From positions 1 to 64,000 of the forward strand of contig WNNJ02003225.1 of assembly GCA_012934845.2 (NCBI GenBank): a stretch of 64,000 bases of DNA, read 5' to 3'. The position numbers and the translations under genes were made by a program. Below the pieces are notes generated by a model that was not told where the DNA came from, searched no databases, and worked only from the letters and a program-made list of their open reading frames with translations. Numbering within the stretch: the first letter of the stretch is position 1; each line of letters begins with the position of its first letter. Below are positions 1 to 64,000 of this stretch, piece after piece. The stretch is from Pomphorhynchus laevis. Taxonomy: Eukaryota; Acanthocephala; Palaeacanthocephala; Echinorhynchida; Pomphorhynchidae.

Positions 1-1070
1 ATAATATATAATTATTTATAATATAATTATATGATTATCCACGCTGTTTTCTTTAATAGCAAAAAAATATGATTAGATTATTTAGATTATTTGATTAATA
101 ATTAGATTATTTCAATAATCTAATCAACATTTATATTTGTGATATTAGTCATTATGTATTAATTCGTTAATAACAAATAGAAAATAAATTTCGTGTTAGA
201 TTACTGATATTTTAAATTTTATTAACTTTTCCTCTCTATTATTGATTAAACAGCTACATTTACTTGACAAGTTAAATTATCATTCAAATTTGATTCTTTC
301 CACTATTATCTGAATCATTGCTTATCACTAATATTCAGTGTGTGCAACTGATTTCTAGTGGAAATTACTTTCTATTTCTGTTAGCATTTTACACTCGCCT
401 TCTATGTTGAAATCTACAATTTGTAATCTTTCACGTATTTCCCATTATTACCAACGTTTTTATGATTAGATAAGTCTCTTTAACTTATCAAGTAGTATCT
501 ATATTTTATGTGCTAATCTGTTCATTAGATAATATTTGTTTATTGCATCAAATTTCATATCTAATTGTTGTTCTTTCGTATTACTTTTGATTCGATAATA
601 TATTTCTAATTGTAAGATTTTATCATTTTCGATCTAATTTGCTTTTTAGGATTCTTTCTGATTCGATATAAATTTTCATGTCATGTAAGTGTTTTTTTAC
701 TCATTTGCTTACAAATGCTTGAGTCCCTTAAAATTAGGTCACTAAACATTTATTCAATTTCAAGACACTATTAGCGATTGTAAAATTCTTTAAGTTTTGA
801 ATTATGTCAGCAACAAACTCCAAAAGTAATTTGATAGCAGCTGCTATTGAAATGTCGACAAATTTTCACTCTATCATTTCAAATGATAAAATTCATTTAA
901 TAATAAGGATAATCGATAGCGTACAAACCTCAAACTATTAAATAACGACGTGCTTTCATGAAATTGAAAGACTTTAGTAAAAGTCTTAAATTAAAGACAG
1001 CATCGAAAAGGCATGAAACCGACTTTCAATGCTCTAAGCTCATGAAGACAGGTAGTATTGACATTATATT
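1..1070. other. AT-rich intergenic stretch, nothing recognised
   Basis: No coding potential, RNA gene or repeat family is apparent on either strand. The sequence is strongly A+T-rich with short homopolymer runs. Confidence 0.5.
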
Positions 1071-1074
1071 TAAT

Positions 1075-1425
1075 GTATTTTTATAAAAATACGGCATATT
1101 TGCCATACTTTGCTTTTCATATTTCGTTTTTATTTCATCGAAATTTCGAGATGGATAATTCTGCATTATCCGAAAAAAATTATTAAAAAATAATTTGTAT
1201 CTTGATTCAACCCTACATCCACTAAGCTGGCTGCTCCAGTGGTGTAGATATACATATCTGTATATTACTTTTGGTAGGGGATCGTATTCTAACGATCTAC
1301 TAGAAACCTATCCTATGTGTGTGATCCGCTAGCCGGGTCACTGTTTTTCATGCTGCCACTTGCAATGAATGTTTTTATTGCGTCTGTGAGCTGAAATTCA
1401 TCTGATTGTGGCACGAATTTTGGTA
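1075..1425 (-). repeat. SINE-like unit fragment
   Basis: Read on the minus strand this matches the SINE-like family at 55.5-60.0 kb. It shows the tail words (GGCAGCATGAAAA, the GATCACACACATAGG block, CCCTACC followed by AAAGTAATATAC), then the tRNA-like head beginning GGAGCAGCCAGC. Past the head it departs from the usual body and continues into an AT-rich segment. That segment is also found, in the opposite orientation, after the head at about 56805-56975. Two copies share this variant junction, so it is a genuine subfamily rather than random breakage. Confidence 0.65.
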
Positions 1426-1760
1426 AGGGATCGTATTATATTATAATATTATATTATATTAGGGATCGTATTATAGATTTTGTGTACGATCCGACGTGAA
1501 TTCGTTCTTTGATATATTTCTTTAATATATTTGTGGCTGATATTTCAAATATTTCAAAAAATTGAAACAAATTATTATAAAACACTTAAGGGTTATTTTC
1601 TCTGTAGAATAGGTTCATTTAATTAAGGTATTTACATTTTTAAATTTATATAATCTAAAATACGGATAATAGTTAACTGAACTGATTGTTTGATCCACTT
1701 TCCTAGCTGTTACGTATAAATCAGATCAGCTAATTGAGTCTACGTATTTTATATTATTTA
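1426..1760 (-). repeat. Partial inverse copies of the 55.7/57.1-kb repeat block
   Basis: Words such as GGGATCGTATTATA, GTACGATCCGACGTG and the 'cagatcagctaattgagtct' type segment match, in inverse orientation, pieces of the roughly 340-bp block present at 55690-56030 and 57055-57395. The order is preserved but the copy is broken by AT-rich insertions. Confidence 0.45.
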
Positions 1761-1865
1761 TAAATAAAATATAAATAAAAATAAATAAATAATATTAAAT
1801 AATAAATAATTGTATAATGTTAAAAAAATATACGATGTATTTGACTAAGGAACAGTTGTTTTTAA

Positions 1866-1956
1866 GAGGACTGCTATGTTATAATTATCCGCCCCTAATT
1901 CATTGACCCAACATAGCAGCTGGGTCAAATACATGCTAATGACGTATTTCTTCTTA
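1866..1956 (-). repeat. PLE family-1 structured end, degenerate copy
   Basis: On the minus strand it has the marks of the PLE family-1 terminal fold: AAATACGT...ATGTATTT hairpin arms, GCTGCTATG, and CATAGCAG. The GGCCCC arm is changed to GACCCA, while TGGGTC follows it. The alternative pairing GACCCA/TGGGTC could therefore replace the lost one. It lies about 130 bp from a second copy in opposite orientation. Confidence 0.55.
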
Positions 1957-2084
1957 GAAATTTATATAGTATCTTATTCTAATACAAATCCAATTATTTA
2001 ATTATCCATACATAAAAAGTTTTCTAATGAAATATAAATTTTTCTATATTCGATAATGACGATTTAAGCAATATAATCAAATTA

Positions 2085-2215
2085 CATGAAAGTAAATACA
2101 TGATTAACATGTATTCGGCCCCGCTGCTATGTAATAGGTCTAGGAGTATACTCTGAAATTTGATCATATAACAGTTCCACATGATGACCTCTAATCTTAA
2201 TTCTAATAAGAAATA
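2085..2215 (+). repeat. PLE family-1 structured end, plus-oriented copy
   Basis: Contains the hairpin arms AAATACATG/CATGTATT, then GGCCCCGCTGCTATG, a diverged middle, GAAAT, and the conserved downstream text CATGATGACCTCTAATC. The second GGGGCC arm has been lost, so the interleaved pairing seen in intact copies (for example 63816-63895) cannot form here. Confidence 0.55.
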
Positions 2216-2219
2216 AAAT

Positions 2220-3375
2220 TACTGGTGAAATTTGATTATATAGTATTATATTCTAATACAAAATATATTATTTATTATCCAGCTATAAAAATTATCCGCT
2301 AATAATTTTTAATTTATTCTTTATATTATTGTGTTGATTTATATATTTTACTATTTTCTGATTGATGTTATTTTAATAGTAACCTAGTTTAAAATATCAA
2401 TCTATTAAATTATTTAAATGATTTTGAAGAAAGCCAATATCATTACATATTGTTGCAATTCTTAAAATTTCATTATTTAATGTATTATATTTTATATTAT
2501 ATGGTATGCATGAATGCTCATGCAAAAATATGTTTCTTGTAAATTTAAATATGTCATCTTTACGATATAAATTAATAGTAGTTTTAGTTAATGTTAATTT
2601 AATGTTCATATCTAGATATACACCTTTATCATTAATATTGGTTTTGTTAAGAATAAGGCTTTCTGGATAAATTTGTTCACTAATTCAATAAAAATTATTT
2701 GATTTAATAATCGATATATTGATATATCATCAATATACCGAAACATGTATTTCATATATTTATATAATTTAGATTTATTTTTTTAAAGTTATGAACAAAT
2801 TCATATTCTATAAAGCTTCAAAATATGTCAGCTTTAATTGGGCTACTATTACTTCTCCTTTGATCACCTTTACTTGTCTAAATATAGATGTCCCTACTTT
2901 TAAATAATTTTGATTTATCAAAATATTTAAGGATTCTATTAATTCAATTTTATCCATATATTTATATTTACTTGATGGTTTAATTTTTATTAAATATGCG
3001 TTATAATTATTATAACATATATATGTATATATAAGATTGTATATATATGTATATCTTTTTCCGAATATAAGATTAATTAATTTTTGTAATGCATCTTTAA
3101 TATCTGCTAAATCTAGATTTGTATAAATCGTACTAAAATCGTATGTATTTATATTTTGAAAATTTATTCCTTTTGTCTGTTCTAAAAATTCTTTTGTAGA
3201 ATTAATACTGAAATAGTGTTTTAAACCAGTAATTTCAATTACCCTACAATATTTCTTGAACTGTGATTTAATTACTTTAAGTATTTTATTCATATAAACA
3301 GAAAGTAGTTTTAATGTCCATTTTAAAGCACTACATATGAACCTAGTTATTATTAGATTTTATGTAATGTGTAGA
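2220..3375 (-). mobile_element. Penelope-like retroelement family 1, decayed copy A
   Basis: Minus-strand reverse-transcriptase (RT) remnant. The block at 2808-3293 carries RT words typical of Penelope-like elements: YDFSTIYTNLDLADIK (palm motif, usually 'YDFSTLYTNI'), KVGTSIFRQVK and, in broken frame, the GGNSSPIIADL region. The block at 2397-2640 holds the C-terminal part: LYRKDDIFKFTRNIF, HEHSCIPYNIKYN and ILRIATICNDIGFLQNH. PLEs encode an RT related to telomerase, usually with a GIY-YIG endonuclease. No GIY-YIG segment is seen in any family-1 copy here. Frameshifts and stops make this copy dead. The same blocks recur at 29.1, 37.5, 40.4, 48.7-50.6 and 63.3 kb. Confidence 0.85.
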
Positions 3376-3426
3376 ATTGATCCTGAAATAGTGTTTTATC
3401 ATAATAAAATATCATTTAAAATAGTG

Positions 3427-4159
3427 TTGAATATTTTGATATTTTTAGTTTTTATTTTTTGCTTCTAAACCTTTTTTATCTATCCATAAAAAATTTTCGC
3501 TAATGATTTTAAATTTATTTTTAATATAACTGGTCAATATAATGGCTTATGACGTATTCCCCAGATGAAATTTAATTATCTAGTATCTTATTATAATACA
3601 AAGTATATTATTTAATATCCATCCATAAAAATTTTCCGCTAATGATTTACGATTTATTTTTAATATTATTGTGTTGATTTATTTTACTATTTTTTAAATG
3701 TATTTTTTAAATAACAGTTTAAAATATTTATATATTAAATTATTTAAATGATTTTGAAGAAAGTCAATTTTATTACATATTATGGCAATTCTTAAAATTT
3801 CATTATTTAATTTATTATATTTTATATGATTTACTGATATCATGCAAAAATATGTTACTGATATCATGTAAAAAAATGTTTCTTGTAGATTTAAATATGT
3901 CATCTTTACGATATAAATTAATAGTAGTTTTAAATGATGTTAATTTAATGTTCATATCTAGATATGTACCTTCTTTATCATCAATATTAGTTTTATTATG
4001 AATAAGGCTACCTGAATGAATTTATTCACTTTTTGAATAAAAATTATGAGAGTTAAATTCACATATATCATCAATGTCCAATAATCAATGTATATTCAAT
4101 TTATACCTAGTATTTGGATATTTTGATATTTTTAGTTTTTATTTTTTCGCTTCTAACAG
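3427..4159. repeat. Pair of about 43-bp direct repeats
   Basis: The segment 3427-3470 (ATATTTTGATATTTTTAG core, ending GCTTCTAA) is repeated almost exactly at 4116-4159. The two bracket PLE copy B, which suggests that copy sits inside a duplicated target or another repeat. Confidence 0.6.
3478..4085 (-). mobile_element. PLE family 1, decayed C-terminal copy B
   Basis: Minus-strand remnant of the PLE C-terminal region: NNEILRIAIICNKIDFLQNH at 3694-3903, and the phrase coding NLQETFFYM in place of the usual KFTRNIFLHEH. A short terminal-repeat piece (3545-3605) lies between two partial C-terminal segments, so this is two fragments nested or joined. Many frame breaks; not functional. Confidence 0.75.
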
Positions 4160-4647
4160 ATTTTCATAATAATTCGTTTTTCTTTCCGAAAATATTCATT
4201 ATTTAGTATACCATTGAAAACATTGCATATAAACCTAGGTTTTATTGGACTTTTTTATTATATTTATAGTATAATGTTATTTCCTGATTCCACATCAATT
4301 TAATCTAGGGAAACACTAATCTAATTTAAACACGGAAAAATGAAATAATACAAAATGAAGCAAAATGATTTAAAGTATTATTATATACGCAGAAGAATTC
4401 TTATTTTCTTTCATTATATTGTAATACAATATAGTATAATATAATCGAAACCTTGTGTTTCGATCCTGGTATGATTTCGTACTAGTGTGTTGAGCGTACG
4501 TTTGCTTTCACATCAGTTAAAGACGAAGAGTTGTTATCTAACAAAAGTAATAACTTATTCCTCACTAATATCAATGTTTCTATGTCTATGGGTTCTATGA
4601 CTTTTTAAAAATAAAAAATATCTTTCATCTTACAGATTTTATTGAGA
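4155..4647. repeat. 493-bp dispersed repeat, copy 1
   Basis: Nearly identical to 7547-8040 in the same orientation, from AACAGATTTTCATAATAATT to TACAGATTTTATTGAGA, with only a handful of substitutions or single-base indels. It has no coding capacity. Near its end it contains GGTATGATTTCGTACTAGTG and GTGTTGAGCGTACG. The family is unknown. High identity implies a recent duplication. The second copy sits in the middle of the LINE. Confidence 0.85.
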
Positions 4648-6050
4648 ATTTTAGCCAAATAATAACGATTATTCGATTTCTCTATTCACTTCGCTTATTG
4701 TAACCTAAAGGTATAAATTATAAAGTGTTTGTGTGAACGCACGATATTTGAGAATGCTAAATGATTAATGTGCGGAATGTAACATATATTTGGTTCAAAG
4801 AACCAAATATGACTCAAATTAAAATTATTGTTTGACTAAAGAACTTTCTTTTTGTTCAAAGTTTAGCATCATACTCTGTGCCCATGTAGTAATCAGTAAT
4901 GAATTTATTCTTAATGATATCCTTGAATCCCAACATGCTTGAGCAATACAAAAGGCTTATAGTAAGTTAATCAAAGCTGAAAATCGGTGATAAATTTGTC
5001 TAATAATGATTTTCTTGAATTTCAGCAATTTTGAACATTGCGTTACGCTTGTTGTAAGTTTTCAATTGTTTCGTATTTAGATTAAAGTTTAATATTGTAA
5101 TTGCTTATAGGCGCATGAAAGCATCGTGGAACAAGCAAATAAGTTATTTGAATATGGGCACTACTCGGTAATAAAATTTAGTATTATCTCGCTTTGGATA
5201 TGCTTTTTTCCATTATTTTTGATATTTCGCTAGCTACTGTTAGCATCTTCAGAAAATTACTGGTAATTTAAATTACAGGTAATTTTTTGAAGATGCTAAC
5301 AATATCTAGAAAATACAAAAAAATAATTACGTCTTTCCGTTGATCCAGCTCCAATAATTATTTATAAAATAAGCAATCCAAAATTTTGTATTATCTCGCT
5401 TTAGACATGCTTTTTCCCAATTAAAATCAAATCGTTACTTCCAGAATACTGATGTAGATAGAAATAATATTTCCAAAATGTCAAAACCTAAAAATAAAAT
5501 TATATGCTATTATGTAATTTAATTAAATGTTGTTGAAATATTGCGATTTGAGTGCTTATTTTCTTTCACAGCTGCATAGTTTCAGCAGCGTTAGAGTAAG
5601 TGCATAATAATGCAAATTTATATCAGAGTACATATCAGGTCACTTAATTTGCATGGTACTAGTAGATTTAGTGAGTATAGCAATACACCTTGTGTGCGTT
5701 CACCACGACATTGTAAATTCTTTAATTCGCTTGTTATTCACCCTAAAGTTACAGCAACTCACAGCGGGAACTGCATTGCAATTGTACAAGACAGTATTCT
5801 GAACATTAGTTAAAGCATTTACAAATATGGTCTTCAAAATAAGTAGGCTTTTCGGTTGTGCAAAATACAGGTAATAAATCGTTCAATAATTTAATCTTTA
5901 TATTTTAACAACACAATGTAATTAGCTTTCAATTACATTTTAATTATTTATGCCCTAAAAGGCAATATATTTCTCCACCATTGTCAGTAGCAATACTAAA
6001 CAGGAGAATACCAAACGCAATACCAAACGTAAATCGAAATATAAAAATTA
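4648..6050. other. Intergenic, AT-rich, with hairpins
   Basis: No gene is supported. Two inverted repeats stand out: ATATTTGGTTC/GAACCAAATAT with a 3-nt spacer near 4787-4811, and GTTAGCATCTTCA...TGAAGATGCTAAC spanning about 5240-5300. The second consists of two facing copies of the word found at PLE family-2 ends (compare 15090-15312, 36370 and 51975). A 67-codon frame at 5610-5813 has no recognisable motif and is probably chance. Confidence 0.5.
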
Positions 6051-6244
6051 AAAATTTGCCTTACTTATGAAATGCTTATTGCTAATAAACACGAGAACTT
6101 CGATACAATTACTAAATAAATAACTAGAGATTTTATCAACAATAACAACCGATAAGAAAGAAAATAACGAAACAGCATAAAAACAGCGATCAAGTAGTAC
6201 GCATATCAATATTTTGTCGACGACTTTTGTATCATCTTCTACAA

Positions 6245-7546
6245 CACTCAAGCCTCAGATTCAGAGGAATCTGAGCCACCCCGGCCGCATCAGCGCACCA
6301 CCTTCCGATTGAACGATTCGGGGTCTCTCAGCCCCTAAGATCGATGCGGACTATGGTCAATAATCTTGAGATAAGGAGCTTGAAAAGATTTAGTCTTTAC
6401 TCTGGAGCACGTCCTCTAGAGAAAAAGACTAATTCCGAGATATCCATTCAATGACAGATGTTGGGCCCGTTTCAGAGCCCACTTAGCTCTCTTCAGAATA
6501 CGTTTAAGTCTATCCTGGTCAGCTTTCGCCGGCCAATTCACCGAAACGATGAACCCCAGATATTTTACTCAACTCGTGAGGATAGGGAGTAATTGAGGCT
6601 GCAAAATGAAGGAGAGTGCAGAGAGTGCAAGTCTCTTAAGCTTCTTTTTGGTGGCAAGAGGTATATGAAAGACAACCACCTGCGATTTTTCGGAGTTTAA
6701 AATAAGATTGGATGTTGGCAACTGACCGATCAATCTTTAAAAGAAACGGCTGATGTCTGAGACTACATCTTTGCACCTGCGATCTGAAAACAGGGATGTG
6801 GTATCATCAGCGTATATCACGATATGTTGATCGCGTCTAAATGCCTTGAATAGAACAATGATTCTAGCAAGATATAAGATAGGAGAAAGTGGGAAACCTT
6901 GAGGCACACCTGTAATAGGGTAAAACTGAAGTGCAACAGGGTCGTCTTCATAATAGAACTGTTTGGTATACACCAATACCTCCACCCTGTTAACAATTCT
7001 AGCAGCCAACTCTAGGGACCTGAGAGGGGAGATAACGAAGTGAATGGAGATATGGTCAAATGCAGCAGAAAAATTAATAAAAACAGCTTCAGCAAGCTGA
7101 TGACAGTTATCTTTACAAAACTGATGCAGTTTACCAACTGATGAATGGACAAGGGGCCCTTTAACAAATCCATAAATACTTGGTACGCGCAAGTGCTTTT
7201 TCGTAGATGGAGATGATGGAATTTTGAATCGAAATGGGCCGCAGGTCTTTAGGACATAAAACCGGATTTCGCTTAGGTAAAAATATTCTACTACTGATTT
7301 TGATGCCGGCTACATCGGATGGTGAGGCTAACAGCATTGTGAGGCGTTTCTATTCTTTGATCGGCAGTCAAAAGCTGACAAATCTGAGAAGAGAGTGGAG
7401 CGACGTTTTTGAAGGTGCTTGGAAGTGGGCACCAGAAGGAAAGTATATCCACAACTGGAAAAATTCCTGCTCCTAAAGTCACCCCAAGGCGGGATGGTTG
7501 GAGAGAAAGGGTTGCTCCATCGTTAGTAAAAGTAATTAATCTTTTA
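6245..7546 (-). pseudogene. Non-LTR retrotransposon (LINE), 3' half: RT domain
   Basis: Minus-strand translation gives a clear LINE reverse transcriptase. INFSAAFDHIS is motif A (F-D of the catalytic triad), GVPQGFPLSPILYLA is motif B, and IVIYADDTT is motif C with the YADD box. Across a stop near 6739 it continues with LILNSEKSQVVVF, the usual post-catalytic segment. Further on (about 6430-6560) YLGFIVSVNWPAKADQDRLKR appears in other frames. A zinc-finger end was not seen. Upstream (7193-7546) the N-terminal RT part is frame-broken. Several stops and frameshifts show it is inactive. The element's 5' half continues at 8173, beyond an intervening 494-bp repeat. GC content is visibly higher than in flanking DNA. 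Confidence 0.85.
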
Positions 7547-8040
7547 AACAGATTTTCATAATAATTCGTTTTTCTTTCCGAAAATATTCATTATTTAGTA
7601 TACCATTGAAAACATTGCATATAAACCTAGGTTTTATTGGACTTTTTTATTATATTTATAGTATAATGTTATTTCCTGATTCCACATCAATTTAATCTAG
7701 GGAAAACACTAATCTAATTTAAACACGGAAAAATAAAATAATACAAAATGAAGCAAAATGATTTAAAGTATTATTATATACGCAGAAGAATTCTTATTTT
7801 CTTTCATTATATTGTAATACAATATAGTATAATATAATCGAAACCTTGTGTTTCGATCCTGGTTTGATTTCGTACTAGTGTGTTGAGCGTACGTTTGTTT
7901 TCACATCAGTTAAAGACGAAGAGTTGTTATCTAACAAAAGTAATATCTTATTCCTCACTAATATCAATGTTTCTATGTCTATGGGTTCTATGACTTTTTA
8001 AAAATAAAAAATATCTTTCATCTTACAGATTTTATTGAGA
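7547..8040. repeat. 494-bp dispersed repeat, copy 2, splitting the LINE
   Basis: Direct repeat of 4155-4647. It separates the RT half of the LINE from its endonuclease half. Either it inserted into the LINE, or the LINE was broken by recombination between two copies. No terminal inverted repeats or target duplications are obvious. Confidence 0.8.
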
Positions 8041-8054
8041 GAGCGCTATTTATA

Positions 8055-8172
8055 GCGCGCTTTAAGAATGCAAGGTCGCGTTGTCGAAAGACGTAGTGGC
8101 ACCCAATGAAGAAACGGGTTCACTCTTAATTTAATAATTTTATACTTTATTGTTATGTTTCTATTGATACAT
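8055..8172. repeat. 118-bp repeat flanking the LINE 5' half, copy A
   Basis: AGCGCGCTTTAAGAATGCAAGG through CTATTGATACAT matches 10621-10737 in the same orientation with few differences. The two copies bracket the LINE endonuclease/gag half. The GC-rich start and AT-rich end hint at an element terminus. The family is unknown. Confidence 0.75.
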
Positions 8173-10240
8173 CTTCTCTAAGATTTTAACAAGGCCTACG
8201 CTACCTATCCACTCCGATGCCCTCTCACGCCAGCAGACAAATATATCCTTTCTGAATATCTTCCAGAAGAAGCCTTAGAGGGACTAAGACGATCAATATT
8301 CGTCTTGTCCCTACTCTGCTGGAGCCTATATCTAGAACTCCAGTATTCATTCGAGAGAACCTGCCTAAAGGAAGCAGAGAGATTTGGAAGGTGTAGCATT
8401 TGCGCTATGACCTTGAGTTTTGTTGGAGTGGGACTGAAAATGCGACCTTTGTAGGTAGTCGAAATGATCCCGATAACTTGCGAGGAGGGGTAGGAATTAA
8501 ATTCGGACAAACTCTCGATCCCTATCCCGGGAAAAGTTGGATAGCTGCCTAAAAGAAGGCCACTCTAATTGGATCAAAGCGAAACCTCTTTCTACGTATC
8601 TTCCTCTAGTCGCCAGCGTATTAGGTCATGATAGGTCTTCAGTTGTTGGCGCGACTTGACATCGCAGTTAGTTTTAACAGCCACGTCTTATGTAGCAGTA
8701 AAATGTCGAGGAGTGAGTTTGTTGTTGAGTAATGAAAGGTTGTGGTCGGTGGTTTGTGAATAAGATAATCGCTCCTGGCTCTGCGAAGTACTGCATTAAT
8801 CCAACGCCAAGTTCTGTCGGTCGTTGAAGTCACCGAGTAACATGTCGTAGCCACTACCTAAAATACGGTCCAAGAGGACAGGGTTCTTGTGAATCTCTCC
8901 CGGCCGGATGTAGATATTGGCTAGGCTGATGCGTTTACCGTTCTTGACAAGTGATATAACTAAACAAGACATGGTAGGAAAGAAGAAGTTCAAAAAGATG
9001 CAGGACCTTAAGGAGCATTTAACTAGGTGAAAGTTAAAGTGGGAAGGGATAATGTACGGAGTGAAGTGTGTGAAGATATGCTTTGGGATATATCGAATAA
9101 TGTCCTGGAGTAGACTGATAGACCTCATCTCCTGAAGGGCTATAACATCTTCATCTCTACCAGATAGAAGCCTAAGGGCAGAAGCACCTTCCGAATTTCA
9201 CTGAAGGATATTCAGTAAAAAAGGCCCTTGAGTACTTCCCATTACGAAAGTGTAACAGGAGTGGGACGCCTTCCACCTAGTCAGAACCCGAGGCGGAAAG
9301 GTCACCTTTTCCATCTCTTGTTCCTAAAGGTGGACATATGCCCACGGGCGTTATCTTCATTTTCCTCGGTTAGGTTTTCACATGCTAATTTCAAACAGGG
9401 ATACATTCTGAGAAGAATCTGTTCGTTTTTTGATTAAGGAGCCTTCTTTAAATTGTTAACCTTCCCTGCTGGGGGTAAACGGAAGGACTCCGCCAGATGA
9501 TTTATCATATTCTTAATCAAGTTCTCAAAGTGTACCATCGAGGCCTGATTCTTCCCTTCTATGAGTTTGAGGATTTATGCATCAGACAGCCTGTCTTCTT
9601 TGACGGTCGAGACAGCCCCCCCCCACAAAAGTCGTCGGTCTAGGTTTAGGGCACCTGTGCCTTTTTAGATATTCTTTAAACTTTTTACATCTTTTTGACT
9701 AGGCGGGGTGTTCTCCCCGCAGTTAGAGCAGTGTGGTTTATCCATGCGTTTTCCAGAGGGAATAGTAGAAGTCCCGCACACCCCGAACTTCTGGGGTAGG
9801 GAACAACCCGACGCCTAATGACCCACTAATGACATTTTTACAGTGGAGGTGTGGAGATAGGTTAGAGATTCGGTTTCAATTAAAGTAAAATTTAGGTTGT
9901 ACCTCATGAAGGGGTTTGAAGTTGAGATCGACAGGTTTTGTGCCACATTCACCGGTGCATCGCAGAAGGCCACCGGGATAGGGAATCCTATTTTTCCGAG
10001 TATAAACCGAACTTAAGATATATTGAATTCTTCTTCTAGCATCGATACATCTTCGTCTGAGAGGAATGATGGCATATTGTTAACTTTTAACGTAGTCATG
10101 ATCGGTTTAGGCAAAATAGCTGCAATTTTCGCATGTGCCATTAAAATATTTGATATAACTCTTGGCCAGATTTGGTGCGGCAAAAGATATTTTTATTTCA
10201 CACTCATAGTATTTAACACAGTTGAAGAAAATAAATAAAA
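8173..10240 (-). pseudogene. Non-LTR retrotransposon (LINE), 5' half: gag-like and AP endonuclease
   Basis: Read on the minus strand from about 10240. First is a gag-like region (about 9840-10000 reads GFPIPVAFCDAPVNVAQN). Then come zinc-knuckle remnants at about 9700-9790 (GVCGT, then KPHCSNCGENTPP). An apurinic-type endonuclease starts near 9220: LQ-stop-N stands where 'LQWN' is expected, then DEDVIALQEM (catalytic E), SLANIYIRPGE and MLLGDFND (catalytic D/N). The start of the ORF2 linker lies at 8205-8510. The order gag, endonuclease, (RT at 6.2-7.5 kb) is that of Jockey/R1/I-type LINEs. Stops and frameshifts show decay. The exact clade was not determined. Confidence 0.8.
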
Positions 10241-12470
10241 TCTGCCTTTCCAGAGGCTCTAGTAGTTTAATAACCACTAAGTTAGCTAATTTTGGTACCG
10301 TGAAAGTTCCCTCTCAGTAGTGAAATTAGAAGAACTTAAAAAACATACTTTCTTTTCTGCATTTGCCTAAGAATTGACCATTATTTTGATTTCCTTTTAT
10401 TGCTCTAATGTTGTAATACTGCACATTTTTTGCAATCGTTACTATTTTTGCAATCAATACATACAATCACTACAAGTAATTAAATAAACACCATGTGATT
10501 TTTTTCATTCAGTTTTGTTGCTATCATTTTAATGGCTACGCGTGATTAAATTTGTGAAAACGTGTGAACTACTATGGGGTTCAAACCTCGAGCATGCACT
10601 CTCTATTGACATCTCTGTAAGCGCGCTTCAAGAACGCGAGGTCGCGTTGTCGAAAGACTTAGTGGCACCCAATGAAGAAACGGGTTCACTCTTAATTTTA
10701 TAATTTCATACTTTATTGTTGTTTCTATTGATACATATAGTATATGTTGATTACAAAGAGAAACTACTTTGTCAGAAAAAAACATAGTTAATAAATCATT
10801 TAACACACTTAGCCTATAATTTTCGATCATAAGTAATAGAAAATTTAAAATAAACATCATGTGATTTTACTTGTTCGATTTTGTTGCTATTTTAAAATAA
10901 ATTTTATTAAATAAAAGAAATATCATAATTTATTTACTTTGAGGTTGCATATTTATGAAATATCTTGTAAGATCGCAAACACTCAAATATATGCCAATAC
11001 AATTTTATCGTGATTACATAGTGCTACGACATTCCTTATTAGTAAAACACAACGAATTGGATTATTTTGTCATGTGAGGTAATGGACAAACTTTCCTCAC
11101 AATAAAAAATTAGCTAATTTACGTACTAAGGGTTTAATTGCGACATCAATTATAACCGCAAAAGTAATTTAACTAAAGTACCGCGTTTATATTTAAGAAA
11201 GCTTAAATTTTGGATTAATTTGTAATCCAAAATTTGAAATAATCAAAAATGCTTTTCTAAAAGCATCTGGAAGAAATACAAACATTTTGAAAAGTGCAAA
11301 ATATTTTTCAAAACAAATGAGCAAATCATTGTTAAATAATAGATAATATTTGTATTCATTTTGAACATAATGTTTCTTATATCATAAGCTTTCTTAAAAT
11401 ATATTGGATAAGAACAAAAATAAAGAAGATATACAAATTTAAACATTACTTAAACAATATTTTGTAACAATATTACGTAGCATTATTTAAACAGTATTTT
11501 AAACTGATACGGATCAGTTATCTGGTCTTGTTCGTGTTTTCCTGGTCTGTAAGAAAATTTAAAAATACAAATAAAAGAAAAATCACCGGTCTAGCAACCT
11601 TGTACTAAACAAAATAAATCACATGTGCCATATAAAAAATGTATAATATATAAAAATATATAATCTAATATATTTATAATATATAAAAAATATCTAATAA
11701 TTTGCAATAAATATATTAAAATTTAAACTTTTTAAATATGTTTTAAAAATCTAGTTTTCACCTAAATCATTTAATGAATAGAATGTCAGTTAATACATCA
11801 CGTAGTAGATATAAATTAACAGATCAACTAAAGAGTCAACTTAACCATTAAGAGAATTTGTATGAATAACAAGAATCCGCAGTGGTTTATAATGTAACAC
11901 CCATTATATAATATCCTCCAATATTTACAAACATCAACATTAATATCAATTTATATGTCACGATTAACGCAAACAAATTTTGTGACAGTATTATTTGAGT
12001 AAGATATTATATATCTATTCAAACTAAATAACACTTTATCATTGTATAAAATGACTGGGAGGTGAACCGGAAAGTTAAGAATTTTTTACTATAAAGAGCA
12101 AAACTGTAAATTATAAGAGAGAGCCTGCTGAGAACAAGGATTATACTTAGAATAAATTAATTGTTTAAGAATTGAACGATAACGGGTAGCATGTTGTTTA
12201 AAATTGTACCATGATATGAAACAATGTGATTTTAAATATAGGGCTACCATGGGCTGTTATTCTCAAAAGCCCATGATGATTGTGCACTCTAAAAGCATAA
12301 ATAGATAAATGTCAATCCAAATGACACATTCAAATCGGTTTTGCAAATTTTATTGCCTTGAAATGTATATTAATACATTCAAAATATTATTTATTTTAAA
12401 GTTTTGCAAAGACTATTAATTTCCGCTCGTTCACATAGTAATTTTGTAATCTGCATGCTGTATTACAACC
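10241..12470. other. Intergenic with small repeats
   Basis: No gene is supported. The second copy of the 118-bp repeat is at 10621-10737. A shorter direct repeat, around ATGTGATTTT...TTTTGTTGCTAT, occurs at 10481-10522 and 10850-10893. GGGGTTCAAACCTCGAGC near 10575 resembles an RNA polymerase III B box, but no matching A box was found. A 13-bp hairpin, AAATTTTGGATTA/TAATCCAAAATTT, lies near 11205-11235. Confidence 0.45.
10621..10737. repeat. 118-bp repeat flanking the LINE 5' half, copy B
   Basis: Partner of 8055-8172, same orientation, starting GCGCGCTTCAAGAACGC and ending CTATTGATACAT. Confidence 0.75.
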
Positions 12471-12484
12471 GTCGTCGGGAAGTT

Positions 12485-12895
12485 TAAAACGGAATGCGCC
12501 TACCACGGACGCCTAGCCCTCAATGGGGCGTTTTGATCTTAGTCTACTCATCACTACAGGGTGGTATCATAAGTGTGTTCCTTTAGCTACACAATTTCGA
12601 CAGTACTTAATTCTCTATAAACATCTGAAATGAATTAACTAAGGACACGCTCCTCCACCGGTGACCAGCCTTACATCTGGTATGGTTTGTGTAAGCATTT
12701 GCTTCAGAGGACAGCACGTATGCTATTGTTCCTTCCTTCATCAGCTTACTAAGGTTGCTGAACAAGCAACACGCTTGTATACAGCTAAAGCACAATGCAC
12801 GAGCAAAAGCTCTCTAGCTACAAAGCACGAACGAAACTCTGCTCGTGCTTTCATCTTGCAGATGCTAAGGTTCGTCACATTACAAATAGTGGTTA
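12485..12895 (-). repeat. Hammerhead satellite unit, inverted
   Basis: Minus-oriented copy of the 520-bp satellite found at 32.7-36.3 kb. It contains a decayed hammerhead at about 12487-12590: the core reads TTATGA in place of CTGATGA, and AAGATCAAAAC in place of AAGGTCGAAAC. The stem III arms and the GTC triplet remain (GGGCTAGGCGTC). It abuts a plus-oriented unit at about 12896, forming a head-on inversion. Confidence 0.8.
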
Positions 12896-12896
12896 T

Positions 12897-13510
12897 ACTG
12901 AGGATTAAGTACTGTCGAAGTTGTGTAGATACAGGGCAACACGGATGATATCACCCTGTGGTAATGAGTAGACTAAGGTCGAAATGCCACATTGGAGGCT
13001 AGGCGTCTGTGGTAGGCGCATTCCAGGTTGTTTTTCGACGGAGGTTGTAAAAAAGCATGCAGGTTTATACTTTTCTGTTCGTGTTAATTAAAAAAGTTGT
13101 GTTGAAATTCTTTCTTATTAATATACGTCACCAGTAGTTTCAATTCATATAACCACTACATGTCGTGTGACGAATCTTAGCATCGGCGCTAAAGCTTTGC
13201 TTGTGCTTTGTAACTAAAGAGCTTTTGATCCTGCATTGTGATTCAGCTGTATACAAGCGGGTTGCTTGTTCAGCAGCCATAGTAAGCTGATTAAGAAAGA
13301 AACGATATAATACGTGCTGTTCTGTGAAGCCACAGCTTACACAAATCATACCAGATGTAAGACTGGTCATCCGTGGAAGAGCGTGCGCTTGGTAAACTAT
13401 TTCCAGAGGTTTACTGATGATTAAGTACTGTCGAAGTTGTGTAGCTTTCGAGACACACTGATGAGACAATCCTGTAGTGATGAGTGAACTAAGGTCGACA
13501 TATGTAATAA
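12897..13510 (+). repeat. Hammerhead satellite units, plus orientation
   Basis: Rather more than one unit. The hammerhead at 12931-13020 has stem I arms that would pair fully (GTC then TGTGG, with CCACA-like bases before the core) and a good stem III. Its core, however, reads CGGATGA with GAAAT. The next unit (about 13460-13510) has CTGATGAGAC...AAGGTC but GACA where GAAA is needed, and is cut off. Both are judged inactive. Confidence 0.8.
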
Positions 13511-13735
13511 AGCTTTCACACTTCATTCTTTATTATGGGACTCGGTTGTTGGGACCACTGATATACGCAAAAGTATAAATGTTTACATGGTATGAGCATT
13601 CCTGACCGAAAATAAATTACTGGGATAACAAACGCTATAGTTGGTTTGCATAAAACCTTATTATAGTAAACTGAAATTTAATATTTTATTTAGGATTTTA
13701 TTTATACTGTTTAATACTATTAATAAAATAAACTA

Positions 13736-13925
13736 GGTCGAAACGCCCCGTTGGAGGCTAGGCGTCTATGGTTGGCGCATTCCGGGTTAAGCTTTTAGAC
13801 GAAGATTGTAAAAAAGCATGCAGGTTTATACTTTCCTGTTCGTGTTAATTGAAAATTGAAATTAAAAGCTGAAATTCTTTCTTAATAATATAACGTCCCC
13901 AGTAGTTTTCAATTTTGTAATCAAT
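13736..13925 (+). repeat. Hammerhead satellite, partial unit
   Basis: Begins inside the ribozyme (AGGTCGAAACGCCCCGTTGGAGGC, stem III and GTC present). It continues through the usual AAGCATGCAGGTTTATACTTTC and CACCAGTAGTTTTCAATT before ending. The CTGATGA half is absent. Confidence 0.75.
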
Positions 13926-16900
13926 AATTACATTTTGAAAAAATATCAGATTGAGATCTATTTTTCTTTAAACTTTTTTATTTTGGTACAGAATCAAATA
14001 AATTCAAAATAAATGTGTTACATTTTGATTACACTAACTTATGTTAGCATCAACATAAATATATATTATTATCACAACTAATTCTAAATTAAAAAATGCT
14101 TTTCACCGATTTTATGACAAAAAAACTCGATTATTGGTGATGCTAGCAGAATGTTGGTAAATATAAAAATGGCAAATTCACTTTATCAATCTGATAAAAT
14201 CTAAAATTTTTAGAAATAAAAAGGTGAGTAAATCATTAATCTTTCATAATGTATACTATTTGCTTGATAATAGATTATTACTTATTGTTTCACTAGCTTT
14301 TGCAAGTATCATAATAATTTGTTCTATCACAAAATGTGTCTCCAAAACAGCAACGTTTTTGAACAAATGTTAAATCAAACATGTGACTTAAATTCTTAAG
14401 TTGATGAATAGTAAAAATGGAATGTAAACAATGCAAAATTGCATTTTTGTAAATATTTTATACATTATTATTTGATATAATCTGTGCTTTATTAAAAGCA
14501 CATATTAGCTGTTGATGCTTATAAACTAAAAATGATGATAAAATATCATCGTAAATTTGAGTAAAAATCACATCTTCACTAACAATTGGGTTTAAATTTT
14601 TATTAAATTTAAAATTTTGATTTTATGACAGATTTAGTTGAATTTCAGGAAACTTTTGAAATTTTTCTGTATGGCGAGGCCAATTGCATTGCCCAAAATT
14701 CATTAATAAAGTTGATTTATTAATAACCACTGCTTTTAAATAATGCGTATTTAAAAAGCATTTGTTTATATCAATTAAATCATATATTAAAACATAGCAA
14801 ATTAAAATTGTGTGCAAAGAACTAAAGAAAATCGCTTATATCGGACTACTTTGTTGCTCTACTATTTTCTTTCAAAGAATTCATATTTTCTTTTTGGATA
14901 CATAATGAGGCACTTTTTGCGATTTTAAAGCTAATGTCTTTGCGAATCAATCGAATTTCATCTGCATATGCCGATAGGTTATATATTATTAATATATAAT
15001 TAATATATAATTAATCAAAAATATATTCATCCTTATCTGTATTTAATTTTTTTAAATATCCAGGAACTATCAGGTATATTTGAACGACAACAAAAATCAT
15101 TTTGATATTTCGCTAGTAACTACTAGCATTTTAGAAAATTTTTTTCATGCTATATTCTTTACGTGGTTATCGTGGAAAATCTTGCATGAATCGGATTGTT
15201 TAAAAAATTAAATAAAAAAGTAAAATATCCAGCAACTATAAGGTATAGTTGAACGACAACAAAAATCATTTTGATATTTCGCTACTAACTACTAGCATCT
15301 TCAGAAAATTAACAAAATATTGTAAAAACATCTGAATATGCTATATAATTTTTACAAATTATATTTATTAATTAATTATAATTAATTAATATATAATTAA
15401 TTATATATTAATTTTGATCTTTAGTTAATAATATAATGTATATTATATTATAATGTATATTATTTTGTTTAATTATATATAATGTATAACATTACTATGA
15501 ATAATATACTAACATTATATATTATTATGTAATATGAAGAATCTTCAATCATTATTGATACACGTATTGCATTAAAACTCAAATTAGTTAATTAAATGAC
15601 CTTTATGGCCATTTAATTATAGTCATTTAATCATAGCCATTTGAATAATTACGAATAAATTAACCTTTTATAATTTTTTTAAATAACTAATTTATTAGTG
15701 AATAAATTTATTATTGAATAAAATGACATAATGAGGGTTTCCGCAAATGGGCCCATATAACACAATCTTCTACATTAAAGCTGTTCGATGTTCCGGATTT
15801 CGGGTACGTGCTGCTCTGATACACGTAGAAGCCATCTAGCAAACCTTTACATACCATCTATACAAACTTTTTATAATAGAAATGCTAAATATTTTATGAT
15901 TCAATATTTTACGAATAAATTAATATAAAATATATACCTTTTGTTAAAATTGAAATAAGAGATCATTAAATAGAGCTTCTATGTTGTTAGTTTCAAAACG
16001 TATTATTTGATCCAGCTTATCAGTAATACCAAATACATACAAGGGATGTAATTCCTTTATCAGGTAATAATTCTTTTCCTTTGTAATATTTTAATCCTAC
16101 ACAATAGAGTGCTTCTGGAAAAAAATTCTTCTTGATCACTTTAAAATTATTAATTATCCATTTGAATAATATTTCTACACATTTGAGTAAAATGAATAAA
16201 AACATCTTTTCTCTGCTCCGATGTGACATTTTGATGTCACATCATAAGTTGTAATTGTAAAATTGAGTATCAATTGTGTCATGACTTGGGCCGTAGGTAA
16301 GATCCAGTTCAAAACTCAAAGCAAAATTGAATCCGTTAGGACTAAGTGTGTCAGTAAGATTAAATACATAATATTGACGTCTTTAAATATAAAACTTTAT
16401 TACTTATCGTTACTTATACAATTATTTAAATGATAAAACATTAAAAAGGGTAAATTTCCCTTTTTTAATGTGCTACTTTCGTCGATGCTGATTATTGTCT
16501 ATATTGAATTTAGCATAATATTGCTTTATTTTCGACGTTAATTTACAAATTAATTGTATTTCAAGTACAAACGGATTTACAGTAAGATATTGATGTCATA
16601 TTGTGAACATCAACAGTGTCATTGATTAGGTGTCAATTATATAGTATCAGCTAAAGGTAATAAGCTCAATGGTAAAACTGTTTCTCTTTTAATTATTAAA
16701 AATTTCGTTTTGTTGCGAATATCTCGTGCTGTTAGAAATAAATTAATATCAGATAAAAAAATGTATTTAAATAGATATGTAAGTAGCAGAAACAATGCCT
16801 TTTCATAAAATTGTTTCGTGTAATTACAATGAGAAAATTGTACCCATGGTAATTCTACAGTGTCACTTTGTGTAAATCAAAGATAAAAATGGTATCAATT

Positions 16901-17060
16901 TATCAAACCTACAATAAAATATGCTCTTTCCACTGTGATATGCAATCGCTCTTGTATTTGTTCCTTCTCCCTTTTTACTAATAAATTTCTATTGAACATT
17001 GCCGATATTCGGCTCTTTTTTATTAAGGCGGCAAGCAAAGTTGTTATTGAAATCTAATGA
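13926..17060. other. AT-rich intergenic with PLE family-2 end words
   Basis: No gene is supported. At 15090-15135 and 15255-15315 there are two copies of a word: TTTTGATATTTCGCTA, then a CTAGTAACTACTAG-type palindrome, then CATCTTCAGAAAAT. It matches, in inverse, the end of PLE family 2 at 51975-52020. A 13-bp hairpin (ACATTAAAAAGGG/CCCTTTTTAATGT) lies near 16439-16471 and a 10-bp one near 16219-16242. Near 17060 a pyrimidine-rich TATATTTTCAG could be an acceptor for a 5' untranslated exon of the kinase gene. Confidence 0.4.
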
Positions 17061-17260
17061 ATTATATTTTCAGATGATGTTCAAAGGAACTTATAGGCAC
17101 TGGTCTGGTACACATATGGAGATAACTTCGCTTTCACGTCATTGTAAAGTTTAGCTATGGTAAAGTCATATTTCGACAATTCAATTTTAATAACTAATCT
17201 GTAAACGTTGTTGTTGATCAAAATATAAAATCAATTGTATAGAATATAGTTGACATAGTA

Positions 17261-18752
17261 ATGAAGATGTTAAAAGCGTCTGCGGCACATAGTCTATACT
17301 ACCCTTCAAGGCAGCAGCAACAACATACGATTCAACATGCAAATATTGCTACAACAGGCACCAACGATGAGCAAATGTGTCGTAATATTAGTAACGATTG
17401 TCAAAAATTATGTTTCCACGATGGTGCCGGCGAATCAGTCGCAGCGACAACGTTTAACAGACCCCATCAACCGTATCATACCGGTAACGGTGATCGTCTA
17501 TCGCATTATACCAATAACGGAGCCCATACAACGAAATGTAATGAACAATCAAATCAAATTCTGACAGATTCTGAATCCTCTTTTTCTTCGTCGTCTAATT
17601 CCCCGGCTGTTCCGTTTCCGGTTCAAATTACTCCTGTTAGCATTTTGGACGCTAGCTCCTCGGAAGAATCTCGCTATCTCCATTTCGGAAGGCGTCAACC
17701 ACAATCTACCAATACCTACACGAATTATTATCCGGTATCTCAAATTAATGATTCGTATTATATTAAACCGAGACATAACAACAATACTCCGCCAGATATG
17801 CTTTCTTATCGACATAAAAAAGTAAATGGATTAAAGCGCCACAGTCTTATTATTGAGCATAAAAATAAAAGAGACGAGCGAATTGGCGCTAATCATCTTG
17901 GTTACACAGATGATATACAAGTTACTGAACGGCTACCTACATATTCACCACCACATTCAACAACGTCAGCAAAATCGATACTTTCTAGTTGCGGTCGCCA
18001 ACCAGCAACGATTAAGGAATCAAACGAGCACGACAATTATAGGCAACAGCGCAAGCAAATCAAGTCTCCTACTGTAAATAACAATACATGCTTATTGAAT
18101 AAGTTTACACAAAAAGATTCCAGTATATCACATGGTCTTAATTCGCTGAATCTAGTCGATAATAAAAATAAACTGGTTGCCGACTCAGCTACTATGACTC
18201 AACAAAGTCAAACGGCAATGACAAAAATAGCTAATAAAGGAGATCGTACAATCAATTTGAAACCTGCATCAACGTGCAGGTGTAGCTGCTATGTTAATCA
18301 TTCAGAGCACGATCATATACTGGGTCTTGATAGGAACGATGGTAGTGGTAAACAATTAAGTACACTGGAATGCAGTCAGACAATAATTTTAAATGATCCG
18401 TTAACACACAACAACGATGACAAGACACTACTTAAAGGAAAAGACAATAAAATTGAAAAATGCTCAATCGATGAATATAGGAGCAAAACAAACGATAAAT
18501 CCATTCATTGTTATCTACATGACATTGTCTCTACACATAAAATTAAATCGAATTACCAGAAATTTTATAAATTAGGAAAATTTTTAAGAAGTGGCGGATT
18601 TTCAGACATATACGAGGGAACTTGTTTGATTAACAATTGCCAAGTCATTTTGAAATTCATTCCAAAACAAAAAACAAAAAATTGGTTACTTATACAAGGA
18701 AAGGACTATCCCTCTGAAGTATTATTGCACAAAGTAGTCAGTGATTTACCAG
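17261..18752 (+). CDS. PIM-like serine/threonine kinase, exon 1
   Basis: Exon 1 of a two-exon kinase gene. The start is fixed by an in-frame TAG at 17240. Residues 1 to about 430 form a long, polar, low-complexity N-terminal region (Gln/His runs near residue 18, Ser run near 110, many Asn) with no domain recognised. The kinase fold starts near residue 435: LGKFLRSGGFSDIYEG is the glycine loop, and VILKF holds the catalytic lysine (about K465). The exon ends in phase 1 at CCAG|GTAATC. Joined to 21222 it gives LPG-ILNFYDYFEE, which matches the PIM family in order and spacing. PIM kinases are animal CAMK-group enzymes, usually constitutively active. Vertebrate PIMs are about 310-330 residues, so the predicted 717-residue length is unusual because of the N-terminal extension. 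Confidence 0.85.
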
Positions 18753-21221
18753 GTAATCGTTTTATTGATTTTAGAGCATGACGACAATCAGCGTAACTTT
18801 AAACATCACATTTTACTTCGTCGTAAATTTATAAATTACTAAATATAAATATTTCATTTAAAAATGCACTAAAATTAAGATTTTTATAAGCTAAAAATTT
18901 TGTAAATTATTATTGACTGTTTAATAATATACGACGTATCAGCATTAAGATTATATATCATTTAAAGGAACTACAATGTTACTTAAATATATTATATTAT
19001 ATATGATATGTATTTAATATGTATTATTATATATTAATATATATAATATACATTATGTATTTTATTAATTATATACATTATGTATTAATATCATATTGTG
19101 ATATAAAAGTTTCAGATTTAAAGTAACCTAAATTCTAAATTAAACTTATTTCTTAAGTTTAATTGATTTTTATTTTAAAATTTAAAATAAAAATCAATTA
19201 CTATGAAATGACTAAAATATAATATACGATGTATTCGAAAAAGAAATAGAGGTAATTAGAAGATACCTGTTGATTTATTCTTATACGGTAAGAATGATTA
19301 AAAATACATTTTTATGAATTGTTTCATAAATAATATATAACATATTATTTATAATGTATATTTTATTATTATATTTTATTATCAACTTGTGTTATAAGTA
19401 TTAGCTTTTAAAATAACTTAAATTCTAAATTAAACTTATTTCTTAAGTTTAATTGATTTTTATTTTGAAATGAATATCAGTTATTATGAAATGACTAATA
19501 AACACAGTATAGGATTCTCACTTTTATTCGTTAACTCTTATCTGATCGTGTTAATAGCACATATCGTTTTAAATATAAAATAATACTCAAATATATTATA
19601 ATATAATAATATATGTCAGGAAACGTTTTCATAACATCCCGCTAGAGCAAACTAATGCGACAGGTTACGAATGAGCCACCAATGGTCTTTGCCTGATTTG
19701 CATCTCAATCAGGACGCACAACAGTAGCTATTCTAGATAGTGTAATTAAGAAACCTACGACTTTGATTCGGGTTCCGGTGACGTCATGGACTTTCGCTAT
19801 TAACAAAAAGCGTTAATTTCATTTCAGTGATCATCTTATCTTATTCAATTCATGTGGTGATTAAATCAACACATTTAAACATATGGTGATTTAAACATGT
19901 ACTTTACATAAATGTAAAAATATAAATCTCTTAAAATAAAACTTTCAATCTAAAATGATATCTTAAAATGAAATTTTTAGAAGTTTTTGAATCGATTAAT
20001 AAATAATATTTCATGAATTATAATTAAAATCAGTGATCGTCTGGATAAATTGCTAAGTATGTATTTCCTTTGATGTAATGGGATTATATGATTTAATTTC
20101 TAATTCTAAATAATAAGATTCTTTTTGTTTATCTACTCTGAATCTTTATTTTTAAAAAGGTTATATTTTATATGATTTAAACACCTTTTATTTTATTATT
20201 TATAATAATATTTTAATATATTTTAAACAAATTATTATTTAATTTTAGCAACTATTTCATTATCTTAATAATGCACATTTAAAAAATATTATCTCAATAA
20301 TGAACATCCAAAACGGGCATAAGTTAAAAGCCACATAAATTAATAATAATAAGGAATTTCTTAAATAAATAACTTAACAACCACTAAAAATATCTAAAAA
20401 AGTCAGTTAAAAACTGTCTTTTTAATGACTATGTAAAACAATTCTTTCCTCGTTAGGATTGTATCAATTGTTTGATGTAAGCGCTGATGTTAACAACTCT
20501 GAGTTTTGTCATTAATTATTATTCTTAAATCAATCATTTATAAAATTCTAGTGTCATTGATATGTAATAGTTTTCGTGAAAGTTACAGCGGCGTTGCAAG
20601 CATGAATAAACAGCAACATATAATAATAAGGAATTTCTTAAATAAATAACTTAAAAACCACTAAAAATAACTAAAAAAGACAGTTAAAAAACAACAGTTG
20701 AAGATCGATAAGGAAAATTTAAATGTTTAGTCTTCACAATATTGTCACGGCCTCAAGTCCAGCGGGATCTGATCCCTCCAGCCAATCCAACACGTCGCTT
20801 TCCACCACATAAATTAAATGTAATATATCACATATCTTTTGATGTTCTAAATAATTGTATTCACATAAATAGCATGTAAGCAGTGAGTTGGAGTGGACGC
20901 CGGTGTAACATCAGTGCATAGTGTGAGCATGATAACATAATTTTTTCAGCAACGTGGAGGGTTTCGGTAAAAATGTGCCTACGCCCTCTAAATGAGTGGG
21001 AGTGGACGCGGTACATAAGTGCATTCTGCTAGTATACGCTTATCATAGCAGAAATGCTCATTAACAACATGACTTTAATAATTATCTGATGCGTATTGTA
21101 AATTTTATTGTTTAAGAAAATCCTTATTATTATAGTAAATTTAAAGTTTAAACACAATGCGTAAAAATACCGTTTTCATATACGGTCCAGGTTTCTGACC
21201 AATGTATTTTACCCGCTTTAG
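18753..21221 (+). other. Intron of the PIM-like kinase gene (2,469 bp)
   Basis: Bounded by GTAATC at the donor and CCCGCTTTAG at the acceptor. It joins codons in phase 1. It holds two direct-repeat pairs: about 19120-19205 with 19420-19490 (TTCTTAAGTTTAATTGATTT core), and about 20340-20415 with 20620-20692 (AAGGAATTTCTTAAATAAAT core). A perfect 39-bp palindrome-like hairpin sits near 19166-19204. A GC-richer patch at 19640-19800 contains the octamer-like ATTTGCAT and a CRE-type TGACGTCA (19779-19786), possible enhancer sites. No transposon ORF was seen. Confidence 0.7.
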
Positions 21222-21883
21222 GTATCTTGAATTTTTATGACTACTTTGAGGAAAAGGATTGTTGGGTTATTGTAATAGAGAAATTACAAAATTGCTGCGA
21301 CTTATTTGATTATATGGAAAAAATGAGGTTTGGACGACTATCAGAGCCAGCAGCACGTCAGTTTTTCCTGCAGTTAACCCTTGCAAATATCGACTTGACC
21401 AGACGTGGTGTAGTACATCGGGATATAAAAAGCGAGAATATTCTTTTAGATATTGACAAAAACAAATTAGTTCTAATAGATTTCGGAGCTAGCGCCATTT
21501 ATCAGAATGAGGTTTACACTGACTTTCATGGAACACGTCAATTTAGTACTCCGGAATATATAAAATGGTCTAAATATAAAGCAATGCCTTCTACTGTGTG
21601 GACTCTCGGCGTACTTCTATATGATATGGTTATCGGAAGATTGCCTTTTGAAAACGACAAAGACATATTGGCTAAGCAAATTGAAATTGCCGCTCCAATC
21701 TCCTGTCAATTGCGAACACTCATAAATAGGTGTTTGCATAAAAATCCAGAAAAACGTCCAGATTTGGAAGATTTGCTAAACGATCCATGGTTGATTAATT
21801 ATACACTATCTTTACCATGCACAAAGAAGACACTAATTAACGAAGGTATTTATTATTCAATAAATTATGCACTTACAATATAA
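21222..21883 (+). CDS. PIM-like serine/threonine kinase, exon 2 (catalytic core)
   Basis: Encodes residues about 498-717. The hinge and D helix read IEKLQNCCDLFDYM (PIM1 has LERPEPVQDLFDFI). The catalytic loop is VVHRDIKSEN (D about 565, N about 570) and the metal-binding loop is LIDFGAS (D about 584). The activation segment reads VYTDFHGTRQFSTPEYI, followed by VWTLGVLLYDM, GRLPFEND and the RPDLEDLLNDPWL end of the domain. All catalytic residues are present, so activity is expected. The hinge lacks the proline characteristic of vertebrate PIMs. The frame runs 30 codons past the domain to TAA. An alternative donor, GAAG|GTATTT at 21846, could lead to a further exon. Same gene as 17261-18752. 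Confidence 0.88.
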
Positions 21884-22079
21884 TTTATAATAATTATAAA
21901 AATTCATACATTGTTAAGAAATTAAAAATTGTAATCATTTTCTTTTATTAAGGACCGTCCACACTTTTCTAACTCAATTAGAAATAGACATTCTAAAGAC
22001 ATTAAAATCTTAAGTGCAAATGTAAACTCTTTATCTACAAATATTCAATTCTTAGCTACTAACAGTCCTTTAGATTTGA
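21884..22079. other. Intergenic spacer after the kinase gene
   Basis: AT-rich, with no clear AATAAA beyond the stop codon. Nothing else recognised. Confidence 0.4.
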
Positions 22080-23000
22080 ATCTTGATGGATAATACTGGG
22101 CTGAACACAAATATGTAACTTTTTATTTGTAACTTCTTATTAGTTACAAATATGTTACTTATATATATGAGATATTAGGAGAATAATTTTGAGAATTTTT
22201 GTTTTGTAATTGATTGATACCGTTATATATATGACGTGTCTATTGCTTGCTGAAGAAATACCAATGACCAATATTGAAGTGAATTAAATTTCAAAGATCC
22301 TGGTATACAATAGAGCATTAGTTTAGAAACTAATACTGGTTTACCTTTCTTATATGCTTTTATTTTTAAAGATTTTGATGTAATTTGTCAAACTAAAGTC
22401 TTTTCAAAAATGGGGGAATTAGGTACGATTAGCTTATTTTTATACCTCTAAAAAATGGTTAATTGTATCGACATTTTCTATCTTTTATATAGCTAATAAT
22501 ATTTGATCTAATAACCTTTCTTTGAGAAAGATGTGGTTTTCCCGAATTGATTATAAGTTTTATACACAGAAGTAATAATGCTAAAAGAAAATTTATTGGA
22601 TCCTTAAAACAGGAAAAACCGATGTTTTAATTTATAATAAAATGTTTAGTAAATTACATTATATTTTCAAGCTAAAACCTAAATTTAATGATTGTTCTGA
22701 AGTATATAAAAATCTTTGAGATAGTTGTAATTGCTCATTGGTCAGACAGACAAGGATTGAAAAAGCTTATACCACAACATATAATATAATATATTGATAG
22801 CTATATCACACAATATACTTAATTTAGATAATAAAGTTAATTTTGTTAAAGCTTCCATTATATCTTATGAACGTGATTACATGTCACGTGTTATACAGTA
22901 GGCCTCTTTTTATAAAAGTAGATAATATTATGCCCAATAATAAAGTTGATTTCATTTTAAAAATATCACTTTTCGTTTATTTATTCATAATAAGTTGTGT
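22080..23000 (+). pseudogene. PLE family 2 relic (RT end plus GIY-YIG)
   Basis: Plus-strand fragments in shifting frames match the C-terminal half of a Penelope-like protein. LPFLYAFIFKDFD and QTKVFSK correspond to the post-RT block usually seen as 'LPFLDV.I.R..D...T.VYRK'. SEVYKNL-stop-DSCNCSLVRQTR corresponds to the GIY-YIG start ('GVVYKI.C..C...YVGQT'). After that comes HNILNLDNKVNF, then SYERDYMSRVIQ-stop-ASFYK, typical of the helix following GIY-YIG. Heavily mutated and not functional. It is distinct in sequence from family 1 and resembles the copies at 45.6 and 52 kb. Confidence 0.6.
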
Positions 23001-25500
23001 AATTTTAATTTTATTTTAAGATCTATTGATTTGAATTCCTAGTTATTTATTGTTTTGACACGTTTTTCGAATATTTTATTTTTCGAACATTTATTTTTCT
23101 TAAATTTGCTTTGTTATTAAATTACAATTTCGCAATCTCCTTTATTTACTTTTATTCTTCTACTAATTCTCATTTAAGTTTTTGTTTGGTTTTCTTTGTT
23201 TTGTTTTTGGTTGTGCCGTATTAATATTCTGACATTCTTCTTTATAATGATATTTTTGTAATATTTTTTGTTTTTCTTTTATGTATTTTTCGTACAAATT
23301 AGATCAAGTAACTGTTCTGATTTGTCGGAAATAATTTTGAGTATTTTGTATAAATGGCAAACCTAATGCTTTTGTGTTTAATAAACTGTTTGTAATTTAA
23401 CTGAAGATAATATCGCGAGCTTACGAAATATTGTAATTTTAAGAATAAAACTGATTCGTTCCTGTACATTTACCCAACAATAAAAAATAAATGGATATTT
23501 TCAATTAAATATTTTATTCAATATTAAAGAAGGAACACTTATAAGTTCCTATATCTAATAAGTTCCTTCATCCAAAAAGGAAGTTATTCTTTATAACTTA
23601 TTTACATTCCCTTTAAATATTGGAAACGATTTTTATTTGTAGAAGAATCAGTCCGAACTTTGAGAAAGAAAGAAGATGAGGTGCAAGCTTCTTCAAATAA
23701 CGACATGCTGAATTTTGTTAAGGCTGATTCCCATCTCATTTAGAAAACGCTAATAATGAACATTGCGAATAATTTGCAAAGTTATATATACTTCGAAGTT
23801 GATCTGAAGGATTTTATCGGTAGTCACTTTCTAAAAAAATCCATCAATTAATGGAACATAAGCCATCGATGTTTTGAAAATCCTGCTCTATAATCTTTTT
23901 TTACTTGCTTGCTTTGCAATGTGATTTTCGTTGATCATTTTTATCAACTGATGACAACATACTTTATATGCACATACACAGCGAATGATCGGATACAAAT
24001 CGATACTCACATATTATTAAATTAGTAAGTTGTCACTGTTTTTATTTCGTATGTAGAAAGTATTTATGTTTTAATGTTGTTAAATAGGAACTCTTTCTTT
24101 CGGTTTATCTTGTATTTTATCTTTAGGTAAAAATATTTTTTTTTATTTTTATCTCACATAAAAAGATAAAAATACTTTTTCTTTTCTTATCTAGATACCT
24201 ATTAATATATATTAAAAATTATATGAACAATGAAAAATTAAAATTATTCCTTCCGTTTTAAGAAATTCGGTAAAAGTAATAGCAGGTTGGGCTTAAGTGA
24301 CGATCAATATAGGTACAGTGTCTTCTGTTCAGCTTTCACATGTAAAATAAATGTATTCTGTACGAAATGTAAAAGATATCCAGAAACAACAATTTTTATA
24401 CTTTATTTCGTCACCTTATTCTTTGAAGAACAAATACAATGGAGGACAAAAATACGCACATAAATGTACCGCTTGTTGTGTGACATCTAAAGTATTAACA
24501 GTTTAGGCCAAAGATGGAAAACTTGAGTACTTTGGCGGCCATATTTTCATCTTGTTCTGATTTGAAAGGTCAGACTAATTTATAAAATGTAATAATTTTG
24601 TGATTCATCAAACAGTTTTTAAAAATATAGAATTAATGGGAATATTTATTTTGAATTTGAACAACGAGTTCGTCAATATTAACATTTACATTACTCAAGG
24701 CCAATCCCTTCGAGTTTTCTATATATTTATCAGTTATTCTTGTACATATAACGAACTATTCTTCTAGCGTCGGACAGGATGAAAATGCTCGGCGGCCTGG
24801 ATCCAACCCACTAGCCGCCGTTTGCCCGTATGTGGTTTAGGTGAAAGAATACTATCCCTGATGAAAACATGAACATAAAAGGCGAACATACCTGTAGGAC
24901 AACGAGAATAACATATACAGGCACGTGTAATATATGCGAAAATTATTAGTAGGTCTGACAAAGTTGAATATCGCTAGATGGCTAAACGTTATACTTTTCC
25001 AATAGCTGAAAATAGTGTGAGTGACGGGGTTTATCGGTAGTCACTTTCTAAAATGTGTTGTTATGAACACATGTCAATGTGTTGTTATAAACACATTGAC
25101 ATGGAATGCATGTCATATAGCGTAGTAGAGGCAACGCCAATGTCACAAATGTGCCGCTCAAGTTGTAGATAATGCTGTTTGGTCGCCTCGTTTCATAATA
25201 TGGTCATGGCATAGAATTGTATTGGATCATTATTTTATATTGCTTCTTTTTAACTGGGGTTTATGTTTAAGTCTACAACTATTTTATTTTTAGATACTTT
25301 ATTTCACAAAAGGAGGTGATGAATTAAAGCTAAGTATTTTTCAGACACAGGGCAAACGTTTTTATCGAAGCACCTGAAATTACTCAATGAATTTTGATAT
25401 GTGATGCTTCATTCAAAAAGGTGTCTTCAAAATTTAAAAAATTTATAGATAATTGAATTTGAATGTTATTTGAGAAAACGAACAACTAACGAAACTATAT
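23001..25500. other. Intergenic, mostly AT-rich
   Basis: No gene is supported. A perfect 14-bp hairpin (CATGTCAATGTGTT/AACACATTGACATG, 6-nt loop) lies at 25070-25103. The phrase TTTATCGGTAGTCACTTTCT occurs at both about 23815 and 25030. A GC-richer patch at 24764-24961 codes 65 residues on the minus strand and contains CTACAG|GTATGTTC, a possible splice donor. It may be a short exon, but no partner was found. Confidence 0.4.
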
Positions 25501-25520
25501 CATAACATAATCAAATTAAT

Positions 25521-25745
25521 TCAGCTCATCTTGTAAAAGATTTGGCAGTCAGCCTTCTGACGATTCCTACTATTAGATGGTAAAGGAAGTTCGCCAATAT
25601 GTGCGGGGTCATGTACGAGTAATAATCGTTTTGACTGATCGGCGTTATTTAAACTGTTGTGGGATGATTTCATTGTCTTATAATTCATCAACAATTTACA
25701 TAGTTTAAGGGATATAACTGAATATGGAGTTTCTCCGTCATTCAA
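25521..25745 (-). other. Short minus-strand ORF, unrecognised
   Basis: A 74-codon frame with mixed composition (HDPAHIGELPLPSNSRNRQK). It lies just 3' of the retroelement tail relic at 25842-26265 on the same strand and may belong to the same element. No motif is recognised. Confidence 0.25.
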
Positions 25746-25841
25746 ACATTTTGATTGAAATTTGTCGTAAACGGGTAACAGGCCTTCAACATCATCTGAA
25801 TCGTCATTTGCGCATTCGGTATATAGCGTAATAGGTGCATC

Positions 25842-26265
25842 TCAGCATCTGTATGTAGATTCTACTGGCACGTTCTTGTTGAGACTAGCGTCTGGCTCGA
25901 ATAAGCGTTCCTCAGGTTCACATCTTTCCTGTTGGATGTTGTCAAAGGCCAATATTGAAAGCCGATCGAGTGAAGCTAGCATGGCTTTTGCTTTTCCCCG
26001 CATTAGCGCGATCGAGATGCGCTGATATAATAGTGTGACCGTCATAGATTATCTCATTCCGCTTGTACGGCTCCTATCGCTCGCAAACCGCGTGATCACC
26101 CTATTTCCTTCGTCATACCATCCACCAAATGTCTCAACTACGGCGGCTGAAAACATGTACCCCGCATCTTCGACTATGTCCCTATATTTCCTATCATTTA
26201 CATTGACAGCGTACGACGTGGCAGCACCGGAGCTGCCACGTCGTACAGCTTTTAACAGCTTTTAA
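25842..26265 (-). pseudogene. Retroelement polyprotein C-terminal tail, relic
   Basis: The minus-strand translation runs from about 26220 and contains DRKYRDIVEDAGYMFSAAV, then VVETFGGWYDEG. After a stop it continues YQRISIALMRGKAKAMLAS. From memory of the family, a pattern of this sort (K..KY......G..F.P.V.E.FG.W, then a R.S.AL.RG.A helix) forms the tail of several reverse-transcriptase polyproteins in invertebrates and algae, where it resembles a nuclease-like fold. That assignment is inference. One in-frame stop shows decay. GC content is well above the local level, as for the LINE at 6-10 kb. Confidence 0.45.
26211..26246. repeat. Perfect 15-bp GC-rich hairpin
   Basis: GTACGACGTGGCAGC and its exact reverse complement GCTGCCACGTCGTAC are separated by six bases (ACCGGA). 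It is unusually GC-rich and stable for this window. It lies in the upstream part of the retroelement relic. It may be a terminator-like or template-switch hairpin. Confidence 0.8.
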
Positions 26266-26674
26266 CGAAGCTGTTCAAATAGTAAAATCAAAATTGAGCA
26301 CTCATAGTCGTTTCAGATATTCCTGACAAAATTTTGCCTTTAATGATCAAAATAAAACGATTGCTTAAAACCCTCTTTTACTTCAATAGACGAATTTTAA
26401 AGCTTTCCAAGATCGATTTTAATGTTTATAGTAGACATACTTAAAAGTCTTTCTACTAAAAATATAAACATCTAATTATCAAACAGCTTACGTTTGCCAA
26501 GGACAAATGATGTTACTCTCAACGGCATCCTTTTTCTCAATATATTTTTTAAATTCCGTTTTTATAATTCCGTTGGCATTAATAATAATTTGTGATTAAT
26601 TTTAAAATATTAAATATTTGAACATCATGATTTTTAGTATATGACAATTAGCTTGTATATTTTTTCTTCTCAGC

Positions 26675-27838
26675 TTATTTTCTTGAGTCACCTTGTGTCT
26701 TCCTTTTTCTATGTCTAGCTCTGCTTCTGTCACCACTGTTTTTCCAGCGCTCAGCAGCATAACGTCTATTGAGTTTCTGCTCTCTTTCGCTATGCTGAGC
26801 TTTTTGTTTTGCAATGGATTCTTCAGTCGTGTTATCCGTTTCAGTATCGTATATATCTTCGTCTTGATCTGCATCCGAACTTTCATCTTCCTTATTTTCC
26901 TTTTCAATGTTCAATATTTTATCAGGATGTAATTCGAATTTACTTGTATGTATAACAGGCTTTCGTAAGAGCTTATCAACCGCATCCTTACATTTTATTA
27001 TCCTATTATGAAATGCAATTTGACTTAGTCTTTCTTTGTCTGTAATTTCAATGAATTCTTTGGGTTGACTGCGGTCTTTTATCGTTGTAGATGATTGATC
27101 ATTCCCGTTTTTTTTATCGTTGACTTTGTTGTCTTCGATCGGTCTTTGAAGTTTTATTGGTCTCGATAGTTGTTTCGCCAGCTCACTTGAAATACATTCT
27201 AATTTCAATACAGTAGCACTCGTCACGGCTACGCTGTCTAGCAATGGTGCTGTTAAATACGACGTGTCACTAATGCTCATTCTACCCATATTTCCAATAA
27301 GAAGACATAACATTAGTCTAAGATTATCGATTAAATGCAAAAGAATTTCAACTGATGATTTCAGGTCCTTGGTATCATTTCGTGTAAGTTCATTATCCGC
27401 ATCCTTTCGCAGGTAATCTAGCAAGGCCAGTGTTCTTCGTTCGAAAAGCTTTAATCGCTCTCCATTTGTCTGAAAATATAACGGTTCACGGTTTACTCGT
27501 CTTAACCTTAACGATCTCCACGACTTCATCAATAAATTTATTCGTACGCAATTGTCGTCAATTTTTCTACGAAGACTATTTATCTCTGGAGTAAAGCTAA
27601 TAGCCATTTTACACAGTAAAACATCTAACTCATCGCCAATATTGTGGGATAATTCACCTGTAGTAATAAGCTTATTCAAAGAATAAAGACGCTTGCGTGT
27701 TTTCATGATTTCCATTAATCCAATAATAAAATCTAAAACTTGTTCTCCTACGGCTTGCATTTGAGTAAGTATATCCAAACTTAAAACCTGCTTACGACTC
27801 TCTTGTTTAACTAGAGTGTTTTGTAGTTGATTTAACAT
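26675..27838 (-). CDS. Uncharacterised 387-residue protein
   Basis: A single open frame from an ATG with an in-frame TGA only two codons upstream, ending in TAA. I do not recognise the family. Residues 1 to about 230 look almost wholly alpha-helical: long runs of Leu/Ile/Lys heptad-like sequence, for example QVLDFIIGLMEIMKTRKRL and VEILLHLIDNLRLMLCLL. A polar linker (about 230-265) follows, then a helix (ERLSQIAFHNRIIKCKDAV), an acidic stretch rich in Asp/Glu (about 305-335) and a strongly basic tail with Arg/Lys/His repeats (about 350-387). The acidic-then-basic end suggests a nuclear or nucleic-acid-binding role, but this is only inference. Length, codon use and lack of stops argue for a real gene, or one exon of one. 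No splice partners were identified. Confidence 0.65.
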   Translation of the reverse strand: MLNQLQNTLVKQESRKQVLSLDILTQMQAVGEQVLDFIIGLMEIMKTRKRLYSLNKLITTGELSHNIGDELDVLLCKMAISFTPEINSLRRKIDDNCVRINLLMKSWRSLRLRRVNREPLYFQTNGERLKLFERRTLALLDYLRKDADNELTRNDTKDLKSSVEILLHLIDNLRLMLCLLIGNMGRMSISDTSYLTAPLLDSVAVTSATVLKLECISSELAKQLSRPIKLQRPIEDNKVNDKKNGNDQSSTTIKDRSQPKEFIEITDKERLSQIAFHNRIIKCKDAVDKLLRKPVIHTSKFELHPDKILNIEKENKEDESSDADQDEDIYDTETDNTTEESIAKQKAQHSEREQKLNRRYAAERWKNSGDRSRARHRKRKTQGDSRK

Positions 27839-29095
27839 TATTCAAAGTTGAAATCATTAACGATACTGCCACATATTGTTACAGCACACTTGTCCCCATA
27901 GCTACCGAGTATAATTTTCTTTTCAAATATTCCAAGCGTTTTACCTTCAACTTTTAGCGTGCTGTACTTGAAAAATAATTATTTTTTTGCGATTTTTTAT
28001 TTTTCACCTATTGTCTTTACATTTTATTTGTAAACACCTCTTGTATTATAATAAATTATTCTGTAAATGATCAAATACTTTAAGAAAAACATTACAATTT
28101 AATCTCCTATGCTATCAAAATATCATAACGATATGTCGTAAAATATTAGGCGAAAATAAGTGTTTTATTTTTAGTTATCCTATTAATATTATTTCTTAAA
28201 TCATACTGGAATTTTGTGTTTATACTGGCATTACAAATTTAACAAAACACCAGATTTACCTATTGTCCTTCGTTGAACTTATGAATGAAATAAATTTATG
28301 CAATTAATTTTGAAATTTAACAACAAAATATATTAATATATTTTATATTAATACAGCGATGTATTTTTACCCATAGTGCTTTTCGGCTTGGGGTACGACA
28401 ATTTCACAAATATCTACAACATTAAATTTCAGAGTTGAAAATTGAAAAAAAAATCCACGAGGTCAAAAATGTCGCAGGCGTGATTGTGTAAAGATTACGT
28501 CGAATAAATTAAATTTAAATTTAAAGTTAGTTTAGCCTACGCCATTTGTCAACCTGTTTAAGAGATATTTTCGACAAAACAGGACATACAAAGACGTGCA
28601 GCAAGAAATCACATTAGTCCGAGCAAAATCGACACATGCAATACGAAGAACGGGTATGAAAGAGAGGACGAACCGAGCAGAATTTTGAATGATATTCATA
28701 TAGCGATGCACGGCAGATAAGAATACGTTTAACAGCTTGTGGATATCTCCAAGTTATTAGCGTGTAAGCGCGTGCCAAAAATAACTCGGGATCTAAGTTA
28801 GGCATTTTGTCGCTGAAACGGCTGCAATTAGATATGTAAGCGGTTTATTAATCTTCTCGATTCTTCGAAATCGAGAAGGTTACAAATCCTCACTAATAAG
28901 TGAACTACACTACTAAGCACTGTTGTGGAACACTATCGTCGAGTATTACTTCGACGATATCCCAACTACACGTTTTATGTAACGCCATAATTATTTATCA
29001 ATTTATATTTTAATAATATCAATTCATTTATTAAATCCTTACTTCAGTAAGCTAATTAATATCATAAGCTTAAATACATCTAAGATTAAAATTTA
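27839..29095. other. Intergenic with hairpins and one doubtful ORF
   Basis: A 63-codon minus-strand frame at 28614-28805 is preceded by an acceptor-like ...AATTGCAG and is GC-richer than its surroundings. It could be a small exon, but no motif is recognised. Two hairpins follow: a 10-bp one (CTTCTCGATT/AATCGAGAAG) near 28851-28878 and CGTCGA/TCGACG near 28948-28967. The rest is AT-rich. Confidence 0.35.
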
Positions 29096-29099
29096 AAAG

Positions 29100-29960
29100 A
29101 TTATATATTTGATAAAATTAAAAAAGAAAATTACAAAATTACAAAAGGAAAGATCAAATTAATAAAGATATGTATACGGAACTTACTAAATTAAAGCATA
29201 ACTATATAATAACAACTATTGATAAAGCCAGTAATAACTTTATCTTTTGCAAAAAGCTTTATTATGATATACTAATGAAAGAGGTTAATTCTAATGATTT
29301 AAATGTAAATCCAACATATAAAGGTAGTGATTTTAGTTTAGAAACAATTATTACAAGTCATTGTTCTATAATGGATAAGAAGGGTATAAAAATTGAATCA
29401 GATAATAAAACTATACCTATATTATATTGGAATCCAAAATTACATAAAAATCCAATAAAACCTAGATTCATATTTAATGCTTTTAAATGTACATTAAAAC
29501 CACTTTCTGTCTATATGAATAAAATACTTAATTAAAGCACACTTTAAAAAATATTGCAAGGTAATCGAAATTAATACTGGTATAAAACACTATTTCAGTA
29601 TTAATTATACAAAAGAATTTTTAGAACAGACAAAAGGAATAAATTTTCAAAATATAAATACATACGATTTTAGTACGCTTTATACAAATCTAGATTTAGT
29701 AGATATTAAAGAAGCGTTAGTAAAATTAATTAATCTTATATTCGGAAAAAGATATACATATTTATGTAAAAATAATTATAACGCCTATTTAACAAAAATT
29801 AAACCATCAAGTAAATATAAATATTAGGATAAAATTGAATTAATAGAATCTTTATTATTTCGATAAGTCAAAATTATTTAAAGGTAGGGACATCTATATT
29901 TAGACAAATAAAAGTTGTTCCAATGGGTGGTAATAGTATACCAATTATAGCTGACTTGAA
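29100..29960 (+). mobile_element. PLE family 1, decayed copy C (N-terminus and RT)
   Basis: The best-preserved family-1 N-terminus is at 29170-29535: IITTIDKASNNFIFCKKLYY (the 'DK..NNFVF.CK..Y' opening block of many PLE RTs), then IPILYWNPKLHKNPIKPRFI (the 'LYWLPKLHK.P...RFI' block) and CTLKPLSVYMNKIL. After a break at 29535 the RT continues with FDFSTLYTN-type, KYKY and GGNSIPIIADL words to about 29960. Stops and a missing C-terminus make it non-functional. Plus orientation, in the intergenic region upstream of the GC island. Confidence 0.85.
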
Positions 29961-30299
29961 ATATAAAAGAGTATATACTGTTTAATAATTAATAATTATC
30001 ATTAATTAATAATTATAAATTAATAATTTATACAATGAAATTTTGAATTTTGTGTCTTGAGATTTTATCTCAGCAATACTAGACAAAGAACACCATCTAA
30101 ACTTTTCTCTGCATACGAAGCCCATGGAAAACTGATTTGTTTGTTTTATACGTTTCCATAATGCTGTCTCTGATAATTGTAGTTTTTACATAAAAAACTA
30201 CAATTGTCATATAAAAAATATAATTATTATAACAATTAAAATCTATTTAATAAATAATGTGTCAAATGTTAAAGGTGAAAAATACTAAAATATTCGAGT

Positions 30300-30915
30300 C
30301 AATCTACAAAAAGAATAGAATTATCCATTATGTCAGCGTAAATCCTCATGCAGCCCGTCGTCTATACGGGCAGCGCAAGAGGTGCCCTCGTTGTCTAAAA
30401 ATTCTGCGTCTTCACGCGACTCCATATTCAGAAGAGTGCCCACCATACCGCGCCAATCGCGGTTATCTCCTTGCTGTAGACAACGCTCGGCAGCTACAGG
30501 AACGCTACAACCATCCACAGACTGGGAATTATCTTCCCTGCTTAGATCCTCGTGTGAAGACCCAATGTTTAAATCTTCATTACCGTCTTCGAAAAAGCAG
30601 CTATCCGACCTTGTGAAGGATAAGGTGGGCCGATTAATGGTCGCGACATTGACCCATTCGCTTTCTCCCTCTGTAGCTAGTATTGCTCGACATATTCGCG
30701 TTTCTCAATTGTCTCCGATGTCTAATAAGTTTGCTGGCCTGCCCGTCACGATCTTTTGCGGTCGCTGTTGCTCGTTGCGTGATTGTTTTGCACTGTTCAC
30801 TGACGCCAGAGTTGGAAGCTTTGAGCCCTTGATAGCTGGTCCTTCGGAGATGCACTTTTCGTATGATGAAGAACGATATTTTATTCAGCTTCAGTGCCGG
30901 TTAAACCATTATTAA
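30300..30915 (+). other. GC-richer island with overlapping ORFs, function unknown
   Basis: About 600 bp with GC near 45-50% in a quarter-GC setting. The plus strand has a frame of 177 codons (30382-30915) and a 119-codon frame (30257-30616) containing CPRCLKILRLH...CPPY. The minus strand is also open in two pieces (30333-30518 and 30634-30855). The minus pieces have a helical, ORF1-like look (EQCKTITQRATATAKDRD). Coding strand and family cannot be decided by eye. It could be a foreign or retroelement insert, or a host exon. Confidence 0.3.
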
Positions 30916-31382
30916 ACCATTATTTATATCTTGTTGAATGTATTTTTTATTTAAATTAACAAATATTTGTAAATTGAAATATTCTTTTGATGCTTTGACG
31001 AACTCAGTGGTATCTTTTATATAATTGTAATTTGTTGCCTCAAATACCTACATATTAGGAAATAGTTAAACAAATTCCTTTACACAATCCAATTCAAGCA
31101 ACATAAATAATTTTTCATCGCAACATAAAGTCGAGTTTGGTTTAGATTTAAGTATTTGAAGTTCAGTTATATATGATGAGCAGGAAATACATGATCAGCT
31201 CTTTCATGTTGTAAATGGCTGCAAAGGCTGGTGTTACATTCACCTAAGATGTTTGGAAACGTCTTTGTAATGTTTCAAACAAATTCAACATAAATGTACA
31301 AAGGGAAGACTATGTTACGGTTATTTTATTAAAATTTTTAAGCTCGATGATGATGGTGGTGTGTCTGCAAATGCGAATTAAA
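30916..31382. other. AT-rich, nothing recognised
   Basis: Downstream flank (3' side) of the minus-strand MARVEL-like gene, so part is presumably its 3' untranslated region. No clear poly(A) signal was chosen. Confidence 0.35.
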
Positions 31383-31510
31383 TTACATTGAGTAATAGTT
31401 AGTCCCTGCGCCAACAAAGTCACATCCGTAAAAGTTGCTGGGACTCAATATAATGAAGATGTTAACATCAACATAATGTACAATATAAAACGCAAATACG
31501 AGATTATAAT
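31383..31510 (-). CDS. MARVEL-like membrane protein, exon 4 (last)
   Basis: Inferred last exon. The acceptor is a pyrimidine-rich TTTCTCTTTGCTGTCAG before 31510. Entered in phase 1 it reads NYNLVFAFYIVHYVDVNIFI, a hydrophobic segment resembling the fourth helix of MARVEL proteins (MAL has ATLLYVVHAVFSL). It then continues with a short polar tail (FYGCDFVGAGTNYYSM) to TAA. Phase 1 requires exon 3 to use the donor GTGA|GTAATA at 37141. With the stronger donor CG|GTGAGT at 37145, the same acceptor would give another hydrophobic 21-residue end. Both readings yield a fourth membrane helix. This is the least certain of the four exons. Confidence 0.45.
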
Positions 31511-31819
31511 CTGACAGCAAAGAGAAATATTGCATCGTTTTATTTGTACAAGAGTCCTTCTCAAGAAATATTAACTTTGAAAATTTAGAAATATCGGAGA
31601 GAATTTTCCGTAGTTTCAAGTTTTAATATTGTAGGCTTTCTGGTGTTTATGCCTCCTCACGAGGAAAACATGGTGATTTATTTATGAGTACACCATTTGG
31701 TGTCCTAGGGCAGGTGTAACAACAAATTATATTTTATATATTTGTACTTTTTAAAATGTCCCTGTTAAACAGCATTTATATTAAAAGGAATTTAGTGCCT
31801 GATGCATGTATATATATTT

Positions 31820-32090
31820 TGTAAGCCAATAGCTTACTAATTGTTACAATTCTTAAAATTTCATTATTAAATGTATTATATTTTATATTATATGGTATGC
31901 ATGAATGCTAATACAAAAATTTGGCTATTGTAAATTTAAATATGTCATCTTTAGGATATAAATTAAAAGTAGTTTTAATGATTGTTAATTTGATGCTAAT
32001 ATCATGATATATACTTTATTTATCATTAATATTGGTTTTATTAAGAATGAGGCTACCTGGATATATTTGTTCGCTTAGTGAATAAAATAA
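31820..32090 (-). mobile_element. PLE family 1 fragment (C-terminal part)
   Basis: Minus-strand remnant of the ILRIATIC / IPYNIKYN / LYRKDD region with many changes. It lies in the intron between exons 3 and 4 of the MARVEL-like gene. Confidence 0.7.
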
Positions 32091-32159
32091 TTGATTGTTT
32101 TAAAATTTAAAATTGAAATTTAAAATAAAAGCCAACTTTTATGAATTGACTAATAGATA

Positions 32160-32275
32160 TCAGACGATGTATAAGAATAAAGATTAGAAGTCACCAGGAG
32201 GAACTGCTATGCAATCATGTTTTTGTCTCTATTTCTCGACAAAACATAGAGCGGGGCCAAATATACCAAATAGAT
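32160..32275 (-). repeat. PLE family-1 structured end, subtype with TTTTGTC stem
   Basis: On the minus strand: GGCCCCGCTCTATG, then TTTTGTC...GACAAAA forming a local hairpin in the place where other copies have GGGGCC, then AACATGATTGCATAGCAG. The same subtype occurs at 38875-39000. CTATG/CATAG pairing is kept. Confidence 0.65.
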
Positions 32276-32334
32276 ATTTGGTCATCACAAATAGACCAAA
32301 TTCCATAATCATTCCAAGTCTGAAGAAAACCAAT

Positions 32335-32716
32335 AGCAAATTGTTGCAATTCTTTAAATTTCATTATTTAATGTATTATATTTTATATTATATGGTATGC
32401 ATGAATGCTCATGCAAAAATATGTTTCTTGTAAATTTAATTGTCATCTTTACGATATAAATAACGATAATTTAAATTGATGTTAATTTAATGTTCATATC
32501 AAGATATACTTTCTTTATCGTTAATATTGGTTTTATTAAGCATGAAGCTACTTGGTTAAATTTGTTTGCTTATTGAATAAAATATTTTAGAGTTAAATAC
32601 ACATATATCATCAATGCATCGAAACATTTCATATCTTTATGTAATTTAAGTTTTTTAACAGTTATTGACAAATTCATATTCTATAAAACTTAAAAATAAG
32701 TCATCTATAATTGGAC
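32335..32716 (-). mobile_element. PLE family 1 fragment abutting the satellite array
   Basis: C-terminal and palm-region remnant on the minus strand (HEHSCIPYNIKYN region at about 32385-32410, motif-C side at about 32560-32690). The satellite starts immediately after it at about 32717, so the array grew from, or inserted at, a PLE edge. Confidence 0.7.
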
Positions 32717-33030
32717 TTTTCAATTCATATAGACACTATATGTAGAGTGACGAATCTTAGCATCTGCAATAGAGCTTGGCTCGTGCTTTGTAGCTATAGA
32801 GCTTTTGCTCATGAATTGTGATTCAGCTGTATACAAGCGTGTTGCTTGTGCAGCAGCCCTAGTAAGCTGATGAAGGAAGGAACGATAGAACACGTGCTGT
32901 CCTGTGAAGCTACTGCTTACGCAAACCACACCAGATGTAAGGCTGGTCACCGGTAGAGAAGCGTGCGCTTAGTGAATTCCTTTCAGTGGTTTACTGAGAA
33001 TTAACTGCTGTCGAAGTTGTGAAGCTACAT

Positions 33031-33110
33031 AGCCGCACTGATGAGACGTTCATATAGTGATGAGCAGACTTAGGTCGAAACGCCTCATAGGAGGCTAGGC
33101 GTCTATGGTT
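33031..33110 (+). ncRNA. Hammerhead ribozyme, satellite unit 1, intact core
   Basis: Core CTGATGA at 33038-33044 and GAAA at 33077-33080. Stem II starts GAC and closes with GGTC. Stem III pairs ACGCCT with AGGCGT. The cleavage triplet is GTC at 33101-33103. Stem I pairs TATGGTT with AGCCGCA (one mismatch, two wobbles). The arrangement is that of a type I hammerhead: open at stem I, with G-C closing stem II next to the core. It should self-cleave after the GTC if the fold forms in RNA. Confidence 0.8.
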
Positions 33111-33550
33111 GGCGTATTCCGCGTTAAACTTTCCGACGAAGGTTGCTAAAAAGCATGCAGGTTTATACTTTCATGTACGTGTTAATTAAATAGTTGTATT
33201 GAAAGTCTTTCTTATTAATATAAACGTCACCAGTAGTTTTCAATTCATATAACCACTATATATGGAGTGACGAATCTTAGCATCTGCGATAGAGCTTTGC
33301 TCGTACTTTGTAGCTAGAGAGCTTTTGCTCATGTATTGTGATTCAGCTGTATACAAGCGTGTTGCTTGTTCAGCAGGCCTAGTAAGCTGATGAAGGATGG
33401 AACGATAGAACACGTACTGTCCTGTGAAGCTACTGCTTACGCAAACCACATCAGATGTAAGGCTGGTCACCGGTGAAGAAGCGTGCACCTAGTGAATTAC
33501 TTTCAGTGATTTACTGAAGATGTAGTACTGTCGAAGTTGTGTAGCTACAG

Positions 33551-33630
33551 AGCCGCACTGATGAGACTTTCATATAGTGATGAACAGACTAAGGTCGAAA
33601 CGCCTTTTTGGAGGCTAGGCGTCTATGGCT
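33551..33630 (+). ncRNA. Hammerhead ribozyme, satellite unit 2, intact core
   Basis: CTGATGA at 33558-33564, GAAA at 33597-33600, GTC at 33621-33623. Stem II GACTTT/AAGGTC gives six pairs with one G-T. Stem I TATGGCT/AGCCGCA is the best of the array, with C-G and T-A in place of the wobble seen in unit 1. That is a compensating difference. Stem III ACGCCT/AGGCGT is complete. Confidence 0.85.
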
Positions 33631-34070
33631 GGCGCATTCCGCGTTACACTTTCCGACGAAGGTTGTTAAAAAGCATGCAGGTTTATACTTTCATGTTCGT
33701 GTTAATTTAATAGTTGTATTAAAAGTTTTTCTTATTAATATAACGTCACCAGTAGTTTTCAATTCATATAACAACTATATGTGGAGTGACGAATCTTAGC
33801 ATCTGCGATAGAGCTTGGCTCGTGCTTTGTAGCTAGAGAGCTTTTGCTCATGTATTGTGATTCAGCTGTATACAGGCGTGCTGCTTGTACAGCAGCACTG
33901 GTAAGCTGATGAAGGGATGAACGATAGAACAAGTGCTGTCCTGTGAAGCTACTGCTTACGCAAACCACACCAGATGTAAGGCTGTTCATCGGTGGAGAAG
34001 CGTGCGCTTATTGAATTATTTTCAGATGTTTACTGAGGATTAAGTACTTACGAACTTGTGTAGGTACAGG

Positions 34071-34150
34071 GCCACACTGTTGAGGCCAACCTATAGTGAT
34101 GAGTAGCCTAAGATAGAAACGCTTCATTAGAAGCTAGGCCTCTATGGTTT
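34071..34150 (+). ncRNA. Hammerhead ribozyme, unit 3, inactive
   Basis: The core reads CTGTTGA (34078-34084) instead of CTGATGA. The stem II closing GGTC has become GATA, and the cleavage triplet is CTC rather than GTC. Three essential features are lost, so no cleavage is expected. Confidence 0.75.
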
Positions 34151-34589
34151 GCGCATTCCGCGTTTAACTTTCCGACGAAGGTTGTTAAAAAGCATACAGG
34201 TTTATACTTTCATGTTCGTGTTAATTAAATAGTTGTATTAAAAGTCTTTCTTATTAATATAAACGTCACCAGTAGTTTTCAATTCATATAACCACTATAT
34301 GTGGAGTGACGAATCTTAGCATCTGCGATAGAGCTTTGCTCTTACTTTGTAGCTAGATAGCTTTTGCTCATGTATTGTGATTCAGCTGTATACAAGCGTG
34401 TTGCTTGTTCAGCAGGCCTAGTAAGCTGATGAAGGATGGAACGATAGAACACGTGCTGTCCTGTGAAGCTACTGCTTACGCAAACCACATCAGATGTAAG
34501 GCTGGTCACCGGTGAAGAAGCATGCGCTTAGTGAATTCTTTTCAGTGGTTTACCGAGGATTAAGTACTGTCGAAGTTGTGTAGCTACAT

Positions 34590-34669
34590 AGCCGCACTGA
34601 TGAGACTTTCATATAGTGATGAGCAGACTAAGGTCGAAACGCCTCATTGGAGGCTAGGCGTCTATGGTT
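34590..34669 (+). ncRNA. Hammerhead ribozyme, unit 4, intact core
   Basis: CTGATGA at 34597-34603, GAAA at 34636-34639, GTC at 34660-34662. Stem II GACTTT/AAGGTC; stem III ACGCCT/AGGCGT; stem I as in unit 1. Nearly identical to unit 6. Confidence 0.83.
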
Positions 34670-35108
34670 GGCGCATTCGCGTTAAACTTTCCGACGAAGG
34701 TTGTTAAAAAGCATGCAGGTTTATACTTTCATGTACGTGTTAATTAAATATTTGTATTGAAAGTCTTTGTTATTAATATAAACGTCACCAGTAGTTTTCA
34801 ATTCATATAACCACTATATGTGGAGTGACGAATCTTAGCATCTGCGATAGAGCTTAGCTCGTGCTTTGTAGCTAAAGAGCTTTTGCTCATGTATTGTGAT
34901 TCAGCTGTATAGAAGCGTGTTGCTTGTACAGCAGCCCTAGTAAGCTGATGAAGGAAGGAACGATAGAACAAGTGTTGTCCTGTGAAGCTACTGCTTACGC
35001 AAACCACACCAGATGTGAGGCTGCTTACCGGTGGAGAAGCGTGCGCTTATTGAATTATTTTCAGATGTTTACTGAGGATGAAGTACTTACGAACTTGTGT
35101 AGCTACAT

Positions 35109-35190
35109 GGCCACACTGTTGAGACCATTTTATAGTGATGAGTAGCCTAAGATAGAAACGCTTCATTAGAAGCTAGGCCTCTATGGTTTG
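35109..35190 (+). ncRNA. Hammerhead ribozyme, unit 5, inactive
   Basis: CTGTTGA at 35116-35122, GATAGAAAC and GGCCTC show the same three lesions as unit 3. The damaged form was therefore duplicated with its neighbour. Confidence 0.75.
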
Positions 35191-35628
35191 CGCATTCCGC
35201 GTTTAACTTTCCGACGAAGGTTGTTAAAAAGCATACAGGTTTATACTTTCATGTTCGTGTTAATTAAATAGTTGTATTAAAAGTCTTTCTTATTAATATA
35301 AACGTCACCAGTAGTTTTCAATTCATATAACCACTATATGTGGAGTGACGAATCTTAGCATCTGCGATAGAGCTTTGCTCTTACTTTGTAGCTAGATAGC
35401 TTTTGCTCATGTATTGTGATTCAGCTGTATACAAGCGTGTTGCTTGTTCAGCAGGCCTAGTAAGCTGATGAAGGATGGAACGATAGAACACGTGCTGTCC
35501 TGTGAAGCTACTGCTTACGCAAACCACATCAGATGTAAGGCTGGTCACCGGTGAAGAAGCATGCGCTTAGTGAATTCTTTTCAGTGGTTTACCGAGGATT
35601 AAGTACTGTCGAAGTTGTGTAGCTACAT

Positions 35629-35708
35629 AGCCGCACTGATGAGACTTTCATATAGTGATGAGCAGACTAAGGTCGAAACGCCTCATTGGAGGCTAGGCGT
35701 CTATGGTT
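35629..35708 (+). ncRNA. Hammerhead ribozyme, unit 6, intact core
   Basis: CTGATGA at 35636-35642, GAAA at 35675-35678, GTC at 35699-35701. All three stems as in unit 4. Confidence 0.83.
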
Positions 35709-36146
35709 GGCGCATTCGCGTTAAACTTTCCGACGAAGGTTGTTAAAAAGCATGCAGGTTTATACTTTCATGTACGTGTTAATTAAATATTTGTATTGAA
35801 AGTCTTTGTTATTAATATAAACGTCACCAGTAGTTTTCAATTCATATAACCACTATATGTGGAGTGACGAATCTTAGCATCTGCGATAGAGCTTAGCTCG
35901 TGCTTTGTAGCTAGAGAGCTTTTGCTCATGTATTGCTATTCAGCTGTATACAAGCGTGTTGCTTGTTCAGCAGGCCTAGTAAGCTGATGAAGGATGGAAC
36001 GATAGAACACGTGATATCATTTGAAGCCACTACTTACGCGATCCATACCAGACGTAAGGCTGTTACTGGTGGAGAAGCGTGCACTTAGTGAATTCCTTTC
36101 AGACGTTTACTGAGGATTAAGTACTTTAGAAGTTGTGTAGCTACAG

Positions 36147-36226
36147 GGCCACACTGTTGAGACCATCTTATAGTGATGAGTATACTGAGGTCGAAATGCC
36201 ATCTTTGGAGGCTAGGCGTCTTTGGT
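36147..36226 (+). ncRNA. Hammerhead ribozyme, unit 7, probably inactive
   Basis: Core CTGTTGA (36154-36160) carries the A-to-T change. Stem II is the perfect GACC/GGTC, followed by GAAAT, GGCGTC and TTTGG. Only the core base and stem III/I details are damaged, so it is closer to the ancestral form than units 3 and 5. Confidence 0.7.
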
Positions 36227-36330
36227 AGGCGCATTTCGGGTTAAGCTATCCGACGAAGGTTGTTAAAAAGCATGCAGGTTCTTACTTTCCTGTTCGTGTT
36301 AATTAAATAGTTGCAAGGAAATTCTTTCTT

Positions 36331-37145
36331 ATAAAATTTATTAATAGTATGATTTTATATTAATTTTTTGAGATGCTAGTAGTTTCTAGCCAAATATCAA
36401 AATAATTTCTATTGTCGTTCAACTATACTGACTGTTCTTGAATATTTGAAAAATTTAAATACAGATCAGGATGGATATCTTTCTCATTCATTAATGTCCT
36501 CATTTTTCATTTTCTGAAACATATCCAACGGAGTAGAGCTTGTAATTATGACATACGTTATCTAATTGAATCGGTGAGACATGCATATGCAACGTTTTGA
36601 AAGAATTTATTCTGCCATTACAAATATATATATTCTAGTACCTTTTATTAACTCTTTCTTGTTGGATGGTTAAAATTAATTATTAAGTACCAATTATGTT
36701 TGCTTCTCTAGACCAAAATTAAAGGTTTAATTGTAAAAATAATTTAAGTTGTCGTATTTCATATTTTCAATAAATTAAAGCATTGTTCATAACAATAAAA
36801 ATCGCGCTTGTCTTCTACAAGAGATGGCGTACTAGTTAAAGTTAAGAGATGGTAATTTATAAAGCAGAAACGGAAATAAGTATTTGTACAGCAAAATCAG
36901 ATGTAGATTATAAAATCTGGGTTGCGTACAATTATACAATTTAAATCAATTAAAATAATAAGTTTTGTTGGAGAGATGTGTAATTTGTTTAACTCTGCTC
37001 TTCTGATTCAATCATTTTCTTGTTATTCTTTGAAAGTTATCCAATTAAAAAAAACCATAGCAGCAACAGCAAGAAACCCGAAAAACTAAACAGTTTAGTA
37101 TTTGTAATATAAACAGTTTAGTATTCATAAAGAATTATTACTCAC
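36331..37145. other. Intron sequence with a PLE family-2 end word
   Basis: Directly after the satellite (about 36365-36440) there is a minus-oriented copy of the family-2 terminal word: GAGATGCTAGTAGTTTCTAGC, then AAATATCAAAA and GTCGTTCAACTATA. The remainder is AT-rich with nothing recognised. Confidence 0.5.
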
Positions 37146-37283
37146 CGATGAAGCTCCGGGTCCACCGGGTCTTACCCTGTTTGTATTCATATTGTTACAT
37201 ATTATTATTTTTCGTTCAGCCGTTGCTTGTGTACATGACACAATAAATATAATAAATCCCAGAACACCGACGATTATCAATAG
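37146..37283 (-). CDS. MARVEL-like membrane protein, exon 3
   Basis: 46 codons, phase 0 at the acceptor (ACCTTTAG before 37283), reading on directly from exon 2. LLIIVGVLGFIIFIVSCTQA is a membrane helix (third of four). It is followed by a polar loop with two Cys and an RPGGPGASS end. Three donors are possible: CG|GTGAGT at 37145 (strongest, chosen), GTGA|GTAATA at 37141 (fits exon 4 phase), and AGG|GTAAGA inside the exon near 37172. The exon lies between a PLE-bearing intron (37284-39438) and the satellite-bearing one. Confidence 0.6.
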
Positions 37284-37439
37284 CTAAAGGTAATATTTTT
37301 TTAATCTATATACAATTTAATTAGGATTCTGAGAACATTATTTTATGTTTATTCATATATAAATATCTTATCTTAATATTATTATTTATATTAATCTGTT
37401 TACTTTAGTATTATTCATTTTTATTAAATATAAAATATT

Positions 37440-38356
37440 ATATATTTTATACTATAAATACGTACGATATAAGTACGTATTATACACATTTAGATTTAGC
37501 AAATATTAAGGCGTTAGAAAAATTAATTAGCAGCTTATATTTATCAATATAAATATATGGATAAAATTGAATTAATAGAATCCTTAAATATTTTAATAAA
37601 TCAAAATTATTTAAAAGTAGGGACATCTTTATTCAGACAAATAAAATGTGTTCCAATGGGAGGTAATAGTAGCTCAATTATAGCTGACTTATTTTTAAGC
37701 TTTATAGAATATGAATTTATTCATAACAAAAGGAATAAATTTTTAGAATATAAATACGTATGATTTGAGTACGCTTTATACACATCTAGATTTAGCAGAT
37801 ATAAATGAAGCGTTAGTAAAATTAATTAATCTTATATTCGGAAAATATACATATATATGTTATAAAAATTATAACGCCTATCTAACAAAAATTAAACCAT
37901 CAAGTAAATGTAAATATATGGATAAAATTGAATTAATAGAATCCCTAAATATTTTGATAAATCAAAATTATTTAAAAGTAGGGACATCTATATTTAGACA
38001 AGTAAAATGTATTCCAATGGGAGGTAATAGTAGCCCAATTATAGCTGATTTGTTTTTAAGCTTTATAGAATATAAATTTGTTCATAACTGTGTAAAAACT
38101 AAATCTAAACTATATAAATATATATATAAATCAGATCAGATATATGAGTAAAATATATGTTTTGATACATTGATGATATATGTGTATTTAATTCTAGCAA
38201 TTTTTATTCAATGAGCGAACGAATTTATTCAGGTAGTGTCATTATTAATTAAATCAATATTAATGATAAAAAGGGTATATATTTAAAAGTAGGGACATCT
38301 GTATTTAGACAAGTAACGGTGATCCAATGGGAGGTAATAGTAGCCCAATTATAGAT
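37440..38356 (+). mobile_element. PLE family 1 copy E with a tripled RT segment
   Basis: Inside intron 2 of the MARVEL-like gene, opposite strand. The RT segment KVGTSLFRQIKCVPMGGNSS...IADLFLSFIEY occurs at about 37607-37735, again at 37970-38090 and in part at 38283-38356. Each is preceded by some of the MDKIELIESLNILINQN helix. The first two are open over 68 and 128 codons (37557-37763, 37765-38151). After 38090 the frame reaches motif C (FDTLMIYVYLIL-type) out of frame. This is a scrambled tandem, not a working gene. Confidence 0.85.
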
Positions 38357-38874
38357 AACTTTACCTATCCCTAAATTACAAATGTTTTGCTGCAGTTATT
38401 TTAATTTTTGCACTTGACATTCTTGACATTGCATATACTGCGTTTCAACAAAGATACTATTGTATCTTATAATGATAAGTCAATATAAGTTCATTATAAG
38501 TTCACAATTCATTTAATAAATTCGAACTTCGACCAGGGAATTGTGAGATTTTCTTGCAACAAACTTTTGAACAAATTATATTTCAAAAATACAGAATATT
38601 TTTATCATTTTATATAATTTGTTATATATTAATTTGTTAATAATGAATATATCATTATAATATAATTATGTAATAAACTTATAATCAATACACAAAGTTT
38701 TAAACATACAATTTCTTTTATAAAAAGATTTCATATAAAATAAAATTTATGCGATTAGCATCAAGATTAAAATTCAGTATTTTAATTGTAAATAATAAAT
38801 TACAATTAATTTCTATTATTTTAGAAAATTCTAAAGTGATTCCTGATTATCATATAAATTCTAATAAGATACAC
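38357..38874. other. AT-rich intron sequence
   Basis: Nothing recognised apart from scattered TATA-type low complexity. Confidence 0.4.
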
Positions 38875-39030
38875 CAGATAATCAAATTTCATGAGAGGAA
38901 ATACATCATTAGCATGTATTTTGCCCCGCTGCTATGTTTTGTCGATAAATAGAGACAAAAACATGATTGCATAGCAGTTCCTTTTGATGACTTCTAATCC
39001 TTATTCTTATAAATCGTCTGTTATTTATTA
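38875..39030 (+). repeat. PLE family-1 structured end, TTTTGTC subtype
   Basis: Hairpin GAAATACAT...ATGTATTTT, GCCCCGCTGCTATG, local stem TTTTGTC/GACAAAA, AACATGATTGCATAGCAG and then TTGATGACTTCTAATC. CTGCTATG and CATAGCAG can pair over 8 bp. Confidence 0.7.
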
Positions 39031-39184
39031 GTCAAATCTTAATTAACAAATCTTTATTAGTCAAATAACAATTAGGATTTAAATTTATAAATTTCAATTT
39101 TTTATTATTATTTTTTGACTTTTATTATAACAAAAATCAAACAAAAAATCTAACAATAAGATTTATTAAATTTTATTATCAGTA

Positions 39185-39270
39185 GTGTATATATACATTT
39201 TAGTATATTACTTTTGGTAGGGGATCGCATTCTAACGATTTATTCGAAACCTACCTTATGTCTGTGATGT
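39185..39270 (-). repeat. SINE-like unit, short tail fragment
   Basis: Contains the minus-strand tail words: AGGTTTCGAATAAATCGTTAG, GCGATCCCCTACC, and AAAGTAATATAC. Inside intron 2 of the MARVEL-like gene. Confidence 0.55.
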
Positions 39271-39438
39271 AAGATGAAAAGTTGTATATTTTTTGTTAGT
39301 GTTGAACAAATTATTTAGTTTATTTTTATTATTCAATTTATAAAATTGACTTTAAAATTTCAATTTTTAAATTTTAACTTGATATAAATGACTATTTACC
39401 AAAAATAAAAATAAGAATAATACATCATAAATTCATAC

Positions 39439-39669
39439 CTTAAATTTCGTGACAGCTTCGTTTATAGACGATAATACACTGTTATGTATTGTTTTTATAA
39501 TGACAATAATTATAAAGAATACAATTGTAAACATGCTGAAGACAAGGTAAGAATTCCTAGACGAACATAGGTCAATTTCAATTCCTGAATTACTACAATT
39601 GTCATCCAATTGCGATATACTGCCATTAGACAAAGATACTGCACTTATGAATCCTAGAATTAATAATCC
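39439..39669 (-). CDS. MARVEL-like membrane protein, exon 2
   Basis: 77 codons, phase 0 at both ends. The acceptor is ATGATTTTAG before 39669 and the donor is TTTAAG|GTATGA after 39439. It opens with GLLILGFISAV, which completes the first membrane helix begun in exon 1. An extracellular loop with two Cys (DDNCSNSGIEIDLCSS) follows, then the second helix YLVFSMFTIVFFIIIVIIKT, ending in an amphipathic cytoplasmic loop (NEAVTKFK). Both splice sites are strong. The order helix - Cys loop - helix is expected for a tetraspanning MARVEL protein (MAL, plasmolipin, CMTM and synaptophysin-like group), which act in membrane apposition and vesicle traffic. Confidence 0.68.
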
Positions 39670-40074
39670 CTAAAATCATAGTAAAATAATAATAAATAAT
39701 TGTCATTTAAATAAAATGTATATGAAACAAAATTAAAATTAAGTAATTAAAATTAAAATTTAATATTAAACAATGAGATTTATTAAATTTTGTTTGATTT
39801 TGAAACAAAAATATTAATTATCCAAATCTTATCGAATTAAATCATTAATTTAACAATTAAATTATTAAGATAAGATTAAGCGATGAGCTTAATAAAATTA
39901 GCGAAAACTTTTCATTTTGACTGTTTCATTTTGAAGAGTTTTAATTTTGTTTGATTTTAATTCCAAATCATATCGAAATTAATAATTTAATAATTTAATG
40001 ACAGCTTCGCCGCGAAATTTAACATAAAATTAAAATAAATTTTACTTTAAATTGAAATTTAAAGTAAAAGCCAT

Positions 40075-41705
40075 TTTTAATGAATTGACTAATAAATCTG
40101 CTTTCGAAATATATTACTCGATACAGCATAGCAGCGGGGCCAAATACATGCTAATGATGTATTTCCTCTGATAAAACTATCTAGTATCTTATTCTAATAC
40201 AAAGTATATTATTTATTATCCATCCATAAAAATTTGCCACTTAAGAGTTTAAATTTATTCTTTATATTATTGTGTAGATTTATATATTTTACTATTTTCT
40301 GCTTGATGTTATTTTTATAGTAACCTAGCTTAAAATATCCATCTATTAAATTATTTAAATGATTTTGAAGAAAGCCAAAATCATTTCATATTGTTGCAAT
40401 TCTTAAAATTTCATTATTTAATGTACTATATTTAATATTATATGGTATTATATGGTATGGTAAGGTTTAAATTTATTTTTAATATTATTGTGTTGATTTA
40501 TATATTTTACTATTTTCTGTTTGATGATATGTTTATGGTAACCTAGTTTAAAATATGTATCTATTAAATTATTTAAATGATTTTGAAGAAAGCCAATATC
40601 ATTACATATTGTTGCAATTCTTAAAATTTCATTATTTAATGTATTATATTTTATATTATATGGTATGCATGAATGCTCATGCAAAAATATGTTTGTAAAT
40701 TTAAACATGTCATCTTTACGATATAAATTAATAGTAGTTTTAGTTAATGTTAATTTAATGTTCATATCTAGATATACACCTTCTTTATCATTAATATTGG
40801 TTTTGTTAAGAATAAGGCTTTCTGGATAAATGTGCTCACTAATTGAATAAAAATTATTAGAATTAAATACACATATATCATCATCAGAATAAGAATTAGA
40901 GGTCATCAGGAGGAACTGCTATGCTATCAGGTTTCGGCCCCTAACTCCTCTACCCAACATAGCAGCGGGGCAAAATACATGCTAATGATGTATTTCCTCG
41001 GCAATAACTATCTAGTATCTTATTCTAATACAAAGTATATTATTTATTATTCATAAAAAGTTGTCACTTAAGAGTTTAAATTTATTTTTAATATTATTGT
41101 GTTGATTTATATATTTTACTATTTTCTGTTTGATGATATGTTTATAGTAACCTAGTTTAAAATATGTATCTATTAAATTATGTAAATGATTTTGAAGAAA
41201 GCCAATATCATTACTGTTGCAATTCTTAAAATTTCATTATTTAATGTATTATATTTAACATTATATGGTATGCGTGAATGCTCATGCAAAAATTAGTTTC
41301 TTGTAAATTTAAATATGTCATCTTCACGATATAAATTAATAGTAGTTTAAATCAATTTTAATGTAATGCTCATATCTAGATATTAACAACGACATATTAA
41401 CGACGATATTTTAAGATATTGGCTTGAAAAAAGCCAATATCATTACATATTGTTGCAATTCTAAAAATTTCATTATTTAATGTACTATATTTTATATTAT
41501 ATGGTATTATATGGTATGGTAAGGTTTAAATTTATTTTTAATATTATTGTGTTGATTTATATATTTTACTATTTTCTGTTTGATGATGTGTTTATAGTAA
41601 CCTAGTTTAAAATATGTATCTATTAAATTATGTAAATGATTTTGAAGAAAGCCAATATCATTACATATTGCTGCAATTCTTAAAATTTCATTATTTAATG
41701 TAATA
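40075..41705 (-). mobile_element. Cluster of three truncated PLE family-1 copies
   Basis: All minus, head to tail, in intron 1 of the MARVEL-like gene. The best is at 40448-40906: 152 open codons starting within motif C (DDDICVFNSNNFY) and covering LILNKTNINDKEGVYLDM, LYRKDDMFKFTNIFLHEH and ILRIATICNDIGFLQNH, then a 3' extension FKLGYHKHIIKQKIVKYINQ. Shorter copies lie at about 40985-41400 and 41425-41705. Structured ends sit at 40125-40180 (partial) and about 40885-41000 (full, with GGGGC/GCCCC arms and CATAGCAG/CTATG arms). Confidence 0.85.
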
Positions 41706-42344
41706 ATTACTAATGTTAGATAATTATATTATTTGAACTCTACTGAAGACAAAATCAACAAATCAACAATTTGTATCAAAACAGTTTTTTTAAATACGCT
41801 GATAAAAATTACGTTGCTACTTCATTTAAGATACTAGTATACATTATAAACTGTAATGATTTTAATTGGTTCTGTTTATTTGTCAAGTCAAACTATTAGC
41901 TAAACATCATGCAAAGTTTATGAGTACAAGAAGAATTTATATTTTGTTGATAATAATTTGTATCTGGAAGAATTCATTATTTTTTACGATAAAATTAATA
42001 ATTTTATAATAAATACTAAAACCATAATCTTCTTCCATTTCAAATATAAAGTTATTACAGGAAAGAAGCAGAAATTATCCTTTATTAGATAAAAATTCTA
42101 TATTTCGATAGCTCATGCTATCAACACTAGGATTACAAAGTAATCCTGATGTGATAATCATCATCAGTAATAAAATATAAAATATAAAAGAATAAAATAT
42201 AAAAAATATAACTTTAATTGCTTAACTTAATATTTTAATTTATTAATTTAATTTATAAATACATTAATATTTCAATTTATTAATTTAATGTATCAATATT
42301 GCAATTTGTTAATTGAATTTATAAATACATATTTTATAAAATAT
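41706..42344. other. AT-rich intron sequence
   Basis: No feature recognised. A short tandem of an AATTTATTAATTTAATTTAT type lies around 42230-42320. Confidence 0.4.
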
Positions 42345-43135
42345 GATGACCTCTAATAAGAATTAGAGATCATCATGAGGAACTTATATGCTATCAGGTT
42401 TCGGCCCCTAACCTCGACCCAACATAGCAGCGGGGCCAAATACATGCTAATGATGTATTTCCTCTGATAAAACTATCTAGTATCTTATTCTAATGCAAAG
42501 TATATTATTTATTATCCATCCATAAAAATTTGCCACTTAAGAGTTTAAATTTATTCTTTATATTATTGTGTTGATTTATATATTTTACTATTTTCTGCTT
42601 GATGTTATTTTTATAGTAACCTAGTTTAAAATATGTATCTATTAAATTATTTAAATGATTTTGAAGAAAGCCAATATCATTTCATATTGTTGCAATTCTT
42701 AAAATTTCATTATTTAATGTATTATATTTTATATTATATGGTATGCATGAATGCTCATGCAAAAATATGTTTCTTGTAAATTTAAATATGTCATCTTTAC
42801 GATATAAATTAATAGTAGTTTTAGTTAATGTTAATTTAATGTTCATATCTAGATATACATCTTCTTTATCATTAATATTGGTTTTGTTAAGAATAAGGCT
42901 TTCTGGATAAATGTGCTCACTAATTGAATAAAAATTATTAGAATTAAATACACATATATCATTATTAAAATTTCATTATTTAATTTATTATATTTTATAT
43001 GATTTACTGATATCATGCAAAAATATGTTACTGATATCATGTAAAAATATGTTTCTTGTAAATTTAAATATGTCATCTTTACGATATAAATTAATAGTAG
43101 TTTTAGTTAATGTTAATTTAATGTTCATATCTAGA
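42345..43135 (-). mobile_element. PLE family 1 copies, one nested in another
   Basis: Structured end at 42355-42460, then the C-terminal PLE region (42540-42960). At 42961 it switches into a second partial copy of the same region (43000-43130), with the NLQETYFYM variant also seen in copy B. A 75-codon frame (42849-43076) is a fusion across this junction, not a gene. Confidence 0.8.
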
Positions 43136-43468
43136 ACATAACGACGACATTTAATTTTTTTATAAAAAAATTATTTTCGATTTTTCTATTATAATCTTAT
43201 CTATATATTTTTGGGCTTCTGAAAGTAATGCAACTTTATGTTAGAATTTTTTATTATTATTTAATATTATTATTCATATTTTAATAATTATTTATTATAT
43301 ATACATATATTTAATATTATTTATGCAAATTATACAAATTCTCAGTCGTGAGTATTTTGTATATCGATTAGTGTTACGTCTTTAGTGTTACGTCTTTACT
43401 ATCGTCTTTAGTGTTACGCTATTTTTGACTTCTTTAGAGTGGGTTAACATTTTATTACAATAACTTAC

Positions 43469-43624
43469 AATAATGGCGATATTTAGAAATCCTTTTAAGG
43501 ATCGGATATAATTCACATTATCATTCGATTCAGGTACGTTCTGTGCTGGTATTGGACTTGTGGAAGTAGCTTCGACATTCTTTATATCATCAAACACATC
43601 GTTATTTTCACCGCTTGCCCACAT
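43469..43624 (-). CDS. MARVEL-like membrane protein, exon 1 (start)
   Basis: Exactly 52 codons from ATG (43624) to the consensus donor CCATTATT|GTAAGT, phase 0. The cytoplasmic N-terminus is acidic and Ser/Pro-rich (MWASGENNDVFDDIKN...). It leads into NVNYIRSLKGFLNIAII, the start of the first membrane helix. The 'YIRSLKGFLKI'-type entry is characteristic of MARVEL domains. Spliced to exon 2 the helix reads FLNIAII-GLLILGFISAV without break. The whole gene would encode about 217 residues over 12.2 kb. It is easy to miss because every exon is short and the introns are full of PLEs. Confidence 0.65.
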
Positions 43625-44043
43625 TGTGTACGATTACTGTAGGTTTCTAAAGGATATTTGAGTATATATATCACGTTATTTTAAGCATATATTGTATTAA
43701 ACATTTATTTGTTTGACGTTATATTGCTGAGTCTTAATCAGGCTTAGACGATAAAATACATAATTTACATGTAAATAAATCAAATCAGATAGCTTATTCT
43801 ATAAATTTTATAGACTAGTATAGATTAGTATAGACTTTATAGATTAAATAATAACTTGTCAGTAGAACAGATTATATCAGATCACTGAATATACGTATTT
43901 CACACGATAAATAAATAATAATAAAGATAAATAATATATAACTATATAAGATTTTATATAATTTTTATTTATATTTAGTTAAAATACAAATTGAAATTTA
44001 AAATAATTGTTATTAATTGAATAATAAATAACATACATTGTAT
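43625..44043. other. Upstream region of the MARVEL-like gene
   Basis: AT-rich, so the promoter of the minus-strand gene is presumably here. Its end carries TCAGATCACTGAATATACG-type text similar to the PLE-associated 'GTAGACTCAGTTATCTGATC' tail. Confidence 0.35.
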
Positions 44044-44655
44044 CAGAATAAGGATTAGAGGTCATCAGAAGAAACTGCTATGCTATCAGGTTTCAGCCTT
44101 TATTCCTCATATAAATATATGATTAATATTCCTCGTATTTATCTTTTATTATAATGTTGTATCAAAAATACAGTATTTTTTGGTTTCAGTATTATAAATA
44201 TAAAAAATTAAAAATAATAAATAATTATTTAATATTTTATACAATTAATATATAATCAATTTTTATGAATCGACTAATAAATAACAGACGATTTATCAGA
44301 ATAAGGATTAGAGGTCATCAGAAGAAACTGCTATGCTATCAGGTTTCAGCCTTTATTCCTCATATAAATATATGATTAATATTCCTCGTATTTATCTTTT
44401 ATTATAATGTTGTATCAAAAATACAGTATTTTTTGGTTTCAGTATTATAAATATAAAAAATTAAAAATAATAAATAATTATTTAATATTTTATACAATTA
44501 ATATATAACGATAAAATTTATAATTAAAATTTAAAATAAAAATCAATTTTTATGAATCGACTAATAAATAACAGACGATTTATCAGAATAAGGATTAGAG
44601 GTCATCTGGAGGAACTGCATGTTAGAAAGATTCGGGCCCTATTCCTCTAATTATT
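44044..44655 (-). repeat. Tandem PLE family-1 terminal repeats, about 255-bp period
   Basis: The segment 44044-44268 is repeated nearly exactly at 44299-44510 (ATCAGAATAAGGATTAGAGG start, then CTGCTATGCTATCAGGTTTC, ending TACAATTAATATATAA). A third, diverged start lies at 44585-44655. PLEs are known for tandem 'pseudo-LTR' ends, and this looks like such an array stripped of its coding region. The GGCCCC/GGGGCC arms have decayed here. Confidence 0.75.
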
Positions 44656-44819
44656 TACTACTAAAATATTTATTTTTTATTTAAAACTGATTTTTATTTT
44701 ATATTTTTAATTTTTAAAAATAATAGATAAATAATTTTAAAGGATTTTATACAATTAATTTTTATAACAATAAAATTTAAAGTTTAAATTAAAAAAGTCA
44801 TTTTTAATAAATAACATAC

Positions 44820-45310
44820 AATGTATCGGAATAAAGATTAGAGGCCATCAAGAGAAAGTGCTATGTTTCCAGGTTTCGGCGCATACGCAACATAGCAGCC
44901 GGGCCAAATGCATGCTAATGACGTATGATAAAAAATTTTATGATAAAATTTGCTTATCATAGGAAAATATTTTCCTATGATAAAATTTGCTTATATGGTA
45001 TCTTGTTATGATACAAAGTATATTATTTATTATTCATCCATAAAAACCTTGTGCTTAAGAGTTTAAATTTATTTTAAATAATATTTTGTTGATTTCAGAA
45101 TAAGGATTAGATTTATTATTGATTAATTTATTATTTTAAATAATAAATTACTAAATAAGGATTAGAGGCAATCAGAAGGAACTGCTATATTATCAGGTTT
45201 CGGCCCCTATTACTCGAAACAGCATATCAACATGGGCAAATAAACGGCAATGACGTATTTCATCTGATGAAATTTGATTATCTGGTGTATCTTATTCTAA
45301 TACAAAGTAT
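44820..45310 (-). repeat. Two more PLE family-1 terminal segments
   Basis: At 44825-44935: GGCCTCTAATC, CTATG/CATAG arms and GGCCCGGC. At 45110-45300: a second copy with GGGGCCGAAACC on the minus strand and decayed CTGCTATG. Between them lies a perfect 30-bp palindrome (44954-44983). Confidence 0.6.
44954..44983. repeat. Perfect 30-bp palindrome
   Basis: TTATCATAGGAAAAT followed at once by its exact reverse complement. It is flanked by a 12-bp direct repeat, GATAAAATTTGC, on each side, as expected if a strand switched template during synthesis. Confidence 0.85.
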
Positions 45311-45639
45311 ATTATTTATTACGCATCAAAAAAATTTTCCGCTCTAGCATTTTAATTTTATAATATTTTGTTAATTTTTATATTGTAAATTAAACACTTT
45401 GTTTTTGTGTTGAAACTAAATGTTCACAACATTTTTTCTGGGTTTCCTACAATTATTACAACCAAATGTTTCAGCTTAATTTAATTTTTCCAACCAAATC
45501 ATTGGAAATTCGAGGATAATTCAATGTTCGAAAACTAGGATCGGCATTCTTCTTAATTCTAAATTTTAATTTCCGTTCAAGAAACTTTCCAAATAATTAC
45601 GGAAAAAGTATATAACTATCCATACTTGCCACCACCAGA
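45311..45639. other. AT-rich spacer
   Basis: Nothing recognised. Part of it (about 45505-45560) recurs at 46240-46300 (ATTCGAGGATAATTCAATG, TTCGAAAACTAGGATCGGC). Confidence 0.4.
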
Positions 45640-46640
45640 TATTCATATACAGACCATGATTAAACTACTTAGAATGTGCACAACATCCAAATATATGGTG
45701 TATCAATGGGATTACCATTAGGCCTTACTTTTGCAGATTTCTATAGGAGTCAACTGGTATGCAAAATGATGAATAACAATGAAATAACATAAGTCTGTTT
45801 ACTATAGACAATATGTCGACGATATCTTGACCATATTTAAGCATGATAAAGATGTCAATACATTTAAGAAAATGATGGAAGAAAAATCGAATTTAAAGTT
45901 TATCAATGAAATATTCGATAGAGGTTTCATTCCTATGTATCTTAATATCCCTACAAGCAAATCAACCAATAAAAACAGCGGTATACCATAAGCCAACCAG
46001 CGATAACGAGTTGTCGCTGGTTTAAACAGCGATAACGAGTTGTTAAAAGATGAAATTAAATCGATAAAGCAATCATCGGTAAATGCCGGCTACCCATTAA
46101 AAGTAATTGACCACGTCACGAATAAAACGATAAAAATGAATAAGCAAATACATACACCCAAATACAATAATGATGATAATAAATTAATCGAAAGAAAATG
46201 CTAACTGCAAGTCAGCATGTCAAATGCATAAAGGCCTCCAAATCATTAAAAATTCGAGGATAATTCAATGTTCGAAAACTAGGATCGGCATTCTTCTTAA
46301 GAAAAAGAACTAATAAAGAAGACACATGCGAATGTCGTACACAAAATACGGGTAAAAAAGAAGGATATAACGCCTCCTACATTGAGTATACGACGTTAAT
46401 TAATCCAGAGAATTAGACAACATAAATACCAGGGTAATGCCATCCACAAGTATATGTTAGAAGAACACAGTGAAAATAGATATACCGACGATATGGAGAA
46501 CAACTTCGAAATCATCTTCAAATCTGATTCAACATAAATGAATGGCTGAAGCTCTGCTAATTCGCATACTACACCCTGTCATAAATATCAGATACGCAGA
46601 GATGGGAAGCTCTTTAAGACTCATTGGGTATTAATGAAAT
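45640..46640 (+). pseudogene. PLE family 2, decayed RT with GIY-YIG end
   Basis: Plus-strand translation gives VYGVSMGLPLGLTFADFYRS (PLE RT block 'GVSMGSPLGPTFANFYM') and RQYVDDILTIFKHD (motif C, 'RYVDDIF'). Then comes MMEEKSNLKFINEIFDRGFIP (the 'LKFT.E...FLDV' block). It continues in broken frames to HKYQGNAIHKYMLEEHSENRYT and NNFEIIFKSDS, typical of the region after the GIY-YIG core ('R..QH...NA...H..E..H'). A 60-bp duplicated piece interrupts it at 46240-46300. It is a different family from family 1: MGLPLGLTFADF rather than MGGNSSPIIADL. Confidence 0.75.
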
Positions 46641-48685
46641 TTCTTAATTCGGAAAATGTTTATTTTGATAACAATTTTGAAACTGTAATTTAAATTTCAG
46701 ATGTCCCTGACGATGACTAATATCATTAGTCAAAAATTTGGATCACAAAAACAATTCTTTATATTTGCAATTTGTAAATTATATTCAAGAATGGTGTTGA
46801 AGAAACTAAATAGGGCGCAGAAATATTTATTTAATAATATGGTCAAATACACTAAGGTCATAATTACATGTATAGCTATAGAATTTTAAACTCTAGATGA
46901 AATCCGATATTATTGTTTGCTATTTATATGTCATTGGTTTTTAAGAATCGTCAGTAACTTATTTACATCAAGTGAAAGTGATTGTGAAGCCCTTGGTAAG
47001 GCAATGTAACTCCCTTTTATTTGGGCAATGAATTTGTTGTTTAATTTGGACTAATTCGCTCTTGTCCGCATTTATTCATTAAAATTTATTTGCGCAATGC
47101 ACCTTTCGACTTAGTCAGGTTACAGAGAAGAAAACCAAATATCGGTAGAAACGAATTATCTTCTCAAGTTCCAGCTGTGATTTAAGACCAAGGTTAAAGT
47201 TCTTAGCTGGTAATCAAAGACTTAGCTAGTCTTTATAGTCATAATATGGTATCTTCCTCCCAACACCACAAAAAAACAGATATATGCCTAGAATATACGT
47301 AGAATCATACGTTATGGTTAGTTACTAAAATGAGTGGTAGAGATTTGAAGAACATTTATATGCAAAACGAGAAAGAATTCAAGAGATTTATTTATCTACA
47401 TTTGAGTAAAGAACTTCATTTGTGACAATCTATTTGAATTAATTTCGATGAAATGATGGTCTTGAGGATCCATAATCATATACGATAAATGAATCATATA
47501 CGATAAATGAAAGTTATTAAGAAGAATATCATTCTAGTATCTATAAAAAGGATACGTATAAATAAATTAAACTATTTTCCACCTGAGAGCTTCAGCATTT
47601 TCTCACGAATAATACATTCACTACTCAGACTTCCAAAAACTAAAACACACATCACCTACCTCTAATTTTATAATCATGCAATCTTTCTCCAAACACCAAG
47701 AGTTAAGAAAGATAAAATTATCATTTTTAATCTCTAATTAATTCATCTTTAGAACAGAATGATGAAATTACTTTCCTTTATATAAAAACTACAAGTAGAT
47801 ATAGATATATTCAATAGATATATTAAATATTTAATATATCTATTGAATATATATCCTTGCTTACGACTATGACTATCTAAACAAATGCTTAAAATGCTTA
47901 AACAAATGGCTTTATTTACTCCTTCCTGTATTTAGTGTTTCATTTTTCATAAAGATTAAAACAGTAAAAAAATCATATGATATTACCTGAATAGTTCGTT
48001 TTTCACTTTTAGAAACTGTTTTTCAACTCGTGCGTGTATTATATTATTCAACGCATTCATATTTATAGAGTATACTATACACAGTACACTTATAGAGTGT
48101 ACTGTGTATTAATAGTCCACTGTATCAAATAAATTTGATAAATGTTAACAAAATGGTAAAAACACCGCACTGTTATTTTTATGACAAAGTTTGATAACTG
48201 AAAACTAAAATGTAAACTCGCGATTTTGCAAAAGATAAAATAAAAAATTGGTGTAGTGCACAGAAGTTAACATTTGTACACATTTTTTGTGAAAAGTGTA
48301 AACTGATATACTGTCAAAATATATAATTTAAGACAACGAAAAAATGTTTTATAGTGATGAATTTAGTATACTTTGATTGCAGCAGTAAATTCATGAACTC
48401 TGCAAGTTTTTTACCTGATATTATTATCTGATATTAATATCTGATATTGACAATTCGTAATTTAAATATTTCTTGTCAGCTTAGCTTACTAAGTCTAAAT
48501 TAAAAATAAAGATAAATAATTATAGATAATGAAAAATATATAAGATTTTGTTTAATTTATATTTATACAAAGTTAAAATGTAAAGTAAAAATTTAAATAA
48601 TCAATTTTTATAAATAATATAATATTAACAAAAATAAATAATATATAACAAAAATTGGTTAATAGTGAAAGGTTAAATACATCAA
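46641..48685. other. Intergenic, AT-rich
   Basis: No gene is supported. On the minus strand near 47105-47135, CCTGACTAAGTCGAAAGGTGC has the 'CTGA-stem-CGAAA' look of several retroelement ends. A 48-bp perfect palindrome is at 47805-47852 and a 12-bp hairpin (ACACAGTACACT/AGTGTACTGTGT) near 48076-48108. Confidence 0.4.
47805..47852. repeat. Perfect 48-bp palindrome
   Basis: ATATATTCAATAGATATATT... is symmetric about 47828/47829 with no spacer and no mismatch. It is the longest exact palindrome seen in the window. A chance AT-rich palindrome of this length is very unlikely. Confidence 0.85.
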
Positions 48686-48689
48686 AAGG

Positions 48690-50615
48690 TTAAAATTTGG
48701 AAAGATTATATATTTAATGAAATTAAAAAATAAAATAACAAACAATTATAAACGAAAAGGTCAAATTAATAAAGATATGTATACAGAACTTACCAAATAA
48801 AAGTACGACTATATAATAACAACTATTGATAAAGCCAGGAATAACTTTGTCTTCATATGCAAAAAACTTTATTATGATATGTAAATGAAAGAAGTTAATT
48901 ATAATGATTTGACTATAAACACAACATATGAACGTAGTGAGTTGAGTTAAGAAACAATTATCACAAGTCACTGTTCGTTGATGGATAAAAAGGGTATAAA
49001 TGTTGAATCAGATAATAAAACTATACCTATATTATATTGGAATCCAAAATTACATAAAAATCCAATAAAACCTAGGTTCATATGTAGTGCGTTTAAATGT
49101 ACATTAAAACCACTTTCTGTCTATATGAATAAAATACTTAAAGTAATTAAAGCACACTTTTAAAAATATTGCAAGGTAATCGAAATTAATACTGGTATAA
49201 AACACCATTTCAGTACTAATTCTACAAAAGAATTTTTAGAACAGGGAAAAGAAATAAAATTTCAAAATATAAATACTTACGATTTTAGTACGCTTTATAC
49301 AAATTAAAGAATCCTTAGAAAAATAAATTAATCTTATATTCGGAAATTTATATACATATTTATGTTATAATAACTATAACGCATATCTAACAAAAATTAA
49401 ACCATCAAGTAAATAGAAATATTTGGATAAAATTGAATTAATAGAATCCATTAATATTTTGATAAAACAAAATTATTTAAAGGTAGCGACATCTATATTT
49501 AGACAAATAAAAGGTGTTCCAACTGAAGGTAATAGTAGCCCAATTATATAGCTGACATATTTTGAAGCTTTATGGAATATGAATTTGATCATAACTGTGT
49601 AAAAAATAAATCTAAATTCTAAATTATATACAGGATTATATATTATAAATTAAAATTATATATTTAAAATTATATATAATTCTAAATTATATACATATGT
49701 TATAATAATTATAACGCCTATCTAACAAAAATTAAACCATCAAATAAATATAAATATATGGATAAAATTGAATTAATAGAATCCTTAAATATTTTGAAAA
49801 ATCAAAATTATTTAATAGTAGAGACATCTATATTTAGACAAGAAAAAGGTGTCCCAATGGGTGGTAATAGTAGCCCAATTATAGCTGACTTGTTTTTAAG
49901 CTTTATAGAATATGAATTTGTTTCATAACTGTGTAAAAACTAAATCTAAACAATATAAATATATGAAATATATGTTTCAATAACATTGATGATATATGTG
50001 TATTTAATTCTAATAATTTTTATTTAATTAGTGAACAAATTTATCCAGAAAGCTTTTTTTTTAACAAAACCAATATTGATGATAAAGAAGGTGTATATCT
50101 AGATATGAACATTAAAATTAACATTAACTAAAACTACTATTAATTTATACCGTAAAGATGACATATTTAAATTTACAAGAAACATATTTTTGCATGAGCA
50201 TTCATGCATACCATATAATATAAAATATAATACATTAAATAATGAAATTTTAAGAATTGCAACAATATGTAATGATATTGGCTTTCTTCAAAATCATTAA
50301 AATAATTTAATAGATACATATTTTAAACTAGGTTACTATAAAAATAACATCAAGCAGAAAATAGTAAAATATATAAATCAACACAATAATATAAAGAATA
50401 AATTTAAACTCTTAAGTGGCAAATTTTTATGGATGGATAATAAATAATATACTTTGCATTAGAATAAGATACTAGATAGTTTTATCAGAGGAAATACATC
50501 ATTAGCATGTATTTGGCCCCGCTGCTATGTTGGGTCGAGGTTAGGGGCCGAAACCTGATAGCATATAAGTTCCTCCTGATGACCTCTAATTCTTATTCTG
50601 ATACATTGTATGTTA
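48690..50615 (+). mobile_element. PLE family 1, two partial copies joined, ending in the structured terminus
   Basis: The first piece (48690-49620) covers the N-terminal DKA.NNF block (with stops), IPILYWNPKLHKNPIKPRFI (48978-49163) and RT palm words. The second (49680-50450) restarts inside the palm (KYMDKIELIESLNIL, GGNSSPIIADLFLSF). It then runs through the C-terminal block to GKFLWMDNK-stop. It is followed at 50440-50610 by the conserved 3' structure, GGCCCC (50515-50520) ... GGGGCC (50544-50549). It gives the clearest view of the family-1 layout: N-block, RT, C-block, then the RNA structure just after the stop codon. No GIY-YIG domain appears. Confidence 0.87.
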
Positions 50616-50984
50616 TTTATTAGTCAATTCATAAAAATGACGTTTATTTTTTATTTCAGTTTATAATTCATCTTGATATAAATTATATAAAATCTTATAA
50701 CAATTATTTATTATTAATTAATATTTTATTATTTAACTATTTAATTTTTATTTAGCATTATTTTTAATTTACAAAATAAAATACGTAGACTCAGCTTATT
50801 TAATCGTCTATTATTTATTAATCAATTCATAAAAGTTGGATTTAATTTTAAATTTTTATTTTATAAATAAAAATTATATAAAATATAAAAATTATACCGA
50901 TTATTAAAAATTATAAGTTAAGTGATATCTTTTATAAAATTACGAAATTATTTATAATTATCTGTAAAAAGATAGATACAACGT
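50616..50984. other. PLE family-1 tail region, AT-rich
   Basis: Contains TTATTTATTAGTCAATTCATAAAAAT-type and 'CGTAGACTCAG' phrases that follow the structured end in several copies (for example 62050, 63010-63170). They probably belong to the element's terminal repeat. Confidence 0.5.
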
Positions 50985-51566
50985 AGACTCAGTTGGCGAA
51001 TTGTTTATTATCCATTCATAAATTTTTTCCCTTATGAGTATAAATTTATTTTTAATAATATTGTGCTAATTTATTTTACGATGTTCTGTTTTTTTTAAAG
51101 TAACCTAGTTTAAAATATGTAAATTTCAAATTATTTTTGTTAAATTTAAATTAAAATGATTTTGAAGAAAGCCAAAATCATTTCATATTGTTGCAATTCT
51201 TAAAATTTCATTATTTAATGTATTATATTTTATATTATATGGTATGCATGAATGCTCATGCAAAAATATGTTTCTTGTAAATTTAAATATGTCATCTTTA
51301 CGATATAAATTAACAGTAGTTTTAGTATGTATCTATTAAATTATTTAAATGATTTTGAAGAAAGCCAATATCATTACATATTGTTACAATTCTTAAAATT
51401 TCATTATTTAAAGTATTATATTTTATATTATATGGTATGCATGAATGCTCATGCAAAAATATGTTTCTTGTAAATTTAAATATGTCATCTTTATGATATA
51501 AATTAATAGTTGTTTTAGTTAATGTTAATTTAATGTTCATATCTTGCATGAAGCTTTGCATCGGGT

Positions 51567-51650
<84 letters not shown>

Positions 51651-51835
51651 ATATTTTACTATTTTCTGCTTGATGTTATTTTTATAGTAACCTAGTTTAA
51701 AATATGCATCTATTAAATTATTTAAATGATTTTGAAGAAAGCCAATATCATTACATATTGTTGCAATTCTTAAAATTTCATTATTTAATGTATTATATTT
51801 TATATTATATGGTATGCATGAATTAGATCAGATAA
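50985..51835 (-). mobile_element. PLE family 1, three C-terminal fragments around a (TA)n tract
   Basis: Minus-strand copies of the C-block at about 51060-51320, 51322-51561 (open for 79 codons: LYHKDDIFKFTRNIFLHEH..., ILRIVTICNDIGFLQNH) and 51645-51835. They are separated by a short break and by the microsatellite. All lack RT motifs and are dead. Confidence 0.8.
51568..51644. repeat. (TA)n microsatellite
   Basis: About 38 uninterrupted TA dinucleotides between two PLE fragments. Likely length-variable. Confidence 0.95.
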
Positions 51836-51974
51836 CTGAGTTTACGTATTTTATACTCTATATTAGTAAAAAAAGATAAATAATAAATAATTATATTTAT
51901 AATTTTTTAAATAGTTGATAATGATCCATTTATCGAAAAAGAATTATTGGATCTGGATCAAAAGGAAAATTTTA
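51836..51974. other. Short AT-rich spacer
   Basis: Contains ATTAGATCAGATAACTGAGTTTACG-type text, the PLE family-1 tail phrase, in inverse orientation. Confidence 0.4.
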
Positions 51975-52215
51975 TTTGATATTTAGCTAACTTCTGTTAG
52001 CATCTTCAGAAATAGCAATGTTTTTTAAATGTACATTCTTATATTTGCATGAATAAATGTACGTTCTTATAATGGTTGGCCTGTGTGACCCACATATATT
52101 TTATTGCATTCTAAACAAGAAATTTTATAAACAACTCCATCGTTATCATGTTTGGGTTTCTTATTCAAAATTTTGTGTAACTTCGTTATTTTACTAACAA
52201 TTAGATACTAGATTA
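51975..52215 (-). pseudogene. PLE family 2 GIY-YIG endonuclease, first half, with element end
   Basis: Minus strand, clean frame over about 43 codons: KHDNDGVVYKISCLECNKIY then VGHTGQP. It has the GIY-YIG signature (VVYKI ... IYVGHTG) with the preceding Cys-x2-Cys. GIY-YIG nickases cut target DNA for PLE insertion. Past the domain comes the family-2 end: TTCTGAAGATGCTAACAGAA, then GTTAGCTAAATATC, whose arms GCTAAC/GTTAGC form a hairpin. The protein stops at the inversion junction near 52210. Confidence 0.75.
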
Positions 52216-52440
52216 AAACAGCATAAATACACACTCAAAAAGCGGCTAAATAGCGCTATTATTAGACCATAGTTTAAATTCAGATCACAATATTGACTAT
52301 AATAATACTGTTGTTTTAGCAAAAAAAAACAATTGTTTAAATATAAAAATTCTTGAGGCTTATTACATTCATAAAAACTCTAATATTATTAGGACGAATA
52401 ATAAACCTATAGAAATAATAAACTTATAGAAATTATAGCT
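52205..52440 (+). pseudogene. PLE family 2 GIY-YIG endonuclease, second half, inverted
   Basis: Plus strand, in broken frame: TRLKQHKYTLKKRLNSAIIR, SDHNIDYNNTVVLAKK and ILEAYYIHKNSNIIRTNNK. This is the text that should follow GHTGQP on the same strand (the usual order is GQTGR-x-L-x-x-RL-x-x-H ... EA-x-x-I). It therefore records an inversion or a second insertion exactly at the centre of the nuclease domain. Confidence 0.65.
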
Positions 52441-54640
52441 ACTTATAAAGTCAGCTATAATTTAGCCTACTATTACCATCTATTGGAACACATTTTATTA
52501 GTCTAAATATAGATGCTTTTAAATAATTTTGAATAAATACTTTTTAATAATTTTGATTTATTAAAATATTAAAGGATTCTACTAATTCAATTTTACCCAA
52601 ATATTTCTATTTACTTGATGGTTTAAATTTTATAAGATAGATTTTATAGTTATAATGCCTATGTTATCATTAATTAACCACAAATATGAGGTTAATTACA
52701 ATTTTCTAACGCTTCTTTTATATCTGCTAAATCTAAATTGACATAAAGCACACTAAAATCGTAAGTATTTATGTTTTAAAAATTTATTCCTTTTGTAGAA
52801 TTAATATATAGACAGAAAGTGGTTTTAATGTACATTTAAACGCACTATACATGAACCTAGGTTTTATTGGATTTTTATGTAATTTTGGATTCCAATATAA
52901 TATAGGTATAGTTTTATTATCTAATTTACCTTTATACACTTTTCATCCATTATAGAAGAGCTAAAATGTACCCACATGGATGTTGGATCAATGCAACTTT
53001 TGAAACATCAACAGACAATTAATTTGGACTAACACATATTTAAAAAAAAGTTAATTGAAAGTTAATTTCTTTTAAATTAAAAGAAATTGTAGTTTCTTTT
53101 AACTTGAGTATTCAAAATTCTTCCAGATATTAAGAAAATAATGCCTGTTTGCAAAAAGGTTCTCTTGAATTATTAACAGGTTCTCTCACAAATAAATCCT
53201 TAACCAAAAATGGTCATAAAAATTGTAAATACCAGATATATAATATAGGTATAGTTATATTATCTAATTCAATTTTGTTCTCTCTTTTTATCTATTATAG
53301 AACAGTGACTTGTAATAATTGTTTCTAAAGTTAAATCACTATATTCAAAAGTTGTGTTTATATTTAAATCATTATTAAATAAGTAAATCATCAATTAGCT
53401 TAATGATTTCTAAACAAGCACTAAGGCTAGTCCTCCTCTGCATCCAGCAGTGGGAGGGATCTGGCACTAATGAGTTATTGTGATGATGAAACGGTATCTA
53501 ATATCGTCGTTCTCTCGCCTTTTATAATTGTTTGTTATTTTCATTTTTTTTTGATTTTATCAAATATATAATCTCTCCAAATTTTAATCTTAATTTAAGC
53601 TTTCGCTGCTAATCAACTTAAAGTACTCTAAGTATTGCTTAAAAAATCGTACTATATTTCGTATAAAAAACTAAATCTAAAAACTAATTTTTTATTATAT
53701 TCACTAAACTTTGTAAATATTTGTTTTTGTGTTATTATACACTGAGAATGACTTGTAATAATTGTTTCTAGACTTAAATCACTCATCAGTTGAGTTTATA
53801 TGATAACGACAAGGATATTACTAGCTTTATTATTATATAGTTATCCTTTAATTTAGTAAGTTCTGTATACATATCTTTATTAATTTGATCTTTCCTTTTA
53901 TAATTGTTTGTTATTTTAATTTTCTCTCTAATTTTATCTAATATATAAGTTTTCCAAATGTTAATCTTAGATAAACATTTGGAAAACAATTCGTTATAAA
54001 CATTTTATAACGAATTGTAAATTTTATTTTTATTATTATTTAATCTATATTTATATTTATATTTATTATTTAATCTATATGTTCATTTATTTTATCAAAA
54101 CTAAGACTTTTACAATTAGATTCTGTTTCTATTATGTTTCTAATATTATCGTTACATATTGATTTTAATTTTTTATTATAATTACAACCTTTATACCCTT
54201 GTTATCCATTATAGAACAATGACTTGTAGTAATCGTTTCTAAACTAAAATATCTACTTTTATATGTGGCTTTTACATTTAAATTATTAGAATTAACCTCT
54301 TTCATCAGTATATCATAATAAAGCTTTTTGCATATGAAGACAAAGTTATTACTAGCTTTATCAATAGTTGTTATTATATAGTTATCCTTTAATTTAGTAA
54401 GTTATGTATACATATCTTTATTAATTTTATCTTTCCCTTTATAATTATTTGTTATTTTAATTTTATCTCCTATTTTAAACTTAATATATAAGTTTTCCAA
54501 ATGTTTATCTTAGATATATTCGAGCTTTCACTATTAAGCAGCTTACTAAAGCAATCATTTAAGTTATTATATAAAGAATTGTAAATTTTATTTCTATTGT
54601 TATTATTATTTAATCTATATTTATAACCTTTTGATGGCAT
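52441..54640 (-). mobile_element. PLE family 1, long decayed minus-strand copies (RT and N-terminus)
   Basis: Minus strand. RT palm at about 52440-52810; IPILYWNPKLHK and KPRFI region at 52830-52960; further N-terminal pieces at 53210-53370, 53740-53990 and 54110-54640 (DKASNNF, KDNYIIIK, MYTELTKLK). At least two N-termini are present, so several insertions are mixed. A GC-richer, unrelated 120-bp insert lies at 53410-53530. Two hairpins sit side by side at 53951-54018: a 12-bp one (TTTCCAAATGTT/AACATTTGGAAA) and a 15-bp one (ACAATTCGTTATAAA/TTTATAACGAATTGT, 3-nt loop). Confidence 0.75.
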
Positions 54641-55424
54641 TTTCCTCAATTCATTGTTTCCAATTAATTCTAGATTATGAGTGCATATATGTTAATTAAT
54701 TAATTAATTTACTTTTATGATGCAAGTTAATCCTAATCTTCAATGAAAGGATTTAGATAGAAAGCTTAAAGCAAAATGGTCAAGAATTAATGTTAACACA
54801 AAACGGTGAATATTGAACCAAAACTAGAATATTGTGGTAGTTCTATTCAGATGTTGTACATACCAGTACATTCAATGTTTCTCTTAATTTACTGAATTTC
54901 TTGTTGAAATAGAAACGCTTAAAGCTCACTCGGTTAAGATCCCGCACTCTTTGAATGTTCACTCTTTGACAAGTTCATTTTGAATGTATATGCTTACTAC
55001 TAACCTACTATTAAATAACTAATTTGATTCTAACTAAATATATATTGATGTGAAAGCACTAACTAAGTTATTGATGTTTATAAAACACGATTTATTTTTT
55101 AAGAATTTGTTATTCACACAATCAAATGTTTAAACACCCTGAACAATTTTAGTTAAAAAGGCCATTTCTAGCGCTGTATTTGTCGTGAACAATTACCTAC
55201 AATTTATGGGAAGAAATTATATTTCTGATATTCGGAGAAGCGCAGGATCGCCATCATTAAGAAATGCAAACACTCAATTACATGAATAAGTCCATTTCGG
55301 TAAAAAGTAATGAGGAGCCTTGCGCCGATGAAATATCAGAAATAAATAATCTCCTTACCTACAGTCAAATAGTCAAACTTCATAATAGTCAAAATAGTCA
55401 AATGCAATAGTCAAACTTCGAAAT
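54641..55424. other. Intergenic, nothing recognised
   Basis: Mixed AT-rich sequence without a supported ORF or repeat. A small tandem, AATAGTCAAACTTC, occurs around 55368-55412. Confidence 0.45.
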
Positions 55425-57470
55425 TAAGTTTGAAATTTAATCCCCTTTTTAACTAACTTCCTTGGTAGAAATATAAAAATGTGTAATTTCAAAATAAAGC
55501 AGCACTTAAGCCTACGTGAAATGTAGGTCTGGGTCAGCGGCTCATGAGACCGACTGAGGCTGATTAGTAGCGTTCTGCTGGATCAATAATAGGAACAACA
55601 CATGTGAGGATAATATTGTGCCACAACCAGAAGAATTTCAGCTCACAGATGCATTCAAGTTAAATTAATATACTTTATATTAGAATAGGGTATGTTTCTA
55701 ATTGATCGTTAGAATTCGATCCCTTACCGAAAGTAATATACAACAATGTATTATATTATATAATATTTTATTATATTATAAAATAAGTAGACTCAGTTAG
55801 CTTATCTGATTGATTCGCAATCCTTAGCTAGCCTATAAATCAGCACTTGGAGACTTAAGTCATCTACTCTGATTTGTTTCAAAAAATATTAATTTAAAAT
55901 ATTCGAGAATAAATATTTATAGATCAGCCACAAATTGAACTATACTATTATCAAAGAACGCATACACGTAAGATCGTACATAAAATCAATAAAATAATAT
56001 AATACTATCCCTTACCAAAATTAAGTTTAAATTGAAATGTTTATAAAGCTTCAATCTATGAACTACAATATCTTTTATGCATTTGATTATAACACCTTAG
56101 TAAAACATTTTCGATATTTGGTTTAGGCATGCAATTCCACGGTATCAGTTCGTATTGTTAATATTTCCTTTCTCTGTTGTATATCATGGGAAGTACGGAA
56201 TTTCTCTAACTACTTATTAGTGAATGTTCTCGTAATAAAGTATTGAATAATTTCATCTAATACATGCCTAACGACGATAAACAAAATGTGGATTCAATTC
56301 ATCTAGGATATTGCTTTAACATTTGAGGTATTTGATACAGCAGACCAAACCTCTTGATGTGTGAAATCTGAATTCATATTAAATTTAAATATTAAATTAA
56401 TATTAATTTATATATTAAATTTAAATACACTTGAATGCAACTGTGAGCTGATCGTCTTTGAACAATCAGAACCAGTGTACGGAGAACGCAGATTATAAGG
56501 GTCGAAACGTGAAATGTAGGTCTGGGTCAGCAGCTGATGAGACCCACCCAGACTGATTAGTAGCGTTCTGCCGGATCAACAATAGGAACAATACATGTGT
56601 GTGAGGATCATATTGTGGCACAACCAGAAGAATTTAAGCTCACAGATGCATTCAAGTTAAATTAAAAACATTTATTGCAAGTGGCAGCATGAAAACTAGT
56701 GATCAGATTAGCGGATCACACACATAGAGTAGGTTTCTAATTGATTGTTAGAATACGATCCCCTACCGAAGGTAATATAAAACAATGTATATCTACACCA
56801 CTGGAGCAGCCAGCTTAGTGGATGTAACGTTGAATCGAGATACAAATTATTTTTTAATAATTTTTTTAGGATATAGCAGAATTATCCTTCTCGAAATTTC
56901 GATGAAATAAAAACGAAATATGAAAAGCAAAGTATGGCAAATATGCCGTATTTTTATTTTTTCAAATATGCCATAATCAAGTACAATTAAAAACATTCAT
57001 TGCAAGTGGCAGCATGCAAAACAGTGATCAGGTTAGCGGATCACACACATAGGGTAGGTTTCTAATAGGTCTTTAGAATACTATCCCCTACCGAAAGTAA
57101 TATACAACAATGTATAATATTATATAATATTTTATTATATTATAAAATAAGTAGACTCAGTTAGCTTATCTGATTTATTCGCAATCCCTAGCTAGCCTAT
57201 AAATCAGCACTTGGAGACTTAAGTCATCTACTATGATTTGTTTCAAAAAAAATATTAATTTAAAATATTCGAGAATAAATATTTATAGATCAGCCACAAA
57301 TTGAACTATGCTATTATCAAAGAACGCATACACGTCGGATCGTACATAAAATCAATAAAATAATATAATACTATCCCTTATCAAAATTAAGTTTTAATTG
57401 AAATTAAATCCCCTTCTTAACTAACTTCCTTGGTAGAAATATAAAAATGTGTAATTTCAAAATTACATTG
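55425..57470 (+). repeat. Duplicated repeat blocks with SINE-like bodies
   Basis: Three block types are shuffled. Block A (TTAACTAACTTCCTTGGTAG core) is at 55425-55497 and 57395-57465. Block B, about 340 bp (GTAGACTCAGTTAGCTTATC ... CACGTAAGATCGTACATAAA), is at 55690-56030 and 57055-57395. SINE-like bodies are at 55515-55685 and 56470-56850. The body at 56495 keeps GGGTCGAAACGTGAAATG and CTGATGAGACCCACCCAGAC; the one at 55540 has CTCATGA instead. Block B follows a tail in each case. The pattern A-body-B and body-tail-head-tail-B-A suggests unequal exchange inside an older tandem. Confidence 0.7.
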
Positions 57471-57820
57471 CACGATACTTAAACTATCAATCTGCGTATA
57501 TCAAATTTACAATGTAACCTCAATGCATTTTTGAACAAACGTGTTGTAATGGCATTGCAAATTTCAATATTAAATAATAATTTGATCAATAATGTATGCT
57601 GCAGCTACAATAATATATTGCAGTTATAATATATTTATATTAGCATAATATAAATAATATTATGATAATAATATTATATAATAATATAATATATTAGAAG
57701 TTGTATAAACGACAATTAATTCTCAACAACAAATAAGAAGTACCACTTAGCACATTAAAATGAATTTATTTTATAAATTTATTTTATTTTAAAGCAATTG
57801 TCTAATTGTTTAAATTAGAT
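57471..57820. other. AT-rich, nothing recognised
   Basis: Low-complexity ATTATATAATAAT tracts only. Confidence 0.5.
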
Positions 57821-57821
57821 T

Positions 57822-58257
57822 TAATTTAATTTCAATCATCTAATAGATGTATAATAAAAGATGGGCAAACGCTAGAAATATTTTTTTGTAAGCTCAACAC
57901 AAAAATAGTTGATAAAGAAAATTCCGAGATAAAAAGCGATAAAGATGAAATAAAAAATCAAAATAGAAGATGTCCATATTTGATAGGGATTGTTATGCGA
58001 TTTTCATCTACGGATTGTAGATACTAAGATTGTTCAATTAAAGCATCGTGTTTCTGCCTTACAGTCTTTCGCCAGATCGAGTTTATTCTGTACATATACA
58101 AAAATTAAAGATTATTGAGATCACTTGTTTTTCAATGGTGATTTGGAAATGCTAACCGTTGATAAATCACCCGGTTTGTCTATCATATGCAACCAATTCA
58201 AATTACTTGAAGTACGTACATCTACATTTCTAATAACAATAGAAAACAAATAAAGTT
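57822..58257 (+). pseudogene. Decayed coding fragment, unknown family
   Basis: Plus-strand translation stays protein-like across about 140 residues if one frameshift (near 58021) and one TGA (near 58114) are allowed for. The pieces are KDGQTLEIFFCKLNTKIVD, CPYLIGIVMRFSSTDCRY, KIVQLKHRVSALQSFARSSL and FFNGDLEMLTVDKSPGLSII. I do not recognise the family. The density of charged and Cys residues exceeds that of random AT-rich frames, so a dead gene or retrocopy is likely. Confidence 0.35.
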
Positions 58258-58549
58258 ACAATTAGTATAAATTATCACATTTAATATATTTTATAAAATA
58301 TTTAACATAAATATTATAACATATAACATATAATATTAATTTTAATATATATAATTATATACCAAATATAATATATAATAAATATAATTTATAATTAATA
58401 TAATTAAATAATTATATAAAATTAAATAATACTTTTTTTTATCATATTTTATAATATTATGATAATATAACATATCATTTTTATTATTTTATTATTTTTG
58501 TTATTACATTTTATTATTTATCCTATTTTACATTAAAATATTTCCCTAA
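58258..58549. other. Very AT-rich tract
   Basis: TATAATATA-type low complexity only. Confidence 0.5.
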
Positions 58550-58765
58550 TCGTACTCTCCTGCTTAGGCGGAGTATAAAAGTTTGCTTCGAGGTTTCTGC
58601 AACGCCTCGCAGACAAGCTCGCTACAAAGAAGAGAACCACATAAGAAGAGCTCACGAGATAACACGCCTCCGAGAAACTATCGGAATCCAGCTTGCGCGC
58701 TTAATATCGATGTGCATCCGCGCTCAGCGAAGAATAGGCAGGGATTTGATAGGCACAGATGAAGA
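58550..58765 (+). promoter_or_regulatory. GC-rich patch with TATA-box-like element
   Basis: About 200 bp of near-balanced composition in an otherwise very AT-rich tract. It begins GCTTAGGCGGAGTATAAAAG, a good TATA box with G/C flanks, followed by CTTCGAGGTTTCTGCAACGC. No open frame follows on the plus strand. The minus strand has a short unstarted frame. It could be a promoter or the end of an unlisted element. Confidence 0.3.
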
Positions 58766-58894
58766 AAAAGTGACAACATATCAATACAAAATATATATTT
58801 ATACAAAATATATTTAACAAATATTTACATAAAAATGATAAAGCTGTAAACCAAATAAATATTTAATTATATTGCTGAAATAGTTTAGCTAAAG
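58766..58894. other. AT-rich spacer
   Basis: Nothing recognised. Confidence 0.4.
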
Positions 58895-59700
58895 TTTATA
58901 CTTCTGGTTCTGGCGCAATATTACCCTCACAGGTATTGTTCGTATTCTTGATACAGCAGGACGCTACTAATCAGTCTGGGTTGATCTCATCAGCTGCTGA
59001 TCCAGACCTACATTTCACGTTTCGACCCTTATTTTCTGCTTTCTCCGTACACTGGTGCTTATCGGATTCGAACTCATGACGTCTGTATATTGATTCAATA
59101 ATACATCTAGTATTGAATCCTAGAATCCAGATCCGCTAATCTGATCACTAGTTTTCATGCTGCCACTTGCAATAAATGTTTTTAATTTAACTTGAATGCA
59201 TCTGTGATCTGAAATTCTTCTGGTTATGGCACAATATTATATACAGCAGGACGCTACTAATCAGTCTGGGTGGGTCTCATAAGCTGCTGATCCAGACTTA
59301 CATTTCACGTTTCTACCCTTATTATCTGCTTACTCCGTACACTGATGCTGATCGGATTTGAACTCGGGACGTCTGTATATTGATTCAATACTACATCTAC
59401 AGTTGTGTAGATATACATTGTTGTATATTACTTTCAGTAGGGGATCGTATTCTAAGGATCTATTAGAAACCTACCCAGTTGTATGATCCTCTGGCCGGAT
59501 CACTGTTTTTCATGCTGCCACTTGCAATAAATGTTTTTAATTTAACTTGAATGCATCTGTGATCTGAAATTCTTCTGGTTATGGCACAATATTATATACA
59601 GCAAGACGCTACTAATCAGTCTGGGTGGGTCTCATAAGCTGCTGATCCAGACTTACATTTCACGTTTCGACCCTTATTATCTGCTTACTCCGTACACCGT
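58895..59700 (-). repeat. SINE-like units in tandem, about 355-bp period
   Basis: Minus-oriented. The tail word (GCATGAAAA-type, CATGCTGCCACTTGCAATAA on the plus strand) occurs at 59156 and 59511, 355 bp apart. The body with CGTGAAATGTAAGTCTGGATCAGC occurs at about 59000, 59290 and 59650. Head-to-tail order is body, tail, CCCCTAC...GTAATATAC, head with GTTCAAATCCGATCAGC, body. A tandem of complete units, rather than singly inserted copies, points to a circular or multimeric intermediate. Confidence 0.75.
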
Positions 59701-59704
59701 TGCT

Positions 59705-60040
59705 GATCTATATTTCAATAGATCGCTAGAATATGACCCCTACCGTAAGTAATATAAAAAATGTATATCTACACCACTGGAGCAGCCAGCCTAGTGGATG
59801 TAGCGTTGAATCGCGATACAGACGTCCTGAGTTCAAATCCGATCAGCATCAGTGTACGGAGAAAGCAGATAATAAGGGTCGAAACGTGAAATGTAGGTCT
59901 GGGTCAGCAGCTGATGAGACCCACCTAGACTGATTAGTAGCGTCCTGCTGTATCAACAATAGGAACAATACCTGTGAGGATAATATCATGCCACAACCAG
60001 AAGAATTTAAGCTCACATATGCATTCAAGTTAAATTAATA
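59705..60040 (+). repeat. SINE-like unit with tRNA-like head, best full copy
   Basis: Plus-oriented, facing the minus array. The head at 59779-59850 has an A-box-like CAGCCTAGTGGA (59787-59798) and a B-box-like GAGTTCAAATCC (ending 59840), spaced as in a tRNA promoter. The body has GGGTCGAAACGTGAAATG, GGTCTGGGTCAGCAG and CTGATGAGACCCACC. The end reads AGAAGAATTTAAGCTCAC. tRNA-derived SINEs use such internal promoters for RNA polymerase III. It lacks a poly(A) or simple-repeat tail; the next AT-rich text starts at 60041. Confidence 0.7.
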
Positions 60041-60932
60041 ATTTTATAATTATTAAATTATCAGAATTTAAACAGAAGAATGACAAAGTAGTTAAAAATC
60101 AAAATCAGCCTATGCTAAATGGAGCGATTGATTTTTAGAATAATAAAATTAATATTTTTATTAAAAATGATTGCATATCATATTTAGAAAGGGGTGATAT
60201 AGTAAAACGATAAATAAATTTACAGATTTTTTAAGATTATATTGAATATAAACTTAAAAGTTTAAAAGATATATATTAAAAAATTTATATTATTCTATTT
60301 TTATTTCATCCACTTTTTAATGAAATAAGATTATTAGATTTTTAATTCCACTGGAATATAATCCATAATTTATTTAAATTTGATTCATTCAAATTTGAAT
60401 ATGACAGTTGAATTTATTATTCACTATAGTATTCTGGCAAACTCAAATATTCGTGGTTACTTTCCAGCTAAATATATGCAAGAGTGATTTGTTTAAACAG
60501 TCTTGTTACAAAATTATTATGCGGGTATCTGCAGTTTATTTTTTGACTTAAATTTATTAAATGTAATCTCAAATACTTTATTTTATAATAAATTAATTAG
60601 TACTTCATATGTTTCGCTTATAAGATAACTGAATCTCAGTTATTTCATTATATCTCATTATCAAGTTGTCCCGATTATAACTAAATAGTTGGATCGAATA
60701 CGTAAACGTTTTAGTAAGAAAACGTTTACGTAAACTTAATATTTAAAACTCTTACTTTTAGATAAAGTCAATTTTAGATCAAGTCTTAATTTTAGATTTA
60801 GATCAAGTCAGAAACTTTCAATCGATTATCAAAAAATATCGACAGCGAAATAGACCTGTATATCAAATTGCTGAAATATCAAATTGCTATTAAATTGTTA
60901 CATTTAGTAAGTAAAAACTCAATAATACATAC
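60041..60932. other. Intergenic or intronic, AT-rich
   Basis: No gene is supported. A perfect 12-bp hairpin (CGTAAACGTTTT/AAAACGTTTACG, 6-nt loop) lies at 60701-60730. The GT donor of the exon at 60933 begins at 60932, so at least part of this is an intron of that gene. Confidence 0.45.
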
Positions 60933-61086
60933 CCTTCTTGCTGTATGGTTTCGTCTGCTAGCTGATCTTGTATCGCAGGCATTGAGCGAGCATGTTTCAT
61001 TGAAACGATATTAAAATCATCATTATGTGATGATTCATCATTATACAGTTGAGAAATTAGCTTGTAAGCATTTTCAATATGTACAT
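60933..61086 (-). CDS. Internal exon of an unknown gene
   Basis: Bounded by a strong acceptor (TTTTCATGCTGTTTAG before 61086) and a consensus donor (GAAGG|GTATGT after 60933). It enters in phase 1 and leaves in phase 2 (154 nt). It encodes VHIENAYKLISQLYNDESSH, then DFNIVSMKHARSMPAIQDQL and ADETIQQE. This is a hydrophilic, partly helical segment with no membrane part, and I do not recognise it. Both neighbouring exons must lie outside what I could identify, perhaps beyond the window or hidden among PLE copies. No transposon-like features. Confidence 0.5.
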
Positions 61087-61745
61087 CTAAACAGCATGAA
61101 AACAAAAATAAAGCTGGTCAGGAAATGACGACAAATTTAGTAATTTTGATTTATGTTTAATTGAACGAACTTAATTAAGTTCGTTCAATAATATGATTAA
61201 GTGAGTATATGATGATATAGATATATTAAATGCGCCAGTTCGAGTGATAGACGAAGAAACGTTTCGATTCAGTACTATGCAATCGCTTCAACAAAATAAA
61301 ATTCTGAAGCCAAATTTCATCGTGATTTTTCAATTCATTGATGATTCATAAATTTATTTTCTGGTAGATCATAATTTAAATCTAATAATTAAGATTTAAT
61401 TAGATTATAATATTATAATTCTAAATTATTTTTAGAATAATTTAGAAATTAATTTAAAGGCATTTAGAATTAAAATAGCGTGCAGAATAAAAATAGTCAT
61501 CAAAATTTCAATAGAAACAATGACTGCACAGGTATATCAACTTAAAATTAGGAAACAAACTATAGATGATTAGTTTGATAATATTAATTAATTGTAAAAA
61601 TAGGTAGGTTTTTAAATTGAGGGTAAATCGTCCCCCTACCAACGCTTATTTAATTTAAAATCATGAATGATTTCAATTAAATTTGCAAAATTTAATTAAA
61701 ACTTTCATTAAAACTAAATGCCAAAAAACAGACGATTTGAGTGAT
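61087..61745. other. AT-rich, with a perfect palindrome
   Basis: A 30-bp perfect palindrome (TTGAACGAACTTAA and its reverse complement, plus one flanking pair) lies at 61160-61189. Nothing else recognised. Confidence 0.5.
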
Positions 61746-61749
61746 CGTT

Positions 61750-61855
61750 AGTCAACATTAAAAGGACTGAAACGCTAACTGTAGGTATTGGACCAATAGC
61801 TGATGTGATCCACCGATGCTGAAATGTAGCGCACTGCTGTTGGCGTATATACATT
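61750..61855 (+). repeat. Divergent relative of the SINE-like body
   Basis: GGACTGAAACGCTAACTGTAGG, TTGGACCAATAGCTGATG and GATCCACC align in order with GGGTCGAAACGTGAAATG..., CTGATGAGACCCACC of the main family. AGCGCACTGCTG matches AGCGTCCTGCTG. It shows which words are conserved in the family. Confidence 0.55.
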
Positions 61856-61959
61856 ATTAAAGTGGAGTGTAGAATAAAAATAGTCATCAAATTTCAATAG
61901 TAGCAATAACTGCACAAGTACATTCTGACGAAATATTTTATTCTGCACATAAGAGGAAG

Positions 61960-62060
61960 TACGTCATTAGCATGTATTTGGCCCGGCTGCTATGCTGGCT
62001 TTAGGAATAGGTGCATTTTCATTTCTTATTCGAATAGATTGTCTGTTATTTATTAGTCAA
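61960..62060 (+). repeat. PLE family-1 structured end, partial
   Basis: GTACGTCATTAGCATGTATTT hairpin, GGCCCGGCTGCTATG, then the sequence diverges and rejoins at CTTATTCGAATAGATTGTCTG. The second arms are lost. Confidence 0.6.
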
Positions 62061-62689
62061 TTCATAACAATTGACTTCTATTTTAAATTTCAATTTTAAA
62101 TTTTTATTTGATATAAATATAAATTGTATAAAATCATATATTACTTATCTATATTTTTATTTATATTTAATATAAAATATATAGATTCAGTTATCTGGTC
62201 TGATGTGTTCTGCTGACAAGTTATTATTTTTCTGCTAATTTTTAAGCAGAAAATTATTAAATAATTATTAATTATTTTTATTATTATATAATTTTTTCTT
62301 ATAATATAGAATTATTTTGTTGTAGCATCAACAAAATTTTATATGTTTATATATAATATTAAACATATATTTTAAATATTATATTAATATTTATTATATT
62401 TTTGTGTAAATAAAATAATGTACACTTAAAATCTATAATCTCCTTCCATTTGCGATTAGATAATTTTAAAGGTACAAAAAAAGAAAAAATTACTCTTTAT
62501 TTATGAAGAAATATTACTAAGAAATTTTTTTAAATTAGTCTTTTTTAAAAACTATGTATTATTGATACGACAATATTATTTTTTGCTAATTTTCAAGTCT
62601 AATAAATTTTATTTATATTTCTTATAACGGAAAAGTAATGAATCAACAAAATATTTTTAAACTATTAAATTTACAATATATAAATCAAC
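62061..62689. other. AT-rich PLE tail and spacer
   Basis: Begins with the PLE tail phrase (ATTTATTAGTCAATTCAT; AGATTCAGTTATCTGGTCTG near 62180). The rest has nothing recognised. Confidence 0.45.
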
Positions 62690-62800
62690 AAAATATTATT
62701 AAAAATAAATTTGGCCCCGCTACTATGCTATGTCGATGAATATGGGTCGAAACATGATAACATAGCAGTTTCTCCTGTTGACCAATAAATCTTATTATGA
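62690..62800 (+). repeat. PLE family-1 structured end
   Basis: GGCCCCGCTACTATG, then TATGGGTCGAAACATGATAA and CATAGCAGTTTCTCC. The CTATG/CATAG pairing is kept while GGGTC replaces GGGGCC. Confidence 0.65.
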
Positions 62801-62859
62801 TACATCGTAGCTTATAGTCAATTCATAAAAATTGAATTTTATTTTAAATAGATAAATAT

Positions 62860-62980
62860 ATAATAATATATAAATATATAATATATATATTATAAATATA
62901 TATATAATAAATATATAAATATTTATAATATTTATATATAAATATATATTTATATATTATATATAAATATATATCTACCC
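62860..62980. repeat. AT microsatellite-like tract
   Basis: About 120 bp of ATATAAATATATAATATAT-type sequence. Confidence 0.8.
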
Positions 62981-63289
62981 GATCGATAATCCTCATTCTT
63001 ATACATTGTCTGTTATTTATTAGTCAATTCATAAAAATTGAATTTAATTTAAAATTTCAATTTTTTATTAAAACTTGATATAAATATAAATTATATAAAA
63101 TCTTATATAATTATTTATTATTTATCTTTATTTATATATCGTAAAAATCAGTAGACTCAGTTATCTGATCTGATTGGTTTAATATTATAGTGTATTATGT
63201 GATTTCTCTATGTCCAACTTTAGAAAGTATTCAAATGCCTAATTGTAAATAAAAATACCTTATGATTTGTTAATAATTTCGCTTACTAC
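62981..63289. other. PLE tail and spacer
   Basis: Contains TTATTTATTAGTCAATTCAT and GTAGACTCAGTTATCTGATC, phrases of the family-1 terminal region. No gene. Confidence 0.5.
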
Positions 63290-63780
63290 TTAACAGAATT
63301 AATTAGTTCTAATCAATAAATTTACACTTTACAAACCAACAAGATATTATTAAAAATAAATTTAAACTATCCAGAAAGCCTTATTCTTAACAAAACCAAT
63401 ATTAATGATAAAGAAGGTGTATATCTAGATATAACATTAAATTAACATTAACTAAAACTACTATTAATTTATATCGTAAAGATGACATGTTTAAATTTAC
63501 AATAAACATATTTTTGCATGAGCATTCATGCATACCATATAATATAAAATATAATACATTAAATAATGAAATTTTAAGAATTGCAACAATGTGTAATGAT
63601 ATTGGCTTTCTTCAAAATCATTTAAATAATTTAATAGATACATATTTTAAACTAGGTTACTATAAAAATAACATCAAGCAGAAAATAGTAAAATATATAA
63701 ATCAACACAATAATATAGAGAATAAATTTAAACTCTTAAGTGGCAAATTTTTATGGATGAATAATAAATAATATACTTTG
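63290..63780 (+). mobile_element. PLE family 1, C-terminal copy with intact 3' end
   Basis: Starts at SLILNKTNINDKEGVYLD (one frameshift near 63432). It is then open for 94 codons (63487-63771): MFKFTINIFLHEHSCIPYN, ILRIATMCNDIGFLQNH, YFKLGYYKNNIKQKIVKYIN and LLSGKFLWMNNK-stop. It leads directly into the best-preserved structured end at 63795-63905. Confidence 0.85.
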
Positions 63781-63794
63781 TATTAGAATAAGAT

Positions 63795-63905
63795 ACTAGA
63801 TAGTTTTATCAGAGGAAATACATCATTAGCATGTATTTGGCCCCGCTGCTATGTTGGGTAGAGGAGTTAGGGGCCGAAACCTGATAGCATAGCAGTTTCT
63901 CTAGG
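63795..63905 (+). ncRNA. PLE family-1 3' structured element, best copy
   Basis: Hairpin AAATACAT (63816-63823) / ATGTATTT (63831-63838). Arm a GGCCCC (63839-63844), arm b CTGCTATG (63846-63853), arm a' GGGGCC (63870-63875), then GAAAC, arm b' CATAGCAG (63888-63895). The order a-b-a'-b' is a pseudoknot. It lies just after the stop codon of the PLE. Whether it is a ribozyme, an RT-binding site or only a DNA terminal structure is not known. Confidence 0.65.
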
Positions 63906-64000
63906 ATGAGTAATAAATAATATGCTTTGTATTAGAATAATGTACACTAAATAATGAAATTTCATCAGAGGAAATCTATAACATTTAAAACCAATAACCT
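63906..64000 (+). repeat. Start of a further PLE family-1 terminal segment
   Basis: Restarts with GATGAGTAATAAATAATATG and runs to TTTCATCAGAGGAAATC, the sequence that normally precedes the structured end, then leaves the window. This suggests tandem terminal repeats. Confidence 0.55.

Follow-up and report, generated by a model that had tools for sequence, protein, structure and literature searches.

A non-coding repeat unit of about 520 bp in Pomphorhynchus laevis is probably an unusually long retrozyme of the metazoan type whose mover is Penelope-like machinery. We place rather better than even confidence in the fuller reading that the unit is a retrozyme-like retroelement of hammerhead descent inserted by a Penelope-like protein, and that the array described below was built by duplication of a dimer. 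This reading draws on features that can be read directly from the DNA: the hammerhead motif, the inverted arrangement of the copies, the zones in which their 3' ends fall, the hybrid joins and the near-identical dimers. The array lies in the window, that is, the whole stretch of 64,000 nt analysed (positions 1 to 64,000 of contig WNNJ02003225.1).

A seven-unit array of a 520-bp repeat

The unit starts lie at 32717, 33237, 33756, 34276, 34795, 35315 and 35834, with successive spacings of 520/519/520/519/520/519, in agreement with the 520-bp repeat array described in a first-pass annotation of this DNA. Units are numbered such that position 1 is the base directly 3' of the predicted hammerhead cut, and the family occupies two places in the window:

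32717..36335, plus strand: tandem array of seven units of about 520 bp, running from unit position 133 at its 5' edge to ~115 at its 3' edge
12448..13926: the other locus of the 520-bp family, 12448-12931 (minus strand) head-to-head with 12888-13498 (plus strand), followed by 13729-13926 (plus strand)

The G+C content of the array is 41%, and no stop-to-stop open reading frame of at least 110 aa was found within 32717-36335. Units 4 and 6 do not differ over 519 bp, and units 3 and 5 are 95.8% identical, suggesting a recent tandem duplication of a dimer within this array.

Hammerhead motifs in the window units

Every unit contains a CTGATGA-like box, GAAA and the triplet GTC or CTC, located as follows:

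33032..33109, plus strand: hammerhead region of unit 1, with a CTGATGA core at 33038 and cleavage predicted after 33103; stem I bears an A.C mismatch and stem II has 3 pairs
33552..33629, plus strand: hammerhead region of unit 2, with its core at 33558 and cleavage predicted after 33623; stem I bears an A.C mismatch
34071..34148, plus strand: degenerate hammerhead of unit 3 (CTGTTGA), with breaks in stems II and III
34591..34668, plus strand: hammerhead region of unit 4, with its core at 34597 and cleavage predicted after 34662; stem I bears an A.C mismatch
35110..35187, plus strand: degenerate hammerhead of unit 5 (CTGTTGA), with breaks in stems II and III
35630..35707, plus strand: hammerhead region of unit 6, with its core at 35636 and cleavage predicted after 35701; stem I bears an A.C mismatch
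36148..36226, plus strand: degenerate hammerhead of unit 7 (CTGTTGA)

The invariant core (CUGANGA, GAA, A15.1-U16.1 and H17) is intact in units 1, 2, 4 and 6, as the first-pass annotation had claimed, and the core positions that it gave (33038, 33558, 34597 and 35636) are exact. Its statement that a hammerhead is present in every unit holds for traces of the motif but not for the core, since units 3, 5 and 7 carry the change A6U (CTGTTGA); in units 3 and 5 the first stem II pair and one stem III pair are also broken. Likewise, the strands assigned to stem I, TATGG and CCGCA, are present, but the A.C mismatch at the second pair of this stem, found in all four intact units, had been overlooked. 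The stem II and stem III regions of the unit span 32 nt and 23 nt, respectively. A relaxed hammerhead descriptor gave four matches in the window array versus five in 10 Mb of first-order random sequence (one strand); elsewhere it gave 14 matches in the arrays of 13 other loci and two outside any array (L020), indicating that the descriptor is not free of chance matches.

The first-pass annotation had proposed a covariance search with the Rfam hammerhead models and had named the lack of a significant match among the results that would count against a hammerhead. That search was negative for the hammerhead: no Rfam model matched the whole window at gathering scores, and no hammerhead was found at E<=10 in 32600-36400, nor at E<=5 when 16 other loci of the family were searched. 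We do not regard this result by itself as a refutation, since a complete hammerhead reappears in the consensus of the dispersed copies (see below). RF00163, which does not recognise the 520-bp unit, yet has 65 matches elsewhere in the genome, and the type III model RF00008 matched neither this genome nor the control genomes. Rfam models can therefore miss a whole hammerhead repeat family in a genome in which they detect another. Other Rfam matches (CRISPR-DR50, MIR7723, twister-P1, MIR6140 and MIR5998) were rejected, all being below the family cut-offs.

A complete hammerhead in the consensus of dispersed copies

For the consensus, 64 of 74 aligned hammerhead regions were used (alignment A1); both rows of L017 (mirror copies of L018) and eight rows with indels or cut ends were left out, and L036 gave no row. 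The majority consensus forms a complete type I hammerhead with a canonical core and 6, 4 and 6 pairs in stems I, II and III, and, unlike in the window units, its stem I is perfect (TGTGG/CCACA). Among 60,000 dinucleotide shuffles of the consensus, none reached 5/4/5 pairs and two reached 3/3/3. The complete hammerhead in the consensus and its absence from the shuffles at 5/4/5 make the descent of the unit from a type I hammerhead well supported, as judged from sequence. The whole invariant core is present in 31 of the 64 aligned copies; 13 copies from 11 loci, all outside the window, combine it with stem I at 5/5, stem II at 3/4 or better and stem III at 4/5 or better. Natural copies close to the consensus are those of L028, L027 and L043. 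A dead core (G5A) is found in 10 of the 64 rows (6 loci, L035 and L042 being one place represented twice), and the core positions are not more conserved than other positions with the same base (p 0.17).

Folding and covariation of the hammerhead region

Folding of the consensus into the hammerhead costs 6.1-13.1 kcal/mol over the ensemble of all folds, compared with 1.8-4.1 kcal/mol for two other hammerhead families of the same genome, for which fewer pairs were forced. Covariation in the hammerhead stems did not exceed that in shuffles (86.8% versus 87.0% of cells paired), a comparison of low power as copies decay after insertion, and RNAalifold predicted no pairs from the 64-row alignment. 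The unfavourable fold and the stems without covariation make present self-cleavage of RNA of this family doubtful. In particular, the predicted cutting of transcripts into 520-nt monomers is not supported for the window array: stem I is mismatched in each of the four intact units, the hammerhead fold of these units is 5.5-10.9 kcal/mol less favourable than the ensemble, and cuts at these four cores alone would give pieces of 520, 1039 and 1039 nt.

Double changes are in excess for one pairing only, the hairpin GCCYC/GRGGC (26 cells with changes on both sides versus 15.6 in shuffles), which is incompatible with the inner half of the claimed stem III and also compatible with a cloverleaf-like fold (30 versus 16.0 in shuffles). 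A stem III containing this hairpin was rejected, as it is dearer than the claimed one (8.7 versus 6.2 kcal/mol in a 78-nt domain). In addition, seven pairs can form between CUACAGG, which lies 5' of stem I, and CCUGUAG in the stem II region, with no more than weak covariation; pseudoknots of the kind formed by stem I/II loop contacts have been reported for all hammerhead types (PMC3088659), and the pairing may equally be a competing helix.

Dispersal, ends and orientation of the copies

Genome-wide, 139 matches to the family were obtained from the 40 scored among 904 first-look candidates. The copy map comprises 65 pieces in 41 clusters, exclusive of the places C420 and C2530, and was built from the best matches to a 551-bp query, so that very short copies are under-represented. 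In 27 of the 41 clusters the longest piece measures 1.3-2.2 units, and every mapped multi-unit piece is contiguous from unit to unit with nothing between. The 5' ends of the pieces are scattered, whereas 44 of the 65 3' ends fall at unit positions 90-160. Head-to-head pairs occur in 20 of the 41 clusters and tail-to-tail pairs in none; 18 of the 20 are independent (L017/L018 and L035/L042 are each one place represented twice), and four (L017, L018, L023 and L031) depend on short inverted pieces (49-64 bp). In seven head-to-head clusters the 3' zone contains both outer ends, and in the other 13 at least one lies outside it, some of these being cut by the edge of the examined stretch.

The 3' ends were placed by strict scores, since lenient local alignment overran into AT-rich flanks. 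At 39 junctions (L021 contributing two with the same flank), 24 ends were called at 120 or less, none at 121-133 and 15 at 134-148; the junctions had been picked from the 65 piece ends as lying in or near the 3' zone, so that the lack of ends beyond 148 reflects this choice and the gap at 121-133 does not. The ends thus form two zones, 94-120 and 134-148 nt after the predicted cut, with one further end at 82. In L010, L032 and L038, ends were scored as short because of internal deletions although the tail is present, and are counted as long only in the one-per-pair estimate (18/39). One long and one short end were combined in six of the seven pairs with both outer ends in the 3' zone, a proportion that is not significant alone (p 0.06).

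Joins to Penelope-like elements

The 5' edge of the window array abuts a fragment of a different element:

32323..32717, minus strand: 5'-truncated fragment of a Penelope-like element (element positions 2844-3257), head-to-head with the 5' edge of the array

Among 21 simple arrays, two (the window array at 32717 and L034) are joined head-to-head within 3 bp to Penelope fragments on their 5' side, versus 0.07 expected; no comparable join was found on the 3' side of these arrays. At L028 a weak 27-bp Penelope match straddles the 3' junction (E 6e-4). The head-to-head pairs, 3' end classes and hybrid joins resemble hallmarks of Penelope elements. In Anolis, the Penelope protein cuts and extends both strands, and two start sites explain an optional tail of 30-40 bp (PMC11167929); in rotifers, head-to-head is the commonest inverted arrangement observed among Penelope copies (PMC3846280). 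The head-to-head pairs, the two 3' end classes and the joins to Penelope fragments indicate that the 520-bp family is, as far as sequence can tell, no plain satellite but a dispersed retroelement. The earlier term satellite array understates a family dispersed through the genome, and the kinship that had been proposed with small hammerhead-bearing retroelements is supported with regard to way of life.

The Penelope-like element that is abundant in this genome has a single, sharply defined 3' end: of 41 matched pieces, 21 stop at position 270-275 and 25 at 268-275. With one such end and not two, this element may not be the mover of the 520-bp unit. The Penelope element examined shows no convincing similarity to the unit (best E 0.04), and a strict descriptor found no hammerhead in the examined Penelope loci; owing to the mismatch in their stem I, it misses the window copies as well.

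Other hammerhead families of the genome

Two further hammerhead repeat families were found, one of ~296 bp (detected by Rfam) and one of 464 bp. Of the 65 RF00163 places, 50 (contigs with more than one) were used further. Like the 520-bp family, both have a type I hammerhead and tandem, mostly head-to-head copies; unlike it, they have short stems II. Of six outer 3' ends mapped in five loci of the ~296-bp family, five fall 113-130 nt past the cut and the sixth at 174, and in the 464-bp family the ends are scattered (157, 160, 220 and 438). The two are alike over 92 nt around the hammerhead (73%, E 5e-13), and neither resembles the 520-bp unit beyond chance (E 0.25 and 1.1).

Proposed origin of the copies and alternative explanations

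In the retrozyme-like reading that we favour, we infer a Penelope-like protein as the mover, an RNA template and any past self-cleavage. The template would be an RNA longer than one unit, be it a multimer left uncut or a circle whose copying goes round more than once, which the protein would take to a target DNA that it opens. Reverse transcription would start in one of two zones, about 94-120 or 134-148 nt past the hammerhead cut, and extension from both target strands would let two 5'-truncated cDNAs meet head-to-head. In the window, one partner of such a join would be the Penelope fragment, and the seven-unit array would then have grown through tandem duplication of a dimer.

The same retroelement could be a relic whose hammerhead is dead in all current copies, having spread by uncut multimeric RNA with a dispensable ribozyme; we give this a little under an even chance. 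The core that is not preferentially conserved, the unfavourable fold and the dead cores of 10 of the 64 copies (6 loci) all fit, as does the normal insertion in vitro of Anolis Penelope hammerhead mutants (PMC11167929), but 13 copies from 11 loci have kept core and stems, and neutral decay after insertion, and hence flat conservation, is also expected for copies of an active retroelement.

More speculatively, and in our view unlikely, the hammerhead could be bistable and protein-assisted, flipped late in the cycle to its cutting state by a Penelope-type protein that binds its start zone ~95-148 nt downstream. In this reading, each hammerhead helix would have a competing partner in a more stable cloverleaf-like fold, and the RNA would stay uncut as a multi-unit template. 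If true, this would explain how a self-cutting RNA leaves an intact multi-unit template; retrozymes and Penelope pseudo-LTRs would share a cis-module (hammerhead, about 100 nt, start site and optional tail), and animal retrozymes in general would be moved by Penelope-like proteins.

It is somewhat less probable again that the unit is not an independent retrozyme but a solo pseudo-LTR whose autonomous Penelope-like element is lost or unseen. Head-to-head pairs, two 3' zones and a hammerhead located 100-145 nt or so upstream of the 3' end are indeed parts of pseudo-LTRs as described in PMC11167929 and PMC3846280, but the mapped multi-unit pieces run from unit to unit with no reverse-transcriptase reading frame between, and the examined Penelope element lacks convincing similarity to the unit. 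Improbable, too, is a chance resemblance, in which a structured non-coding repeat without ribozyme history has the stable cloverleaf-like fold as its true fold: this would account for the sole excess of double changes, in a hairpin that fits the cloverleaf, for the negative Rfam searches and for the lack of similarity to the two other hammerhead families, but it is opposed by the presence of those families in the genome and by the absence of 5/4/5 pairings from the 60,000 shuffles, a figure with no correction for how many repeat families could have been inspected. Conventional satellite DNA that spreads through unequal crossing-over and segmental copying would explain the identity of units 4 and 6 and the near-identity of units 3 and 5 but is highly implausible given the confined 3' and scattered 5' ends, the frequent head-to-head joins and the longest pieces of 1.3-2.2 units in most clusters (of a sample in which very short copies are under-represented).

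Comparison with known systems

The pDo500 satellite of Dolichopoda cave crickets likewise consists of roughly 500-bp repeats with a hammerhead; it makes up about 5% of the genome of one species and cleaves in vitro, with a 49-bp ribozyme whose conservation is ascribed to function (PMC2837043), whereas conservation in the 520-bp family is flat. With Penelope elements (PMC11167929, PMC3846280) the family shares a hammerhead placed 5' of the 3' end (as in PAc), two 3' end positions and head-to-head inverted copies. In the Anolis element PAc, the hammerhead lies at the junction of pseudo-LTR and ORF (PMC11167929); hammerheads are not mentioned for rotifer Penelope elements in the available portion of PMC3846280. 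Unlike Penelope, the 520-bp unit has no reverse transcriptase and is itself the whole element.

Close counterparts are the metazoan non-LTR retrozymes, as described in PMC7229834, which share tandem non-coding repeats with a type I hammerhead, low G+C, an organisation as dimers to multimers and co-existence with Penelope-like elements. The 520-bp family differs from them in its length (519-520 bp versus a reported 150-450 bp), in its long stem II and III regions and in being missed by Rfam. Retrozymes of this class are expressed as linear and circular RNA, and any target-site duplications they have exceed 4 bp; the variable 3' ends and AT-rich flanks of the 520-bp copies would obscure such duplications. 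Animal retrozymes encode no protein, and on the basis of shared features and co-existence Penelope elements have been put forward as a strong candidate for their mover (PMC7229834). To this proposal the 520-bp family adds junction structures, which make it countable in any genome.

Array structure and hammerhead ancestry

The repeat array carrying the hammerhead-like motif has the following extent in the window:

32717 to ~36335: array of the 520-bp repeat, seven units of 519-520 bp each, the final unit a little short

Identity was 100% between units 4 and 6 across 519 bp and 95.8% between units 3 and 5, which points, barring an assembly effect, to growth of the array through recent dimer duplication; unit 7 was the most divergent (85-88% identity to the other units). 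Unit coordinates and core positions in the first-pass annotation were exact. Its placing of a hammerhead in every unit holds for traces of the motif; the core is intact in units 1, 2, 4 and 6, in which CTGATGA, GAAA and GTC are present. Units 3, 5 and 7 carry CTGTTGA, in which core base A6 is altered, and in units 3 and 5 the first stem II pair and one stem III pair are broken as well. The stem I strands TATGG and CCGCA are as described there, but in each of the four intact-core units their second pair is an A.C mismatch, previously overlooked. A second CTGATGA lies within GTAAG...CTTAC at 32862-32920 and at the same place in later units, with the look of a three-way junction and without the GAAA half of a hammerhead. 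At 33575-33601, again repeated in later units, GTGATGA nearly repeats the core, 19 nt downstream of the CTGATGA; this stretch was the part of the unit that aligned best to the hammerhead of a ~296-bp family from the same genome (E 0.25). The long stem II may have originated by insertion or duplication.

The Rfam covariance search, named as a check in the first-pass annotation, was negative for the 520-bp family: nothing was reported in the window at gathering scores, and no hammerhead was found at E<=10 in window 32600-36400, nor at E<=5 when 16 further family loci and a Penelope locus were scanned. The family is nevertheless a real hammerhead-derived retroelement. Thirty-six further stretches holding it were fetched (20 + 16) and the hammerhead region of 64 copies was aligned, giving a majority consensus with a canonical core and GTC, a stem I of 6 pairs (GCCACA/TGTGGT, the last being G.U), a stem II of 4 pairs (GACC/GGTC) and a stem III of 6 pairs (ACGCCT/AGGCGT). 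Dinucleotide shuffles of the consensus unit reached 5/4/5 pairs in stems I/II/III in 0 of 60,000 cases and 3/3/3 in 2 of 60,000, on one strand of the consensus of one repeat family and uncorrected for the number of repeat families per genome. Since a perfect stem I was confined to dispersed copies, the consensus check does not depend on the way in which the motif was first noticed. The whole core was present in 31 of the 64 copies and the core with its stems in 13 (11 loci), none of these 13 in the window.

Two other hammerhead families were found in the same genome:

L056-L060 (fetched stretches) and further contigs of the genome: ~296-bp family, canonical hammerhead above the Rfam cut-off, tandem and head-to-head copies
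L059 716-1326 (= L061 1417-2027, same place), L062 933-1977, L063 1480-2042: 464-bp family

The hammerhead model RF00163 gave 65 matches, 62 above the cut-off (73 scored of 40608 candidates), frequently spaced by ~295 bp and none on the window's contig. The 464-bp family (39 scored of 1425 first-look candidates) was first found in L059, where Rfam reported no hammerhead for it at E<=0.1. The two families were 73% identical over 92 nt round the hammerhead (E 5e-13); the 520-bp unit showed no likeness to either beyond chance (E 0.25 and 1.1, respectively).

State of the ribozyme

The evidence on the ribozyme being alive is unfavourable or neutral. The hammerhead structure of the first-pass annotation showed no covariation (86.8% paired versus 87.0% in shuffles, 63 distinct rows), conservation at its 12 core positions did not exceed that at randomly chosen same-base positions (p 0.17), and the unit decays evenly, with ~10% divergence from consensus. 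The sole excess of double changes fell in a hairpin within stem III, GCCYC/GRGGC (T-A in 28 rows, C-G in 19), which is mutually exclusive with the inner part of the stem III first proposed; this excess may be inflated by kinship of the copies. The predicted best fold of the consensus was cloverleaf-like, and forcing the hammerhead cost +6.1 kcal/mol when the 78-nt domain was folded by itself and +12.5 to 13.1 when flanks were included, compared with 1.8 to 4.1 kcal/mol in the two other families, where 12 and 9 pairs were forced versus 15. For window units with an intact core the cost was 5.5 to 10.9 kcal/mol. The inactivating change G5A occurred in 10 of 64 copies at six loci. The ribozymes in the window are probably impaired or dead.

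Dispersal, ends and orientation of copies

The 520-bp family is dispersed, with 139 matches (40 scored of 904 first-look candidates). Ends were mapped for 65 pieces in 41 clusters from 37 records, window included, counting from the first base after the predicted cut. Their 5' ends were scattered, and 44 of the 65 3' ends lay at unit position 90-160. Head-to-head pairs occurred in 20 of the 41 clusters (18 independent ones, L017/L018 and L035/L042 being the same places twice) and tail-to-tail pairs in none of the 41; in four of the 20 (L017, L018, L023, L031) the inverted piece was only 49-64 bp. Both outer ends fell within the 3' zone in seven of the 20; the remaining 13 had one or both outer ends internal or cut by the stretch edge. 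With a stricter end call at 39 chosen junctions, 24 ends lay no further than position 120 and 15 at 134-148, leaving 121-133 empty. Six of seven resolved pairs (L012, L016, L021, L023, L025 and L041; not L044) combined one long and one short end, a pattern not significant alone (p 0.06). Among opposite-orientation neighbours, head-to-head exceeded tail-to-tail by 4 to 1 in the ~296-bp family, for which 50 of 65 places were used, and by 9 to 2 in the 464-bp family. Outer 3' ends of the former lay 113-130 nt after the cut in five of six cases and at 174 in one; the four mapped in the latter lay at 157, 160, 220 and 438.

Joins to Penelope fragments and the candidate mover

Of 21 simple arrays, two (window 32717 and L034) are joined head-to-head at their 5' side to Penelope fragments within 3 bp; a weaker such fragment lies 14 nt off in L040, and same-orientation pieces lie 21 and 42 nt off the arrays in L011 and L039. 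The 3' side had no Penelope join within 3 bp; one weak 27-bp match straddles the L028 junction. Given how densely Penelope ends occur in 242 kb, chance would yield 0.07 joins, with a probability of 0.002 for at least two, an estimate computed after the joins had been seen.

A Penelope-like element is abundant in the genome (150 scored of 12348 first-look candidates), making up ~11% of the 242 kb examined. In L053 it comprises a 908-aa ORF flanked by 274-bp pseudo-LTRs. For this protein itself Pfam reported no domain. It aligns with proteins in which a GIY-YIG domain stands close to the N-terminus, followed in one of them by a sub-threshold match to reverse transcriptase; this order is that of the 'Naiad' type. 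The 3' end of the element is sharp, with 21 of 41 matched pieces ending at 270-275 and 25 at 268-275 (L051 and L054 being the same place), and five other pieces continue into the element body or beyond. This single end is unlike the two 3' zones of the 520-bp family, so the real mover may be another Penelope family, for which GIY-YIG matches elsewhere in the genome (75 of 150 scored) leave room. The Penelope-like element as mover is the weakest link.

Further features were observed in the window and in L053:

29031-29958, 31823-32717, 37543-38361, 40049-45387, 48656-54701 and others: dense Penelope-like fragments
40242-40666, 44005-44508, 51150-51519: near-perfect short tandem duplications (218, 253 and 193 bp), overlapping Penelope matches
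6737-7309 (-): LINE-type reverse transcriptase fragment (PF00078)
L053 4232-4288, ORF/pseudo-LTR junction: interleaved complementary stretches GGCCCC/GGGGCC and GCTGCTATG/CATAGCAG, suggesting a pseudoknot

By eye, L057 holds sequence similar to the LINE fragment, a hint that the two contigs come from one organism. Genes and mobile elements present in the genome point to an animal source.

Comparison with known systems

By its structure, the 520-bp family is a metazoan non-LTR retrozyme as characterised in PMC7229834, with a unit exceeding the 150-450 bp given there and with unusually long stems II and III. The same paper regards Penelope elements as a strong candidate for moving retrozymes. 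In a search of titles alone, which is not proof of absence, none suggested a retrozyme-Penelope link via head-to-head joins. Head-to-head is the most frequently observed inverted arrangement of rotifer Penelope elements according to PMC3846280. As reported in PMC11167929, a Penelope protein from Anolis cuts both strands and extends them, copying starts at two sites whose separation explains an optional 30-40 bp tail, and the hammerhead cuts only with protein added and is dispensable for insertion. The case that a retrozyme has here undergone Penelope-type integration is good, though indirect. In the Anolis element, the cut is placed 26 nt inside the ORF and the main start at 111-118 nt, ~85-92 nt apart; in the 520-bp family the distance from the cut to the 3' end is 94-120 or 134-148 nt, with one end called at 82.
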